A DNA stretch of 64,000 nucleotides. Source: Psychrobacter sp. UBA3480 (GTDB lineage Bacteria > Pseudomonadota > Gammaproteobacteria > Pseudomonadales > Moraxellaceae). Positions 1 through 64,000 of this stretch are shown here, one piece after another. The notes beneath the pieces were generated by a model. It worked only from the letters and a program-made list of their open reading frames with translations. It had not been told where the DNA came from and did no database searches. Numbering within the stretch: the stretch's first letter is position 1; the number at the start of each line of letters is the position of its first letter. Both the position numbers and the translations under genes were made by a program. The stretch is from contig NZ_DFQV01000017.1 of NCBI RefSeq assembly GCF_002377945.1, positions 113,596 through 177,595 of the forward strand. The letters run 5' to 3'.

Positions 1-3
1 AAC

Positions 4-33
4 AAAAGACAGCCTTTAATAAGGTTGTCTTTT
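4..33 (+). terminator. Rho-independent terminator of an upstream gene
   Basis: A 12-base stem (4-15 with 22-33, one G-U pair) closes a 6-base loop and ends in TTTTC. It lies before the first gene, so it probably ends transcription of a gene outside the window. Confidence 0.7.
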
Positions 34-117
34 CTTATTTCAGTATTGCTTGGAGAGATTGTATCAATAGCAATCTTACAACATCTTGTGTCACTTAGAT
101 CGTAAGAAGAAAACAGT

Positions 118-1071
118 ATGGCAAACATCGACAACGGAATGACGAACCACTCTCATCAATCATGGCTAGGCACCATTCAAATCATCACGGCTGCTATTTG
201 TTGGGGTACGTTGGGTATATTCTCGACCTATCTCAACCAAATTGGGTTTAGTGGTTGGCAAGTAACGATATTACGCATTGTCACGGCGGCCTTTATCATC
301 TTAGCCATGCTACCAAAACTGTGGCCACACCTTATCAAATTACAGCCAAAGCAGTGGCTTGGTTTGGCGATGCAGTCGTTGATAGGTGTCCTTGGTATGT
401 CTGTCTGCTACTTTTTTGCGGTCAGTTATGTTGGCGCTGGCCCTGCCGTCGCCTTACTCTATACCGCGCCCGTATTTAGCTTATTGTTCTCAAAATTCTT
501 ACTGAGTGAGTCCATCACTCGTAAATCAGTTTTGCTAGCACTAATGGCGGTGTTTGGTGTTGGATTGACGATGTTAGGTGAGCAAGCGAAAGTTAACTGG
601 GGGATTTTACTCGGTCTATCAGCAGGGATGTGTTATTCGTTATATGGCGTATTGGGCAAGCGCGCAATGCATTACGCTCACCCTGCCCCTCTGGTATTTT
701 TCACTTCCATTATCATTAGTGCTGGCGTACTACTGCTCTTGCCTGAGACCTATAACACTTATGAGCAGCTATTAGATCTGCCCTTGATGACTTGGGGCTA
801 TGTTTTGGGATTGTCACTGCTGGGAACCGTCGTGCCATTTGGGCTATATATGAAGGCATTGGAAAAGCTGCCCGCCACTCGTGCATCGGTATTTACGATT
901 TTTGAGCCATTGACTGCGATTGCGCTCGCGATGCTATTACTGCATCAATCTTTGTCTTGGATTCAATATCTGGGCGTGGCGCTTATTTTGCTGGCGGCTT
1001 TATTAAATGCTGTGTTGAACGGTACTGCCACTCGCATACCTCGCTGGTTAAAACAACGACAAAAAATATAG
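118..1071 (+). CDS. EamA/DMT-family transporter
   Basis: This 317-residue protein has about ten hydrophobic helices arranged as two EamA repeats, which is the layout of the drug/metabolite transporter superfamily. The first repeat starts near residue 20 (ICWGTLGIFSTYL) and the second near residue 165 (LLGLSAGMCYSLYGVLGKRA). The late stretch PATRASVFTIFEPLTAIALA is typical of the family. Family members export amino acids, metabolites or drugs across the inner membrane, and the substrate cannot be read from sequence. The gene stands alone, between an upstream terminator and a MITE-like element. The family assignment is firm and the function is open. Confidence 0.9.
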   Translation: MANIDNGMTNHSHQSWLGTIQIITAAICWGTLGIFSTYLNQIGFSGWQVTILRIVTAAFIILAMLPKLWPHLIKLQPKQWLGLAMQSLIGVLGMSVCYFFAVSYVGAGPAVALLYTAPVFSLLFSKFLLSESITRKSVLLALMAVFGVGLTMLGEQAKVNWGILLGLSAGMCYSLYGVLGKRAMHYAHPAPLVFFTSIIISAGVLLLLPETYNTYEQLLDLPLMTWGYVLGLSLLGTVVPFGLYMKALEKLPATRASVFTIFEPLTAIALAMLLLHQSLSWIQYLGVALILLAALLNAVLNGTATRIPRWLKQRQKI

Positions 1072-1089
1072 TATTACTGTCTATTCAGT

Positions 1090-1358
1090 TAGGGTCTGTT
1101 GAACATTCAAATATTAGGGCTGCTGATTGCTAAAATTGCACCAAATTAGGCGCAAGCCGACGATAATGTCGAGACCTTAACTAGGATTGCAACAACGTTT
1201 GGGGTGATTTTAGCATCAGCCTTTCAGGGCAGTACTATTTTCTGCCAATATATGGCGAAATTATTTAACCTAGAATGACTAGGTGTCAAAAATTTCACTG
1301 CATATTGTCTAAAAAATAGTGACTGCCAGCACCACATTTGAATGTTCAACAGACCCTA
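1090..1358. mobile_element. MITE-like element with 22-base terminal inverted repeats and TA flanks
   Basis: Positions 1091-1112 and 1336-1357 are perfect inverted repeats beginning AGGGTCTGTTGAAC. Both ends carry a TA dinucleotide (1090-1091 and 1357-1358), as expected for a TA target duplication. The inside (about 220 bases) has no long ORF but carries a further imperfect inner palindrome (about 1115-1143 against 1199-1229). This fits a non-autonomous derivative of an IS5- or IS630-type element; the parent is not in the window. It separates the EamA gene from the terminator of the ABC operon. Confidence 0.75.
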
Positions 1359-1382
1359 AAATACGTCCCATTTATTTCGATA

Positions 1383-1423
1383 AAAAAAGCCCCAACCATA
1401 GCATCATGATTGGGGCTTTTTTG
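1383..1423 (-). terminator. Terminator after the amino-acid ABC transporter operon
   Basis: A hairpin with stem GCCCCAA/TTGGGGC is flanked by an A-run on one side and a T-run on the other, so it can work in both directions. It lies 30 bases beyond the stop of the ATPase gene on the minus strand. Confidence 0.8.
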
Positions 1424-1452
1424 TTTGATTACTTACGCAAAAACAAACGTTT

Positions 1453-2196
1453 TTACTGCTCAATACGTTGTAAAAATGCCTGCGTACGAGGATGCTTTGA
1501 GTCTTCAAACAGCTGCTTGGCACTGCCTTCTTCAACCACATGACCATCCTCAATCAGTACAACATGATCGGCAACGTCACGAGCAAAGTTGATTTCGTGA
1601 GTCACTACGACCATCGTCCAACCTTCAGAGGCGAGCTGCTTCATTGTCTCTAGCACATCTTGTACCAACTCTGGATCAAGTGCAGAGGTTGGCTCATCAA
1701 ACAGTAATAATGACGGCTCAATAGCAAGCGCACGGGCAATACCAATACGCTGCTGCTGACCACCAGATAACTGGAACGGATAGAGATCCGCTTTGTCCGA
1801 CAGTCCAACTTTCTCAAGTAGTACCAATGCCTGCTCACGGGCTTGCGCTTTGCTTTGCCCCTGTACTACCGTAGGCCCAAGCATCAAGTTTTCAATGGCT
1901 GTCTTATGTGGAAACAAGTTATAAGACTGAAATACCATACCTGATTTACGCTGTAAGGCTAGTAGCGTTTTTTTGCTTGGCTTAGTCGCAAAGTCGACGC
2001 TCAAGCTATCGTCATCAAAAGCAATCACACCTTGATCAGGAATCTCTAGCGCATTCAAACAACGCAAAAAGGTGGTTTTACCCGATCCTGAAGGTCCTAA
2101 TATTACGACCACTTTGCCTTTATTGATAGTCAAGTCGATGCCTTTTAGCACCTGATTGCCACCAAAGGCTTTATGAATATTAGTGACTTTGATCAT
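1453..2196 (-). CDS. Polar amino-acid/cystine ABC transporter, ATP-binding protein
   Basis: The 247-residue ATPase has Walker A GPSGSGKTT at residues 34-42, a Q-loop (MVFQSYNLFPH), the signature LSGGQQQRIGIARAL near 143, Walker B LLLFDEPTSALDPE near 163 and the switch histidine in VVVTHE. It belongs to the GlnQ/TcyN (PAAT) family, which energises uptake of polar amino acids. It is the last gene of a three-gene operon with its permease and binding protein. The partners resemble the cystine system (TcyJ/TcyL/TcyN), so cystine is the best substrate guess, but this is inferred from family likeness only. Confidence 0.9.
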   Translation of the reverse strand: MIKVTNIHKAFGGNQVLKGIDLTINKGKVVVILGPSGSGKTTFLRCLNALEIPDQGVIAFDDDSLSVDFATKPSKKTLLALQRKSGMVFQSYNLFPHKTAIENLMLGPTVVQGQSKAQAREQALVLLEKVGLSDKADLYPFQLSGGQQQRIGIARALAIEPSLLLFDEPTSALDPELVQDVLETMKQLASEGWTMVVVTHEINFARDVADHVVLIEDGHVVEEGSAKQLFEDSKHPRTQAFLQRIEQ

Positions 2197-2320
2197 AAAA
2201 ATTCCTGTTGTACTGGTCTTTATTTGCGACTGTTTATTCTTGCGTGCTTGTTCTTAAGCGCTTGTATGACTAATGGCTACGGAGCTAATAAAATCTGGCT
2301 AATAATTATCCAACCATCAA

Positions 2321-3079
2321 TTATTTTGCCACATAGCGATCTAACCTAGTTTCAAGCTTGCCTTGGATAAAGGTCAAGAACAGACAGATACCCCAATAAA
2401 TAATTGCCGCTTCTGTATAGACCAGCATAAACTCATAGTTACGAGCTGTGATAATCTGCGCCTGTTTGAACAGCTCAGTGACCAGTACCAATGAAGCAAG
2501 TGAGGTATCTTTTACCAGACTGATAAAGGTATTGGACAACGGCGGCACCGATACTCTAAGCGCCTGCGGTAAAATCACATGACGAAAAGTCTGTAGATAC
2601 GTCAAACCAACCGTCGAGCCTGCTTCCCACTGTCCTTTTGGTATCGATAAAATCGAAGCACGCACTGTCTCCGATGCATACGCACCGATGTTCAGTGAGA
2701 ACGCAATAATCGCTGAAGGAAAGGGATCGAGCTTCACCCCGACACTTGGCAGACCATAAAAAATAATAAACAGCTGAACCAGCATCGGTGTACCGCGAAT
2801 GGCGGACACATAGACACGAGCGAGCCGATAAATGATTTCATGGAACCAAGTGGCACGCGGAATAATACGAATCAATGCCACTGTCAGTGCAATGGCCATA
2901 CCAATCGCAAATGAGATCAATGCCAGCGGTATCGAATAATATATACCGCCTTTGAGCATTGGCCAAAACGACGAGATGACAATCTGCGCTCGATCAGGAC
3001 TCATAAATGGCAATACTGCCAATAAGTCCGCGAACCATGATGTAGACATTACAGAAGCTGACATGATAGAAACTGACAT
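2321..3079 (-). CDS. Polar amino-acid/cystine ABC transporter, permease
   Basis: A 252-residue inner-membrane permease of the HisM/GlnP type. The N-terminal part has the [22 protein letters not shown] helix region, followed by the conserved [17 protein letters not shown] segment near residues 94-111. The EAA loop reads [24 protein letters not shown], where the ATPase docks. The start overlaps the last base of the binding-protein gene, indicating coupled translation; internal ATGs at 3064 and 3049 are alternatives. A 124-base gap separates it from the ATPase gene. It resembles E. coli TcyL (YecS), consistent with L-cystine uptake. Confidence 0.9.
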
Positions 3080-3915
3080 TATTTTTGTTGACTTATATCA
3101 GCACCAAAGAACTGTTCGCTAAGCTTGGTAAGTGTGCCTTCAGCTGCCAATTCAGCCATTGCTTCATCCAGTTTTGCTACGACTTCATCATCACCTTTGA
3201 TAAGCACTAGACCTGAACCAGTTTGTTCACTAGCAGGTGCAGTTAATTTAATCTCAAGATCAGAATCCGGGAATTTTTTGAGATAATCCAATACCGCTAG
3301 ATTGTCATTCATCGTAAAGTCAGCACGGTCCTGCTTCACTAATTGAATCGCTTGCGCCATACCATCGACAGGAACGATCTCTGCACCATAACGCTCTGCA
3401 AGCTCACCGTAGTTACTGCTAAGTGATTGCGCCGTACGTAGGCCTTTTAGACCTTCCCACGAGCTGTAACGGTTGTCATCAGTAGGTGCCAATACAACTG
3501 CACCTGACCAGCTATAAGCCATCGCTTTGTCATATTTTGCTTTACGCTCAGGCGTGGTCAAACTAACTTGGTTAGCCACCATATCAAAGCGTTTTGAATC
3601 CAAACCAGCCAGCATCGCATCCCATTGAGTTTCTTTAAACTCAACGTCTACGCCTAGTTTATCCGCGACTGCACGCGTTACTTCAACATCATAACCCGTT
3701 AGTTTGCCGCTCTCATCATGATACGTGAACGGAGGATAAGTCCCCTCTGTACCGACGTTGATGGTGCCGCCGTTGTTGATACGTTGTAGCAAATCAGAAC
3801 CGCCTGTTGCAGCGCTGTCAGTTGCACTGGTATCGGCTTCGTTGGTAGTAGATTGACCACAAGCGGCAAGGAACATAGTACTGGCGGCAAGGGCTAAGAG
3901 AGTACGACGTTTCAT
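3079..3915 (-). CDS. Amino-acid (cystine-like) ABC transporter substrate-binding lipoprotein
   Basis: A 278-residue solute-binding protein with a lipoprotein signal ([19 protein letters not shown], lipid-bearing Cys19) and a low-complexity Ser/Thr/Ala linker to about residue 45. The family-3 binding fold follows: [53 protein letters not shown]. The segment [17 protein letters not shown] is close to cystine binding proteins of the FliY/TcyJ group. It would capture the amino acid in the periplasm and pass it to the adjacent permease. It is the first gene of the operon, and its promoter should lie in 3916-4230. Confidence 0.9.
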
Positions 3916-4344
3916 AAGACGTCCTTATAAGAGTGAATGAATAAAGTAAAAACGCATAATGCTAATAAAATATATGGTGCTAATAAATAGGACAAGCCGA
4001 CACAGAAGAACAATATAAGCTCTTCTATGATATTCGGCTTTGGTTGCCCGATTTGAGGCTATTCGGGCTATTTTTCAATACTGTTTCTATATTATATTTT
4101 AATTTTTAACGATTGTTCAAATATTCTGATGACTTTAATTAACGCCAATTGCTATCTTATTAAATAGCAGCTTATGGATATAGTATCTCACTTTAGACAG
4201 AAAAACGTACACAATCAGTGAGCATACGTAAGCTATAGTCAGTTCAATATAATTTCGATACACGGAAACCGAGTGCAAGTTATACATGAGTACGCTTAGC
4301 GAAGATGACGATGTAGCGGATTTATATAGGCTTGACTATATCTA
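3916..4344. other. Intergenic region: ABC operon promoter side and repeat copy A
   Basis: This 429-base stretch separates two genes on the minus strand. It should hold the promoter of the ABC transporter operon (AT-rich part, about 3920-4160) and contains one copy of the dispersed palindromic repeat at 4234-4340. I see no credible ORF or riboswitch. Confidence 0.6.
4234..4340 (+). repeat. Dispersed palindromic repeat, copy A
   Basis: About 107 bases, opening TATAGTCAGTTCAATATAAT and closing GGCTTGACTATA. It shares the internal blocks AAACCGAGTGCAAGTTATAC and CTTAGCGAAGATGACGATGT with copies B and D. It lies 5 bases beyond the stop codon of hutC. Confidence 0.8.
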
Positions 4345-5100
4345 CTACAACTCGCCTGAGAACTGATAGCGATCACCCGCGTGCCACATTTTTACAAAGG
4401 TAACGACTTGGCCAGCCGAATAGGTCTGTCGACGCAACACAAGCGTTGGTGACTGCGGCGCAATTTGCAAAAACTCAGCAATCTCATCAGGGGCTGCCAA
4501 TGCTCGAATGGTATAGCTGCCACTCTCTAGAGGGCTTTTAGCGATTAAATAATCACTGGTATTGACCACACTAAAATCCTGATCGATAAACTTCGGCACT
4601 TTTTTGGCATCGACCCAACGTTCTTCAAACTGTATAGGCTGACCATCAGCAAAATGAATAATTTTTACTTCATACAGGACAGCTTCATCACTAGCGTCTG
4701 TCTGAGCGTTTGTGTTAACAGGCACAGACCCTTCATTAATACCAAACTTACGACGCAGCTCATTATCGAGCATATCAGCCGTAATAGCACGCTTACTCAC
4801 GACCTGTGCCTCATAATCACGATTGGCAGACTTTAAATCCTGTGCAATATTGCGCACTTCTACAAAGGTATGATTGAACTGCTGCTGCGCGACAAACGTG
4901 CCCGACCCTTGCCGACGCTCCAGTACCCGCTCCTCGCTCAGCTCTTTTAGCGCACGGTTGACCGTCATTCTTGACACACCAAACTCTTCAGCCAGTGCCA
5001 TTTCTGTCGAAATCGCATTGCCTGCCTGCCACTTACCAGAATGAATGTTGTCTAGTATGGCGTTTTTTATGCGTTGATACGCCGGAATTGTCTTTGTCAT
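4345..5100 (-). CDS. hutC: Histidine-utilisation repressor HutC (GntR family)
   Basis: A 251-residue GntR/HutC-type regulator. The winged helix occupies about residues 5-75 (AYQRIKNAILDNIHSGKW, EFGVSRMTVNRALKEL, RRQGSGTFVA) and a UTRA ligand-binding domain follows (FEERWVDAKKVPKFIDQDF, LVLRRQTYSAGQVVTFVKMW). Known HutC proteins repress hut genes and are released by urocanate. It is transcribed away from hutU, with a perfect TTGTATATACAA palindrome between them, so it probably controls both the hut operon and itself. Length is normal for the family. The assignment is strong from fold plus context. Confidence 0.95.
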   Translation of the reverse strand: MTKTIPAYQRIKNAILDNIHSGKWQAGNAISTEMALAEEFGVSRMTVNRALKELSEERVLERRQGSGTFVAQQQFNHTFVEVRNIAQDLKSANRDYEAQVVSKRAITADMLDNELRRKFGINEGSVPVNTNAQTDASDEAVLYEVKIIHFADGQPIQFEERWVDAKKVPKFIDQDFSVVNTSDYLIAKSPLESGSYTIRALAAPDEIAEFLQIAPQSPTLVLRRQTYSAGQVVTFVKMWHAGDRYQFSGEL

Positions 5101-5467
5101 ATCCGCCTTTGACCGTCAGTTTTGCTAATAGGAATGACCACATAATATCACGAGACCACCGTGCAAGCCTTAGTCAAAATGTCTGAGCGTTCAGTATTGA
5201 CTAGGGCGCTTTTCAACTCACTCGATGTTGTCTAAATCGGCTGAGTTAATCACAAAAATAATCAGCTCATGAAAAAAATCCTTGCATGAAAAAAGTATCT
5301 TTGATAATTTGTATATACAACTTTACAGCGGTGCTAGAAAATTTGCTTTATCGATTCGATATTTTTATAAATTTAGATAAATACTTAGTAAATGAATATC
5401 TAGGCTGACTGTAAGACACTTACTTTGATGACTTTATCGCCCTATTCGCTATCACAAGGATATGATC
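5101..5467. promoter_or_regulatory. hutC-hutU divergent promoter region
   Basis: The 367-base region between hutC and hutU holds no gene. It contains the HutC-type operator at 5309-5320. A possible sigma-70 pair for hutU is TTGCAT (5282-5287) with GATAAT (5303-5308), although the 15-base spacing is short. If real, the operator would sit directly next to the -10 box, where a bound repressor would block initiation. Confidence 0.6.
5309..5320. promoter_or_regulatory. HutC operator
   Basis: The perfect 12-base palindrome TTGTATATACAA matches the core of known HutC binding sites in pseudomonads. It lies 148 bases before the hutU start and 209 bases before the hutC start. It is the only copy I noticed in the locus. 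Confidence 0.8.
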
Positions 5468-7186
5468 ATGACTACTGACAATGGAACCAACAAAGAAACT
5501 AAGCTGACTCGCCGCGATGAGAGCCGTAATATTACTGCGCCTACCGGTAGCACGCTACATTGCAAAAGCTGGCTGACCGAAGCACCTTATCGTATGCTGC
5601 AAAACAACCTGCATCCTGATGTGGCAGAAAACCCAAAAAGCCTGGTCGTCTACGGTGGTATTGGGCGCGCAGCCCGTAACTGGGAAAGCTATGATCAAAT
5701 CTTAGAATCACTAAAAGAATTAGAGGATGATGAGACGTTATTGGTGCAATCTGGTAAACCAGTAGGCGTGTTTCAAACACACGAAAACGCACCACGCGTA
5801 TTGATTGCTAACTCCAACCTTGTACCGCGCTGGGCAACATGGGAGCACTTCAACGAGCTCGATCGCAAAGACCTGTTTATGTACGGTCAGATGACTGCAG
5901 GTAGCTGGGTTTATATTGGCACGCAAGGCATCGTCCAAGGTACGTATGAGACTTTTGTGGAAGCAGGTCGTCAGCATTATGACGGTAGCTGGGCGGGTCG
6001 TTGGATTTTGACCGCCGGTCTGGGCGGTATGGGCGGCGCGCAGCCATTAGCTGCGACTTTTGCTGGTGCGACTTCGTTAAACATTGAGTGTCAGCAGTCT
6101 AGTATCGATTTCCGTTTGCGCACGGGTTATGTCGATAAGCAAGCGGACAATCTTGATCACGCTTATGAATTGATTAAACAACATACGGACGCTGGCGAAG
6201 CTGTCTCTATCGCCCTACTTGGTAATGCCGCAGACATCTTACCTGAGATGGTCAAGCGTGCTAACGCTGGTGGCATGAAGCCTGATCTGGTCACCGATCA
6301 AACCTCAGCACATGACTTGATCAATGGCTATCTACCAAGCGGCTGGACAGTAGAGGAATGGAAAGCCGCCCAAGAAGATCCAGAGCAACATGCAGCACTG
6401 ACTAAAGCAGCTGCTCAGTCTTGTGCGGTACATGTACAAGCGATTTTAGACTTGCAAGCGATGGACATTCCCGCGACTGATTACGGTAATAATATCCGTC
6501 AGGTTGCCTTTGACGAAGGGGTCAAAGATGCCTTTAACTTCCCAGGTTTTGTCCCCGCTTATATTCGTCCGCTATTTTGCCAAGGTAAAGGCCCATTCCG
6601 CTGGGTAGCGTTATCAGGTGATCCAGAAGATATCTATAAGACTGATCAAAAAATTAAAGAACTATTCCCTGAAAACAAACATATTCATCGCTGGTTAGAT
6701 ATGGCAAAAGAGCGTATTCAGTTCCAAGGCTTGCCTGCCCGTATCTGTTGGTTAGGGCTTGGTGAACGTGACAAAGCAGGTTTGGCATTTAATGAAATGG
6801 TCAAGAATGGTGAGCTAAAAGGCCCAATCGTCATTGGTCGTGACCACTTAGATACGGGTTCTGTTGCCAGTCCAAACCGCGAAACAGAAAGCATGAAAGA
6901 CGGCTCAGACGCGGTATCTGATTGGGCACTATTGAACGGCATGCTGAACGTGGCAGGCGGCGCAACTTGGGTATCACTACATCATGGCGGCGGTGTTGGC
7001 ATGGGCTACTCGCAGCACTCAGGTATGGTCATCGTCGCAGACGGTACGGACGCTGCAGCCAAACGCTTATCGCGAGTACTTGTCAATGATTGCGGCTCAG
7101 GCGTCATGCGCCATGCCGATGCAGGTTATGAGTTGGCGATTAAAACAGCGAAAGACTATGGTCTAAATTTGCCAATGATTAAATAG
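5468..7186 (+). CDS. hutU: Urocanate hydratase
   Basis: HutU converts urocanate to 4-imidazolone-5-propionate, the second step of histidine breakdown, using NAD+ as an electrophilic cofactor. The protein has the family blocks [56 protein letters not shown] (NAD binding), [17 protein letters not shown] and [18 protein letters not shown] start it at the ATG at 5468 because AAGGA at 5456-5460 is then 7 bases away; the in-frame ATG at 5462 is too close. At 572 residues it has normal length. It is the first gene of the hut operon behind the operator. Confidence 0.97.
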
Positions 7187-7256
7187 TTTGCCCCTTGTCC
7201 TTATACGCTGTAACTGAGTATAAGGATATTTTCGGCGTTTTATCAAGGAGGATAAT

Positions 7257-8621
7257 ATGATTGAGCAAAATACAACATCTGATCTGCACGATGAAAATCC
7301 AACGACATCGTCAAAAAAACTGCTATCAACCCCTATTGCTTTAATACAGCTTATCGTATTCAGTGCCATCGGTTTGGTGATGTTCTTCGTACCATTTACC
7401 ATTGGTGAAAAAAGCACGATTTTGTTCGATCATGGCGCAACCTATCTGGTCACTCAGCAGCACACCTTGTCCGTGACGCTATTGTTTTTACTCATGCTCT
7501 ATGGCGTGAGTAAGCCATTTATCGATGGCTCATGGCGTAAAAATATCACCCATATGATTATGACTGCTTTTAAAATCATGGGTCTGATACTAGCAGTGAT
7601 GTATGTGGCTGACATAGCGCCTGCCTTTATGATGGAAAAGGACATGTTGCCGTTTCTGTTTGAAAAACTGGCCTTACCAGTCGGTATGATTGTACCGCTT
7701 GGCGCGCTTATTTTGGCCTTCTTGGTTGGTTTTGGCTTACTAGAAATGGTTGGTGTGCTCATGCAGCCAATTATGAAACCTATTTGGAAAACCCCAGGCT
7801 CATCAGCGATTGATGCTGTTGCTTCCTTTGTCGGTAGCTACTCTATTGGTTTGCTCATCACCAATCGCGTGTATTTACAAAAGCAATATTCAGCGCGTGA
7901 AGCCATTATCATTGCGACTGGGTTTTCGACTGTATCAGCGGCGTTTATGGTTATTGTTGCCAAAACGCTTGGTCTGATGGAGTTCTGGAATGTGTTCTTT
8001 TGGTCTACGCTAGTAATTACCTTTATTGTCACTGCAATTACTGCTCGTATTCCACCTATCAGTCTCTTTGATGATAGCGTTGAACGTCCCGCTTTAGATC
8101 ATAAAGGTGGTACACGGCTAGCAGCTGCGTTTGATTTAGGTTTATCCACTTCGCGCCGTGCCACTGACCTCAAACAAATCTTGTGGTCTAACTTTCGCGA
8201 CGGTCTAACGATGGCCGCTGCTATCGTTCCGTCTATCATCGCTGTCGGCTTAACAGGATTGCTATTAGCAAAATATACGCCCGTATTCGATGCGTTGGGT
8301 TTGCTTCTTTATCCCTTTACATGGCTTGGCGGTCTACCAGAACCGCTTGTCGCGGCCAAAGGCATGTCAGCAGGACTGGCTGAGATGTTCTTGCCAGCAT
8401 TACTACTAAGTGAGGCAGATATTCTGACACGCTATGTCGCAGGGGTCATCTCCATCAGCAGCGTGCTGTTCTTCTCAGCCATGATTCCGTGTGTGCTTGC
8501 GACCGAGATTCCAGTCTCTGTTGGCAAAATGGTCATCATTTGGTTCGAGCGCGTGGTACTCAGTATTTTACTGGCTGCGGCATTCGGACATCTGGCTATG
8601 TACCTCAATTGGATTGGCTAA
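7257..8621 (+). CDS. YjiH-family nucleoside-recognition (Gate) domain membrane protein
   Basis: A 454-residue protein with about ten to eleven hydrophobic helices. Gate-type regions are at about residues 150-210 (VPLGALILAFLVGFGLLEM, VASFVGSYSIGLLITNRVYL) and 310-370 (MAAAIVPSIIAVGLTGLLLA). It resembles YjiH proteins, whose substrates are not settled. AAGGAGGAT lies 4-12 bases before the ATG, a very strong ribosome site. Its place between hutU and hutH, with no recognisable HutT permease in the locus, makes it a candidate histidine or urocanate transporter. That role is inferred from context only. Confidence 0.8.
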   Translation: MIEQNTTSDLHDENPTTSSKKLLSTPIALIQLIVFSAIGLVMFFVPFTIGEKSTILFDHGATYLVTQQHTLSVTLLFLLMLYGVSKPFIDGSWRKNITHMIMTAFKIMGLILAVMYVADIAPAFMMEKDMLPFLFEKLALPVGMIVPLGALILAFLVGFGLLEMVGVLMQPIMKPIWKTPGSSAIDAVASFVGSYSIGLLITNRVYLQKQYSAREAIIIATGFSTVSAAFMVIVAKTLGLMEFWNVFFWSTLVITFIVTAITARIPPISLFDDSVERPALDHKGGTRLAAAFDLGLSTSRRATDLKQILWSNFRDGLTMAAAIVPSIIAVGLTGLLLAKYTPVFDALGLLLYPFTWLGGLPEPLVAAKGMSAGLAEMFLPALLLSEADILTRYVAGVISISSVLFFSAMIPCVLATEIPVSVGKMVIIWFERVVLSILLAAAFGHLAMYLNWIG

Positions 8622-8692
8622 AAAACTCAAACTCAATAATAGATATTTCGTTGATTAAAAACCTTTCAACAACTTCATTTTAGTAAAGATAC

Positions 8693-8866
8693 TAGGGCGT
8701 GTCCTCAATTCAAACGAGTGTCCTCTAAATGGGCTAAAAACAGCTAAATTTTGCCAAACCTCGTCAAATAGTTGGTCAATATCTCGATATTATCTGCACT
8801 ATTTTCCTTGTTTGACGGCAATTTATCTCATTTTTATCACCATTTTTAAAATGAGGACACGCCCTA
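8693..8866. mobile_element. Second MITE-like element, about 170 bases, TA-flanked
   Basis: The ends are inverted repeats GGGCGTGTCCTCAATT (8695-8710) and its near-complement ending TGAGGACACGCCC (to 8864), with one mismatch inside. Both are flanked by TA (8693-8694, 8865-8866). There is no coding capacity. Its termini differ from those of the element at 1090, so it derives from another parent. It sits inside the hut operon, between transporter and hutH. Confidence 0.75.
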
Positions 8867-8887
8867 AACAAAAATAATATAACCCAC

Positions 8888-8992
8888 ATAGTCGATTCAA
8901 TTTAAAAGTAGTACAAGGCAACCGAGTGTAGATGTATATGTAATACTTCAAGCGAGGTTAACGCTGTAATACTTTTAAATTGAATCGACTAT
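8888..8992 (+). repeat. Dispersed palindromic repeat, copy C (perfect 23-base arms)
   Basis: The outer arms 8888-8910 and 8970-8992 are perfect inverted repeats of 23 bases, opening ATAGTCGATTCAATTTAAAA. The interior has the family blocks ACAAGGCAACCGAGTG and AAGCGAGGTTAACGCTGTA. As RNA it would fold into a long hairpin just before hutH. It has the most symmetrical ends of the six copies. Confidence 0.85.
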
Positions 8993-9019
8993 ATGACTTA
9001 CAATACTAGGATTACCCCT

Positions 9020-10582
9020 ATGAACGACATCAAACAACTAACCCTACATCCTCGCCAGCTTAGCTTTGAAATGCTACGTGATATCTACGAGCAGCCTGTC
9101 ATATTGACACTACCCGAAAGTGATTATGAGGCGATAGATGCCTCGCACGAAGATGTACGTACCATCATTGCACGAGACAAAAGCGCATACGGTATCAACA
9201 CCGGTTTTGGCCTGTTAGCAAAGACACGTATCAGTGATGATCAGCTTGAGCTACTTCAGCGTAACCTGATCGTTTCTCACTCAGTGGGTACTGGTGACGC
9301 GCTACCAGATGGCGTGGTACGACTGATTATGGTGATGAAAGTTGCCAGTCTGGCGCAAGGTGTCTCTGGTGTACGCCGCGAGGTAGTTGATAGCTTACTT
9401 GGCTTAATCAATAATCAAATCACACCCAATATCCCAGCCAAAGGTTCAGTTGGTGCATCTGGTGACCTAGCACCATTATCACATATGACGCTTGCGATGA
9501 TGGGTGAAGGTGATGTGTTTGTCGCTGGCAAAAAAGTACTTGCTGCTGATGCTCTAGCGCAGCATGGACTTAAGCCAATCACATTGGCAGCCAAAGAAGG
9601 CCTTGCACTAATCAACGGTACGCAAGTATCAACTGCACTGGCATTACGTGGTTATTTTTTAGCGCGTGATTTGCTTGAGACCGCCACTATTGTTGGCTCG
9701 ATGTCGATTGATGCTGCAAAAGGATCCGATTCACCATTTGATGCGCGTATTCATGAAGTACGTGGCCATCATGGTCAAATCGAAATCGCCAAAGCACATC
9801 GTCAACTAATCAAAGGCAGTGCTATCCGTGCCTCACATGACGGCGAGCAAGACGATAGAGTGCAAGACCCTTACTGCCTACGCTGTCAGCCACAGGTCAT
9901 GGGTGCCTGTCTTGATATCATCAACCAAGCAGGGAAAACTCTGCTAATAGAATCCAATGCCGTAACTGACAATCCACTTATCTTTAATAACGAAGATGGC
10001 CCTGTCGCTATCTCAGGTGGTAACTTCCATGCTGAGCCTGTGGCTTTTGCCGCGGATATTTTAGCCTTAGCAATCGCTGAGATTGGCTCGATGTCTGAGC
10101 GCCGTGTCGCTTTGCTAATTGATGCCACTTTATCAGGTGGTCTGCCGCCATTCTTGGTCGATAATGCTGGGGTCAACTCAGGCTTTATGATTGCGCATGT
10201 GACGGCCGCAGCGCTGGCCTCAGAAAACAAATCTATCGCCCATCCAGGCAGTGTCGATAGTATCCCGACCTCTGCTAATCAAGAAGACCATGTGTCTATG
10301 GCCACCTATTGCGCACGACGCCTATACGAGATGGCACAAAACACTGCCACTATCATCGGTATTGAGTTATTGGCTGCTGGTCAAGGTATCGACTTCCATC
10401 GTGGACTAGATACGTCAGAGCCGCTGACTGTGGCACATCAGAAACTACGTGAGAAAGTGACTTTCTATGATAAAGATCGCTACCTCGCCCCAGATATCGA
10501 AGCAGCCAAGCAGCTGATATTAGACGGTACGCTTGCTGAACATTGGCAGTCACTACGCAGCGATTGGTACGAGTCTAAATAA
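9020..10582 (+). CDS. hutH: Histidine ammonia-lyase
   Basis: HutH removes ammonia from L-histidine to give urocanate, the first step of the pathway. The MIO cofactor-forming triad Ala-Ser-Gly is at residues 146-148 within [14 protein letters not shown]. Other family blocks are YGINTGFG (57-64), [20 protein letters not shown] and [21 protein letters not shown] start at the ATG at 9020, since AGGA is 8 bases upstream; the ATG at 8993 begins at the very edge of repeat copy C and would add nine residues. The resulting 520 residues fit the family. Confidence 0.97.
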
Positions 10583-10605
10583 AGATTAATGGGCGGAGAG
10601 CAGTG

Positions 10606-11664
10606 ATGACAATAACGAGAACAACAGCACCGAATACCACTCACATTAGCCATACACCTGCTGATATGACCCAGTGGATAGGACGTACAGAGCCATTTGA
10701 GACTGCGCGTGCCCGCTATTGGTATCAGCTTGCTCAGCCTTACGAGGATCAAAATATTGGGCTAATTGGCTTTGCCTGTGATCAAGGCGTCAGACGCAAT
10801 CAAGGCCGCATAGGTGCTAGAGCTGCTCCACCATTGATTCGTCGAGCTTTGGCTACGCTGCCAGTCATCGCTGAATTGCAACAACGTTTTGATGGTCAAT
10901 TATCAACCTTATTGGGTGATGCTGGTGACATTCATTGTGATGATAATGATGGCCTTGCCGAGAGCACCCTTGAGCAAGCTCAGATTAAATATGCTGATGC
11001 AGTGAGCACTATTGTCAAGCAAGGTGGTCTACCCATCGGACTTGGCGGTGGTCATGCCATCGCTTATGGTAGTTTTTTGGGATTATGGCAGGCCTTAGAA
11101 AATACTAGCGAAACAACTATCAGCACAAACACAGCGCCTACTATTGGGATTATTAATTTTGATGCTCATCTTGATATTCGTCAGTCGGATGTAGCGACTT
11201 CTGGGACACCATTTCGCCAGATTGCCGAGCATCTTGACGCACATGGTCAACCCTTTCATTATTGCTGTATTGGCGTCAGTCGCTTTTCTAATACGGCAGC
11301 TCTCTTTGATCGTGCTGAGCAATTGGGCGTACAGGTCATTAGTGATGAAGACTGTCACTATCAGCCTTGGGATACACTTGCTGAGCGGGTCAAAAGCTTT
11401 GTAGATCAGGTCGATATTGTGTATCTAACCATCGATATGGACTGCTTACCATCTAGTGTCGTCCCAGGTGTGAGCGCACCTGCCGCCTTTGGCATTGAGC
11501 TGGGTTTCGTTGAGCGTATGGTCAAAACCATCATGGCATCAGGCAAAGTAAAAATGGCAGACCTTGCTGAGATTAACCCTACCTTTGATATTGACAGTCG
11601 TAGCTGCAAAGTCGCTGCTCGCTTACTGGCCACTATTGTAGAGCAGCACTTACTTAGCGCCTAG
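10606..11664 (+). CDS. hutG: Formimidoylglutamase
   Basis: A ureohydrolase-fold enzyme that hydrolyses N-formimidoyl-L-glutamate to glutamate and formamide, the last step of the direct route. Manganese-binding motifs are visible: GLGGGHAIAYG, INFDAHLDIR and TIDMDCLPSSVVPGVSAP. The start at 10606 gives 352 residues; GGAG at 10595-10598 is 7 bases away, and a GTG one codon earlier is possible. No hutF is present, which agrees with a one-step formimidoylglutamase route. It lies 23 bases after hutH. Confidence 0.95.
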   Translation: MTITRTTAPNTTHISHTPADMTQWIGRTEPFETARARYWYQLAQPYEDQNIGLIGFACDQGVRRNQGRIGARAAPPLIRRALATLPVIAELQQRFDGQLSTLLGDAGDIHCDDNDGLAESTLEQAQIKYADAVSTIVKQGGLPIGLGGGHAIAYGSFLGLWQALENTSETTISTNTAPTIGIINFDAHLDIRQSDVATSGTPFRQIAEHLDAHGQPFHYCCIGVSRFSNTAALFDRAEQLGVQVISDEDCHYQPWDTLAERVKSFVDQVDIVYLTIDMDCLPSSVVPGVSAPAAFGIELGFVERMVKTIMASGKVKMADLAEINPTFDIDSRSCKVAARLLATIVEQHLLSA

Positions 11665-11726
11665 GTCTTACAAACAAAGATCTTAAGACAAAAGATCACT
11701 CGCCTCCCAATAATTAGGAGCCTATT

Positions 11727-13040
11727 ATGAATGAATCAGAAAATTTTAAAGAGCAGACGCTCGACGAATCTACTATGACATCGTTTGATCAACTCATTAT
11801 CAATGCCAACATTGCGACGTTTTCAGCGAACTATGGTTTCGATATTTACGATAATTCAGATGCTAATAATATCCCATACGGTCAGTTAGAGAACGCGGCT
11901 ATTGGTATCAAAAGTGGCAAAATCGCTTGGATTGGGGCACATGACCAAATCGATACTCATCTGCCTAAATATCAAGATAGCCAAATCACAGACGTGGATG
12001 GTAAATGGATAACCCCAGGGCTTATTGACTGTCATACGCATATCGTCTATGGCGGCAACCGTAGCAATGAGTTTGAAGCACGATTACAAGGCGCTAGTTA
12101 TCAAGACATTGCCGCACAAGGCGGCGGTATTGTCGCGACGGTCAGTGCCACTCGCGCTGCCAGTATTGAAGCGCTATTTGCACAAAGTGAAAAACGCTTA
12201 ATCGCACTTATGAAAGAAGGCGTTACCAGTATCGAAATTAAATCTGGTTATGGCTTGAACTTAGACACTGAACGCAAAATGCTTACGGTCGCTCGCCAGC
12301 TTGGTGAAAAGTACGACATTCATGTAAGTACCACGTATTTGGCGGCTCATGCCTTGCCACCTGAGTATAAAAATCGTGCAGATGACTATATTGAGCAAGT
12401 CTGCGAATGGCTGCCGATTCTGCATTCAGAGGACTTGGTCGATGCGGTCGATGGATTTTGTGAAAACATCGCATTTAGTACAGAGCAAATCAGGCGAGTC
12501 TTTGAGGTCGCACGATCTTTAGATTTACCAGTCAAACTGCACTCTGAGCAGCTGTCCGATATAGGTGGTAGTGCCTTAGTTGCTGAATATAAAGGACTGT
12601 CGAGCGATCATCTAGAGCACTTGTCAGAAGAAGACATCAAGAAAATGGCGGCTAGCAATACCGTTGCCGTGATATTGCCAGGGGCATTTTATACGCTACG
12701 TGACACCAAGTTGCCACCGATTGAGGCATTACGTAAACATCAAGTCCCTATGGCTATTTCAACCGACTGTAATCCTGGCACCTCACCGTTGACGTCGCTG
12801 TTATTGGCGATGAACATGGGCTGTACACTGTTTTACCTGACACCCGAAGAAGTACTGGCAGGCTCGACTGTTTATGCAGCACAGGCTTTAGGACTATCTA
12901 ATAAGGGTAGAATAGAAGTGGGCTGTGATGCTGATTTAGCGCTATGGGATATCGCTCGTCCCGCTGACTTGGCCTATCAGATGGGCTTAAACCCTATCCA
13001 AGGTATCATGGTTCAAGGACAATGGCGCGACACAATGTAA
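11727..13040 (+). CDS. hutI: Imidazolonepropionase
   Basis: HutI opens the ring of 4-imidazolone-5-propionate to give N-formimidoylglutamate. It is an amidohydrolase-fold metalloenzyme with the metal motif [10 protein letters not shown] (near residue 100), [32 protein letters not shown] and [20 protein letters not shown] lies shortly before the ATG at 11727, and a second ATG at 11775 ([16 protein letters not shown]) gives a start nearer to most family members, so the first 16 residues are doubtful. It is the last gene of the hut operon and is followed by a terminator. Confidence 0.95.
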
Positions 13041-13066
13041 TCAACCTACCTTCACTTATTATCATT

Positions 13067-13103
13067 AAAAAAGCCCCAGTCATTTAATGATTGGGGCTTT
13101 TTT
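13067..13103 (+). terminator. Terminator of the hut operon
   Basis: A 16-base stem (13067-13082 with 13088-13103, one G-U pair) has a 5-base loop and a T6 run. It lies 27 bases after the hutI stop. Confidence 0.9.
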
Positions 13104-13284
13104 AATAACAATGTTGCAAATTTTATGAAATTGAAGAAAAAAACCTTAATAACCTTACTTTAAATAGGGATTTACTATATCAATATTATTAGTAAGGATT
13201 TATAATACCCTTTTTTAAACAGGGTTATTTTTGGCTAACTATAGTTCATAAATAAAAATTAACAAACAGTATAGAGAAAGCGAT

Positions 13285-13647
13285 ATGCGTACAGATTCAT
13301 TTCAGCAGATATTGGAAGACTTAAACAGTTCATCAGCAGATGTTGAAGCATCTGCGCTAATCTCTAACGATGGTCTTATGATTGCTTCAGCTCTACCAAC
13401 CGGCGTGGATGAAGATCGCGTGGGTGCTATGTCAGCAGCATTATTATCATTGGGTGATCGTGCAGGACGCGAGTTGGCACGCGGTAGTATTGATCGCATT
13501 ATGATTCAAGGCGAGAAAGGCTACGTCATCATGACCTCATCAGGCGATGAAGCGGTACTCACCATCATGGCAAAACCCAATGCCAAGCTTGGCTTAATAT
13601 TCCTAGATATTAAGCGCGCCTCAGAAGCATTGGCAAAGCTTATTTGA
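13285..13647 (+). CDS. Roadblock/LC7 domain protein
   Basis: A 120-residue single-domain protein with the Roadblock/LC7 fold pattern: ASALISNDGLMIASALP, an amphipathic helix (DRVGAMSAALLSLGDRAGREL), a beta strand pair (IDRIMIQGEKGYVIMTSSG) and a final helix. Bacterial Roadblock proteins such as MglB usually regulate small GTPases or form dimeric scaffolds. No MglA-type GTPase gene is in the window. It leads a five-gene plus-strand cluster with a PAS protein, a PhnD-like protein and two unknowns. A long AT-rich leader (13104-13284) precedes it. The family call is good; the partner is unknown. Confidence 0.88.
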   Translation: MRTDSFQQILEDLNSSSADVEASALISNDGLMIASALPTGVDEDRVGAMSAALLSLGDRAGRELARGSIDRIMIQGEKGYVIMTSSGDEAVLTIMAKPNAKLGLIFLDIKRASEALAKLI

Positions 13648-13691
13648 TTGGCGACTGCTTATCGAATTTATTAGCTTTTAATTACTATAAA

Positions 13692-13798
13692 TATAGTCGG
13701 TTCAATATAGTTTGAATACAAGGAAGCCGAGTGAGAGTACTACAAGTAGTAGGCTAAGCAAGGCTGACACCGTATCCAATTTATAGAGGATTGACTAC
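13692..13798 (+). repeat. Dispersed palindromic repeat, copy B
   Basis: Opens TATAGTCGGTTCAATATAGT and closes AGAGGATTGACTA, with the shared interior AAGGAAGCCGAGTGAGAGTA and GGCTAAGCAAGGCTGACACC. It fills most of the gap between the Roadblock and PAS genes and would appear in a joint transcript. Confidence 0.8.
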
Positions 13799-13823
13799 AT
13801 AACGATCAACGAAGGAGATGACC

Positions 13824-14318
13824 ATGGGTTCTCCAATCCCTGATGCACACAAACCCGATATGCCTGCTGAGCAAATCACGATGACTTATCATGATGGCAC
13901 ATCACGGACTGTCTATGATACTGGTATAGAGCGCCCCTACCCAGACGGTAAGCTGATTGTCTCGCGTACCAATCTCGACGGTATCATCACTCACGTCAAC
14001 GACGCCTTTGTCGAAATCAGTGGCTATCATATAGATGAATTGATTGGCCAACAGCACTATATTTTGCGTCATCCTGATATGCCAAAAGCCGCCTATAAAG
14101 ACTTATGGAGTACTGCTGAGTCTGGACAAAAATGGCATGGCTATGTCAAAAACTTATGCAAAGACGGCAGTCATTATTGGGTCTATGCCACTGTGGTGCC
14201 TAACGTGCGTCGCGGCGAAATCGTCGGCTACACCTCGGTACGACGCAAACCATCACGCAGCAAAATTGAAGCGGCGATGACTCAATATGCCCAAATGAAA
14301 CAAGATGAGGAAGGCTAA
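13824..14318 (+). CDS. Stand-alone Aer-type PAS domain protein
   Basis: A 164-residue cytoplasmic protein made of one PAS domain (about residues 35-145) and short tails. The blocks ITHVNDAFVEISGYHIDELI, RHPDMPKAAYKDLW, WHGYVKNLCKDGSHYWVYA and GYTSVRRKPSRSKIEAA closely follow the FAD-binding PAS domain of the aerotaxis receptor Aer, so a flavin redox sensor is plausible. Unlike Aer it has no membrane segment, HAMP or signalling domain, so its output must go through a partner. Start chosen at 13824, since AAGGAG (13812-13817) is 6 bases away; the ATG at 13818 abuts it. The next gene starts 3 bases after its stop. Confidence 0.88.
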   Translation: MGSPIPDAHKPDMPAEQITMTYHDGTSRTVYDTGIERPYPDGKLIVSRTNLDGIITHVNDAFVEISGYHIDELIGQQHYILRHPDMPKAAYKDLWSTAESGQKWHGYVKNLCKDGSHYWVYATVVPNVRRGEIVGYTSVRRKPSRSKIEAAMTQYAQMKQDEEG

Positions 14319-14321
14319 GTC

Positions 14322-15071
14322 ATGACGACACACAATATGTTAATCGCCCCTGATTTCTCGCCTGATCGCTTTGCAGGCTGGCACATGTTCAACACCTTGA
14401 TTCAAAAACGTGCCAACTTAAACATGCATCTCAATATCCCTGCCTCTCACGCTGAGCAAGAGCAGGTCATTGATGCTGGTGACATTCAAATCATTTATGC
14501 CAACCCTTTTGATGCAGCCACTCTCATTCGAGAGCAAGGCTATCGAGCCATTGCCCGACCTATCGGCAAATCTGATGAGATGGTCATTGCAGCCGCAGCC
14601 AATAGCGCTATTAGCCGTTTGGAAGACATTCAAGTAGGGGCTACTGTCGCGATGGCTGACAACCGAGATGTCAAACTGATTGGTTTGCGATTGCTAGAAG
14701 CCGTCGATATAGAAGCCTCTGATCTCAACTGGGATGTGACCGAGACCTATCAAGCGGCTGCCCGCAAAGTCATCAAAGGTGAAGCCCAAGTCGCGTTCTT
14801 TTTGGCAGAGATATTTCATAGCTTCTCACGCTTGACCAAGACTCAGCTGTCAGTACTTATCGAAAGTGACTTGGCTGATATCAGTCATGTGTTACTAGTC
14901 AAAGAAGACTTTCCCGATGCACAAATCTTTCTAGAAGCCATCCTCAATTTGCACAACGATGACGATGGTAAAGAAGCATTGGCTGAGCTTGGCATGCCTC
15001 AAGGATTTGAGCCAATGAGCGAAGAAGATGCCGAATTTATGATTGATTTGATGCAGACATTATTGGATTAG
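14322..15071 (+). CDS. PhnD-like substrate-binding-fold protein without signal peptide
   Basis: A 249-residue protein of the PhnD/SsuA/transferrin-type periplasmic-binding fold: IIYANPFDAATLIREQGYRAIARP, then VGATVAMADNRDVKLIGLRLLEAV, and a C-terminal lobe with QVAFFLAEIFHSFSRL. PhnD proteins bind phosphonate or phosphite for ABC importers, but this one has no signal sequence (it begins MTTHNMLIAPDFSPDRFAGW) and no transporter genes nearby. It is therefore probably a cytoplasmic sensor or a scaffold that binds a ligand for the adjacent PAS and Roadblock proteins. It starts 3 bases after the PAS gene, showing tight coupling. Confidence 0.82.
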   Translation: MTTHNMLIAPDFSPDRFAGWHMFNTLIQKRANLNMHLNIPASHAEQEQVIDAGDIQIIYANPFDAATLIREQGYRAIARPIGKSDEMVIAAAANSAISRLEDIQVGATVAMADNRDVKLIGLRLLEAVDIEASDLNWDVTETYQAAARKVIKGEAQVAFFLAEIFHSFSRLTKTQLSVLIESDLADISHVLLVKEDFPDAQIFLEAILNLHNDDDGKEALAELGMPQGFEPMSEEDAEFMIDLMQTLLD

Positions 15072-15195
15072 TCGCTCAATCATTGTATTGATATCAAGCG
15101 CTATTTCTCTGGATTACATCATCGCTTGTCGTATGACATCATTACCACTGAAGCAAGCACCGTCGTAATAATAGCGATGATAGAAGGGTATTATT

Positions 15196-15819
15196 ATGTC
15201 TGATTCAGACCTTATTAAAGAAAATGAAAGAGTCGCACACCGAGTATTTCGGTTTTACTCTCGTAAAGTATTTTTGGCACCCAACAACCGTCACTTTCAT
15301 GAGCAGCGCATCAATGCAGCTTTGCTATTGACGGAGAAAGAGCCGTTACAAGGTGCTGTAGCGGACTTTTTTTATGGGTGCTGGTTTGATATCCCATATG
15401 ATGTAAACAATCTATTTACTCGTATCAAAGATCGTTTGTATCCTCATGTCCAGCAAGGCTTTCGCGAGTGCATTGATAAAAAAAGATACATTCAGCGCAA
15501 TAGTATGTTGGCCACTCGTTGGAGTGTGCTGATATCTCCTTCTCTCAATGAGCAAAAGCAACGGCTGCGTATCAGCAGCGATGATGCCCGAGAAATCGCT
15601 AAAGACATCACCACTGAGCTGATGCAAGCGCGTGAGGACAAAGACTGGGGTACGATTGAGCAAATCGAAAATGAGTTTTTTGCCCATTGTACTGCGCGCA
15701 ATGATCGCCTTGCGTTTTCGCTGGTATGGTTTCGCTTGGGTAGAAGTGACTGGCAGTTCGATGCGCGCTGGGACAACTGCCAACAACATCTCGATCAAAC
15801 TATAGTCAAATCCATATAA
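15196..15819 (+). CDS. Uncharacterised protein in the Roadblock/PAS cluster
   Basis: I do not recognise this 207-residue protein. It is soluble, largely helical and rich in charged residues and aromatics, with segments such as AHRVFRFYSRKVF, ADFFYGCWFDIPYD and SLVWFRLGRSDWQFDARW. It has no signal peptide or membrane segment. AGAAGGGTATTATT precedes the ATG. Its last five codons (IVKSI) and stop lie inside a reversed copy of the dispersed repeat beginning at 15801, so the C-terminus probably differs from that of relatives. Position suggests it works with the preceding PhnD-like and PAS proteins. Confidence 0.75.
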   Translation: MSDSDLIKENERVAHRVFRFYSRKVFLAPNNRHFHEQRINAALLLTEKEPLQGAVADFFYGCWFDIPYDVNNLFTRIKDRLYPHVQQGFRECIDKKRYIQRNSMLATRWSVLISPSLNEQKQRLRISSDDAREIAKDITTELMQAREDKDWGTIEQIENEFFAHCTARNDRLAFSLVWFRLGRSDWQFDARWDNCQQHLDQTIVKSI

Positions 15820-15905
15820 ATCCGCTACGTCGTCATCCTCGCTAAGCATACTAATGTATAACTTACGCTCGGTTTCCTTGTATCAAAATTATTTGAACTC
15901 AACGA
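15801..15905 (-). repeat. Dispersed palindromic repeat, copy D (reverse, overlaps CDS end)
   Basis: The reverse complement of 15801-15905 matches the other copies: GATACAAGGAAACCGAGCGT, TAAGTTATACATTAGTATGC, TTAGCGAGGATGACGACGTA. Interior identity with copy A is very high. The first 19 bases are also the 3' end of the preceding coding sequence, including its stop codon. Confidence 0.85.
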
Positions 15906-15947
15906 TCTGAAAGCCTAATTTGTCACTTATCAATCACTTTTATCATA

Positions 15948-16574
15948 ATGGTAGTTACTATGTCCTCTTACTTAAATGCTGATAAAACCTATCTTACCCT
16001 GACGCCAGCTGGTATTTTTGAGGCGTTTTCACAGAACGAACCGACTGATGAGCAGCTAGCATTACAGAATTTGCTATCTTATGATCAGACACTGCTCGCC
16101 GCTGACTGGCTTCAGCGCTATTCTGAACAATGGCTACAGAGCTTTATCGAAAAAGGTTGGATTGAAAAGCTGTCACTGTTTTTACCAGCGCCTAACTTGC
16201 CATTAGACCAGTTTTTGCCTTATGTCGTGGCGAGCTTATCTGGTAAACGCCGAGCCGCGATCGGCTCTGATGAAGGATTTTGTTTAGCGCGAGTTGGCTA
16301 TAGTCAAGAAGAAGCGGACATGCTCAGTGTCGCCGCCGCTGATTTTTCAGGCTTTATGCTCCGCCAAAAGCAACGTGGGTGGGCAGTAGAGAGTCAGGCA
16401 ATCTCGTTTTTTCAACAGGTCGACCTACTCATTCCTGAGACCAGCTTTGTGTTTTTATGGATAGATAATGCAGGCTACGTTCTCATCATCGATGGCGAAC
16501 CTCTGACCAACAGTCGTGCCTTTGTCGAGCTAGTATGGGCCCTTAAAACCTCTGGATTGAGATTTCTTAACTAA
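15948..16574 (+). CDS. Uncharacterised protein with a divergent Roadblock-like C-terminal region
   Basis: A 208-residue soluble protein. The first 95 residues are unrecognised. From about residue 100 the pattern RRAAIGSDEGFCLARVG, a helix (EADMLSVAAADFSGFMLRQK), then VFLWIDNAGYVLIIDGEPL and a final helix follow the strand-helix-strand-helix order of the Roadblock protein at 13285. I therefore infer a divergent Roadblock/LC7 fold. The start may be the ATG at 15948 or at 15960 (MSSYLNADKTY); neither has a clear ribosome site. It is the last gene of the cluster and is followed by a strong hairpin at 16656-16703. Confidence 0.7.
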   Translation: MVVTMSSYLNADKTYLTLTPAGIFEAFSQNEPTDEQLALQNLLSYDQTLLAADWLQRYSEQWLQSFIEKGWIEKLSLFLPAPNLPLDQFLPYVVASLSGKRRAAIGSDEGFCLARVGYSQEEADMLSVAAADFSGFMLRQKQRGWAVESQAISFFQQVDLLIPETSFVFLWIDNAGYVLIIDGEPLTNSRAFVELVWALKTSGLRFLN

Positions 16575-16993
16575 GGAGGTTTCTTAACTGATTTAATTCG
16601 CTTAATTCATTCCACTGTATCGTCTGATTTGTTGCTTAAGCTCGATCTTTTACGCGAGAATAAACAGTGCGCTTAGCTAAAGTTAAGCGTACTGTTTATT
16701 CTCATATAAGTATTTTTCGTATCATTCTTACCTATATCACTCTCTAGTATCGGCTAACTCTACGCAGCAATAACAATACTCTCAGAATTAACAATAACTT
16801 GTCAGAATTTAGGTCATACTCTTCTCATACACTTAAGTATTTTCTTGCCACAACTTAAGTTGCCACAAATCTCTAACCATTCAAACATCTATACAGCTTC
16901 CAATATTTTCATCATCTTTTCCAATGTTGTACCCTACCGAAATCGGCAACCCCTGCCAAACCTTGCATTCTTGCTTATTTTTTAGGACAGTTT
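16575..16993. other. Intergenic region with a 20-base-pair hairpin
   Basis: No ORF is supported in these 419 bases. The arms 16656-16675 and 16684-16703 pair over 20 positions (one G-U) around an 8-base loop. No clean T-run follows, so it may be a weak terminator or an mRNA-stabilising hairpin at the end of the Roadblock cluster. The rest is AT-rich sequence leading to the methyltransferase gene. Confidence 0.6.
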
Positions 16994-17674
16994 ATGACTT
17001 CGCTGACCACTGTGCGCGTGCGTTATCAAACGATTGAAATTGGCAATACCGACATTCATATTTGCACACTACGTGACAATCAACAATTTAGTGACCCTGA
17101 TGACGAAGCGTTAAATCTGGGTATCTGCTCCGCTTCTTGGCCGATGTTTGGGGTGATATGGCCTTCAAGCTTGGTGCTGGCCAATCATATGCTCGATTAC
17201 GATATTACAGGCAAACGTATTTTGGAAGTTGGCTGCGGTATGGCGCTCTCTAGTCTGCTACTGAATCATAGACATGCGGACATCACAGCGACTGACTATC
17301 ATCCAACGGTTGAGTATTTCCTTGATAGGAATACCACGCTGAATAATAATAAAGAGATTAATTTTGAGCGTTTAGATTGGGCAGAAGACAATAGCCATCT
17401 TGGCAAGTTTGATATGATTATCGGCAGTGACTTGCTCTATGAAGACCAACACATTGATATATTAGCTGAGTTCATTGACCGTCATGCTATGCCGACTTGC
17501 GAGGTCATCGTGGTCGATCCTGGTCGCGGTCGCAAAAACAAACTAACCAATAAGATGACTGAATTTGGCTTTAGTAGTAAGCATGTAAAACCTGAAAATA
17601 CGACTTATCTAGACTTGCCGTTTAAAGGGCATATTCTGACGTTTTCGCGAGATAATAGTAGCCAAACAGAGTAA
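16994..17674 (+). CDS. Class I SAM-dependent methyltransferase (METTL21/Nnt1-like)
   Basis: A 226-residue methyltransferase. Motif I is ILEVGCGMALSSLLL (about residues 76-90), followed by DITATDYHPTVEYFLDRN (motif II) and FDMIIGSDLLYEDQHIDIL, the D-x-Y-type post-motif typical of the methyltransferase family 16 group (lysine methyltransferase-like). The entry FGVIWPSSLVLANHML resembles the conserved W-x-A/S-x-x-L segment of those proteins. The substrate is unknown, possibly a protein side chain. It is a single gene, converging with the GNAT gene 37 bases downstream. Confidence 0.85.
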   Translation: MTSLTTVRVRYQTIEIGNTDIHICTLRDNQQFSDPDDEALNLGICSASWPMFGVIWPSSLVLANHMLDYDITGKRILEVGCGMALSSLLLNHRHADITATDYHPTVEYFLDRNTTLNNNKEINFERLDWAEDNSHLGKFDMIIGSDLLYEDQHIDILAEFIDRHAMPTCEVIVVDPGRGRKNKLTNKMTEFGFSSKHVKPENTTYLDLPFKGHILTFSRDNSSQTE

Positions 17675-17711
17675 AAGACAACCATCAATGCAATTAAGTG
17701 AGCACAGTATC

Positions 17712-18281
17712 CTACCATTGCTGCCGAGTAATTTTGTACAGCACATGCTCAGCGAGCCGATGATTAGACTCAAGCATAGGGTGAAAAAAATCCTCCTGTG
17801 TATTGGTCATACCAAGGCGCTCCATAACCAATTGTGAGCGCTTATTGATAACGGCAGTAAAGGCAACGACTTCATCTAGTCCTAATGTATCGAATGCAAA
17901 ATTCAATGAAGCCCTTGCCGCCTCTGTCGCATACCCTAATCCCCAATAATCATTGTGCAATCGCCAAGCAATCTCGACAGCAGGAGAGAACGGCATATCG
18001 GCATGCGCATGATTTAACCCAACCATACCGATAAAAGCATCTGTTTCTTTTAGACTCACTGCCCAAAAACCCCACCCATTATCATCAATCAGCGACTGGC
18101 ATTTCTTGGCGATAGTATTACTCATGGAAGTAGTTAATAGCTTAGGAAAGTATTCCATTACTTCAGGGTCAGCATTAATCTCAGCGAATGGCGCAAAGTC
18201 GCTCGCTTGCCACTGTCGTAGGTACAGTCGTTCGGTTTCTATCGTATTTATAATTTTATTCTCTCGCATTTCGTTGTTCAA
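17712..18281 (-). CDS. GNAT-family N-acetyltransferase (RimJ/RimL type)
   Basis: A 189-residue acetyltransferase of the Acetyltransf_3 group. It starts with ETERLYLRQWQASDFAPFAEI, has FIGMVGLNHAHADMPFSPAVEIAWRL as core strands, and the acetyl-CoA loop region YWGLGYATEAARASLNFAF, followed by NKRSQLVMERLGM. Such enzymes acetylate protein N-termini or small amines; the substrate is not evident. It lies 36 bases after the MocA-like gene on the same strand and may be cotranscribed. Codons 1-13 are probably dispensable. Confidence 0.85.
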   Translation of the reverse strand: MNNEMRENKIINTIETERLYLRQWQASDFAPFAEINADPEVMEYFPKLLTTSMSNTIAKKCQSLIDDNGWGFWAVSLKETDAFIGMVGLNHAHADMPFSPAVEIAWRLHNDYWGLGYATEAARASLNFAFDTLGLDEVVAFTAVINKRSQLVMERLGMTNTQEDFFHPMLESNHRLAEHVLYKITRQQW

Positions 18282-18317
18282 AATGAATACTGTTCAAAAC
18301 CAATTAAATTAATCGGG

Positions 18318-19040
18318 CTAGCTATTAAGCCAGCCTTGTTGTTTGGCAAATACTAGGTGCTCAGGTGTATCAATATCGTAGCTAAGTTGGTCATTATCGA
18401 CCTCACCTATTTGATCAGCGGGCAATCCTCTAATGAGGTGACGAAGCCCTTTATCTCCTATCAATTCTGACTGCCACTGTCTCAGCAGTTTATAGTTAAT
18501 TGCTAAAGGCAGACCTATGATATCAGATACCGTTTCATCTCGATTTTGATGTTTCGCTAAATCTTGCCAACTGTGATAGCGACTGGCCACTACCGTCTGC
18601 TTGCCCGCTAGCAAAGCGGTTAGATGTAGCTTATCTAACAATACTTGATCTATTCCCATGATTAGCACTCGATCGATTGAAGTCGATTCAAAAGCAACAA
18701 TTGTCTCAATACCTAAACTCAAACTATACGCCATACCAGTATCAGCTTGTGAGTTCACCACTATCTGAACCGTTGGATATTGATTGGCCAACGCTGTAAT
18801 CGCACTAGCAATCAAACGATGGTTATCAGGAATGACAACGGCGATGGCTTGCGGATTGGTCGTTATTGCCAATCGATTCATATAAGTAATCAATGGCTCG
18901 CCATTCTTAACGAGTAGCTGCTTAGGTTGACCGAGACGCTGACTGAGGCCGCTTGCTAAGATAATGACCGCATGGTTTTGGCTCTGCTGTTCAGTACTCT
19001 CTGTATGCTCAGCACCTTCTGTAAATGCACGCTTACTCAT
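18318..19040 (-). CDS. MocA-like molybdenum cofactor nucleotidyltransferase
   Basis: A 240-residue NTP-transferase of the MobA/MocA type. The nucleotide-binding start VIILASGLSQRLGQPKQLLV (about residues 25-44) and the metal-site region RVLIMGIDQVLLDKLHL are visible. MocA makes the cytosine-dinucleotide form of molybdopterin used by xanthine-oxidase-family enzymes, which fits the PaoABC-like genes upstream. The family G-x-x-P-x-x-x-P phosphate loop reads SRYHSWQDLAKHQN here, so it is divergent. The start codon overlaps the xdhC stop (ATGA), implying translational coupling. The first 20 residues are a variable, Glu-rich tail. Confidence 0.82.
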   Translation of the reverse strand: MSKRAFTEGAEHTESTEQQSQNHAVIILASGLSQRLGQPKQLLVKNGEPLITYMNRLAITTNPQAIAVVIPDNHRLIASAITALANQYPTVQIVVNSQADTGMAYSLSLGIETIVAFESTSIDRVLIMGIDQVLLDKLHLTALLAGKQTVVASRYHSWQDLAKHQNRDETVSDIIGLPLAINYKLLRQWQSELIGDKGLRHLIRGLPADQIGEVDNDQLSYDIDTPEHLVFAKQQGWLNS

Positions 19041-20350
19041 ACGCCACTCTGGACAGTATTGGCATCCGTATCACTACTCACCGCTGAGATATTTGAGAAA
19101 CTACTGTGTGAGCCACTTATTGAGGCAGTTTGATTGTGCATGACCGTATTTATTTCTGCCATGATGCCAAGCGCGAGTGCCTCAGGGCCGTCTCCGCCCA
19201 GCTTATAACCAATCGGATAATGCAATTTATGAATACCAGCTTCTAACATAGTAGGATTGCTAAGGTTTATGCTAATCTCATTAATTAAGCGTTCGGTACG
19301 ATAGCGCGGCCCTAACTGTCCTAAGTATTTATAATTGTCTGGATGCTTGAGTAGTATTGCTAGGCGAGCACGATCTTGACTCAAGCTGTGTGACATCAAA
19401 GCAACTGCTGCGTTACTACTAAGCTTAAGCAAAGTCTCACTGTCGTCTAAAGATAGCGACATCACAACGTCTGCTTGAGGAAACCGCATACGCGTCGCAT
19501 ATTGCGCGCGGCTATCTATAACTGTCACATGCCAATCTTGTAGCTTGGCCATGGTCACCAGTGGCATCACATCATTACCTGCGCCGCAAATCAATAGACG
19601 CACTTGTGGTTGCAAATGTTGCACAAGCCACTCTGTATTTACGTCGTCATTTTCCACCATCACATATTCGGCGTTTTTATCAGATAGCTTATATTGTGCT
19701 AACTCTTCTACAGTATTGGCAAGTATGCTTGAAAGAGCTGTTTTCCCTTGTGCAAAAACGCTTCCCAACCTGCGATATTCATCTAAATTAATACGCATTC
19801 CAGTTTGCAAATTATCACTGTTTTGCGATATAGAATCTTGATGCTGATAGTCGTCAGCACGAATCAAAGTCGCTACAGTAATCGGCTGCTGAGTATGTCG
19901 AACATTACGGATTGTCTCTAGCAATGGCGTTGCTGTCGTTAGTCGCTCAAATAATACATGCACTTGCCCATTACAGCCCAATCCAAAATTTAGCTCATCA
20001 AAGTCCGCGTCATCTAAGTCGCTATCTGGCTCATCATATATATCAGACTCAGTTTGCTTCACACCTGCTTGCGCTTGGCCATCGTCAGCATATTTAATGT
20101 CATCACCCGTCTGATAAACTTGCACATTGGCACCGTTACGAGTAAGCCAAAAGGCACGTTTGATAATGTGCGGCTCCAAGCAACCCCCACTAATCATCCC
20201 AACTGAGCGACCATCCTCACAGATAAGCATCATGGCGCCAGCACGGCGATACGCTGAGCCTTCAGTACGTACGACCGTTGCCAATACAGCGTCAATACCT
20301 TGTTGCTTAGCTTTGATTGCCAGATTAAGAATGTCAGCGACCTGATTCAT
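19037..20350 (-). CDS. XdhC-family molybdoenzyme maturation factor
   Basis: XdhC/PaoD proteins bind molybdenum cofactor, help its sulfuration and insert it into xanthine-oxidase-family enzymes. The N-terminal XdhC domain reads AVLATVVRTEGSAYRRAGAM and GMISGGCLEPHI. The Rossmann-type C-terminal domain has RLLICGAGNDVMPLVTMA and LGPRYRTERLINEI, ending with PIGYKLGGDGPEALALGIMA. At 437 residues it is longer than E. coli PaoD. The excess is an Asp/Glu-rich insert (about residues 104-124) and two variable linkers. It is separated from paoC by a terminator hairpin, so it probably has its own promoter, and it overlaps mocA. Confidence 0.9.
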   Translation of the reverse strand: MNQVADILNLAIKAKQQGIDAVLATVVRTEGSAYRRAGAMMLICEDGRSVGMISGGCLEPHIIKRAFWLTRNGANVQVYQTGDDIKYADDGQAQAGVKQTESDIYDEPDSDLDDADFDELNFGLGCNGQVHVLFERLTTATPLLETIRNVRHTQQPITVATLIRADDYQHQDSISQNSDNLQTGMRINLDEYRRLGSVFAQGKTALSSILANTVEELAQYKLSDKNAEYVMVENDDVNTEWLVQHLQPQVRLLICGAGNDVMPLVTMAKLQDWHVTVIDSRAQYATRMRFPQADVVMSLSLDDSETLLKLSSNAAVALMSHSLSQDRARLAILLKHPDNYKYLGQLGPRYRTERLINEISINLSNPTMLEAGIHKLHYPIGYKLGGDGPEALALGIMAEINTVMHNQTASISGSHSSFSNISAVSSDTDANTVQSGV

Positions 20351-20412
20351 AACGCCTCTTATTTGGTAGTTATTTTCTTGATAATGACGAAATATACTGC
20401 TGATTGAGTTAT

Positions 20413-20436
20413 AAAAACCCGCTCATTAAGCGGGTT
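20413..20436 (-). terminator. Terminator after the paoABC-like genes
   Basis: Stem AACCCGCT/AGCGGGTT (20416-20423 with 20429-20436) has a 5-base loop and, read on the minus strand, a T-run. It lies 26 bases beyond the paoC stop and before xdhC. Confidence 0.8.
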
Positions 20437-20461
20437 CCTGTCGTACATATGGCTTAAAAAA

Positions 20462-22900
20462 TTACTCTGGCATCTCGTAAAGCAGCTTATCAAGCGTAAT
20501 CGGAAAATCATAAACGCGTACGCCGACGGCATTGTAAACAGCGTTAGCAATTGCAGCGGCAGCACCAGCAATAGCAGTCTCACCAATACCTTTGATATGC
20601 ATTGGGTTGGTATAAGGATCATCCTCTTCGACCAATATCACATCTAACTGCGGTACGTCGGCATTGACTGGCACATGATACTCAGCGAGGTCATGGTTAC
20701 ACAGGCGACCATCACGTTTATCATGGATGACCTCTTCCATTAACGCTGAACCAATACCAAATACCATACCGCCATAGCATTGCGAAGTCGCTGTTTTATG
20801 GTTAAGAATACGACCTGCGGCAAATGCGCCCGTCATACGTTTCACTCGAATCTCACCCGTCACCTTATGCACGGCTACTTCAGCAAAGTTCACACCAAAA
20901 GAGGACTGACGATACTTCTTACCATTTTTACCTGGCTTTATCTGACCTTTGGCACTGACTTTTTGCTCCTCATAGCCTGCGATCACGTCAGCAAGCGCAT
21001 ATGATTCTGTATTGTCAAAATCATATTTTTCTGATGCTGTCTGTTCTTCTAATACATTCTCTGAAAATGAGACTCCTGTGGTTTCAGATATTTTATCAAT
21101 CGTGCTATCAGCAAACGCTTGACCATTCTCTTTGGCTGTCTCTACCGCTGTCAAATCGTGCTTGCCTACTTGCTTAATTTGACCATTATCTAACTGAATC
21201 GTATCAGGATATAGGCCGACTTTTTCTGCTAGCATTTCACGCAGCTGCTCACAAGCGAGGTAGACACCACTACCTGCACTCGCAGCGCCCCAACTACCAC
21301 CTGAACCTGATGCAGGTGGTAAGGCACTATCACCTAATTTCATCTCGATATGGTCAATGGGCAACCCTAATAAATCTGCAGCTACCTGAGAAAAAACAGT
21401 ATAAGACCCTGTACCAATATCTGTCATATCTGTCTCAATAACCGCTTTGACACCGAGCGCTTTTGACTTATCGATTTGCAAAGTTGCACGCGCTTCAGAA
21501 GACTGTAACTGATTACCACGTGCGGCTGCAGCCATGCCCGTGCCTATCCACCAGTCGCCTTCTAATTGACTGGCAGGCTTTGTGTTGCGCTGACTCCAAC
21601 CAAACTGCTCAGCACCTTGCTCCATACAGGCAATTAGCTGGCGCGTCGAAAATGGAATGTCCTTACTAGGGTCTTTTTCGGGTTCATTACGGCGACGTAG
21701 CTCTATAGGATCAAGGTCCAATTGCGCAGCCAATTCATCCATTGCACACTCAACAGCAATCATACCGACCGCTTCACCAGGTGCACGCATCGAACCTGAC
21801 AAGACTTGGTTCATGTCAACCATTTCATAGTTTACACGGCGGTTTTTACCACTGTATAGATAGTGCGTAGACAAAGCAGTTGGCTCAAAGAATGCCTCGT
21901 CTGGCAAATTACTAGAAATAGTATCGTGAATTAACGTATCGATAACGCCATTTTTATCACAGCCAATTGCAATGCGCTGACGAGTGTTCGAGCGTCTGAC
22001 CGTTGCTTCCATCACCTGTGGACGCGTCATGGTAATCAATACTGGACGACCAAGATCTTTTGACGCAATAGCAGCGGCAATAGATTCGGGGGCAATACCA
22101 AGCTTGCTACCAAACCCACCACCGACATAGTGTGCAATTAATTGAACTTGATCTTTGTTTAAGTTTAGCGCATCCATGACTTGTTGCTTACAAGACGCAA
22201 GCATTTGATTAGCCGTATAAAGAACGAGTTTCTCACCTTCCCAATGTGCCAATGTCGCATGTGGCTCCATCGCCGAGCTGTTTTGACTTGGCGTATGATA
22301 GAAACGATCAAGCGTCACCTCAGCATCAGCCAATCCTTGCTCAGGATCGCCTTGGACATAATTTTTGTCAGAGCCTTTTTTCTCATCAACTTCATGGGCG
22401 TTAGACAACTCTTTAGTAAAATTTAATGCTGCTTGGTCAGTCTCATCTTTATAAGTGACTTTAAGCGCATTTGCCCCTTCTGTTGCTGCTTCAAAGGTTT
22501 CAGCGATGACCACCGCAATAGGCTGACCATGATAAAAAATCTCAGTCGCTCCCTGCTTTGGCGCTTTTTTCAATCCGCCTTGCTGAGAATTACGCAAAAA
22601 GTGCTTGGGATCCGTCACGACCTTGATAATATTAGGAATGCCGTCTAAAGAACTGCTATCGATATTTTCGACTTGTCCTTTGGCAATGGTCGCACCGACC
22701 AAGACACCGTACGCTTTATTATCCAAATGAATTTCGGCACTGTAAGGCGCTTGACCACTAACCTTCAGCGAGCCGTCAACACGGTTAATTGGCTTACCGA
22801 CCAGTTTGCTCGCTGTTGTGCTAAATAAAGACTCAACAGGCTCATCCATAGTCATTTTTTTGGTCGGTTCTGACTGAGTGATTGATTCAAATAATGACAT
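20462..22900 (-). CDS. Aldehyde/xanthine dehydrogenase-family molybdopterin subunit (PaoC-like)
   Basis: The large catalytic subunit of a molybdenum hydroxylase, 812 residues. It opens the Mo domain with GKPINRVDGSLKVSGQAPYSAEI, has the substrate-channel blocks MEPHATLAHWEG and YVGGGFGSKLG, MRAPGEAVGMIAVECAMDELA, and the catalytic glutamate in KGIGETAIAGAAAAIANAVY near the end. E. coli PaoC oxidises aromatic and aliphatic aldehydes to acids; the same is likely here but xanthine-like substrates are not excluded. It is about 80 residues longer than PaoC, mostly an acidic insert at about 595-670. It starts 2 bases after paoB. Confidence 0.88.
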   Translation of the reverse strand: MSLFESITQSEPTKKMTMDEPVESLFSTTASKLVGKPINRVDGSLKVSGQAPYSAEIHLDNKAYGVLVGATIAKGQVENIDSSSLDGIPNIIKVVTDPKHFLRNSQQGGLKKAPKQGATEIFYHGQPIAVVIAETFEAATEGANALKVTYKDETDQAALNFTKELSNAHEVDEKKGSDKNYVQGDPEQGLADAEVTLDRFYHTPSQNSSAMEPHATLAHWEGEKLVLYTANQMLASCKQQVMDALNLNKDQVQLIAHYVGGGFGSKLGIAPESIAAAIASKDLGRPVLITMTRPQVMEATVRRSNTRQRIAIGCDKNGVIDTLIHDTISSNLPDEAFFEPTALSTHYLYSGKNRRVNYEMVDMNQVLSGSMRAPGEAVGMIAVECAMDELAAQLDLDPIELRRRNEPEKDPSKDIPFSTRQLIACMEQGAEQFGWSQRNTKPASQLEGDWWIGTGMAAAARGNQLQSSEARATLQIDKSKALGVKAVIETDMTDIGTGSYTVFSQVAADLLGLPIDHIEMKLGDSALPPASGSGGSWGAASAGSGVYLACEQLREMLAEKVGLYPDTIQLDNGQIKQVGKHDLTAVETAKENGQAFADSTIDKISETTGVSFSENVLEEQTASEKYDFDNTESYALADVIAGYEEQKVSAKGQIKPGKNGKKYRQSSFGVNFAEVAVHKVTGEIRVKRMTGAFAAGRILNHKTATSQCYGGMVFGIGSALMEEVIHDKRDGRLCNHDLAEYHVPVNADVPQLDVILVEEDDPYTNPMHIKGIGETAIAGAAAAIANAVYNAVGVRVYDFPITLDKLLYEMPE

Positions 22901-22902
22901 GA

Positions 22903-23895
22903 TTATGCTCCCTCGCCCGCTAGTGCGCGCTGAATGACTTGTTTTAGTAGGCGACGCGTAAGCGGTATTTTAAAGTCGTTTTGACCCTTACCTTTGGCAT
23001 CATTCAATAACAGATTGGCGGCTTGCGCGATAACATCATTATTGCCATCAGTACCCATTAACAACGTTTCAACTTCCTCGTTACGCCATGGCTCCGTACC
23101 GATACCACCAAATGCCAATCGTACCGTTTTTAGATTACCGTTATCATCAGCGTCTATCACTGCGGCACAGGACACGAGCGCAAACGCATATGAGGCGCGA
23201 TCTCGCACTTTGTCATAAGTATGCATACCTTTGACAGGTGCAGGTAATACAACGTGAGTAATCAGCTCACCTGCTTCCAATACGTTTTCGATATGCGGCG
23301 TATCTTTTGGTAAGCAATAAAAGTCCTTCACATTGATAGAACGAGTCGATCCGTCAGCTTTAACTGTCTCGATAGTGGCATCCAGCAAGCGCATCGCCAC
23401 TGCCATGTCAGATGGATGCTGAGCAATACAGGCATCGCTCGTGCCTAAAATAGCTAGCGTACGGTTCTCGCCATTGATAGCTGGACAACCTGTTCCCGGT
23501 TCACGCTTGTTGCAAGCGCTGTCTGTCTGGTAAAAATAATAACAACGTGTGCGCTGCAAGAAATTACCGCCAGTCGTTGCTTTATTACGCAACTGACCAG
23601 TCGCTCCTGCCAAAATCGCTCGGGATAATACTGGATAATTGGCAATAACCTCAGGATGCGCTGCCAAGTCGCTATTGGTCACAAGCGTACCGATACGCAA
23701 ACCACCGTCGGCAGTGGTTTCAACTTTCTCTAACTCTAGACGAGTAATATCGACCAATTTGATTGGCGTCTCAATCTCCAATTTCATCAAGTCTAATAAG
23801 TTGGTACCGCCTGCGATAAAAGACGTATCCTCAGTACTGGCAGATGTTGCCGCTTGCTCTGGTGCATCAGCACGACTGTATTCAAAGCGTTTCAT
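22903..23895 (-). CDS. FAD-binding subunit of the molybdenum hydroxylase (PaoB-like)
   Basis: A 330-residue CO-dehydrogenase-type flavoprotein subunit. The FAD site reads FIAGGTNLLDLMKLEIETP (about residues 26-44) and AGATGQLRNKATTGGNFLQR. The following segment has four cysteines (CYYFYQTDSACNKREPGTGC, then SDAC), matching the extra 4Fe-4S cluster loop of E. coli PaoB (YagS), which most xanthine-oxidase relatives lack. This points to a PaoABC-type periplasmic-style aldehyde oxidoreductase. The start overlaps the paoA stop by 4 bases. Confidence 0.9.
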   Translation of the reverse strand: MKRFEYSRADAPEQAATSASTEDTSFIAGGTNLLDLMKLEIETPIKLVDITRLELEKVETTADGGLRIGTLVTNSDLAAHPEVIANYPVLSRAILAGATGQLRNKATTGGNFLQRTRCYYFYQTDSACNKREPGTGCPAINGENRTLAILGTSDACIAQHPSDMAVAMRLLDATIETVKADGSTRSINVKDFYCLPKDTPHIENVLEAGELITHVVLPAPVKGMHTYDKVRDRASYAFALVSCAAVIDADDNGNLKTVRLAFGGIGTEPWRNEEVETLLMGTDGNNDVIAQAANLLLNDAKGKGQNDFKIPLTRRLLKQVIQRALAGEGA

Positions 23896-24563
23896 GAGCG
23901 GCCTCCTGTTGTAGCAGTTGCTGTCTTGGTATTCGCTGAGGTTTTGCCAAGTTGCGCCTCGCTCGGTGGCGGTGACCAGATACCTGTCACGCTTGAGTTT
24001 TGCACTGTGTTGTCTGCTTTTTGAGTACTAGGCTCTTGTGTTTGACTATTTGATACCTGGCTTTCAAGCACTTGTGAAATGGCTTTGATAATATTTGGAT
24101 AAGCTGAGCAGCGGCAGATATTACCGCTCATGCGCTCAGCAATCTCTTGTACAAGGCGACCATCAGGATTTTTTAAGTCGGTGCTCACATGGCTTGGCCA
24201 GTTTTGTTTCACTTCTTCTATCAATGCGGTCGCTGAACAAATCTGACCAGGCGTACAATACCCGCATTGAAATGCATCATTGTCCTTAAAAGCTTGCTGC
24301 AATGCCGATAGTGACTCTGGCATTCCAATGCCTTCAATCGTTGTAATGTCATCACCATCATGCATAACGGCGAGTGTCAGACAAGAGTTAACCCGTCGTC
24401 CATTGATGAGCATGGTACAAGCCCCGCATTGACCGTGGTCGCAGCCCTTTTTGGGTCCAGTAATTTGTAAATGCTGACGACAGACGTCGAGCAGTGTCGT
24501 ACGGGCGTCAAGATTCTCGAGCTGATAATCTTGCTTATTGATTGTTAAGGTCAAAGTAGACAT
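23892..24563 (-). CDS. 2Fe-2S subunit of the molybdenum hydroxylase (PaoA-like)
   Basis: A small iron-sulfur subunit with both 2Fe-2S clusters: the plant-type one in KGCDHGQCGACTMLING plus its distal Cys in RVNSCLTL, and the helical-domain one in QCGYCTPGQICSA and GNICRCSAYPNI. I prefer the ATG at 24563 (MSTLTLTINKQDYQ), giving 223 residues; the upstream ATG adds only nine non-conserved residues. E. coli PaoA has a Tat signal peptide, but none is visible here, so this enzyme may stay in the cytoplasm. The C-terminal 50 residues are a low-complexity Ser/Thr/Gln tail. Confidence 0.9.
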   Translation of the reverse strand: MSTLTLTINKQDYQLENLDARTTLLDVCRQHLQITGPKKGCDHGQCGACTMLINGRRVNSCLTLAVMHDGDDITTIEGIGMPESLSALQQAFKDNDAFQCGYCTPGQICSATALIEEVKQNWPSHVSTDLKNPDGRLVQEIAERMSGNICRCSAYPNIIKAISQVLESQVSNSQTQEPSTQKADNTVQNSSVTGIWSPPPSEAQLGKTSANTKTATATTGGRS

Positions 24564-24898
24564 GCTGGCTTCTCGCTGGCAGATGAACATAATAAAATGG
24601 TGAAATACGCTTCAGAATGACAGCGTCAATAAATTTATTATGACGTACGGAAACAGTTGTTTTGTTTTTACTTTGTAGGGTTTCCAGTGTAGTTTCTAAT
24701 CTGCGGGAGTATCGAAATGTTAGCGCTGCTAATAGGTGGTATATTTTTTATCCTCAGTTTTTAACGTTATTTCAAAGTAAATCTCGATAAAAAAAGCCCC
24801 ATAAACAGTCAGTTTATGAGGCTCTTGAATAGACTTTTTACATATAATATTTAGTAGATATGTCTATTAAAAATGTTCTTTGCTTAGCTAATAACTGG
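24564..24898. other. Intergenic: paoA promoter side and nitroreductase terminator
   Basis: A 335-base gap without a gene. It should contain the promoter of the minus-strand paoABC operon (AT-rich 24600-24780) and holds the terminator of the nitroreductase gene at 24789-24824. I see no repeat or ORF of note. Confidence 0.6.
24789..24824 (-). terminator. Terminator after the nitroreductase gene
   Basis: Stem 24796-24806 (GCCCCATAAAC) pairs with 24812-24822 with one mismatch; the minus-strand reading ends in a T7 run. It lies 75 bases past the stop of the minus-strand nitroreductase gene. Confidence 0.8.
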
Positions 24899-25555
24899 CT
24901 ATGCTTTCGTAATAATTGTTTCTTCATCAAAACGTGATTTTGGTAACTCAGCGTTAAAATCATCTTTACTACGATAACCAAGCGACACGACCGCCACAGC
25001 CGTATAGCCCTTGCTACGTAAATCAAACTCTTCATCGAGTGCTTTCAAATCCGCCCCTTCCATCGGCACCGCATCAATACCTAGGGTAGCCGCTCCTAGT
25101 AGTAGAGCACCCATATTGAGATACAATTGCTCTATCAACCAATGTGGCTCGTCCTTTTGCTCATAACGACGAATGTCTAAAAACATTTTACGCGTCTGAT
25201 GCATTTGCTCTTTAAATTTTGGCTCTGCGAAACGACCATCTGCATCTTCTTTTTCTAAGATGTCATCCAAAAACTCATCATCAGCATAGACACGGCTACA
25301 GAATACAATGACGTGCGAGGCACTTTTTACTTTGGCATCGTTGAACTCATACATGCCCTCAGTACCTTTTGCGATTCGGGCTTTACCAGCTTCATCATCA
25401 GCAATCACAAAATGCCAAGGCTGAATATTGGTACTCGAAGGACTGAGGCGCAAAATATCCTTTAGACTTTGGAAATCTTCTGCTGAGATTTTCTTATCGG
25501 TATCAAACTCTTTTGTGCTGTAGCGCCAGTTCATTGCTTCAGTGATATTTTTCAT
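24899..25555 (-). CDS. NAD(P)H nitroreductase (NfsB family)
   Basis: A flavin-dependent nitroreductase of about 218 residues. The N-terminal block EAMNWRYSTKEFDTDKKIS carries the phosphate-binding RYSTK, with LSPSSTNIQPWHFVIAD for FMN binding and LGIDAVPMEGAD in the C-terminal part. These enzymes reduce nitroaromatics and quinones in the cytoplasm. I choose the ATG at 25555 (MKNITEAMNWRYSTK), which has GGAG 9 bases upstream and matches the usual NfsB start; a longer frame to 25633 adds a basic tail unlike the family. A single gene with its own terminator. Confidence 0.9.
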   Translation of the reverse strand: MKNITEAMNWRYSTKEFDTDKKISAEDFQSLKDILRLSPSSTNIQPWHFVIADDEAGKARIAKGTEGMYEFNDAKVKSASHVIVFCSRVYADDEFLDDILEKEDADGRFAEPKFKEQMHQTRKMFLDIRRYEQKDEPHWLIEQLYLNMGALLLGAATLGIDAVPMEGADLKALDEEFDLRSKGYTAVAVVSLGYRSKDDFNAELPKSRFDEETIITKA

Positions 25556-25946
25556 CTGTGACTCCATTATTGATATTAATTTTTTATTCTTTCTTAGAAT
25601 TTTTATTCTTCGATTGCCATTTAACGAAGCCACTTTAAATAAAAAGCTATTTTATGACCATGCCTGCTTGGTTAAGTATTCGTAGGTTTTGTTATGACTG
25701 AGTCAGCGTATTGCAAAAACGCCTACTTTCTTATTAGTAATGGTTACAATTACGCTACCGAATTGGCGACGCCGACTGCGCAGACTACATTGTAATCACT
25801 TAGTCATTCTCTTAGTATGAACTGACTTGATATATGGTAACTAGTTATAGTTGTCTGATAACTAGGTATATCTGCTTGATTCCAACTGATATGCCACTAT
25901 CTATATATCCCAAACAAAACATACATAATAATACCCGTGAGGAAAT
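25556..25946. promoter_or_regulatory. Divergent promoter region, nitroreductase/FrnE-like genes
   Basis: A 391-base gene-free region between two divergent genes. It includes a short inverted repeat CTAGTTAT (25841-25848) / ATAACTAG (25858-25865) about 80 bases before the plus-strand gene, a possible operator. No other structure was noticed. Confidence 0.4.
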
Positions 25947-26600
25947 ATGAGCACATCAGAAAAACCACTCCGAATAGATATCGTCTCAGACGTCGTCTGC
26001 CCTTGGTGCGTCATCGGTTATCGCCAATTGGCAGCAGCGCTTGAGCAAACCAATACTGCTCACACTATCCACTGGCATCCGTTTGAGCTAAACCCAAATA
26101 TGCCAAGCGAAGGTCAAAATCTACGTGAGCATATTATTGAAAAGTACGGCTCTACTAAACAAGAATCAGATGCTAGCCGAGTCAGAATGACTGAAGCTGG
26201 ACAAGAAGTTGGCTTTAAATTTAACTTCAATGATGATACACGCATGCACAACACCTTCAATTTGCATCAGCTGCTACATTTCGCTGATCAACAAGGCCGC
26301 ATGCATGAGCTAAAGCAAGCCTTGTTTGCTGCGCATTTCACCAATAACAGAGATATCTCAGATATCAATGTGCTTGCCGATATTGCAGCAGAGACTGGGC
26401 TTGATCGTAGTGAATCATTGGCAGTGTTGGAAGGTCAGTTCTTTGCGAAAGAAGTACGAGCAGAAGAGCAGCATTGGCAACAGCAAGGCATCCAAAGTGT
26501 ACCAGCGATTATCTTTAATGAGCGTCATCTGGTCAGCGGTGCCCAAGGGGTCGAGAACTACATCAGTATTTTAGAGCAATTGGCCAACATGACTGAGTAA
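25947..26600 (+). CDS. DsbA-family oxidoreductase (FrnE-like)
   Basis: A 217-residue thioredoxin-fold protein with active site CPWC (residues 18-21 in DVVCPWCVIGYRQL) and the long helical insertion typical of FrnE. It ends with GIQSVPAIIFNERHLVSGAQ, holding the cis-proline (SVPA). It has no signal peptide, so it acts in the cytoplasm; FrnE proteins are disulfide isomerases or polyketide-linked oxidoreductases linked to oxidative stress. GAGGAAAT precedes the ATG. The haloacid dehalogenase gene follows 44 bases later, probably in the same transcript. Confidence 0.9.
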   Translation: MSTSEKPLRIDIVSDVVCPWCVIGYRQLAAALEQTNTAHTIHWHPFELNPNMPSEGQNLREHIIEKYGSTKQESDASRVRMTEAGQEVGFKFNFNDDTRMHNTFNLHQLLHFADQQGRMHELKQALFAAHFTNNRDISDINVLADIAAETGLDRSESLAVLEGQFFAKEVRAEEQHWQQQGIQSVPAIIFNERHLVSGAQGVENYISILEQLANMTE

Positions 26601-26644
26601 ACCACCTGACGTTATAAAAATGTCATTCTATAAAAGGATACTTT

Positions 26645-27340
26645 ATGTCTTCTGAACGCTTTCCCTCGATTATTGTGTTCGACGTCAACGAAACATTGCT
26701 CGATATCGACACGCTAACGCCTTTATTCACCCGTGTCTTTGGCAAGCAAAGAGTACTGCGAGAATGGTTCGCTCAGCTGGTACTGTACTCGCAGACCATG
26801 ACGTTATCCGGTCTCTATACGCCTTTTGGCGAGCTCGGCGTTGGTGCATTGCAAATGGTTGCTGATATCAGACAAGTGGCTTTGACAGACGACGATATCA
26901 ATGAGTTCAAAGAAAGAATGAACGCGTTGCCGGCGCATCCTGATGCAGCGCCAGCACTGACTCGTTTGCGTGATGCAGGGTTTCGACTGGTCACGCTGAC
27001 CAATTCAGCAAGCAGTGCGTCCCCAACGCCATTAGAAAAAGCAGGTCTCAGTCAGTACTTTGAGCAGCACTTTAGTATTGAGACTGTTGGCAAATTCAAG
27101 CCAGCACCTGATACTTATCAATTGGTAGCTGATACGCTAGCCGTTGATACGTCAGACTTATGTCTTGTTGCCTGTCACCTCTGGGATACTATAGGTGCAC
27201 AAGCGACAGGTTGTCGCGGTGCATTTTTGACCCGTCCCTATAATGCGATGCTAAATGCGCCCAATGTACCAGTTCCAGATTTGACCGCATCAGATTTATC
27301 GACACTAGCGGATCTAATCATTAGCAAAAAGAGTGCTTGA
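26645..27340 (+). CDS. Haloacid dehalogenase type II
   Basis: A 231-residue HAD-superfamily enzyme. Motif I is VFDVNETLLDIDTL (nucleophile Asp13), motif II the Thr/Asn region LVTLTNSASSA, motif III Lys in GKFKPAPDTYQLVA, and motif IV CLVACHLWDTIGAQATG. The Asn and Trp pattern FDVNETL with HLWDTIGA matches L-2-haloacid dehalogenases, which hydrolyse 2-halocarboxylates to hydroxy acids. Related proteins can be general phosphatases, so activity is inferred. AGGATACTTT precedes the ATG. A bidirectional terminator follows. Confidence 0.88.
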   Translation: MSSERFPSIIVFDVNETLLDIDTLTPLFTRVFGKQRVLREWFAQLVLYSQTMTLSGLYTPFGELGVGALQMVADIRQVALTDDDINEFKERMNALPAHPDAAPALTRLRDAGFRLVTLTNSASSASPTPLEKAGLSQYFEQHFSIETVGKFKPAPDTYQLVADTLAVDTSDLCLVACHLWDTIGAQATGCRGAFLTRPYNAMLNAPNVPVPDLTASDLSTLADLIISKKSA

Positions 27341-27377
27341 GACTTTCAATCACTAAGCTATGTGTGGAAATAATATT

Positions 27378-27413
27378 AAAAAAAGGCTGCTTCAATATTG
27401 AAGCAGCCTTTTT
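27378..27413. terminator. Bidirectional terminator between converging genes
   Basis: GGCTGCTTCA/TGAAGCAGCC with a 4-base loop is flanked by A7 and T5 runs. It lies between the dehalogenase gene and the converging formaldehyde dehydrogenase gene and can serve both. Confidence 0.9.
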
Positions 27414-27464
27414 ATTTTTAACAAAGCATTTCTAAGACAATAACGTCGTTGCTGTCTTTGTTGA

Positions 27465-28679
<1,215 letters not shown>

Positions 28680-28887
28680 CTAGCACATCTTATGAATTTT
28701 GGCGGTCACTATATCTACAGTTAAAACAAATAAAGATAGACTGAGCTTATCTTGCCTGCCCTCTATAGGCAAGCATCGATGACAGTAAAACACCATCTGT
28801 TTACATTGATACTAACCATTATATTTATTTCTGAGCGGATAACAATATGCTATATTTGCAAATATCTTTTACATATTGGTAATAATC

Positions 28888-29808
28888 ATGCACTGGGAAG
28901 GAATTAGTGAGTTTGTCTATGTCGCAGAATTCGAGAGCTTTACGCGTGGTGCAAAAGAGCTGGGTATCTCGACTGCACAAGTCAGCCGCCAGATCAGCGC
29001 GTTAGAGAAACGCTTAAATATAAAACTGCTATATCGAACCACGCGCAAGGTCTCATTAACCGAAGAAGGCCGCGTATTCTATCAGCACTGCCGCAGTGTA
29101 CTCGATGGTTTGGATGCCGCTGAGCAAGCCGTAAGCAACTTACAATCAAAGCCCCAAGGCAGGATAAAACTAACAGCGCCCGTTACTTATGGTGAGCAGC
29201 AGTTATTACCACTCATCAATGATTTTATGATGCAGTATCACGATATCGAAGTGACTGCCTTTTTAAGTAATCAGAAAATTGATTTGATTGAAGGGGGTTA
29301 TGATTTGGCCATTCGTATTGGCAAATTGCATGACTCGACGATGATGGCAAAGAAACTTAGCCTGCGTACTAACTTTGTCTGCGCTGCACCTTCTTATCTA
29401 AAAAAACACGGTATACCGCATCATTTAAGTGATTTAAGTCAACATAACTGCCTATTGGGTACTCGTGACTACTGGCATTTTATAGATACCACTAAAGCAA
29501 AAGAGAACAGTAATACTCATGGTAAGACGGACAACCAACAAACGAGCGTAGAAAGGAATCTGCGTGTCTCTGGTACGGTGCAATATAACAGCGGCTATAG
29601 TCTGGTCGATGCTGCGCTAAAAGGTCTGGGTATCGTACAGCTGCCTGATTATTATGTGCAAAAGTATTTAGCATCCGGCGAGTTGGTCAGTTTACTTGAT
29701 GATTATAGAGAGCCCGAAGAAAGCATTTGGGCCATCTATCCGCATAACCGTCATTTATCACCAAAGATTAGACTGCTCGTAGATTATTTGGCAGAACATT
29801 TGGTTTAA
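28888..29808 (+). CDS. LysR-family transcriptional regulator
   Basis: A 306-residue LysR regulator. The N-terminal helix-turn-helix reads FVYVAEFESFTRGAKELGIS and TAQVSRQISALEKRLNIKLLYRTTRKVSLTEEG. The effector domain starts near residue 90 (GRIKLTAPVTYGEQQLLPLI), like the CrgA/PP2216 subgroup. It is divergent from the formaldehyde dehydrogenase gene with about 290 bases between, so it probably regulates that gene and itself. I use the ATG at 28888; a TTG at 28876 also opens the frame. The effector is unknown; CrgA-like proteins often sense aldehydes or quinones. Confidence 0.9.
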   Translation: MHWEGISEFVYVAEFESFTRGAKELGISTAQVSRQISALEKRLNIKLLYRTTRKVSLTEEGRVFYQHCRSVLDGLDAAEQAVSNLQSKPQGRIKLTAPVTYGEQQLLPLINDFMMQYHDIEVTAFLSNQKIDLIEGGYDLAIRIGKLHDSTMMAKKLSLRTNFVCAAPSYLKKHGIPHHLSDLSQHNCLLGTRDYWHFIDTTKAKENSNTHGKTDNQQTSVERNLRVSGTVQYNSGYSLVDAALKGLGIVQLPDYYVQKYLASGELVSLLDDYREPEESIWAIYPHNRHLSPKIRLLVDYLAEHLV

Positions 29809-29919
29809 CGTTCTGTTAAGACGTATTGCAATCACAGACCTGATTACGCACAATGAATATTCGATGTTGCTCATTATAGTTAGGACTGACCATACTACAG
29901 ACAACTTATAGGTGTAATT

Positions 29920-30438
29920 ATGATTAAAATCGTCTCTATCGCTGCCCTAGCAGTGGCCGTTTCCTCTTGTGCCAGTATCGATACGCTGTTGGATAAAACC
30001 AATAGCACTGGTGCTATGACAAACACAACAACCTCTATTAATGCCGAAAAAGGCTTGGTGACCATGCAAAGTAATCACTCCGTCCAAGATACCGCAGACA
30101 ATCTGGTTTCAGTTATCGAAAGCAAGGGTATGAAAGTATTTGCGCGAGTCGATCATCAGAAAAATGCACAGAGTGTCGACTTATCATTGAGACCAACGCA
30201 AGTCGTTATGTTTGGTAACCCTAAAGCAGGTACGCCATTAATGAACTGTGAGCAAACCGTTGCCATTGATTTGCCGCAAAAAATCTTAATTAGCGAAGAT
30301 GCCGATAAAAAAGTATGGCTGTCATACAACAACCCTGACTACCTCAAGATACGCCACAATATAAAAGGTTGCGATACCGAGATTGCTAATATCTCAAAAG
30401 CGCTTAACGCTATCAGTACTGCAGCAATAGCAAAATAA
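29920..30438 (+). CDS. DUF302 lipoprotein
   Basis: A 172-residue protein with a lipoprotein signal (MIKIVSIAALAVAVSSC, Cys17) and a DUF302 domain from about residue 45: GLVTMQSNHSVQDTADNLVS, VIESKGMKVFARVDHQKNA, VVMFGNPKAGTPLMNCEQT, then DLPQKILISED and VWLSYNNPDYLKIRH. DUF302 proteins are small beta-alpha-beta units of unknown function, often periplasmic. The single gene has TAGGTGTAATT before its start. The lack of a retention Asp at +2 (Ala follows Cys) suggests outer-membrane sorting, by the usual rule. Confidence 0.88.
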   Translation: MIKIVSIAALAVAVSSCASIDTLLDKTNSTGAMTNTTTSINAEKGLVTMQSNHSVQDTADNLVSVIESKGMKVFARVDHQKNAQSVDLSLRPTQVVMFGNPKAGTPLMNCEQTVAIDLPQKILISEDADKKVWLSYNNPDYLKIRHNIKGCDTEIANISKALNAISTAAIAK

Positions 30439-30528
30439 TGTGCTGGATATAGTTGAATAAATATATAGTTTAGTACATAAGTGAACAGGCAATTGAAACA
30501 TTACTTATTTACTTGAAAATCCCTCATA

Positions 30529-30816
30529 TCAAGAATGACTAGATTGCTCTATCTGGTCATTCAACTCTACTTTCAATTTCTTTGCGCACTCAATAATCTT
30601 TTTTCTATCGGCAGGAATAGCACCTTGTGCAATAGCGATTTCACGCATTTGAACCGTGATATCATAATGAGGATAGCTGGCGTTACGGTGGAACAAACGC
30701 TCATCTAATTCAATGAACGCCGCAAAGTCATGCAGCTCTTGCAAGCTATCCGCCAGCATATGACACCATTTATGGCCTTTGAATTTTATTTGCACAAAAT
30801 CTACATATATTGCCAT
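30529..30816 (-). CDS. DUF4031 domain protein
   Basis: A 95-residue cytoplasmic protein opening MAIYVDFVQIKFKGHKWCHM, with LADSLQELHDFAAFI and the conserved SYPHYDITVQMREIAIAQGA. This pattern is the DUF4031 family, of unknown biochemical role. GAGGCGG precedes the start on the minus strand. It is separated from the tgpA gene (96 bases downstream in map order, upstream in transcription), so it may be read from the moxR-tgpA transcript or from its own promoter. Confidence 0.85.
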   Translation of the reverse strand: MAIYVDFVQIKFKGHKWCHMLADSLQELHDFAAFIELDERLFHRNASYPHYDITVQMREIAIAQGAIPADRKKIIECAKKLKVELNDQIEQSSHS

Positions 30817-30911
30817 ATAACCGCCTCTCTACTTATTCACTAATTCGCTTATCTGTTTTTTAATTAGCTCAGAACACCTTAGCAACTTAATAACACTGTT
30901 ATCAAAAACCT

Positions 30912-33176
30912 TTATAACAATGCGCGCACATCTTTTTTAAGTTGTTTGAGTCGTTCTTGATACTTGCTATGACTACTATCAAATGTACTCAGTCGTCCGT
31001 AGCGTAACTGACGGTAGTTTTGTCTAATTTCAATAAGCTTTGTCTGAATAACGATTGGGTCACTACTATCTGTTAGCTGACTCGTAGCAGAATGAGCATC
31101 GTCACCCTGACGGCTATCAATAGCCGATGCCAGACGTTCCAGCCAAGCTAGCTGCCCTTCGTTATCATTGCGAGCTAATAATTTATCATGCTTGGCAACA
31201 CGTTTTGAAAGCTGAGCAAGAGGCAAGTCTGCTGGGTGCCAGCGTTTGCGGCGACGATACCAAATGACAAATACTAAGATAGCCATAACGGAAACCGCAC
31301 TGGTGGCTAACCAAATGATTTGCTGCATGATTGAGCTGATATTGAACCATTTGAGTAGCGAGTCGGCCTGTTTGTCTTGGTCATAGCCAACTACGTCTTT
31401 TTGCCAGTAGTAGCTCGCTTGGTCTGATAGTCGGCGTAGCGTTTGTAGCATTTGATACTGCTGATAGCTGATTTGTGCACTGGCACCATTGCCAAACATA
31501 GCTGCCCCTTGCTGCTGGGTCATCGTATTCATGCCTTGCTCTACTCGCTCAGGCGCCACAAAGGCTGTCGGATCCACACGTACCCAGCCTTGACCTTCAA
31601 GCCAAACCTCAGTCCATGCGTGTGCATCCATTTGCCGCACTTCCCATACGTTACCATTACGACTCGGCTCACCGCCTTGATAGCCCGCTACTACTCGTGC
31701 AGGAATACCAGCGGCGCGTAGCATAAAGGTAAAGCTTGACGAATAATGCTCACAGAACCCTGCTTTGGTTTCAAATAAAAATTCGTCAATGCGATTGGTA
31801 TTGAGCCGTGGTGGCGACAGCGTATAGCGAAACTCTGTTCGATTAATCCATTGCTCGATAGCCGCTATGTAGCGCACAGGGTCTGAACCTGACTGCTCAA
31901 ATAACTGCTTAGCAAGCGCGCGCGATTGAGGGTTACCTTCGTTGGGCAAAGCAAGGTTCTCACGTCTTGATGCCTCTGTTAGAACCGGATCAATACGCAT
32001 CTGTGCAAACTGCAATACATCATAGCGAAGCTGCTGCGTAACAGGTTGATCCTTTGATAAGGTAAATTCAGAGGTAGTATTGATATCTGACTGCTGGGAG
32101 AACGGATAATCAAGACCAAATAGCCAGTTTTGCTGAGTAGGTTCTAAGATAACCTTGTAATTGACAGGTGCCGCCCTTGATTCATCAGGTACAGTAGCAA
32201 AGGCATTCTGAATCCATGCAGGTGCTTGCAATCTCGACGACCATTGACCCTTTTGGGAAGCCGGACGCCATGTAACACCATCGAAATCACTAAATACCAA
32301 ACCGCGCCAATACAACTGCTGTTGCGGCGGGCGCTCATCAGCAAACTCTACCCGAAAGGCTAGCTCAGTTGACTGCCCTAAATTGGCAAAATCACCAGGA
32401 GACATGCTATCAGACACACCTGTGGTTGCTTGCTGACCGGAGAGCTGTACGGACCACAGCGGTGGCAGTCTCGGAAAAAACAAAAATAGTACCACCAATA
32501 ATGGCAATGCACCAACCCCTAACACGCCCAATGTACGCAAGCGTCCATCACCGTTAGCATTGCTATCATCATTAAGCGCAATGAATGCTAGCAATACAAT
32601 GACTGCGCCAACGATCACTTCTAAAGTAGTCAGTAAACCTTGGTCCATCAAAAACAATGCCGCAAGCACGAACAATGATAGATTCAACACTACATAAGCA
32701 TCACGGCGCTTATATAGCTCCCACAGTTTGCTAACTAGGCATAGCACCAAAAATGCCACACCCATATCGAGCCCAAATGCTGTATTGTAGGTCAGCCACA
32801 GACCTAATAGCCCCAGCAGAAAGCCTAGCATTTGTACACTTTGATAAATACGCTTTAGGTGCGATAGTTTTTTGAATTTAGCTTTGATATAAGGCAATTG
32901 AGCGGCGATACTGACGGCGGCAAATCCTATCAACCATAATGGTAAATGTGCGGCATGCGGTAACACAACGACGACTTGAGCAATTAACACCCAATAATAA
33001 GCTGGCAGTGCAAATAACTTACGATACCATTTAGCGCCATTTCGCTCAGGTCGAGTTGAGACTTTTTGACCCAAAGCCAACTGCTCAAAGCTGGCCGTTT
33101 TTGTAGCATCGGCCGTAGAATACTCTGTGGACAGTACATCAACATCAGTGGAAGATAAGCGTTTAGAATTGGTCAT
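30912..33176 (-). CDS. TgpA-family transglutaminase membrane protein (DUF3488)
   Basis: A 754-residue inner-membrane protein. Six or seven helices lie in residues 25-205 (DUF3488 part), then a periplasmic domain with a transglutaminase-like core: TKAGFCEHYSSSFTFMLRAA holds the catalytic Cys, VWEVRQMDAHAWTEVWL the His and WVRVDPTAF the Asp. One more helix follows (about 630-650) and a C-terminal DUF4129-like tail. P. aeruginosa TgpA is an essential protein of this type. The ATG at 33176 overlaps the DUF58 stop by 4 bases (ATGA). It is the third gene of the moxR-DUF58-tgpA set. Confidence 0.92.
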   Translation of the reverse strand: MTNSKRLSSTDVDVLSTEYSTADATKTASFEQLALGQKVSTRPERNGAKWYRKLFALPAYYWVLIAQVVVVLPHAAHLPLWLIGFAAVSIAAQLPYIKAKFKKLSHLKRIYQSVQMLGFLLGLLGLWLTYNTAFGLDMGVAFLVLCLVSKLWELYKRRDAYVVLNLSLFVLAALFLMDQGLLTTLEVIVGAVIVLLAFIALNDDSNANGDGRLRTLGVLGVGALPLLVVLFLFFPRLPPLWSVQLSGQQATTGVSDSMSPGDFANLGQSTELAFRVEFADERPPQQQLYWRGLVFSDFDGVTWRPASQKGQWSSRLQAPAWIQNAFATVPDESRAAPVNYKVILEPTQQNWLFGLDYPFSQQSDINTTSEFTLSKDQPVTQQLRYDVLQFAQMRIDPVLTEASRRENLALPNEGNPQSRALAKQLFEQSGSDPVRYIAAIEQWINRTEFRYTLSPPRLNTNRIDEFLFETKAGFCEHYSSSFTFMLRAAGIPARVVAGYQGGEPSRNGNVWEVRQMDAHAWTEVWLEGQGWVRVDPTAFVAPERVEQGMNTMTQQQGAAMFGNGASAQISYQQYQMLQTLRRLSDQASYYWQKDVVGYDQDKQADSLLKWFNISSIMQQIIWLATSAVSVMAILVFVIWYRRRKRWHPADLPLAQLSKRVAKHDKLLARNDNEGQLAWLERLASAIDSRQGDDAHSATSQLTDSSDPIVIQTKLIEIRQNYRQLRYGRLSTFDSSHSKYQERLKQLKKDVRALL

Positions 33177-34189
33177 GGTGCTTTCGCAAGCCTTAGCAAG
33201 CATGCTTGCGCAAAGGATTCCCCGTTACCCATCTCCGCAGTAGCAGGAGTATCACTAGGTAAACGCATTTGAAACGGCACGCCTAGCTGACCCAGCGTCA
33301 ATGCCCCATAAGCCAATTGTGCAAGTTTTTGCTCGTGATGTGCAGCTGGCATATCTGCATAATCAAGCGTTTGTTCGTGACCAACCGGATCAGCGAAGTG
33401 CTTGGTCAGCATACCTTGTCCCCGCGCTACATGCCCCCAAGAGACTCGGGCCAATGACTCACCCTCGACATAATTATCTAATCGCTCAAAGTCGTCCTGA
33501 CCCTGTCTATACTGCCCACCTGTTGGTAAATCCTCTAAGCTTGCGATTGCATATTTTGCTTGCCAATCAAATACTTCAGGTTTTGGATATACCCAAGCTG
33601 TACGCGCAAAGTAGACATAAGACCATGCACGCATGATACCTAGAGGATAAACTGTTTTTATCTTTAACCGCGGTAGTTCAAGTTGACCACGGTTGTAAGT
33701 CTGGACAGGAAGTCGAATGATTTGTTCGCCTTGTAATCGCGTGATAAGCACTGAGTGTGGTGCGTTGGTGCCATTTCTGGTTTTCTTATTGGCTAGCTGC
33801 TCAAATTCAAATAGCAACTGACGCCGTGGTTGGCGACTATCACTATTTAACTGCAGCGTAATCCAAACAGGCAAGCCAGCTTCTGTCATAGTGACTTCTA
33901 GCAGACGCACTTGCAGACCAGATATATGAGCAAAAGTAACATGAAAACTAATTAGCCAAACACTAACCAGATAGAAGCACAAACCAAGCACTAAGTTGTT
34001 GCCATAGTTGATACCCGCGATAAAGGTAATTACTAACAATACGGCGAATAGCATTCCTTCTCGACTAAAGAAAATATAGATATTACGCAAATTAAGCGTA
34101 GCACTATCATTCTTAGGTGCGCGCGAGGCAAACCAGCGGCTCAGAGCTGATTTTATTGGTGCGGTTAAGGCCTTTGGTAACAAGCTCAT
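33173..34189 (-). CDS. DUF58 domain membrane protein
   Basis: A 338-residue protein with two membrane helices (GMLFAVLLVITFIAGINYG and LVLGLCFYLVSVWLISFHV, about residues 45-90) and the DUF58 core LEDLPTGGQYRQGQDDFERL, DNYVEGESLARVSWGHVARG. DUF58 proteins pair with MoxR ATPases, and in other systems the set acts as a chaperone for envelope enzymes. I start at the ATG at 34189 (MSLLPKALTAPIKSA); the frame runs back to 34255 with unlike, basic residues. It overlaps tgpA by 4 bases. A degenerate dispersed repeat lies between it and moxR. Confidence 0.9.
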   Translation of the reverse strand: MSLLPKALTAPIKSALSRWFASRAPKNDSATLNLRNIYIFFSREGMLFAVLLVITFIAGINYGNNLVLGLCFYLVSVWLISFHVTFAHISGLQVRLLEVTMTEAGLPVWITLQLNSDSRQPRRQLLFEFEQLANKKTRNGTNAPHSVLITRLQGEQIIRLPVQTYNRGQLELPRLKIKTVYPLGIMRAWSYVYFARTAWVYPKPEVFDWQAKYAIASLEDLPTGGQYRQGQDDFERLDNYVEGESLARVSWGHVARGQGMLTKHFADPVGHEQTLDYADMPAAHHEQKLAQLAYGALTLGQLGVPFQMRLPSDTPATAEMGNGESFAQACLLRLAKAP

Positions 34190-34266
34190 GACTACCCTAT
34201 TATTACCATCTGATTGACAATGCTGTCGGTATTTATATCTGACAAACAAACTCACGAATAGAACGA

Positions 34267-34373
34267 TACAGTTGATTCAGGACAATTTGAATACAAGAAA
34301 AGCGGGTGAAAATACCGTAAATAGGAACTGAGTGACTTTGATACTTTCTCTAAGTTATATAGCGTTGACTATG
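34267..34373 (+). repeat. Dispersed palindromic repeat, copy E (degenerate)
   Basis: Opens ACAGTTGATTCAGGACAATT and closes AGCGTTGACTATG, keeping GAATACAAGAAAAGCGGGTG in the interior but with much of the rest diverged. It lies between moxR and the DUF58 gene, inside the likely operon. Confidence 0.65.
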
Positions 34374-34431
34374 TGTAGAACTACGTTTCACCAATGCAGT
34401 TAATCAATACGGTCAAACAGCATATCAGCTG

Positions 34432-35457
34432 CTAGGCGACGACTGACACTTCTGCTAGAATGCGTTGGGCGATGGTTTTTGTTGCTTGACCACCAGTCAC
34501 ATGCGCAGGTACAAATCGCTGACCAAGGCGATGATCAGTAACCGCAGCAAATACCGCTTGGATATCTTCAGGGGTTACTTCCATATATCCCGATACATAG
34601 GCATGCGCTTGGGCAGCACGTTGTAGCGACAACACGCCGCGAGGTGATAAGCCATGATACTCTTGGCTTGCACGGGTTTTTGCAACCAGTCTCTGCAAGT
34701 AATCCAATACTGTATCTGCCACATAAATTTGCCTAACACCCTGCTGAGCCACTAGTACAGCCTCAGTATCAAGTACCGTATCCAAATCCTTGAGTAGCTC
34801 GCGACGGTCTTTACCTTTTAGCAGCTCACGCTCTGCGGCAGGCGATGGATAACCCAATGATAAGCATAATAAAAATCTGTCTAACTGCGACTCTGGGAGC
34901 GGATAGACACCTGCTTGTTGCAATGGATTTTGGGTGGCAATGACAAAGAACGGTTGCGGCAAAGGATAAGTCTGGCCATCTTGCGTGACTTGTCGCTCCT
35001 CCATCGCTTCAAGTAGAGCACTCTGCGTTTTAGGACTAGAACGGTTGATTTCATCAGCAAGTAATAACTGAGTAAAGATAGGGCCCGGACGAAACTCAAA
35101 TTGCTGTTTACTTTGGTCATAGATGCTCATACCTAAAATATCAGCAGGCAACATATCATTGGTAAATTGCACTCGGCTAAAGCTCAAACCTAACAACTGT
35201 GCCAAGCCCTGTGCCAAAGTCGTCTTACCCATACCAGGCAAGTCCTGCAATAATAAATGACCGCCTGCTAAGATACAACTGAGTGCTAGCCTAACTGCTT
35301 GCGGCTTGTCCAATACAATCTGATTTAATTGCGCTAACAGCTGTGTAATTTTCTGCTGATTGTGTTGAAAATCAGCAGTACTAGGGATGGACTGGCTAAG
35401 CGGATTCGCTGTTCTCTGAGAGATGGATAATGATCTATCGTTAGCTGCATGGGTCAT
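34432..35457 (-). CDS. MoxR-family AAA+ ATPase
   Basis: A 341-residue AAA+ ATPase of the MoxR group. Walker A reads LQDLPGMGKTTLAQGLA (near residue 73), Walker B LLLADEINRSSPKTQSALLE, followed by MEERQVT, sensor 1 FFVIATQNPLQQAGVYPLPE and the C-terminal lid (GLSPRGVLSLQRAAQAHAYV). MoxR proteins use ATP to help mature other proteins. It leads the set with DUF58 and tgpA genes. The first 30 residues are a Ser/Gln-rich tail. The start at 35457 (MTHAANDRSLSISQ) has no good ribosome site, so a later start is possible. Confidence 0.93.
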   Translation of the reverse strand: MTHAANDRSLSISQRTANPLSQSIPSTADFQHNQQKITQLLAQLNQIVLDKPQAVRLALSCILAGGHLLLQDLPGMGKTTLAQGLAQLLGLSFSRVQFTNDMLPADILGMSIYDQSKQQFEFRPGPIFTQLLLADEINRSSPKTQSALLEAMEERQVTQDGQTYPLPQPFFVIATQNPLQQAGVYPLPESQLDRFLLCLSLGYPSPAAERELLKGKDRRELLKDLDTVLDTEAVLVAQQGVRQIYVADTVLDYLQRLVAKTRASQEYHGLSPRGVLSLQRAAQAHAYVSGYMEVTPEDIQAVFAAVTDHRLGQRFVPAHVTGGQATKTIAQRILAEVSVVA

Positions 35458-35499
35458 AGTAGGTTATTGGCTCATTTTTTAGGTCATAACGATGATAAG

Positions 35500-35958
35500 T
35501 CAGTTCACATCATCTGTAACGGTTGGTGCAGCGGCACGGAGCGTAGATAAATAAGCAATGATATCGGCACGCTCTTTCGCATCTGGCATCGGGTCAGACA
35601 GCATTTTAGAATCTGGCATGGCTTTTTGTGCATCTGCAATATATGGATCGAGTGTCTCTGCATCCCATACCCAACCTGAATTTTCTAGCCCTTCGCTATA
35701 GGTATAGTCTTTTAACTCAGCAGCAGGCGCACCATATATATTCATTAATTGTGGGCCCTTTTTATTCAGACCTGCATTACGTTGATGGCATTGACCGCAA
35801 GCATCTTTATAAATTATCGAACCGTTGTCCGCATCTCCGTCGGTATATAAGGGCAGAGTCACAGGAGCACGGTGGTCAGGTGGCGTTTTCTCACAAGCTG
35901 CAAGCAACAAAACAGCAGCCAAAAGACTGCTCATTTGATATTTATTAATAAGTGTCAT
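35500..35958 (-). CDS. Class I cytochrome c lipoprotein
   Basis: A small c-type cytochrome. A lipoprotein signal ends in LLLAACEK, then comes the haem site CGQCH (in IIYKDACGQCHQRNAGLNKKGPQLMNIYGAPA) and a distal Met candidate in MPDSKMLSDPMPDAKERADI, followed by the closing helix IAYLSTLRAA. It would carry electrons while anchored to a membrane in the periplasm. I start at 35958 (MTLINKYQMSSLLAAVLL, 152 residues); the frame opens at 35994 with 12 more residues. It resembles short cytochrome c2/c550-type proteins. It follows fimX in map order but is likely independent. Confidence 0.88.
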   Translation of the reverse strand: MTLINKYQMSSLLAAVLLLAACEKTPPDHRAPVTLPLYTDGDADNGSIIYKDACGQCHQRNAGLNKKGPQLMNIYGAPAAELKDYTYSEGLENSGWVWDAETLDPYIADAQKAMPDSKMLSDPMPDAKERADIIAYLSTLRAAAPTVTDDVN

Positions 35959-36022
35959 TTTTAGCAATCTTTGGTTGAGGAATATTATCGCCATGACATA
36001 AACGATATGACATATTGGCCCT

Positions 36023-38110
36023 TTAACTCGCTACCTTTATTGTGCTACTAGGCTCTTCTAAATAATACCCCTGCAAATAGCGTGCGCCTACACTCCAAGC
36101 AACCGACATCGTTGCTGCATCTTCGATATAAGGCATGAGCACGTCGACTTTGATATCATTAGTGCGCATGATAATAGACTTGACCGTCTCTAAATTTTCT
36201 GCTGAACCAATGTCTTGAATATAACTACGTGCCAAGCGCACCATATCAGGTTGGACAAAATTGGCAATTTCAATAGATTTGGCAGACGAGCCAAAGTTAT
36301 TGACACCGATTTGACAATTAACATCGTTGAGCGCGGAAAATTGGGATTTGGCGACGGTTAAATGATCAGAGATATCTATTTCATTGAACTGTAGTGTTAA
36401 TACACCAGCTGTACCACCTACTGCCTTTATCAATTGACTGGCAACAATCGGCAATTTTTTATCAACTAATGAAGCACTGGTTAACTGTACTAACAATCTG
36501 GCTTCAGGATGCACTTTACGTACGTCATTAATTTTTTTGCAGGCATTGATAAGTACCCATCGATCGATCTTTTCTAATAGTTGATGCGTTTTAGCCACTG
36601 CCATAAACTGATCAGGGGTCAATACAGTATTGTCCGCATCGGACAATGGTAGCCTTAGATACACTTCAAAGAAATCGCTACGATCGTTGTTGATATCGTA
36701 TATTGATTGGAATGATAGCTCAAAGCGGTTGTTAGTAATGGCATCAACCAACGATTCGGCAAGTGCATGATCGTCACTATTAGCATGTTCGCTTGGATCA
36801 TATATATGATAAGATCCACCGCTATTAGAAGTTTCTACCATGATTTGACTCATAGCATCCATAGCACGTTCTAGTATGACAGTAGGCTCTGCTGTGTTCT
36901 TTTCAATTTTGACAATAGCAGTGCTAACCGTTGTATTCGTCGTACGTTTATCTACCTCGATAAACATATCCTTAATAGAGGAACCGATATGCACAGCCAG
37001 TTCTTCAAGTTCACTTGCAGTCTTATTTTTGACAAGTATCGTAAACGCGGTATCACTAAAACGGCTCACATGACCATCAGGTACTAGCTCATCTAACGTA
37101 TAGGCAACTTGTTTGACAGTCGTATCTATTCCTTGTAGACCTAAGCTACTTCTTATTCTACCTACATTGTCAAGCTGCACATATAGCAGTGCTGCTGTCA
37201 ACAACCCTTGTACTGCCTGCTGATGTATTATTGCCATCTGCTCTTCAAAACCGCGACGATTATCAAGGCCTGTTAAATTGTCTTTGCGCTCAGCGGCAGC
37301 CAAGCGTTTAGCTACCTCTGCACTATTATTACTATTTTGTTGAATAATAATCTGAGTGACTGGCTCACCTTCTAATGTTGCCGATGCCAATTGTAACTTT
37401 GCTTCAAAAGTGCTGCCATCTGTCCGCACACTTTCAAAATTAAACTCAACGTCTTGGCGATTGCCTTTGTCAAACTGACGTAAAAACTGTTTAAATCCTT
37501 TGACACTATCACCACCCGAAATCAGATCAATAATAGGCACGCCTACCGCTTCATTCATTGATTTGAAACCGAATAATTGGAGATAGGGATCATTAGCAAA
37601 GATATGAATCCCTTCATCAATATAAGCAACCGCGCTCTTGGAGTTCTTAATCAGCACATTAGCACGTTGTTCTGCTTCAGACAGTACTTGACGTAAAGTT
37701 TTTAGCTCACGACGACTGCGCAAACTACTATGCTGTAGACAAATAGCCATGACGACAGGCATTTCTTGATCGATGGTGAGCGCTTTGACCATTGTGCCAC
37801 TAATAACAGTAGGTAGTCCTTCCTCATTACAAGCTGTCGTCGCTATCTCTTCGTTCACTAGACAAATCATCGGCAGATCAATACTTTGCTCTTGTACTAG
37901 GCTCACTACATCCGTAAAGCTCATATCATAAGCCTTACCAAATACCAAGATATCCCACGGTTGGCGTAAGAGTTTCAATAGCTCTTCTTTATCGTCCAAA
38001 AACCCTAAATTTACATTATCGTAATAAGGACTCAATAACTGCACAAGACGTTCAGCGTAGAGCTGATCATCATTGATTACCAATAAATTCAAAAGAGATT
38101 GAGAGCGCAT
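36023..38110 (-). CDS. fimX: FimX-like degenerate GGDEF/EAL regulator of type IV pili
   Basis: A 695-residue protein with four parts: a response-regulator-like N-terminus (LLVINDDQLYAERLVQLLSP, about 10-125), a PAS domain (150-260), a GGDEF domain (285-420) and an EAL domain (440-690). The GGDEF signature is replaced by RFSDTAF and EAL by EVYLRL, so neither synthesis nor breakdown of c-di-GMP is expected. That is the pattern of P. aeruginosa FimX (about 690 residues), a c-di-GMP-binding effector needed for type IV pilus assembly and twitching. It is the best match in length and domain order. Its neighbour is an unrecognised 585-residue gene. Confidence 0.88.
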   Translation of the reverse strand: MRSQSLLNLLVINDDQLYAERLVQLLSPYYDNVNLGFLDDKEELLKLLRQPWDILVFGKAYDMSFTDVVSLVQEQSIDLPMICLVNEEIATTACNEEGLPTVISGTMVKALTIDQEMPVVMAICLQHSSLRSRRELKTLRQVLSEAEQRANVLIKNSKSAVAYIDEGIHIFANDPYLQLFGFKSMNEAVGVPIIDLISGGDSVKGFKQFLRQFDKGNRQDVEFNFESVRTDGSTFEAKLQLASATLEGEPVTQIIIQQNSNNSAEVAKRLAAAERKDNLTGLDNRRGFEEQMAIIHQQAVQGLLTAALLYVQLDNVGRIRSSLGLQGIDTTVKQVAYTLDELVPDGHVSRFSDTAFTILVKNKTASELEELAVHIGSSIKDMFIEVDKRTTNTTVSTAIVKIEKNTAEPTVILERAMDAMSQIMVETSNSGGSYHIYDPSEHANSDDHALAESLVDAITNNRFELSFQSIYDINNDRSDFFEVYLRLPLSDADNTVLTPDQFMAVAKTHQLLEKIDRWVLINACKKINDVRKVHPEARLLVQLTSASLVDKKLPIVASQLIKAVGGTAGVLTLQFNEIDISDHLTVAKSQFSALNDVNCQIGVNNFGSSAKSIEIANFVQPDMVRLARSYIQDIGSAENLETVKSIIMRTNDIKVDVLMPYIEDAATMSVAWSVGARYLQGYYLEEPSSTIKVAS

Positions 38111-38420
38111 AGGGAGCCTTTTAATCGTATTTTTATCTTGATACCTTACACCTTTCCTTCAGACTAGCCTAACATGAAAGAAGCACTAGGATGAAGTTCA
38201 GAAAATCTTATCGTATTGACTGAGTTTTTGGTTTAGGTTGTTTTTTTATTGTTAGGGGTATCATAGAAGTCAGAGTAACAACATCCGTCATTATAGACAA
38301 TAATTCAGCCCGCTGCAGATTAACTTATGCCCCTTGTTGTCCACTATATTTTTGTTAAAAACCTGTATGGCTTCGCTGCTACCAACCTATCTATCTGCGT
38401 TTTGGGAACAAAGGTAAGGC
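38111..38420. other. Intergenic region upstream of fimX
   Basis: A 310-base gap between two minus-strand genes, AT-rich, with no ORF or repeat that I can support. It presumably holds the fimX promoter. Confidence 0.4.
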
Positions 38421-40178
38421 CTAGAGTTGCGCTACCTCATATTGACTAAACTCATCAGTCATCATCAGCCTACGCCCTAATCGTAAAGAGGTTTGTTTAT
38501 TGCCGATACGCATGACGACTCTATCATCAATTTGAAAATAAGAAGGTGGCACTATCAACGTGCCAGTAGTGTTCAGCTTTTCATCTTTTCCAAGGATAAA
38601 TGCTGGTACAAAATGGCGGCTTCTCGTTTTGCTGCCCTCCAAACGTAACCCACACGCTACAAGCTTATGTCCGAGTACCTGCCATTCTACTTCTAGATTT
38701 TTGGTATCTAGGTTGAGCCAGCGTACCACGCCTATTGACCAGTCAGGTTGAACCGTGTCAACAGAGCGGCAGATTAGAAGCAAATTCATGATATGTAAGG
38801 GCTTTGGTGCCGTTGTAGAAAAGTCAGGGTCAGCTTTTTCTACACTGAGCCCACCTTTATTGAGAACAGCTTCATCAATAGAATCCTTATCTAGCTCACT
38901 ATCTTTCGGTAACAGATGCAGTGTGCGATATGGTGAAAAATTGTCATGATCATCAAACAACTCTATGGTTGCACTGTCGTAAACGCGTCTTTTGTCGAAT
39001 GTATTGTATAAAGGGCGCTCTTCTTCTCTCAGATCTTTTATAGAAATTAGGTTAGCAAAGCTTTGTGAATGACTAGCATGATAGTGTATATCGCTGAAGT
39101 TAGTAATTAGTTTCGCATGCTGGGTGGTACTATATTTGGTTGGCAAGGTTAGTGGCGGCTGTAAGTAACGATAGCTAATAGTCATTGAAATAGTATTGAG
39201 TAAACTATACTCTACTCCTACACCACCTTCTTCTATAAAAGCTTGCTTACGTGAATTGAAATATAGAACCATCGGCGTAAGCTCTATAAATAGACAATCA
39301 TGACGATCTTCATACGGATTAATATTAGAGTTGGCAGTTAAATAACTGGGTGGGCTATTACTATGAAGATCAACAAAAACCCGTGTCTCAGTGGTTGGCT
39401 CCATTGTTGCAACCATATACTTAGCCCACTCAGGCAGTAATCGTTGTACCAGTAAGATTGTGGGGCGTCTCATAGCACGCACGTTCAATAAATGTTGTAA
39501 ACAGATTTGGCAATATAATTGATGGATATTATTTGCCTGATGTGTGGCAGTATGTATGCTCAGGTCAATATCAGTCACTTTTTGCTCATGCGCTAAATAG
39601 TACAACTGATTGATTCTAGACCATAGGTAATTTGATGGCTTTCGATAACATAGCGCCTCTTCACCTAATAGTTTTTGGTATCTTAATAGTGACTGATACG
39701 TCGCAATAGCGAGTGTGCTAGAAGGCTTTTTCTCAGTACTAAAATAGCGCTGCCAACCTTTGCTAGAAGAAAACTTCAACGGATCATTTGAAGATAAAAC
39801 TTCACGACGTATAACTCTATCGTAGACCATAATAATCAAATAATGTAGTGATTGTATTTGAGCAACACACAACATTTGAGACTGATTAAGCGCACCTGTC
39901 TCATATATATAATGCTGCCTCAGAGTCGCTATCAATCGATCTGAAGCATCGACTACTGTAGCCGTAAGTTTAAGGCGTTGTTGGTCATCTATATTGGCTT
40001 CACGTAGTACTATTAGTACACTTTCTAGATGTTCTGCTTGCTGCTCCTGAGTTTGTGAAGGTAGCGTTGTCAATAGCTTGAGTAAGTATCGCTCTTGACC
40101 GTTTACTGAACGATTTGATGACAGAGGTAGTGGCGCTGTAGAATTTAAATGCTCTTGAAACATTGATAACGTTATCAT
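38421..40178 (-). CDS. Uncharacterised 585-residue protein next to fimX
   Basis: I do not recognise this protein by family. It is soluble, with no signal or membrane segment. The N-terminal half (about 1-260) is helical: ERYLLKLLTTLPSQ, AVAQ-like helices, SSTLAIATYQSLLRYQKLLG. The middle has a charged linker (about 360-450). The C-terminal 120 residues are strand-rich: WSIGVVRWLNLDTKNLEVEW, GHKLVACGLRLEG, VVMRIGNKQTSLRLGRRLM. The G-V-V-R-W-L stretch resembles beta-barrel modules of the PilZ kind, but no RxxxR/DxSxxG c-di-GMP motif is clear. Position beside fimX and before epmB/efp hints at a pilus or c-di-GMP role. Confidence 0.75.
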   Translation of the reverse strand: MITLSMFQEHLNSTAPLPLSSNRSVNGQERYLLKLLTTLPSQTQEQQAEHLESVLIVLREANIDDQQRLKLTATVVDASDRLIATLRQHYIYETGALNQSQMLCVAQIQSLHYLIIMVYDRVIRREVLSSNDPLKFSSSKGWQRYFSTEKKPSSTLAIATYQSLLRYQKLLGEEALCYRKPSNYLWSRINQLYYLAHEQKVTDIDLSIHTATHQANNIHQLYCQICLQHLLNVRAMRRPTILLVQRLLPEWAKYMVATMEPTTETRVFVDLHSNSPPSYLTANSNINPYEDRHDCLFIELTPMVLYFNSRKQAFIEEGGVGVEYSLLNTISMTISYRYLQPPLTLPTKYSTTQHAKLITNFSDIHYHASHSQSFANLISIKDLREEERPLYNTFDKRRVYDSATIELFDDHDNFSPYRTLHLLPKDSELDKDSIDEAVLNKGGLSVEKADPDFSTTAPKPLHIMNLLLICRSVDTVQPDWSIGVVRWLNLDTKNLEVEWQVLGHKLVACGLRLEGSKTRSRHFVPAFILGKDEKLNTTGTLIVPPSYFQIDDRVVMRIGNKQTSLRLGRRLMMTDEFSQYEVAQL

Positions 40179-40546
40179 CAGTATCTTTACTCTCTATTAG
40201 TCACTCTGAAGCAATCAGTAATATGCAGCAGTACAAATACATGTATGGCATAAAAAATGTTTGTTAAGCTCGACTATAGAAAAGTGATGATATCTATTTA
40301 TTGTGAGCCTAAATCTAGCAGTACGCTCTGACAATACCTATATACTGGCAAAGTTTTGTATTTAACGTTATATGCTTTTTAGGTAGATTACATACTGACA
40401 GTTTATATTCTGTTCCAATCATATATCTATTTATACTTATAAAAAAGCATAAATCCTAGATTTTAGTTTCTAAAGATACTATCCGCATCTTTTTTAAGAG
40501 CCACTCTTTGTTTACTAATTCTCCTAAATTGATATAGTGCCCTACA
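40179..40546. other. Intergenic region between the 585-residue gene and epmB
   Basis: A 368-base AT-rich stretch. It should carry the promoter of the minus-strand 585-residue gene and the 3' end of the epmB transcript. I see no ORF and no clear terminator. Confidence 0.4.
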
Positions 40547-41554
40547 TTAGCCATTGCTGTAAATATCAATCGGCACTTTAAAAGGTTTATTAGGTAACTC
40601 TCTGACCAACTTAGGAACAAGATAACCTGGCAATGATGCTAGCAATGACCAATAAAGCTCAATCGCTGCTTGCTCACTACTATCGAAATGCGCCGCACCA
40701 GCCACTTTGTCCAACACATGTAAATAATATGGTAGCACGCCAGAAGTAAACAAACGCTGACTAAGCTGCACTTGCCCTTCAAGAGTATCGTTGATACCTT
40801 TTAACAACACGGCTTGGTTTAATAGCGTAATTCCAGCTGCTCTAACACGTTGCAAATGCTCAGCGGTTGGCGCATCTAGCTCATTGGCATGATTACAATG
40901 AATCACCATGACAATATGACAGCGACTTTGAGATAACCTCTCTAACAATGCAGCGTCCAAGCGTGCGGGTATCACCAATGGCAAACGCGTATGCAGCCGA
41001 ATGGTAGTAATCTGCGGAAGAGACTCCAAAGTATCTAACCATGCAAACAATCGTCTATTGGTCACATTTAGTGGGTCACCACCACTCAAAATCACCTCAT
41101 TGATCTCAGGATTTGCATTAATATAGTTGATGATATTTTCTTTTGCATCAGCAGTCGGCATATTGGCACTATAGTCAAAATGCTGACGAAAGCAGTAACG
41201 GCAATGAATAGCGCACGCGCCTGTAATCGTTAACAATACTCTTGACTGATATTTATGGAGCAAGCCTTTCACAGGGTTTTGAGTGTTTTCGCTTAGCGGA
41301 TCTGCCACGTACCCTGTGACGTTGATTTGCTCTTGCTGGTCTGGCAACACTTGTTTAAGCAGGGGATCATTACGGTCGCCAATAGCCATTTTTGCCACAA
41401 AGCCACGCGGCACACGCAGTTCAAAATGCTTAGGTACGTAAACTTCTGCACGCATTGATTCAAGCTGTAGGATACTTAATAGCTCATCAACAGATGTAAT
41501 AGCTTCCGATAATTGCGTTTGCCAGTTTTTTTGTGTGATTAAATGGTTTATCAT
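40547..41554 (-). CDS. epmB: EF-P lysine 2,3-aminomutase EpmB
   Basis: A 335-residue radical-SAM enzyme of the KamA family. The 4Fe-4S site is CAIHCRYCFRQHF (C-x3-C-x2-C), with EVILSGGDPLNVTNRRLFAW, RLHTRLPLVIPARL and the PLP-region PYYLHVLDKVAGAAHFD. EpmB converts (S)-alpha-lysine to beta-lysine, which EpmA attaches to elongation factor P. It is divergent from efp with 160 bases between, a common arrangement. No epmA is in the window. The start ATG at 41554 (MINHLITQKNWQTQL) fits family N-termini. Confidence 0.95.
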   Translation of the reverse strand: MINHLITQKNWQTQLSEAITSVDELLSILQLESMRAEVYVPKHFELRVPRGFVAKMAIGDRNDPLLKQVLPDQQEQINVTGYVADPLSENTQNPVKGLLHKYQSRVLLTITGACAIHCRYCFRQHFDYSANMPTADAKENIINYINANPEINEVILSGGDPLNVTNRRLFAWLDTLESLPQITTIRLHTRLPLVIPARLDAALLERLSQSRCHIVMVIHCNHANELDAPTAEHLQRVRAAGITLLNQAVLLKGINDTLEGQVQLSQRLFTSGVLPYYLHVLDKVAGAAHFDSSEQAAIELYWSLLASLPGYLVPKLVRELPNKPFKVPIDIYSNG

Positions 41555-41714
41555 GACAGCCTATTACCTGTGCCCAAAATCCGATATTATACGCCCTTAG
41601 TGTCTAGCCTATCAAAGTATCCTCGTTAATCCGTAAATACTTGGCATAACAGAAAATTTTGGTACAGTCAGCCCTATGTCTTACTATTATATTTACAACC
41701 CCTAGGAGTTTCTT

Positions 41715-42287
41715 GTGGCAAGTTTTTCTACTAATGAATTTAAAGCTGGTCTAAAAGTGATGCTTGATGGCAACCCTTGTGCCATTCTTGAAAACGAGTT
41801 TGTTAAGCCTGGTAAAGGTCAAGCCTTTAACCGTGTTAAGTTGCGCAATCTTCGTAGTGGCAAAGTACTGGAACAAACTTTCAAATCAGGTGACAGCTTA
41901 GAAGCTGCTGATGTGATGGATACTGAAATGAACTATCTATACAACGATGGCGAGTTTTGGCATTTTATGCATCCTGAGAGCTTTGAGCAGATTCAAGCGG
42001 ACAAAAACGCAATGAGTGACTCAATCAAGTGGTTAAAAGAAAACAGCAATGCTCTATGTACCATTACGTTATTTAATGGCGCTCCTCTGTCAGTCACGCC
42101 GCCTAACTTCGTTGAGTTAGAAATTGTAGAAACAGATCCTGGCGTACGTGGTGATACTTCAGGCGGTGGAGGTAAACCTGCTAAATTAGAGACAGGTGCC
42201 GTTGTACGTGTACCATTATTTGTGCAACAAGGGGAAGTGGTACGTGTCGATACGCGTACTGGCGACTACCAAACTCGCGTAAACTAA
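41715..42287 (+). CDS. efp: Elongation factor P
   Basis: EF-P of 190 residues, the normal size, with its KOW-like N-terminal domain and two OB domains. The modified lysine is in the loop [19 protein letters not shown] (PGKGQ, about Lys34), and the C-terminus contains [43 protein letters not shown]. It relieves ribosome stalling at polyproline. The start is GTG at 41715, supported by AGGAG at 41704-41708 six bases away and by the protein N-terminus [10 protein letters not shown]. It is opposite epmB, whose product modifies it. A terminator follows. Confidence 0.97.
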
Positions 42288-42342
42288 TATCGCTCTAAAC
42301 ATGACTGGTAGTTGATATTTACTAATACCTCTATCATCAAGA

Positions 42343-42378
42343 AAAAAGCTTAACCACCATATAGGCGGTTAAGCTTTT
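42343..42378 (+). terminator. Terminator after efp
   Basis: AAAAAGCTTAACCACC pairs with GGCGGTTAAGCTTTTT (one mismatch), followed by a T-run. It lies 55 bases after the efp stop and is symmetrical enough to also serve the converging kinase gene. Confidence 0.85.
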
Positions 42379-42445
42379 TTTATATTTATCAATCATAGTT
42401 TTATCGAAATGCTAATCAATAGTGCTAACAATAATATCTAGTAAG

Positions 42446-44248
42446 TTACTCCTCCTCCAATGATTGCTTCTGTATCAGCCAATACTGTACTAAGGCATTT
42501 AGCTGCTCTTGCTTAAAAGGTTTGGTACAATAGTCCTGCATACCAACTTTTAGATATTTCTCACGCTCGCCGTCCATTGCATTTGCAGTCAGGGCAATAA
42601 TAGGCGGTAGTACTCGGGGATCATATAATTCATGCAATTTAATAGTTGCCTGCACCCCATCCATAATCGGCATATGATGATCCATCAATATCACATCATA
42701 ACGGTCCGGGAATAAAGCGAAAGCCTCAATTGCTTGCTGACCATCCGTAACATGGGTAACGGTATGACCACTGCTGGTTAGTGATTTTTTGGCTATGATC
42801 GCATTGACAGCATCATCTTCGACCAACAATATATGACCAGACCGCTCATGCGTAGGTTCAATCATGGTCGTATCGTTAGAGTCTTGCCATGTCTCATACT
42901 TGTCTTCATCAATAGTAGTCAACGGTAATAAAACACTAAATGTCGTACCAACCCCTACTTCACTATTTACGTAAATGTGACCACCCATCAAATCGACTAG
43001 GGACTTACAAACAGACAGTCCAAGTCCAGTACCACCGTAAATACGATGGGTAAACTTATTTGCTTGATCGTAAGCGTCAAATATCGCCTCTAACGACTCT
43101 TCTTTGATACCAACACCAGTATCTTTCACTTCTATACACAAAGTCATGTTCTGACCGTTTTTATCGCACTCTATTTTGCTCGCTTCTTTTTCTTGACTCG
43201 TACTCACGAATTTTTCGTCAATGTTATTTGGACAGTAGCAATTGTCCATATGTTTAACATCGATACTTACTTGACCACCTTCACGCGTGAATTTAATCGC
43301 GTTATTGACCAAGTTTGCAATAATCTGTTTTAGACGTACAGGATCACCGTTTACATAAGGTGATAGTGTTTCAGTATAGTGATAATCTAAGGTTACGCCT
43401 CTTTGACGTGCCTTAATCGCAAATAAACTGACGACTTCATTGCATAAACTAGATAAATTCAATGGAATAGAGTCAATCGTCATTTTTCCAGACTCAACCT
43501 TCGATAAGTCTAAAATCCCATTAATAATGACCATCAAATGTTCATTAGAAACTTTAATGTTATCAACATAGTCACGCTGTTCGCTACTGAGTTCGGTATC
43601 GCCTAACATCTCTACCATACCGATAATACCGTTCATCGGTGTGCGAATCTCATGACTCATATTGGCCAAAAAGCTCGATTTCATCTCATTAGCACGCTTA
43701 GCATCACGTTGTTTATCTTGTAATTTCAACGCATCTGCGGCCATCATTGCAAACTGCGCCAATATCTTTTCTTGTTGACTGCTAAAACTCTGATGTGGCT
43801 CAGTATCCATAAGGCATAAGGTGCCTAGACGATACCTTTTGTTGTCTTCATTCAAGATAATAGGTGCACCAACATAAAATCGTAAATATGGAGCACCTGT
43901 GACCATGGGACTTTGGCTAAAACGGCTATCCTTAAAGGTGTCTAGCACGATTAATACATCATCAGACAGTATCGTATAATTACAAAAAGCCGTGTTACGT
44001 GGTCCTTTACTTACAGCCTCATCTTCACTACCAAATTGGCAGGCTGGCTTTAAATATTGAGTTTCCTCATCCATAAAAGTGATCGTGACTACAGGCACAT
44101 CAAAAAACAGCTTTACGAGTTCAACAAGCCGATCAAACGCAGGCTCCTCATCTTCATTGAGTACCTGATATTTCTTTAGCTTGTTGATACGCTCTATTTC
44201 ATCTACCGCGACAGGGTAGCTCTGCTGAGGTGAGTTAGATATAGACAA
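42446..44248 (-). CDS. GAF-domain hybrid histidine kinase with receiver
   Basis: A 600-residue soluble hybrid kinase. The N-terminal GAF domain (about 20-180) contains [21 protein letters not shown] and [14 protein letters not shown]. The HisKA domain has the phosphorylated His in [23 protein letters not shown] (about residue 200), then ATPase motifs [14 protein letters not shown] (N box), DTGVGI (G1) and [13 protein letters not shown] (G2). A C-terminal receiver ([19 protein letters not shown], phospho-acceptor in [10 protein letters not shown]) ends the protein. No membrane helix is present, so it senses a cytoplasmic signal. No HPt domain or response regulator gene is adjacent, so its output is unknown. 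Confidence 0.92.
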
Positions 44249-44278
44249 GGTAAACTCCGTTAAATAATATCAGACGTA

Positions 44279-45139
44279 TTAGTTACGACTCGTCTGTCTT
44301 ATTAATAATTGTAATGCTTCACTCACCATAATCATCGCCACCACCGACGTAACGACCACTGCTGAGCCATAACCACCACACTGTAAACCGCCTGTTTGAC
44401 AGCTTTTATCTACAATTGGCGGCTCTGTCGAATAGACACATTTAATGCCAAATTTTTCTTTTAAAGCACTATTAATGCCTTTCTCGTGGCGTAACTTGTT
44501 GCGTAACTTTGCAAGTAGTGGGTCTTGATAACAATCACGCAAATCACTTACTCTAATCTGACTTGGATCTATCTTACCACCTGCACCGCCTGCACAGACC
44601 AACTTTAGTTTATTAAAACGACAGTGTAAAGCGATTGCTAGTTTCGCATTCATATCGTCTACACAGTCTAAAATAACAATCGGTTTACCTTGAGTATTGG
44701 CAAATTTGACTGCTTCACGACTTGGTAGAAGTGTGGCGACATTATCTACTGTCAAAAAATCATCGACTAAATTTAAGGTTACTGTGGGATTAATCTCTCT
44801 AATACGAGTTGCCATTGCTTCAATTTTACTTTGACCAAATGTGCTGTCCAATGCAGGCAATTGGCGATTGACATTAGACGCAACCAATACATCCAAATCA
44901 ATCAACGTAATCGTTCCCACTGCTGTCCGAGCCAGTGCCTCTGCTGCCCAAGAGCCCACCCCTCCTACACCAATAATGTAGACATGAGCTGCCGAAAAAG
45001 TATCAACCGCAGAGGTACCATATAGTGTCCGTGTACCTTGAAAACGACGATCGTACTGCTCATCTTGTTGGCGCGATTCGTCTTGTGCAAGACTGTCTGC
45101 GACGGATTCTGGTTGTTCAAATTGTCGCGTGTCACTCAT
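44279..45139 (-). CDS. tcdA: tRNA threonylcarbamoyladenosine dehydratase TcdA
   Basis: A 286-residue E1-like ATPase (ThiF/MoeB fold). The nucleotide loop reads VYIGVGGVGSWAAEALARTA-type sequence (Gly-rich, about residues 52-70), followed by TLIDLDVLVASNVNRQLPAL and VILDCVDDMNAKLAIALHC. TcdA (CsdL) cyclises t6A37 in ANN-decoding tRNAs to ct6A. The conserved segment RVSDLRDCYQDPLLAKLRNK and the C-terminal GYGSAVVVTSVVAMIMVSEAL, a membrane-associated helix, support TcdA over ThiF or MoeB. It begins 100 bases beyond the TatD stop and ends 31 bases before the kinase start, so these may share a transcript. Confidence 0.93.
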   Translation of the reverse strand: MSDTRQFEQPESVADSLAQDESRQQDEQYDRRFQGTRTLYGTSAVDTFSAAHVYIIGVGGVGSWAAEALARTAVGTITLIDLDVLVASNVNRQLPALDSTFGQSKIEAMATRIREINPTVTLNLVDDFLTVDNVATLLPSREAVKFANTQGKPIVILDCVDDMNAKLAIALHCRFNKLKLVCAGGAGGKIDPSQIRVSDLRDCYQDPLLAKLRNKLRHEKGINSALKEKFGIKCVYSTEPPIVDKSCQTGGLQCGGYGSAVVVTSVVAMIMVSEALQLLIRQTSRN

Positions 45140-45239
45140 AACAGATCAAATTCTCTTTTCAAATATTTTGGTTATCATTTATTTGGCTAGTACTTCTTAG
45201 CTTCTAATTACAACGATGCTTTTCTTATAAATGGCATCA

Positions 45240-46196
45240 TTAAACTGGATAAGCCCAGTCTACTTTCAGAGCATTACAGCTATTTTGCCACAATTGCTTA
45301 GCAAGTTTATCATGTGGTATTTCTAATAGCTCACTCAAGCTTGCTAATACCCACGGCAGGTTAGCTGGTATATTTCTATCATGTGAATGGGTGTCATCCG
45401 TTATTTGACAAATAATAGGTGTCATATCTGGACAATCCGTCTCAATGACCAAGCATTCGATGCCATGACTCTCAACTGCTACTTGAATAGCACGGCGCAG
45501 TTTTTTGGCATTCGGATTGGTTATCTGACCAGTAACACCCAGCTTAAACCCTAATTTTACAAAAGCCTTTGCCTCTTGCTCACCCCCGCTAAAGCTATGG
45601 GCAATACCGCCTAATTTATGCGCATCGTATTTATGCGCTTTTAATATTGCGAGTGCTTCAGCATGCGCCTTACGAATATGCAGCATCACTGGCAGACTAT
45701 GAGCCACGGCTATATCCAACTGCGCCGCAAAGAATCTTTTTTGTTGACCAAACACATCAGGCTGCTTCATTACATCGGTAAAGGTATCTAATCCAATCTC
45801 ACCAATGGCTAATGGACGACGCTTTATCACCATTTGCTCAAGTTGTATTAAATGGTCATCGGTATGTTGCTCAATATAAAAAGGATGCAAGCCAAGCGCG
45901 ATATGGACTTGAACATTGCACTTATCTTGGTTGTTTTCCTTCGTCGCAGACGATTGCGATAGTTCATTGATGAAGTCTTGAGTATCATACATTCGATCAA
46001 AATACTCATATAGATAACCTACTAGCACTAAGTGACGGATACCTTGACTATAAGCCTGCTCTACCTGTTGTCTGCGATCATTGTCGAATACTGGAGCATC
46101 AAAATGTGTATGCGTATCTATAAGAGGATAGACATTTTTTAAAACTTCTCTAGTGTTTGTTCTCTCAGCCATAGTCGCTGATTTTCTGCCACACAT
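45240..46196 (-). CDS. TatD-family metal-dependent hydrolase
   Basis: A 318-residue TatD-type nuclease or deoxyribonuclease. Metal ligands are in LIDTHTHFDAPVFD (HxH), GEIGLDTF (Glu), MLHIRKAHAE (His), IAHSFSGGEQEA (His) and IETDCPDMTPI (Asp). ALGLHPFYIEQH is the family's GxHP motif. TatD enzymes process DNA 3' ends and may act in repair. I choose the ATG at 46196, since GGAG (46204-46207) lies 7 bases upstream; MAERTN at 46172 is an alternative. Upstream of tcdA on the same strand. Confidence 0.92.
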   Translation of the reverse strand: MCGRKSATMAERTNTREVLKNVYPLIDTHTHFDAPVFDNDRRQQVEQAYSQGIRHLVLVGYLYEYFDRMYDTQDFINELSQSSATKENNQDKCNVQVHIALGLHPFYIEQHTDDHLIQLEQMVIKRRPLAIGEIGLDTFTDVMKQPDVFGQQKRFFAAQLDIAVAHSLPVMLHIRKAHAEALAILKAHKYDAHKLGGIAHSFSGGEQEAKAFVKLGFKLGVTGQITNPNAKKLRRAIQVAVESHGIECLVIETDCPDMTPIICQITDDTHSHDRNIPANLPWVLASLSELLEIPHDKLAKQLWQNSCNALKVDWAYPV

Positions 46197-46711
46197 CAAT
46201 GGACTCCAAAACTGACTTTTTAAAACATAAAACTAAGCAATAAATGCTGAGCGATTTTTCCTATATAAGTATTTTTATATAAGAATATTGCTATAGATGC
46301 ATTATTAAGCTTCTATTTTTTAATTACTAGCTTCTACTTACTAGCTGCATTCTCACGAGCATCATTAATACTGCTCTCAGATACGGTATCATGGTCATAT
46401 ACTGTCTTCGTATTGTCCTTTCGACTACTGCGCCTAGGGATGAGCAATAGCGCAGTTGCAGCCACACTTAGCAAAAACCATTTTTTCGTATTTTTATAAT
46501 CTGTCATCTTAGTTTCTGATTTACTATAGTGAAAAACATGATACGTAACTCATTATTTTATTAGTAACTAATATACTCAAATATAAAAGCGTCTATGTTT
46601 ATCTGTGTTATGAATACGCAAGCTAATGTACGATGTAACTAGTATCTATCACATCGTACATTAATTTATGTCAGTTGAATCATATTAACCGTTATATATA
46701 AGGCTAATATT
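46197..46711. other. Region between tatD and gspD with one small ORF
   Basis: These 515 bases hold a 57-codon ORF at 46334-46507 (listed separately). The rest is AT-rich with no repeat or terminator that I can support, although it must contain the 3' end of the gsp transcript. Confidence 0.5.
46334..46507 (-). CDS. Small membrane-anchored protein, 57 residues
   Basis: Reading the minus strand from the ATG at 46507 gives MTDYKNTKKWFLLSVAATAL, then LLIPRRSSRKDNTKTVYDHD and TVSESSINDARENAASK, ending at TAG. A short basic N-terminus, a hydrophobic helix (about residues 10-23) and a charged polar tail look like a real single-pass inner-membrane protein. The stop-anchoring RR at 25-26 would place the tail in the cytoplasm by the positive-inside rule, or give an uncertain topology. 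Only a weak ribosome site (ACTAAG) is visible. I do not recognise a family. It lies between gspD and tatD on the same strand. Confidence 0.5.
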   Translation of the reverse strand: MTDYKNTKKWFLLSVAATALLLIPRRSSRKDNTKTVYDHDTVSESSINDARENAASK

Positions 46712-48955
46712 TTAACGATTAAGAGGATAGGTCGTGATACCACTATTAGGACTATCTACTCTCGTAAAACCTTGCGAAGTAGATTTTGGCGCTTGATCAC
46801 GTTTAGGGATAAGGGGATTGAGCGGCATGAGCTCGTAATCCGCACTGACATTACCACTCCAACCTTCAGTGCCGCTCAATGGTAGTTGCTTAATCGTACC
46901 GTTTTTATCAATGACCAACTGCAACACTCGCATTTGATTGAATTTGCGTTCAGTCACACTCGCTACCGCGCCGCCATCACGTAAGATAGTCGGCTGTAAA
47001 AAGATAATCAAATTGCTCTTTTGGGTGCTGTCATTGTCAGAACGAAAGAGTCTACCGATAACAGGAACATTGCCCAGCCCAGGAACCTTCTGCTGACGTG
47101 TGGTAGTGTTATCACGCATCAATCCGCCCAAGGCAATCGTCTGCTGATCATCCGCTAGAATGGTCGTATTAATAAGGCTTTTATTAGTAATCAATCCACT
47201 GGCATTACCCGTACTACCTGGTACGACTGACGAGACTTCTTGCGATACCTCTAATCGTACTGTGCCGTTGTCACCAATGTGGGGAATGACATTCAGATTG
47301 ATACCAATATCTTGGCGATCAATCGTCTGAAATGGGTTGTTTGAATTGTTGCCACTGGTGGTAAAAGAACCTGTGACAAAAGGTACGTTTTGACCAACTA
47401 AGATACTGGCTTTTTCATTATCCAATGTCAAAATCGATGGCATGGATAGCAAGTTGGCACTGGTAGATGAGTCAAGCGCCTGCAAAATAGCGCCATAAAA
47501 CTCTGTATTGCCCTGACTGTCTTTACGACTGTCTCCAATGCCTATCAGTGCACCTGCGATAGAGCTGGCAGCAGCGCTAATACCTGCCGTACTCGTCCCT
47601 GCTAAAGCAGCAGCTGCAAGTGTCGTAGCGCTGGCCCCCACATTGTTAAAGTTGACTACTCCATAGCCACTATTGGCGTTACCTAGTGCCCACTGAACGC
47701 CTAGCTGAGTGGCATCATCGCCTGACACTTCAACAATAGCGGCTTGAATCAATACTTGTGCGCGGCGACTGTCTAATTGGTTGACCGCATCTTCAATCTC
47801 AAACATTAGCTCAGGTGCGGCGTTGACGATAACGGCATTTTGAGTTTCATCAGCGATAATACTAAACGGACGACCGCCCACTCCTGTGCTTGTTCCACTT
47901 GTGCTGCTAGTCGACACAGCAGCTGCACTGCTACTTAGGCTATCGCTAGCTGCATTATTAATTGCGGCGCCTGTGCTACTTGCATCATTTAGCGAAGCGG
48001 ATTCTAATGTCGAGGTCGCGCCAGCACTATTGATAGATTGATTAGCGAGTAAGCCGCGTAACATATCGGCGATATGACCAGCACTAGCATACTTTAGACG
48101 AAAGACACGTAAACCACTTAAACGTCTGGTAGGCGTAGTATCCAATTGATTGACCATTTCTTGGACTTTAGCAATCATTTCAGGACTGCCCTTGACCAGC
48201 AGTCTATCGCTCGACGTGTCAGCAATTACCTTTAGCTGATTGTTGCCACCTTGTGCTTGTCCACTACCCGCACTTGAGACTAAGGCGCTAATCAACTCCA
48301 TCATACGTTCGGCATCGACATGACGTAGTGGTATCACTTGCAAACTGTCATTTACATTACTGTCTAAGTCACGAATAAGGGCCGTCAGTTGATTAAGGCT
48401 GTCTGCTCGATCGGACAATACTAGCGCATTGACACCAGGTACAGCGGCCGCGTGAGCCGACTGCGGCATCAATGGGCGAATAACTCCTAATACTTCTGCA
48501 GCTTGGGTGTTGGTCAAATAAATAACTCGAGTAGCGAGCGACTCGCCAACACTATCACCGCGTAAATCAACCGCCACGCCAGATTGCTTAGCAATATTAT
48601 CTGGCACCAGTTTTGTTGTCGTTCCTGATTCAATCGCGGCGATACCATTCACTTGCATCACGCTCAGAAATAGCTGATAGATCTCATCACGAGATAGAGC
48701 TTTGTTAGAGATGACCGTGACATTACCATTGATACGTGGATCAAGCACAAAGTTTTGATCCGTGATGGTCGCGACCTCATTAATAAAGGCTTTGATATCA
48801 GCATCTTGTAAATTGACTTTCCAGCTCTCAGCATTGGCAAGACCAATACCAGCAGCCCATAATGGTACTGCCAGACAAAGTGGACGACACAGGCGCATCA
48901 GACGCTGCAGGCTACGGTACAAAGGCGTGGCTGAAAAATTCTGAAAACTTACCAT
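46712..48955 (-). CDS. gspD: Type II secretion secretin GspD
   Basis: The outer-membrane channel of the type II secretion system, 747 residues. A signal peptide ends AGIGLANA-ESWKVNL (about residue 42). N0-N3 domains follow (AFINEVATITDQNFVLDPRI; VIYLTNTQAAEVLGVIRPLM; IPLRHVDAERMMELISALV; VFRLKYASAGHIADMLRGLL). The secretin core starts near 390 (AQVLIQAAIVEV) and contains the VPGLGNVPVIGRLFRS motif. The N3 domain carries a Ser/Ala/Thr-rich insert at about 310-355. It follows gspN and gspC on the minus strand; the other gsp genes are not in the window. Confidence 0.95.
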   Translation of the reverse strand: MVSFQNFSATPLYRSLQRLMRLCRPLCLAVPLWAAGIGLANAESWKVNLQDADIKAFINEVATITDQNFVLDPRINGNVTVISNKALSRDEIYQLFLSVMQVNGIAAIESGTTTKLVPDNIAKQSGVAVDLRGDSVGESLATRVIYLTNTQAAEVLGVIRPLMPQSAHAAAVPGVNALVLSDRADSLNQLTALIRDLDSNVNDSLQVIPLRHVDAERMMELISALVSSAGSGQAQGGNNQLKVIADTSSDRLLVKGSPEMIAKVQEMVNQLDTTPTRRLSGLRVFRLKYASAGHIADMLRGLLANQSINSAGATSTLESASLNDASSTGAAINNAASDSLSSSAAAVSTSSTSGTSTGVGGRPFSIIADETQNAVIVNAAPELMFEIEDAVNQLDSRRAQVLIQAAIVEVSGDDATQLGVQWALGNANSGYGVVNFNNVGASATTLAAAALAGTSTAGISAAASSIAGALIGIGDSRKDSQGNTEFYGAILQALDSSTSANLLSMPSILTLDNEKASILVGQNVPFVTGSFTTSGNNSNNPFQTIDRQDIGINLNVIPHIGDNGTVRLEVSQEVSSVVPGSTGNASGLITNKSLINTTILADDQQTIALGGLMRDNTTTRQQKVPGLGNVPVIGRLFRSDNDSTQKSNLIIFLQPTILRDGGAVASVTERKFNQMRVLQLVIDKNGTIKQLPLSGTEGWSGNVSADYELMPLNPLIPKRDQAPKSTSQGFTRVDSPNSGITTYPLNR

Positions 48956-49032
48956 ATTGATGTTTACCTACAGTGATATTGCTTACTATGTGCTGAATTT
49001 TTAAGGAGCAATTTTGCTAGAAACCTACCTTG

Positions 49033-49938
49033 CTAGAACTGCTGGCGAATCGTAATAACTTGCTCACCACGTTGAACCTCTATCTGCGCTTCACCTGCTT
49101 GCTGTACTTGCTGAAGTACACCAGCATCTTGCGCTGGGTTATTACCTACGCTCTGTCCGTTGACGGTCAGTACCTTATCGCCTGGCTCAAGCCCTAAACG
49201 ATTACGTAGGCCAGCAGGCATCGCCGCTGTTACTTGGTAACTTTCACCTGATGCCATCACCCCCATTCTACTTAAATAACTGGCAGGGTTTTCTTGCAAG
49301 GCCGTAACCGCTTCTTCGATAGCTGACTGTGGGCTATTTGGAGTGTCTGCGCCAGTTGTCCCTTCTACCTCAGGAACAGCGTTTTGTACTGGCTGGGGCG
49401 CTGTAGGCAACATGCTATTGTTTGGCAAACGCTGGTTACTTATTCCGCTTGCTAGCATATCACTTTGGTCTAATGGCATTGCCTCTGGCATTTTAATAAC
49501 GGTTTCTTTATCGTTAGCATCAGCGATAATGACTGAATTCCAGTCAACAGCCACGAGCGTATAATCGCTGTCCTTTAGCCCATCACCGATGCGGTAATTT
49601 TTGACTTCCCCATTAACATTCAATAAGGCGGAAGACATGCTCTCAGGTATGGCTAGTAGGACACCTTTGAGCTCAATTTTGGGAGGTGGTTGCACAGCTG
49701 CGGTAACAGGATCGGGATCAGCAAAGATTGCAAATAAGCCACTATAATCGTTGGTAGATTTGGCATTATTCTGTAGAGGCGCTAAAGGCAATGCAGGTGC
49801 TAAAGGCGCTGCTAGCAGTAGCCATAAAAGACGGGCGGCTGTCCAGCATAGCCAAGCAATGGCTAACAACAATAGCCAACTTGAAAAGCGATTGAGAGTA
49901 TTGATAACAGGTTTTAGGCTTGCGGCGATATTAAGCAT
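49033..49938 (-). CDS. gspC: Type II secretion protein GspC
   Basis: A 301-residue inner-membrane protein linking the T2SS platform to the secretin. A single helix (about 17-40, WLLLLAIAWLCWTAARLLWLL) is followed by a homology region that would bind GspD (YSGLFAIFADPDP, IELKGVLLAIPESMSSALLN, YRIGDGLKDSDYTLVAVDWN) and a C-terminal PDZ domain (LRNRLGLEPGDKVLTVNGQS). A Pro/Ala/Gln-rich linker separates the two. It starts immediately after the gspN stop codon with no gap, and gspD follows 77 bases later, so all three form one operon. Confidence 0.93.
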   Translation of the reverse strand: MLNIAASLKPVINTLNRFSSWLLLLAIAWLCWTAARLLWLLLAAPLAPALPLAPLQNNAKSTNDYSGLFAIFADPDPVTAAVQPPPKIELKGVLLAIPESMSSALLNVNGEVKNYRIGDGLKDSDYTLVAVDWNSVIIADANDKETVIKMPEAMPLDQSDMLASGISNQRLPNNSMLPTAPQPVQNAVPEVEGTTGADTPNSPQSAIEEAVTALQENPASYLSRMGVMASGESYQVTAAMPAGLRNRLGLEPGDKVLTVNGQSVGNNPAQDAGVLQQVQQAGEAQIEVQRGEQVITIRQQF

Positions 49939-50766
49939 TTAGTTCGCCCCCAAACCAGCTAGCAATGGCTGGCGTACACTGACAACTGGCGTATCTTGAG
50001 GGGCTTGTCCTTCATACTCAGGCATATTCTCTAGCAAGCGCTGCGTCAAACTGACATCGAGCATATTATCGCTGTCGAGATACAGATCTCCCAAACGCTT
50101 ATCTTGATTATTCAGCAAATTAATATGCAGCAGATCTCTATTGTTTTTTTGCTCTGTACTAAGCTCAGCTCTTAGAGCAGGCATCGTAATATAAAAAACT
50201 TTGCCACCACTAGGATAGCCTACCTCACCACCAACCCAAGTCAATTGACCATCCGCTGCACTAAATCCGCCAGCGTCTTTAGCAGGCTCACTATTAGATG
50301 CGTCATTTTTATCAGACTGGCGCGTTAACGATACATTATTTACTTGAATAGGGGTATTTGGCAGCTGCCAGTTGACCATACTCGCTAGCGTCTCAGGTGC
50401 AATTTTCCCACTCATGTTGTCAACTTGCCATGAGTTCAAACCAAGTTTAACTTGCCCATTCAGACGTGTCTGTGCTGAGTGGATATTAACATCCGCACCT
50501 AGCTTACCTATGAGTAACTGCCAAGGCTGCCATGACCATTCTGCCATACCTGTAAGCGACGTCGATGACATAGGCAATTGCCAAATGGCAGCACCTTGCC
50601 ATACGTTGCCAGATACATGCTGGACATAAGGCGTATCTGGCGCGTATTTCTCAAGTAACCATGCTGCTGGCATTTGCAAAACAGCAAATAGCGCAAACAA
50701 CACAAACCCCACTAGCCACCAGAGCTTACGGGGACGTTTATGAGAAAACTCAGATACTTGGGCCAC
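49939..50766 (-). CDS. gspN: Type II secretion protein GspN
   Basis: GspN is an accessory T2SS protein anchored in the inner membrane. The helix is WWLVGFVLFALFAVLQMPAAWL, followed by the family block YVQHVSGNVWQGAAIWQLPM and WSWQPWQLLIGKLGADVNIH. The frame opens at 50859, but that start lies inside a transcription terminator (50837-50887), so I place the start at the GTG at 50766 (275 residues), which is closer to the usual length. No clear ribosome site supports it, so the exact start is uncertain. It is the first gene of gspN-C-D. Confidence 0.85.
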   Translation of the reverse strand: MAQVSEFSHKRPRKLWWLVGFVLFALFAVLQMPAAWLLEKYAPDTPYVQHVSGNVWQGAAIWQLPMSSTSLTGMAEWSWQPWQLLIGKLGADVNIHSAQTRLNGQVKLGLNSWQVDNMSGKIAPETLASMVNWQLPNTPIQVNNVSLTRQSDKNDASNSEPAKDAGGFSAADGQLTWVGGEVGYPSGGKVFYITMPALRAELSTEQKNNRDLLHINLLNNQDKRLGDLYLDSDNMLDVSLTQRLLENMPEYEGQAPQDTPVVSVRQPLLAGLGAN

Positions 50767-50836
50767 AGTCGTACAACTCTTATATAAGACAAAAACGTCA
50801 TTATCATAACAAACAATGGCATATAGATGACAGAAA

Positions 50837-50887
50837 AAAAGCCAGTATCTTTTTGCCAAAATACTGGCAGTAAAGATACTGGCTTTT
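50837..50887 (-). terminator. Terminator of the H-NS-like gene
   Basis: Positions 50837-50852 and 50872-50887 are a perfect 16-base inverted repeat (AAAAGCCAGTATCTTT and complement), with an inner repeat GCCA/TGGC in the loop. A T7 run follows on the minus strand. It lies 109 bases beyond the H-NS-like stop and overlaps the spurious 5' part of the gspN frame. Confidence 0.88.
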
Positions 50888-50995
50888 ATTTTCTCGAAAG
50901 CAGCTCTATCTATCGCTAAATGATTGTAAATAAACCATTATCAATAGCAATTTCAAGCTGGCTCACAGAAAGGCATTTTATAAGAAAACAGCTAA

Positions 50996-51319
50996 TTAAA
51001 TAGCAAAATCTTCGATATCACGACCTGCTGCTAGCGCTTCAACCAACCACGTTGGCTTACGGCCACGTCCAGTCCAAGTTTCACTATGGTCATCAGTATT
51101 GCGATATTTAATACTGCGTTTTTTCTCTAACTTTTCACCAGCTTTCAGTATCTCTTCGATCGTTGCATTGCTATCTTCTGCAATCTGCTCGAACTGCATA
51201 TAGGCATCATACAAACGTTGATGTTGTTTTTTAGCGATAAGTTGTTGAGCGTTTTCAGTGATAGCACGTAACTCATCCACGTTCAAATTTTCTAAATCAA
51301 TTGCGTTATTTTTGCTCAT
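50996..51319 (-). CDS. H-NS-family nucleoid protein
   Basis: A 107-residue H-NS-type DNA-binding protein. The N-terminal half (about 8-70) is a helical oligomerisation region (VDELRAITENAQQLIAKKQH). The C-terminal DNA-binding domain has YRNTDDHSETWTGRGRKPTWL, with the GRGRKPTWL loop that binds the AT-rich minor groove. Such proteins silence horizontally acquired, AT-rich genes. It has its own terminator and a long AT-rich upstream region (51320-52361), as expected for a self-regulating silencer. TTGGATT is the only ribosome-site candidate. Confidence 0.92.
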   Translation of the reverse strand: MSKNNAIDLENLNVDELRAITENAQQLIAKKQHQRLYDAYMQFEQIAEDSNATIEEILKAGEKLEKKRSIKYRNTDDHSETWTGRGRKPTWLVEALAAGRDIEDFAI

Positions 51320-52184
51320 AATAAATCCAACTATAAAATAAGAGTGTGGCCTCTATTGAGGTATTGTTTTTCGTGAAATAATGCAGTGAACAAATCGTTC
51401 ATTGGCCATTAAATCTATGTATAAAATATCATTAACTCTAAAGAGTATATAATTTCTAATAACAGCCCGAACAATCTATTATAAATAGAAGATACATAGC
51501 AACAGATGCTCATTGTATCCATTTTAAATAAAATTAGTTTTAGATAAATCTAAACACATAAGTCACTATTCTTTATATATTGCTATTATAGCTTCGAAAG
51601 CATTTTCTAATAATAAAACAAAATTCTAGTATTGTGACTACTGCTAGAATTTCACAATAATATTTCGACAAAAACCTACTGTTAAAATAATAGAGTAGTA
51701 AGTCAATGCACTATACTCTCAAATACTGCTAATCTTGGAGATAGTTTTGCATTAGCTCTGTAACTTACTATATCGTTCCTATGGTGTTTTTTAAAGAAGT
51801 TAACTATTTCATACAAATATCTATTATCCAAATAGCTTTCGATTTATTAATAAGAAACAAGTAAAACTTTGGCTATTTTCATCGAAATTTATTTTGTTTA
51901 TAGACAATCAATATATTAACTATATGCCATATAAAGTTAGTATAGCAATTTTTAAAACCAAACGTCACTAATCATAATTATTTTTTGGTATAAACGGTCA
52001 ATATAGAGTATGGAAGGTAGTAAGCATACTAGCTAATGTGAAAACCAATAGTGTTAAACCAATAATAAATAAACTTAAGTTTATTCGATTAAAAATTAAG
52101 AGCATATTAAATAAATTAAAAAATTCTTTAATAAAAATTTAGTTTAACTATGCTAAAAAGCATCAACTGAATTACATTTCTGGA

Positions 52185-52291
52185 TATAGTTAATCCTCTA
52201 TAAAAGAGCTACAGCCTTAACCTCGTTTGAAGTATCACAGTTACATCTGCACTCAGTTGCCTTATATCTCTTTTAAACTGAATCAACTATA
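52185..52291 (-). repeat. Dispersed palindromic repeat, copy F (reverse)
   Basis: Reverse-orientation copy with TATAGTTAATCCTCTATAAA at one end and TTTAAACTGAATCAACTATA at the other, and interior blocks CTCGTTTGAAGTATCACAGT and CACTCAGTTGCCTTATATC. It is closest to copy C. It sits just beyond the ssb terminator. Confidence 0.8.
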
Positions 52292-52300
52292 GCAAGCATT

Positions 52301-52330
52301 AAAAAAGCCCTGCAGTTGCAGGGCTTTTTT
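52301..52330 (-). terminator. Terminator after ssb
   Basis: AAAAAAGCCCTGC/GCAGGGCTTTTTT with a 4-base loop and T-runs on both strands. It lies 31 bases past the ssb stop. Confidence 0.9.
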
Positions 52331-52361
52331 AGCATTTTTACATTAAAGTCTAAGGTATAAG

Positions 52362-52985
52362 TTAGAACGGAATATCATCATCTACAGGGCCATCTGGCAT
52401 TGCTGTAGGCTTAGATTGTGCAGGTTTCTGTGCTGGCTGATTGAACTGGTTTTGCTGAGCAGGCGCCTGATTGTTAAAGCTGTTCTGACCACCTTGAGCC
52501 GCTGGTTGGTTGTAGCCACCTTGATGTGCCATCTGGTTATTTGCTTGCTGACCAAAGTTATTCTGGTTGTTTTGCCCACCTTGATTATTATAACCGCCAC
52601 TTTGACCTTGGTTTTGACCGCCAAAGCTATCTCCACCTTGACCACCGCCAGTTTGGCCGTCGAGCATCTGCATTTGTTCAGCACGAATCTCAGTAATATA
52701 ACGGTCTTGACCACTTTGGTCTTGGTATTTACGTGTACGCAAACTACCTTCGATGTAGACTTTGCTGCCTTTACGCAGGTATTGCGCTGCGATTTCACCT
52801 AAACGGTTAAAAAGTGCGATACGATGCCACTCTGTCGCTTCTCTTTTTTCACCGCTTTGTTTGTCTGTCCATTGCTCTGATGTCGCAACCGAGATATTGG
52901 TTACGCTACCGCCATTGCTGAATTGGCGTGCCTCAGGATCTGCTCCGAGGTTACCGATGATGATAACTTTATTGACTCCGCGCAT
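52362..52985 (-). CDS. ssb: Single-stranded DNA-binding protein
   Basis: SSB of 207 residues. The OB fold occupies about 1-112 ([59 protein letters not shown]). A long Gly/Gln/Asn-rich disordered linker (about 113-195) follows, and the acidic tip PVDDDIPF binds partner proteins. The linker is heavily repetitive (GGQNNQ-type units), which also creates long spurious reading frames. AAGGACGG lies just before the ATG. Nearby uvrA and the YajR-type gene match an arrangement common in related genera. Confidence 0.97.
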
Positions 52986-53302
52986 GATACCGTCCTTTTA
53001 CTTATGAATAATTTAATAAACTGTTTTAATCGTTATCTGATAGCATCAGTTGGCACTATCAATTGTATAATTTTACTTTAACCAATTTTTATCGAAATAT
53101 CTATAGGCTACCTATGGTGCACGTCAGTCTATGTCGCTTAGATACTCTATCTTGATATACTAGTCAATATTGTAGAGTCCAATAAATAACAGGTAATAGA
53201 TAAATATGCTGCTATTTTGCCATTTTAAGACGCTGAAGAACACCGTCTACCTTTATCGATATTGAATAACACCTTACTTATTATCAAATGATTTAGACAT
53301 TT
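52986..53302. other. Intergenic region between ssb and the DUF3833 gene
   Basis: A 317-base gap between two minus-strand genes. It should hold the ssb promoter. I see no ORF, repeat or terminator. Confidence 0.4.
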
Positions 53303-53914
53303 TTAATTAACATCGGAAGGCTTGCGGTGCATGCTCAATGTCACGCTACCCAGCTCTACGCCAAATTTTTTCATCACTGAGCGATTAAGCATGACATCCT
53401 CATTGATAAGATACATCCAATCATCGAACGTCACTTTGTAGGTTTTGTCCTCGACAGGTAACTCTAACAAGTAATTCCAGTGCAACGTATTGCCAACCAC
53501 TTGCCCTGTTGCCTCACCAATGACATCACCTGCGACACCTTTCCAGCTGCCATCTGTCTGCTCAGTCAGACGCCATATACGCTGCGATTTCGTGCCATCT
53601 GCCCACGAGAATTTCTCGTTTAAGATAATGACATCGTCTCCCTCATGGGTTGCATCAATGTCGACATAAAAGCGCTTTTTGACTTCGCCATTTCGACCTT
53701 GGAACATACCCCAACCATCGATTTGACCCGAAAAAAACTCATGCATGTCGAGCGTTGGTGTAGTGTTCTGATACGCCTGAATATTTTGCGTAGCGCAACC
53801 AGAGGTCAGCAGCATGGCTGATAAACCAAGACCTACGGTTAACTTGGCTATTGAGCGATGTGCCTTCTTTTTACCTTCGATGACACTACCAGACAACATC
53901 TCAAATTTACTCAT
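53303..53914 (-). CDS. DUF3833 lipoprotein
   Basis: A 203-residue protein with a delayed lipoprotein signal (SIAKLTVGLGLSAMLLTSGC, Cys40) and a DUF3833 domain: FFSGQIDGWGMFQGRNGEVK, RFYVDIDATHEGDDVIILNE, SQRIWRLTEQTDGSWKGVAG, YLINEDVMLNRSVMKKFGVE. The lipocalin-like strands are visible but the function is unknown. AAGGA precedes the ATG at 53914. The N-region before the hydrophobic core is long (20 residues, basic), so a later start such as an internal codon cannot be ruled out. Confidence 0.88.
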   Translation of the reverse strand: MSKFEMLSGSVIEGKKKAHRSIAKLTVGLGLSAMLLTSGCATQNIQAYQNTTPTLDMHEFFSGQIDGWGMFQGRNGEVKKRFYVDIDATHEGDDVIILNEKFSWADGTKSQRIWRLTEQTDGSWKGVAGDVIGEATGQVVGNTLHWNYLLELPVEDKTYKVTFDDWMYLINEDVMLNRSVMKKFGVELGSVTLSMHRKPSDVN

Positions 53915-54055
53915 ATTAATTCCTTTTAAGTAGAAATAAATAGTTAGTTTCCACTGATTGATACTGATGGTTTATGAGATTGCTGTCTGTGCAATTTTTG
54001 CTATTTGGCTTTGTTTCTATATAAAAACATAAGCCTAAAGCTGTTATATGTCGTA

Positions 54056-55420
54056 TTAAATATCTAGCGGACTTTGCGCCAAACTCGATAGCTGCTGACG
54101 TGAATCATCCGTCAACTGTGTCTTATCTAACTTTAAATAGGCGACCTGCTCTTTTGCCATTACGACCAGCTCGTCAACGCCATCTACTGCCAGCATCTGT
54201 CGTGACCAGTCTTGGATATTGATGTCTTTGGGAATAGTAACCGTTGTGCTCGATAGATAAGGTGGCTGAGAAATGGGAATAATAATAAGCAATGCGGCAC
54301 CCATAATAATAGCCAGTATGCCCCACGCCAACAAATTAGGCTGGCTTAATAACAGACCACCCATTGCCCCGCCTACAAATGCTCCAAAGAACTGACTGGA
54401 AGAATTAAGCCCCATTGCGGTCGCTTTATTGGCGACTGGTGCGCGCTTAGATATCCATGAAGGAATCGTCGCCTCAAGCAGGTTAAAGCCCATAAAATAA
54501 AGCAGCAAACCCAATATGATACCAACACCGACCTGACTGCCAAGCGCAAGTATTGCTAAAGCGGCGGTCATTAATGCAATCGCACCCAAAAAAACCTGAC
54601 GCATTTTGCGTTTCTTTTCAGCGATGATGATAAACGGTATCGCGATGGCGAAGCCAATAAACAATAGTGGCAAATACACCATGCCTTGCTGACGTACTGA
54701 CAAGCCAAGTACGTCACTGAGCTGGTGCGGCAATATCACAAATATCGCCGTCATCGTTAGATGTAGCGCAAAGATACCGATATGTAAGCGGTTAAGATCG
54801 CCAATCTTGAGGACAGTGGCTAACTGTTGACCGATGGTTTTGTTATCCAGATTATGCTTGAGCACGCGCATAGGCGTCGGTACTACCACTAATAGCAGCA
54901 TCGCCAAAATAGCAAACCCTGATGTTAGCCAAAACAGTCCAGAGATACCGAGCGAGCCGACTAATAATGGACCAAAAGCAAAGGCAAGCATAATAGAGGT
55001 CGCAATCGTCAGCCCCATCGTGGCCATCGCTTTGGTACGCATTTCCTCACGAGTCACATCAGCCAATAGTGCCATAAGCACAGCAGAGACCGCACCACTA
55101 CCCGCCAGCGCTCGACCAATGATGACTTCATAAATATCCGTCGCATTTGCGGCAATCATGCCGCCGACAGCGAATAGTATCAAACCCAGAAAGATAATAG
55201 GCTTACGCGGGAATTTATCAGCAGCCAAACTCATCGGTATCTGAAAGATGGCCTGCCCTAAGCCATAAATACCAACGGCCAACCCAATCAAAAACGGCGT
55301 CGCGTGTGCGTAATTGTCACCGTAGACAGAAAATACCGGCACAATCATAAACAAGCCAATCATACGTAAGGCAAAGATGCCACCGACTCCGAGGATTGCC
55401 CGTTTCTCTACGCTATTCAT
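54056..55420 (-). CDS. MFS transporter with C-terminal YAM domain (YajR-like)
   Basis: A 454-residue major facilitator with 12 helices. The A-motif region is MSLAADKFPRKPIIFLGLIL, with RALAGSGAVSAVLMALLADVTREEMRTKAM downstream (motif B/C-like). After the last helix (about 385) a soluble tail of about 65 residues (VTIPKDINIQDWSRQMLAVDGVDELVVM) has the ferredoxin-like pattern of the YAM domain of E. coli YajR, a proton-driven efflux protein. The substrate is unknown. It is divergent from uvrA. Confidence 0.9.
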   Translation of the reverse strand: MNSVEKRAILGVGGIFALRMIGLFMIVPVFSVYGDNYAHATPFLIGLAVGIYGLGQAIFQIPMSLAADKFPRKPIIFLGLILFAVGGMIAANATDIYEVIIGRALAGSGAVSAVLMALLADVTREEMRTKAMATMGLTIATSIMLAFAFGPLLVGSLGISGLFWLTSGFAILAMLLLVVVPTPMRVLKHNLDNKTIGQQLATVLKIGDLNRLHIGIFALHLTMTAIFVILPHQLSDVLGLSVRQQGMVYLPLLFIGFAIAIPFIIIAEKKRKMRQVFLGAIALMTAALAILALGSQVGVGIILGLLLYFMGFNLLEATIPSWISKRAPVANKATAMGLNSSSQFFGAFVGGAMGGLLLSQPNLLAWGILAIIMGAALLIIIPISQPPYLSSTTVTIPKDINIQDWSRQMLAVDGVDELVVMAKEQVAYLKLDKTQLTDDSRQQLSSLAQSPLDI

Positions 55421-56087
55421 ACTTGCCTCACTGGTTGATCATTGCTGGTTGCTCACTGTTATCTTTCACGACTAACACTGCGCTATACCATGATTTATCA
55501 CTACTGGTTTATCAAGGCATTGGCCTATAAATCAAGCCCCCTAGTATAAGACATTCGCCGTTTGGTTGCCGAGACTTTTGTCTTACTGGTGCAGCAATGT
55601 ATGCGCCCTCAACCCAAGCCATTCATATTACGAGATTATTTTGTTACTAAGTGCATCAGATGCACAGTCATGCCTTGAATAATGCTGTCACCATGACAAT
55701 AAAGTAAAACGTTGTCAGCACAATTAATGGCTAACTCACCATATCTATGTAACGACGAACGCTCCTATAAAATGACATTTTTGGTCAAAACCATAACAAA
55801 CGATGCCTGTTACTTAACACTGATTTGATTTAGATTTGCTTAGTCCTATAAAAAATAGTCGTAGGAACGACAAACAATATAAAGCCAAACAATAATAGAA
55901 AATGAATAACTAGGCTGGCATAACTTTTACCTTATCAATGTATGTACCTTTTATAAAAACACTACTTATAACAACATCATAAATTTAGAATTATTCACGT
56001 TTTAACCAACCACTTTACTGATCTGTATTTACTTTTGACTTGAGATATTTCCCAATCCCCTTTTAGCAAATAGGAAACCTGTAACCG
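55421..56087. promoter_or_regulatory. Divergent region between the YajR-type gene and uvrA
   Basis: A 667-base gap with no supported ORF. Promoters of both divergent genes must lie here. I see no LexA-type SOS box (CTG-N10-CAG) of convincing form near uvrA; Moraxellaceae usually lack a classical LexA. No repeat of the dispersed family is present. Confidence 0.45.
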
Positions 56088-58994
56088 ATGGCACATGACC
56101 ATATCGCAATACGCGGCGCACGTACTCATAATTTAAAAAACATCGATTTAGACATTCCACGAGATAAATTCGTGGTAATCACTGGCCTATCTGGCTCTGG
56201 TAAATCTTCGTTGGCATTTGACACGCTATATGCGGAAGGGCAACGTCGTTATGTCGAGAGCTTATCGGCATACGCTCGTCAGTTCCTCTCGCAAATGGAG
56301 AAACCTGATGTCGATAGCATCGAGGGTCTATCCCCTGCGATTGCTATCGAGCAAAAATCAACCAACCATAACCCGCGCTCGACCGTCGGTACGATTACCG
56401 AAATTTATGACTATCTGCGTCTGCTCTATGCACGCATCGGTACGCCATATTGCCCTGAGCATGGTGAGCCAATGGTCGCGCAGTCGGTCACTGAGATGGT
56501 CGATCAAGTCATGGCTTTGCCAGACGACACTAAGATTATGATCTTGGCACCGGTCATTCGTGAGCGTAAAGGTGAACATACCGTCTTACTTGAGCAGCTG
56601 ATTGGGCAAGGTTTTGTCCGTGTGCGCGTCGACGGTGATGTCTATGACACTGATGAGCTACCGACTCTGGATAAGAAGAAAAAACACACCATCGAAGTGG
56701 TGGTTGATCGCTTTAAAGTCCGTGACGACTTGGGCAACCGTGTCGCTGAGAGCTTAGAGACGGCTCTACGTCTAGGTCAAGGACTGGTCACGCTGCACTT
56801 TATGGATGGCAACCCAAAGGAAGGCGGTGACGAAAACCAAGTGATGTCAGCCAAGCATTCATGCCCTGTTTGTGATCGTGCAGTGCCTGAGCTTGAACCA
56901 CGTATGTTCAGTTTTAACAATCCCTATGGCGCATGCCCAAGCTGTGATGGTCTTGGTAAACGTCAATATTTCGCCGCTGAAAAATTGATTACCCATCATG
57001 AGAAGTCACTTAACCAAGGCGCAATAAATGGTTGGGACAAGCGTCATGCGTACTATTTCGGTTTGCTTAGCACTGTCTGTAAGCATTTCAAAATTGACAT
57101 GGATGCACCGTGGCAGGACCTGTCAAAAGAACAGCAAGACCTAATCATGCATGGCTCTGGTAAAGAAAAACTGACCTTTAACTTTACCGATGAGCGCGGT
57201 CGCAAAACGAACAAGACTGTACCGTTCGAAGGTGTCCTTCCTTACCTAGAGCGTCGTTATGCCAAGACGCAAAGTAACCTTGTCCGTGACGAGTTAGCTA
57301 AATATCTGGCTGATACCACTTGTAACGTCTGTGACGGCGCGCGCCTGAATGAAATCTCACGCAATGTCCGTGTTGATGATCAGACCATTGCAGAAATCGT
57401 TAAGCTGTCTATCGGTGATGCGGCTGACTATTATAAAACGCTAAAGATTGGCGGTCATAAAGGTGAAGTCGCCGAAAAAATCTTTAAAGAGATTAATGAG
57501 CGCTTAAACTTTCTCGTCAGCGTCGGGCTTGATTATTTAACACTCGCCCGCTCTGCCGAGACGTTATCGGGCGGTGAAGCACAGCGTATTCGTCTAGCCA
57601 GCCAAATCGGTGCTGGTCTGATGGGTGTGATGTACGTACTTGATGAGCCATCAATCGGTCTGCATCAGCGTGACAATGATCGTCTGCTAAAAACCCTAAC
57701 GCGCCTGCGTGACTTGGGCAATACGGTACTGGTCGTAGAGCATGATGAAGATGCGATTCGCCAAGCAGATCACGTCATCGATATCGGTATCGGTGCAGGC
57801 GTGCACGGCGGTCATGTCATCGCTCAAGGTACGGTCGATGACATCATGGCAAACAAAGAATCGCTGACTGGGCAATATATGTCTGGTAAGAAAAAAATCG
57901 AGATTCCAACTGTGCGTCATAAAGCCAAAACCATCGATGTGGAAGTCAAAGGTAAGGCTAAAGCCAAGAAAGTACCGATGACCATCGAGCTAAAAGGCGC
58001 GTCAGGTAACAACCTACATGATGTAGATTTGACCATTCCTGTTGGTATCATGACTTGTGTGACGGGTGTCTCAGGTTCGGGTAAATCGACCTTGATTAAC
58101 CGTACGCTTATGCCACTGGCAGCGACACAGTTAAACAATGCTTCAACGCTGATTGCCGATAAGTTTGAAAGCATCAGTGGTCTTGAGCATTTGGACAAAA
58201 TGGTCGATATCGATCAAAGCCCAATCGGCCGTACGCCGCGCTCAAACCCAGCGACTTATACTGGCGTGTTTACCCCTGTGCGTGAGATGTTTGCCCAGAC
58301 CCAAGAAGCGCGTGCTCGTGGTTACAAGCCTGGTCGCTTTAGTTTCAACGTAAAAGGCGGACGCTGTGAGATGTGCCAAGGTGATGGTCTTATCAAAGTT
58401 GAGATGCATTTCCTACCTGATATGTATGTGCCCTGTGATACCTGTGAGGGCAAGCGCTACAACCGCGAGACGCTAGAGATTCACTATAAAGGCAAAACCA
58501 TCGCTGATGTGCTCGATATGACTGTTGAAGATGCCGTTGAGTTCTTCTCAGCGATACCAGCGATCTATCGTCGCCTGCAAGCATTGATGGATGTCGGTCT
58601 GAGCTACATCCGCTTGGGTCAGTCTGCGCCAACACTATCAGGTGGTGAGGCGCAACGTGTCAAACTGGCGCGTGAGCTTGCCAAACGCGATACGGGACAG
58701 ACGCTGTATATCTTGGATGAGCCAACCACTGGTTTGCATTTCCATGATATCGATAAGCTGCTCAATATCTTGCATGCCCTACGCGATAAAGGTAATACTA
58801 TCGTCGTCATCGAGCATAACTTGGATGTTATCAAGACGGCGGATTGGGTGATCGACTTAGGCCCTGAAGGCGGTAAAGGTGGCGGTATGATCATCGCTGA
58901 AGGTACACCTGAGGAAGTGGCTGAGGTCAAAGAATCCTACACGGGTATATTCTTAAAGCCAATGCTTGAACAAGGTATGAAAGAAGTCAGCTAA
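56088..58994 (+). CDS. uvrA: Excinuclease ABC subunit A
   Basis: UvrA of 968 residues, the DNA damage sensor of nucleotide excision repair. Two ABC ATPase modules are complete: Walker [16 protein letters not shown] (about 33) and [15 protein letters not shown] (about 660), signatures [16 protein letters not shown] and [16 protein letters not shown]. Zinc-finger cysteines occur in [32 protein letters not shown] and [20 protein letters not shown] with [10 protein letters not shown] short Lys-rich insert (about 600-640) makes it slightly longer than the usual 940. TAGGAAACC precedes the ATG. A terminator follows. Confidence 0.98.
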
Positions 58995-59015
58995 TACCGT
59001 TAGTCCTGATTGATA

Positions 59016-59047
59016 AAAGGCCACTTTTTATAGGGTGGCCTTTTTTA
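59016..59047 (+). terminator. Terminator after uvrA
   Basis: AAAAGGCCAC/GTGGCCTTTT forms the stem, followed by T6. It lies 22 bases past the uvrA stop. Confidence 0.9.
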
Positions 59048-59306
59048 TTGGTTGGTATAAGGCAAAGCGCAAACTATAAGCTATGAATGAAAATCGATAT
59101 ATAGAGTAAAACTTAAGTTATTTCGCTACGTTACCTTTCTTAATATTTATTAAAGATACTTAAAAGTTAAATGTATTAGTATTTAAATAGTTAGGTATGA
59201 CGTGTAGATATATACGATATAGAAATAACTGGTTAATAACGATATAGCCAACGCAAATTGACGTTACTCATTCTTGTATGACCTCTGAAACTCTTAAGGA
59301 ATTCTT

Positions 59307-59582
59307 ATGAAAAAATTACTGTTTATTGTCTTGGCATCTACTGTTGGCGTTAGCGCCTGCGCGTCAAGCGGCACATCAAATGGCACAAGCGATCGCAACC
59401 ATCAAAGACCTGCGATGTCTGCTGATATGAAGCAAGCCATGGATGACTGTGCTCAACGAGCTGGCGTAAAAATGTCTAAAGAGAATCGTCCAAGCCAAAG
59501 TGATATGAAAAAACTAGAAGCCTGTATGACTGTAAAAGGGTATAAAAAACCTGAAGGACATGGTCAAGGCCGTCCGCAATAA
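59307..59582 (+). CDS. Small putative lipoprotein, 91 residues
   Basis: A 91-residue exported protein with a lipoprotein signal (MKKLLFIVLASTVGVSAC, Cys18), a Ser/Thr/Gly/Asn-rich linker and a polar helical domain with two cysteines (QAMDDCAQRAGVKMSKENR and KKLEACMTVKGYKKP), which could form a disulfide. The layout resembles small secreted proteins of the PsiF type, although I cannot assign the family. AAGGAATTC precedes the ATG. It has its own terminator at 59609-59641. The C-terminal GHGQGRPQ tail is low complexity. Confidence 0.82.
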   Translation: MKKLLFIVLASTVGVSACASSGTSNGTSDRNHQRPAMSADMKQAMDDCAQRAGVKMSKENRPSQSDMKKLEACMTVKGYKKPEGHGQGRPQ

Positions 59583-59608
59583 TTAGCATTTTTTAGATGA
59601 TTAATGAT

Positions 59609-59641
59609 AAAAGGCTACTCTATTAGGGAGTGGCCTTTTTT
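59609..59641 (+). terminator. Terminator after the small lipoprotein gene
   Basis: AAAAGGCTACTC pairs with GGAGTGGCCTTTT and ends in a T6 run, 26 bases past the stop. Confidence 0.88.
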
Positions 59642-59710
59642 GTTGGGTGAGGTTTTAAATTTGGTGCTAATATAATTGCTATTCTAAGAACATCTATAGG
59701 ACAGTTATCA

Positions 59711-61555
59711 ATGGCAAATTTAGAAAATCTTGAAAAACGACTTGCAGATCTAATTGATAAAGAAAGCTCATTTGCTATTGCACTAACTGGCGAATGGGGA
59801 ATTGGTAAGACACAATTTTGGAAAGATTTCTACGAGAAAAATCATAAAAATTTGGGTGTCAATAAATATTCTTATGTCTCTTTATTCGGCATTGACTCAA
59901 TAGATGCTTTGAAGTTCGAGATTGCACTTAGTACTCATGCTACTACTCAAAAGAAGGACTACCTTACTGGACTGAAAGGTATATTTAAGAAAGGATTGGA
60001 TGCTATAGATTTACCAAAACTCGAAGGTACGGGTGTCACTTTGTCTCTTGGTAAAGGCTTAATTAGCAGTGCCATTACCAGTCTTATTGGAGATACTTTG
60101 ATTTGCATTGACGATATTGAAAGGCTATCTAAAAACTTAGACATTAAAGATGTGATGGGTTTAGTGAATCATTTAAGCTTAGAAAAAAACTGTAAAGTAG
60201 TAGTGATATTACACGAAGGTAAAGCAGATAAAGAATTTAGAGAATATAAGGAAAAAGTGTTTGATGAAGTATTAGTTTTAGATGACTCATTATCAATTAT
60301 TAAAGATAAAATTAGTGATATCGATACATTTCCTATTTACGAAAAATTCTATCAAACTATGGGTGTTAGAAATCTTAGATTTTATCAGCGCGCTCAGAAG
60401 GTTTATCATGAAATAATAAAACACTCATCATCACTATCAAAGTTGAGCAAAGAAGAAATCCTAAGACAAATTCTTATTATCAAGCTTGTTAATGACATTC
60501 CTGAATTTCTTGATGTCGATATGAAAGAGTTAGAAACATATTTTTCTGAAGATAGTCTCGATGACCGATTAGATATCTTTTTAAAAAGCGATAATGATGC
60601 GTTAAAAGCGAAGGTTAGAACTAAAAAAGATGATGTAGAGGAAAAGCTTTCAAGATTCTATCCTAACTTTCGTATGGAGGGATGGACTGAAATTGTTATC
60701 GAACTGATTACGCATATTGATATAGATAGTGAAAAATTTGAAAGACTGCTAAACCAAGACTTAATCAATGAAGAAGCTTTAGAAAGTGATAGAGAAAAGA
60801 AAGATTTGATGGCTGAATATCGTAATTTAAACTCAGATCAAAGCTTCAATCAGAGACTGTTTGACAATATTAAGGATAGGATAGATAGAGAAGCATTCCC
60901 TAATTTAAGCTTCTATTATAATATACTCGAAAAAAATGGTTCTCCTGAGTTAGCCAAAAAATTTGAAGAGTTAGTGAAACAATATATAGAGGACAAAGTC
61001 AAGAAAGGACCAAGCGAGTGGTTTATAGGAGATTATTACCTTAGAATCCCTGTACCTCCTGATATTTTTTATAAGTTCCTTTTGCAGACCATTAGTAATC
61101 AGAAAAAGGGACTAGCTCTAAATACTGATGCTAGCACTCTATCCGAAATTTTTATGCGATTTTGCAAACATGGAAATGATAGCGAGGATTTTTTTGAAGC
61201 CATACAAAATATTAGTAAAGAAAATTTCAGTTCTGTTGTTTGGCAACCGCTTGATGATGGAATAGATAGAATTAGATATGTTCGAGAATTGCTAAAACAC
61301 CCTGCTTTTAAAGTTGAGATTGCCAAATTTAACAATGAAGATAGAATTGATACAGCGATTTGGTATTATCAAGAGCTGGTAAATGCTCAAAAGCTATCTC
61401 CTTTTATCCGTCAACCAGTTGTTATTCAAAGCAAATTAAATGAAGTTAAGCAATGGACTCTAGAGTTGCTCCAAAAGCGGATCGTAGAGAAGCCGAATAG
61501 TAAAGCAGCTATCGAACATCTTTTAGAACTTACGAATAATTTAGAGAAGATGTAA
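59711..61555 (+). CDS. KAP-type P-loop NTPase, lone gene, probably acquired
   Basis: A 614-residue protein with a P-loop NTPase domain in the first half. Walker A is GEWGIGKTQFWKDF (near residues 27-40) and Walker B TLICIDDIERLSKNLDIKDV (near 128-147). GEWGIGKT and IDDIERL are typical of the KAP family of STAND-like NTPases, several of which act in phage defence. Unlike many KAP proteins it has no obvious transmembrane insert. The C-terminal 350 residues are helical and unrecognised. It is visibly AT-rich: the sampled 60 bases at 60241 have 14 G/C against 30 in the line at 57721 (uvrA). It stands alone between conserved genes and is followed by a structured non-coding element. A defence role is inferred. 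Confidence 0.8.
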   Translation: MANLENLEKRLADLIDKESSFAIALTGEWGIGKTQFWKDFYEKNHKNLGVNKYSYVSLFGIDSIDALKFEIALSTHATTQKKDYLTGLKGIFKKGLDAIDLPKLEGTGVTLSLGKGLISSAITSLIGDTLICIDDIERLSKNLDIKDVMGLVNHLSLEKNCKVVVILHEGKADKEFREYKEKVFDEVLVLDDSLSIIKDKISDIDTFPIYEKFYQTMGVRNLRFYQRAQKVYHEIIKHSSSLSKLSKEEILRQILIIKLVNDIPEFLDVDMKELETYFSEDSLDDRLDIFLKSDNDALKAKVRTKKDDVEEKLSRFYPNFRMEGWTEIVIELITHIDIDSEKFERLLNQDLINEEALESDREKKDLMAEYRNLNSDQSFNQRLFDNIKDRIDREAFPNLSFYYNILEKNGSPELAKKFEELVKQYIEDKVKKGPSEWFIGDYYLRIPVPPDIFYKFLLQTISNQKKGLALNTDASTLSEIFMRFCKHGNDSEDFFEAIQNISKENFSSVVWQPLDDGIDRIRYVRELLKHPAFKVEIAKFNNEDRIDTAIWYYQELVNAQKLSPFIRQPVVIQSKLNEVKQWTLELLQKRIVEKPNSKAAIEHLLELTNNLEKM

Positions 61556-61582
61556 CAGTAATACTAAATAGTTGCCTTGAGA

Positions 61583-61755
61583 CGAGGTTTAACCCCGACT
61601 GTAACAGTTATCCTTGGTTGACCACTGGATTGCGGTGACTTAGCTAGGAGCAATATCGAGACAACAGGAATGCTACTGGCTATTAGTCATCGCTCTAGTG
61701 GGCGACCAAGATATTAGCGAAAAGTGGGATTGGATCTCTATGAAGACGCCGTAGA
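61583..61755. ncRNA. Strongly folded non-coding element after the KAP gene
   Basis: Nested arms form one long hairpin: 61613-61626 with 61697-61710 (14 positions, one mismatch, one G-U), 61632-61640 with 61685-61693 (9 pairs), 61641-61647 with 61676-61682 (7 pairs) and 61649-61652 with 61671-61674 (4 pairs). A small GACTG/CAGTT hairpin lies at 61587-61599. The element is not a terminator, as it lacks a T-run, and has no ORF. It could be a remnant of an IS110-type bridge RNA, a retron-like msd, or an unknown RNA; no transposase or reverse transcriptase gene is present. Strand is not certain. Confidence 0.45.
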
Positions 61756-62037
61756 CTAAACAAACTCCTTCTCAATATTCATCACCCTTGCATCTACCGT
61801 ACGTTCTAGCTTTTCCTCAATTTGACTACATTGCGACTCAACCTCACGTTTAGACAGGCCAACGATCACAAACGTCCATTCGCTGGCATCATGCCGATCA
61901 CGCTCGCCGCTCTCACAGACCGCAACACTTGGCGTATTGCCAAAGCGCGCGTGCAAGCCGCCCATACGGTGGCGTTTCTCTTTTAGAGAACCACAGCCGG
62001 GCAATGAAAACGTCAATGTCAAAATAGCGATATGCAT
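61756..62037 (-). CDS. DUF503 family protein (YlxP-like)
   Basis: A 93-residue protein opening MHIAILTLTFSLPGCGSLKE, then KRHRMGGLHARFGNTPSVAV and EWTFVIVGLSKREVESQCSQ, which is the DUF503 pattern (ferredoxin-like fold, S-L-K-E-K-R motif). Some relatives (YlxP) act as ribosome-binding or assembly factors. I choose the ATG at 62037, with AAGGAG 8 bases away, over the longer frame to 62118. It is on the minus strand, divergent from the ThrE genes. Confidence 0.88.
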   Translation of the reverse strand: MHIAILTLTFSLPGCGSLKEKRHRMGGLHARFGNTPSVAVCESGERDRHDASEWTFVIVGLSKREVESQCSQIEEKLERTVDARVMNIEKEFV

Positions 62038-62170
62038 TTTATACTCCTTGCCAAAAATTTTTATAATAGCAGCCAACATAATATTCGATAATGACTGATA
62101 TTGTCTGCGCGTCAGCACCTATACCCTTTATAATAGTGTATCAATACCAACCAATCTGCGTATCTCACCC

Positions 62171-62959
62171 ATGACCTCTATCAGCTACGTAAAGCAGCAG
62201 CGTATTACTCGACTATGCGTGCGCTGCGGATTACTTCTTATGCAGTATGGCGCTGAGTCTGCCGTGGTGGTGGACTTATCCAAACGCTTGGGGCTTGCCT
62301 TGGGGATGAATAGCGTCGAATGTTCGCTGAACTTTAATGCTATTACCCTAACGACTATCTGTGACGAGCGCTGTATTACCACCACCAGAGATACGATCAA
62401 TCAGAGCATCAATGTCAATTTATTAGTACAGATCCAGCAAATCGTCAACAAGACCGAAGCCACTATCGACCATCATGACTTGATTGACCGCACTACCCTT
62501 GCCTTTGATGAGTTGGATAAGGCCGTATATCCAACATGGTTAGTAAGCGTGTTTGTTGGCGCATCTTGTGCCGCATTTGCTTATCTGAATGGCGGTAGTT
62601 GGTCGATTACGGCGGTGACATTTATCGCTGGCATGGTAGCGATGTTTACTCGGATCTATCTATCCAAGCACCACTTTAACCCCTTTATCACTGTCATTGT
62701 GACGGCATTTATCGCTTCACTGATTGGGGCGACGACTTACTATTTTGATATTGGTAACAATGCGGATATCGCTGTTGCCTCTAGCGTACTGCTATTGGTG
62801 CCAAGCTTTCCTTTGATTAATTCTTTATCCGATATCTTAAAAGGCTATGTCAATATTGGCGTTGGGCGTGCGGTCTTTACCTATATGCTGACCTTGTCCG
62901 CGTGCGTCGGTATCGTGATGGCGCTGGTTTTACTTCGCATACAGCATTGGGGGTTTTAA
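62171..62959 (+). CDS. Threonine/serine exporter, ThrE N-terminal half (DUF1212)
   Basis: A 262-residue protein of the ThrE/YjjP type. A soluble N-terminal domain (ITRLCVRCGLLLMQYGAESAVVVDLSKRLG, about 10-115) precedes five membrane helices, with VYPTWLVSVFVGASCAAFAYLNGG and ASSVLLLVPSFPLINSLSDI, the loop typical of the family. Together with the next gene it makes a split exporter (as YjjP/YjjB in E. coli, where it exports succinate and other acids; ThrE itself exports threonine and serine). Start at 62171 fits MTSISYVKQQRITRL. The downstream gene starts 2 bases after the stop. Confidence 0.9.
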   Translation: MTSISYVKQQRITRLCVRCGLLLMQYGAESAVVVDLSKRLGLALGMNSVECSLNFNAITLTTICDERCITTTRDTINQSINVNLLVQIQQIVNKTEATIDHHDLIDRTTLAFDELDKAVYPTWLVSVFVGASCAAFAYLNGGSWSITAVTFIAGMVAMFTRIYLSKHHFNPFITVIVTAFIASLIGATTYYFDIGNNADIAVASSVLLLVPSFPLINSLSDILKGYVNIGVGRAVFTYMLTLSACVGIVMALVLLRIQHWGF

Positions 62960-62960
62960 G

Positions 62961-63413
62961 ATGTGGTTTATTAAAACCGTCATACTGTCTTGTATCATCA
63001 CCCTTGGTTGGACGCTAATGTTTAGCGTACCCAAACGCTATATCTTGCCGTGTTTACTGATGACCGCATTTGGCTTTGGACTAAAGACAGCACTCGTTTA
63101 TCAACACATTCATATCGTGGTTGCTAGCTTTTTTGGCGCGATGCTTGCTAGCTTTTTGGGTGTGTACTTTTCTAAGAAATATACTCTGCCGCCCAAAGCG
63201 CTCATCTCGCCTAGCGTCATTTGTATGATGCCTGGTATCGCCGCTTATAAGGCGATGGTCAGTATGGTACAGATAGGTTACTTTGGCTTTTCAGACGAGT
63301 TGTTTAGCCAAATGATGGTGTATTTGTTTGAAGCACTATTTGTCACCTCAGGATTGGTACTTGGCTTGTCTATTCCGGGACTGTTATTTTATAGACGTCG
63401 TCCTATTGTATAA
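62961..63413 (+). CDS. Threonine/serine exporter, ThrE C-terminal half (DUF3815)
   Basis: A 150-residue membrane protein with four helices (MWFIKTVILSCIITLGWTLM; LASFLGVYFSKKY; VICMMPGIAAYKAMVSMVQI; ALFVTSGLVLGLSIPGLLFY). It matches the YjjB/DUF3815 half of ThrE exporters. It follows the DUF1212 gene at 2 bases and forms the second subunit. PSVICMMPGIAAY is the conserved family motif. The substrate is not determined from sequence. Confidence 0.9.
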   Translation: MWFIKTVILSCIITLGWTLMFSVPKRYILPCLLMTAFGFGLKTALVYQHIHIVVASFFGAMLASFLGVYFSKKYTLPPKALISPSVICMMPGIAAYKAMVSMVQIGYFGFSDELFSQMMVYLFEALFVTSGLVLGLSIPGLLFYRRRPIV

Positions 63414-63587
63414 ATGGGTTTGAGTAGATTTAAATATCTAAATGCTAGGCTTTTCTTAACCAAGCAGCGTTTATAGTCAAGCGATTCAACATACGCTAAC
63501 CATAAAAAACTTGTAAGATGAATGACAAGACCCATTACAGTAGAGTCAGAAACAGCACCAATAACAACTTAATAAAGAGACCGTATT

Positions 63588-64000
63588 ATGACCAAACATT
63601 ATGACTATATCTCTATTGGCGGCGGTAGCGGCGGCATCGCGTCACTCAACCGTGCAGCCAGTTATGGCAAAAAATGCGCAATTATCGAAGCCAATCAATT
63701 GGGCGGCACGTGTGTAAATTTGGGCTGTGTTCCCAAAAAGGTCATGTGGTATGGCGCCCAAGTGGCTGAAGCTATCCATAAATATGCGCCAGATTATGGT
63801 TTTGATGTTGAGTTAAAAGGTTTTGACTTCCAAAAGCTGGTACAGAGCCGCCAACAATATATCGAAAACATTCACCGCGCTTATGATAACAACTTGGCCA
63901 AAAACGGCGTCGAAGTGATCAAAGGTTTTGCTAAGTTCGTCGATACCAATACCGTCGAAGTAAATGGCGAGCTGATTACCGCTGACCATATTTTGATTGC
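63588..64000 (+). CDS. gorA: Glutathione-disulfide reductase, partial (window ends inside)
   Basis: The first 137 codons are present: an FAD-binding start YDYISIGGGSGGIASLNRAA, then the redox-active disulfide GGTCVNLGCVPKKVMWYGAQ, then GFDFQKLVQSRQQYIENIHR. This is the N-terminus of a class I pyridine nucleotide disulfide reductase, and the GGTCVNLGCVPKKVMW block is the glutathione reductase type. The enzyme reduces oxidised glutathione with NADPH. The ATG is at 63588; an AAAGAGA tract precedes it. The remaining two-thirds lies beyond the window. Confidence 0.93.
   Translation, partial: MTKHYDYISIGGGSGGIASLNRAASYGKKCAIIEANQLGGTCVNLGCVPKKVMWYGAQVAEAIHKYAPDYGFDVELKGFDFQKLVQSRQQYIENIHRAYDNNLAKNGVEVIKGFAKFVDTNTVEVNGELITADHILI

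Follow-up and report, generated by a model that had tools for sequence, protein, structure and literature searches.

The five-gene cluster analysed here, from a cold-adapted Psychrobacter sp., is best explained overall as a descendant of a Group 3 Mgl operon that has lost its GTPase and acts as a putative redox- and ligand-sensing Roadblock hub, a reading to which we assign a probability of roughly 0.6. Within it the sensing-hub mechanism is finely balanced, and the cluster's independence from any GTPase could equally go either way. Most work on bacterial Roadblock proteins treats them as regulators of MglA-type GTPases. If the reading is true, this clade has lost the GTPase yet retains both Roadblock proteins and both sensors together under purifying selection, and such a small, soluble system would allow scaffolding to be told apart from the role of the GTPase.

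The five genes and their products

The window is the whole 64,000-nucleotide stretch of DNA that was analysed, and its ORF list confirms the position and plus strand of the five genes that the initial annotation had placed together at 13285–16574 (Table 1). As had also been noted, the PAS and PhnD-like genes lie 3 bp apart in the window; the same spacing holds in all full-order loci (53 of 53). The remaining intergenic gaps in the window cluster are 124–170 bp. A Pfam scan covering six proteins of the window recovered the Roadblock/LC7, PAS and PhnD-like domains that had been recognised, and no GTPase, kinase or transporter-channel family matched in the five proteins, in accordance with the earlier description. 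The last two proteins had been called soluble and unrecognised; the second term holds for U4, with no Pfam family over the cut-off, and does not hold for U5, recognised as Roadblock by predicted fold and profile.

Table 1. Features of the cluster in window coordinates
Feature	Position	Strand	Evidence
RB1, Roadblock/LC7 protein (MglB-like), 120 aa	13285..13647	+	Pfam Robl_LC7 (PF03259), 2.4e-18
Freestanding Aer-type PAS domain, probably FAD-binding, 166 aa	13818..14318	+	PDB 8dik, 5.3e-37; Pfam PAS_3, 4.2e-17
Leaderless PhnD-like ligand-binding protein (predicted), 249 aa	14322..15071	+	Pfam Phosphonate-bd (PF12974), 9.2e-35
U4, predicted all-helical protein, 207 aa	15196..15819	+	AF2 model; U4 profile
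Empty site; X and a Ras-like GTPase occupy the equivalent place in longer relatives	15820..15947	+	tblastn
U5, second Roadblock protein (predicted), 208 aa	15948..16574	+	Predicted fold and profile

Among PDB sequences, the PAS protein is matched best by the aerotaxis receptor (8dik), which bears out its assignment as Aer-type. The flavin contacts of Aer (H53, R57, W70, N85 and R115; PMC9668731) map to H80, R84, W97, N112 and R142 of the window PAS when counted along the 8dik alignment, and across 16 module sequences the last four are invariant and H80 is kept in at least 90%. This pattern suggests that the module PAS probably binds FAD. In the PhnD-like protein the PF12974 match begins at residue 7, with no signal leader judged by eye, and no transporter gene was recognised by reading the ORFs at 9000–22000 of the window. 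Going by these features, the protein does not appear to be the binding protein of an ABC transporter, for which a signal peptide and adjoining permease and ATPase genes would be expected. Searched alone, it had no PDB match at E ≤ 1; a profile of 16 module PhnD sequences matches PtxB at 2.2e-7, and also structures of ArrX and PhnD.

The AF2 model of U4 is helical throughout (pLDDT 77, pTM 0.50) and gave no fold match at E ≤ 0.001; one U4 relative matches TPR_19 at 0.011, below the cut-off, and the U4 profile links U4 to the gene that opens the longer operon in relatives. The AF2 model of U5 matches Roadblock folds by Foldseek and VIA over a part at approximately residues 83–208, preceded by an N-terminal region (approximately 15–75) whose order of helices and strands resembles a winged helix, and the U5 family profile matches CvnB5 at 7.7e-5. 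By Pfam the window U5 has no match and three of its relatives match PF03259 below the cut-off (E 0.0018–0.064), and HHalign of U5 against the RB1 alignment found no significant match. With the model and the profile taken together, U5 is recognisable as a second Roadblock protein.

Probable descent from a Group 3 Mgl operon and loss of the GTPase

In other families of the class, in other Moraxellaceae and in Psychrobacter pygoscelis, the cluster is longer, with two further genes, one for a small Ras-like GTPase and the other for X, a protein whose linker varies in length. Both genes lie between U4 and U5 in P. pygoscelis (L236) and in loci L141, L143, L238–L241 and L244; the longer Moraxellaceae order is RB1-PAS-PhnD-U4-X-GTPase-U5, and the commonest order elsewhere in the class is U4-X-GTPase-U5-RB1, often with PAS-PhnD behind. 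Because relatives carry the GTPase between U4 and U5, its absence is a derived state. The G5 motif of the relatives' GTPase is DAR, with D162 and R164 invariant across 24 sequences and a middle residue that is mostly A, with G or P in some rows. A DAR G5 motif is described for Group 3 MglA (Wuichet & Sogaard-Andersen 2014, PMC4316618), along with a Group 3 protein that has a receiver-like N-terminus, a variable linker and a wHTH-like C-terminus. By its place, its length variation and that description, X would be this published protein; five X proteins gave no Pfam receiver or wHTH match. All five genes of the cluster have homologues in that operon, and the cluster very probably descends from a Group 3 Mgl operon. 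Orphan MglB genes and the loss of a GTPase beside a Roadblock gene are already known in principle, since that study lists 328 orphans among 749 MglB homologues and reports that some conservons have lost mglA (PMC4316618).

Most Psychrobacter have lost both X and the GTPase from the cluster. When six X/GTPase pairs were searched by tblastn against the 53 full-order loci and the window, there were no matches at E ≤ 1, and an X orthologue is present in one Psychrobacter genome of 58 and missing from the other 57. In other lineages too the operon GTPase is missing, with RB1 kept: in f37 (8/8 regions), in genome G566 and in f147 (2/2). Within Psychrobacter, RB1 is missing from 17 of 76 genomes, one further copy is decayed, and it is intact in 58. 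The order RB1-PAS-PhnD-U4-U5 is retained in 53 of 56 Psychrobacter loci—an arrangement beyond chance, and the outcome that the initial annotation had looked for in proposing gene order in relatives as a check. Purifying selection is seen across all five genes (median dN/dS 0.009–0.049), with RB1 the most conserved member at 0.009; these ratios are rough because median dS is 0.9–1.2, and they come from pairs limited to dS 0.2–1.5 (RB1 904, PAS 877, PhnD 672, U4 338 and U5 749, each of 1378). Such conservation makes it very improbable that the cluster is a decaying, functionless remnant of the Group 3 Mgl operon, even with two genes lost (X and the GTPase), three internal stops in the RB1 of genome G943, the first three genes missing at locus L078 and U4 present as two short ORFs at L084.

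RB1 shares 53–66% identity with 18 of 22 aligned relatives from other genera. The ratio of RB1 to U5 distances is 0.20 and 0.24 in sets without the GTPase versus 0.28 and 0.43 in sets with it, measured as uncorrected distances over sets of unequal depth and with L084, L143 and L169 dropped for cut or split ORFs. By this measure RB1 shows no sign of relaxation after GTPase loss. The strict conservation of the sensor and scaffold parts after that loss suggests that they may work without a GTP switch.

The operon might instead have lost its own copy only, and the Roadblock pair might still regulate a small GTPase that acts in trans and is encoded elsewhere in the genome, at a second, two-gene locus resembling MglAB. 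A related GTPase is found at another locus in 27 of the 58 RB1-intact Psychrobacter genomes, the window genome included, which would allow the switch to operate in trans, and such a gene lies beside a short Roadblock-like gene in six Psychrobacter regions that were read (L150, L151, L152, L158, L237 and L245). However, in 30 of the 58 genomes RB1 is still conserved and no A1-type GTPase was found anywhere in the genome, and PF03029 likewise found no GTPase in these 30, 18 of which belong to the no-match part of the A1 survey as a group, not as individually listed genomes. Searches with profile A1, which scored up to 15 candidates per genome, also found none in 6 of 13 f37 genomes, nor in G566, G521 or G736; PF03029 misses G001, which A1 finds. 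The GTPase and RB1 surveys cover 219 genomes each, presumably the same draw given their equal numbers and handles. We consider regulation in trans unlikely.

The sensor position beside RB1

Of the 40 class-level loci, 24 have a gene for a freestanding sensor (PAS+PhnD, protoglobin, CZB, FIST or MCP) adjoining RB1. These 40 regions come from 38 genomes and were selected on score out of 56 places listed across 47 genomes, leaving out eight genomes and weaker second copies, and several stop at contig ends; one protoglobin, one CZB, one FIST and the MCP were assigned by Pfam, and the other protoglobin, CZB and FIST genes by BLAST. Of 369 class genomes, 20 carry the module type of PhnD, and every one of these is among the 47 with RB1 (hypergeometric 1.8e-20, phylogeny ignored). 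In 16 of these 20 the PhnD gene adjoins RB1, so that there the co-occurrence restates the operon; the four other matches score weakly, are longer and could represent PhnD proteins of the usual kind. Gene order, selection and, within the class sample, the confinement of this PhnD type to genomes with RB1 uphold the earlier view that sensor-like and Roadblock parts make up a single conserved module.

The PAS and PhnD proteins could also be passengers, an independent sensor pair at the same locus that makes no contact with the Roadblock proteins. The pair travels as a unit—14 class-level loci carry both and none PhnD alone, the one lone PAS-profile match being an MCP by Pfam—and both are missing from 26 of the 40. 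Yet none of the 369 genomes has this PhnD type without RB1, and other freestanding sensors occupy the place beside RB1, which leaves the passenger explanation distinctly improbable.

For the sensing hub that we favour, RB1 and U5 would form a Roadblock platform, on which PAS would report redox or energy state via FAD and PhnD would report a small ligand of the cytosol, perhaps an oxyanion, with both sensors acting on RB1. The ancestral platform would have tuned the small GTPase and X, and the Psychrobacter sensor–Roadblock part would act on another target, perhaps via U4 or the U5 N-terminal region, without a GTPase of its own. The initial annotation had proposed a ligand- or redox-sensing complex with Roadblock proteins as scaffold, a view that finds support in part: the conserved module holds, and the hub itself is a proposal. 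More tentatively, Group 3 Roadblock pairs might in general be plug-in sensory hubs in which RB1 takes interchangeable sensors (FAD-PAS with cytosolic PhnD, protoglobin, zinc-binding CZB, FIST or MCP), with several lineages, including Psychrobacter, signalling without any MglA-type GTPase and the Roadblock proteins, not the GTPase, being the indispensable part. The sensor slot offers a concrete entry point to what Group 3 Mgl systems sense. The module had been put forward as a candidate undescribed one, which does not stand for its core, what is left of a Group 3 MglA system already in print; it may stand for the PAS/PhnD pair and the interchangeable sensor slot, for which no description in company with Group 3 Mgl genes appeared among the top literature matches listed, a scope exclusive of subscription papers. 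The words 'PAS' and 'phosphonate' are absent from the main text of PMC4316618.

Comparison with known systems

The cluster PAS shares with the Aer receptor a PAS fold with conserved flavin-pocket residues, whereas Aer has an MCP part and the cluster protein stands alone without one. The PF12974 family is common to the cluster protein and the PhnD and PtxB phosphonate/phosphite-binding proteins; unlike those transporter proteins, it is leaderless by eye and has no recognised transporter gene alongside. The actinobacterial conservons (CvnABCD) are partly alike, in that a sensor and a Ras-like GTPase accompany a small Roadblock protein (PMC4316618, PMC13343842), and CvnB5 is matched by the U5 profile; however, a conservon has the histidine kinase CvnA and the GTPase CvnD, and by Pfam neither is encoded among the window's five proteins. 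The Snodgrassella mgl locus differs in having one mglA and three mglB genes, one of them an orphan (PMC11112851).

The cluster also resembles the Group 3 MglA system of beta- and gamma-proteobacteria, which likewise has MglB-like Roadblock genes in a conserved neighbourhood (PMC4316618). Its one or two MglB homologues have counterparts in RB1 (by PF03259) and, by fold and profile, U5, and the relatives of the cluster share with it an MglA homologue with a DAR G5 motif and a variable-linker protein at the described place. The window copy differs in having neither MglA nor the variable-linker protein, and in carrying PAS and PhnD genes.

Conservation of the five genes in Psychrobacter

The initial annotation had placed five same-strand ORFs at 13285–16574, and our ORF listing finds them there. 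In a Pfam search of the window proteins, the first three matched Robl_LC7 (RB1; 2.4e-18), PAS_3 (PAS; 4.2e-17) and Phosphonate-bd (PhnD; 9.2e-35), and neither U4, a predicted helical protein, nor U5, a second Roadblock protein, matched a family above the cut-off. Whether gene order is conserved had been proposed as a check: the order and strand RB1-PAS-PhnD-U4-U5 are kept in 53 of 56 Psychrobacter loci collected via U5. The exceptions are L033 (contig edge), L084 (U4 split into two short ORFs) and L078 (U4 and U5 only). Median pairwise dN/dS values, which are rough with dS near 1, were 0.009 (RB1), 0.049 (PAS), 0.046 (PhnD), 0.048 (U4) and 0.033 (U5). Our Moraxellaceae sample held 219 genomes, 76 of them Psychrobacter; RB1 was found in 59 of the 76 and absent from 17, and is decayed in G943, so that 58 carry it intact.

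Features of the window and of regions read in relatives
Feature	Sequence	Position
Hairpin, 27-nt arms, 3′ of hutI	window	13058–13112
Dispersed repeat, ~105 bp, in RB1-PAS gap; 17 matches in own genome	window	13695–13800
Inverted stretch related to the repeat, in U4-U5 gap	window	15855–15892
Hairpin, 23-nt arms, 3′ of U5	window	16656–16703
Region L158, with second GTPase of own genome adjoining Roadblock-like gene; GTPase at contig end	G000, C12	19500–27091
X protein, linker with long LEAER-type repeat run	L133	8089–9927
Second PhnD-like protein (PF12974) between U5 and RB1; operon without GTPase	L168	7984–8718
Operon GTPase fused to N-terminal protein kinase domain (PF00069)	L188	1596–3089
Same fusion	L194	5033–6622
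Roadblock and AAA-type ATPase domains in a single protein	L203	5968–7572

A longer operon in relatives and loss of the GTPase

In G052, from another family of the same order, the gene for a Ras-like GTPase of 175 aa comes after PhnD, PAS, RB1 and U5. Using profiles to label genes in regions drawn from order and class samples, we found that an operon U4-X-GTPase-U5-RB1 recurs, in some cases joined by PAS-PhnD; X is a variable-linker protein; named RB1 relatives include Moraxella, Burkholderiales and Ottowia. Across 40 class regions, the GTPase occurs in 33, X in 36, U5 in 34 and U4 in 29; PAS and PhnD are both present in 14, and the one PAS-profile match without PhnD is an MCP by Pfam. Four regions (L144, L145, L204, L205) hold a variant Roadblock/GTPase locus; a protein of ~446–448 aa common to the first two, with relatives in the others, is by reading a putative ABC-type ATPase.

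In Moraxellaceae the blocks are permuted to RB1-PAS-PhnD-U4-X-GTPase-U5, and this full version is present in Psychrobacter pygoscelis (G897). Given the full operon in these relatives, the simplest reading is that the other Psychrobacter have lost X and the GTPase from the interval separating U4 and U5. The tblastn search detected no trace of either in the 53 loci and the window. The ~105-bp repeat and its related inverted stretch may bear on how they disappeared.

In a search that scored no more than 15 candidates in each genome, a profile for the operon-type GTPase (A1) found it in 30 of the 76 Psychrobacter genomes. Among the 58 with intact RB1 it was present in 28 (27 at another locus, one in the operon of P. 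pygoscelis) and, within the same candidate limit, in none of the remaining 30, where a second GTPase profile, PF03029, also gave no match. PF03029 controls were positive in G897, G022 and G230 and negative in G001, though A1 finds the G001 GTPase. An X orthologue was found in one of the 58 genomes (P. pygoscelis); marginal matches in two others of the 58 (4.6e-5, 1.2e-4) were not counted, and 8/8 non-Psychrobacter controls were positive.

In one family outside Moraxellaceae (f37), the GTPase is missing between X and U5 in all eight regions read, with PAS and PhnD kept in seven; A1 finds a GTPase nowhere in six of its 13 genomes and at another locus in seven. A1 also found none in G566, G521 and G736. 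RB1 shows no sign of relaxation after GTPase loss: the RB1/U5 mean-distance ratio, from uncorrected distances and sets of unequal depth, comes to 0.20 for Psychrobacter and 0.24 for f37 where the GTPase is missing, compared with 0.28 and 0.43 where it is present.

Sensors beside RB1

The window PAS aligns with E. coli Aer over its whole length, and the flavin-contact residues named in the available part of the Aer structure paper (PMC9668731) are conserved in 16 module PAS sequences. Searched as a profile, the module PhnD proteins match structures of PtxB, ArrX and PhnD; the window protein alone matched none. Module-type PhnD occurs in 20 of 369 class genomes, all among the 47 with RB1, and adjoins RB1 in 16. 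The other four matches, in G446, G536, G591 and G698, sit on a different contig, score lower, come from longer frames and may represent ordinary PhnD.

At class loci without PAS-PhnD, the RB1 neighbour is often another freestanding sensor: protoglobin (6 loci, one also with PAS-PhnD), CZB (2), FIST (2) or MCP (1). Including the 14 PAS-PhnD loci, such a sensor stands beside RB1 in 24/40. The interest lies in this interchangeable slot, and in the retention of the sensors and both Roadblock proteins after GTPase loss; the window cluster would act as a sensing hub. T2SSE and T2SSF genes (type II/IV secretion-pilus type) downstream in L178 point, as a single anecdotal case, to type IV pili; this agrees with the motility effect that the portion available of PMC11112851 reports for the Snodgrassella mgl locus.

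Comparison with Group 3 Mgl systems

As described in the available portion of Wuichet and Sogaard-Andersen 2014 (PMC4316618), Group 3 MglA systems of beta/gamma-proteobacteria comprise an MglA homologue, whose G5 motif is an unusual DAR, together with one or two homologues of MglB and a protein with receiver-like and winged-helix-like ends separated by a variable linker. The relatives' operon GTPases share the DAR motif in most rows of our alignment, and their X has the place and length variation described for the variable-linker protein; no Pfam receiver or wHTH family matched in five X proteins scanned. Since that portion also counts 328 orphans among 749 MglB homologues, and records some conservons without mglA through loss, a Roadblock gene whose neighbouring GTPase has been lost is in itself no novelty. 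'PAS' and 'phosphonate' do not occur in the paper's main text. Two defining Group 3 parts that we tested are lacking from the window cluster, and for this reason we do not class it as a Group 3 system. The five genes, proposed as a candidate undescribed sensing module, are a real and conserved module (53/56 loci), but one not wholly undescribed: it is a derived Group 3 Mgl locus lacking a GTPase of its own.
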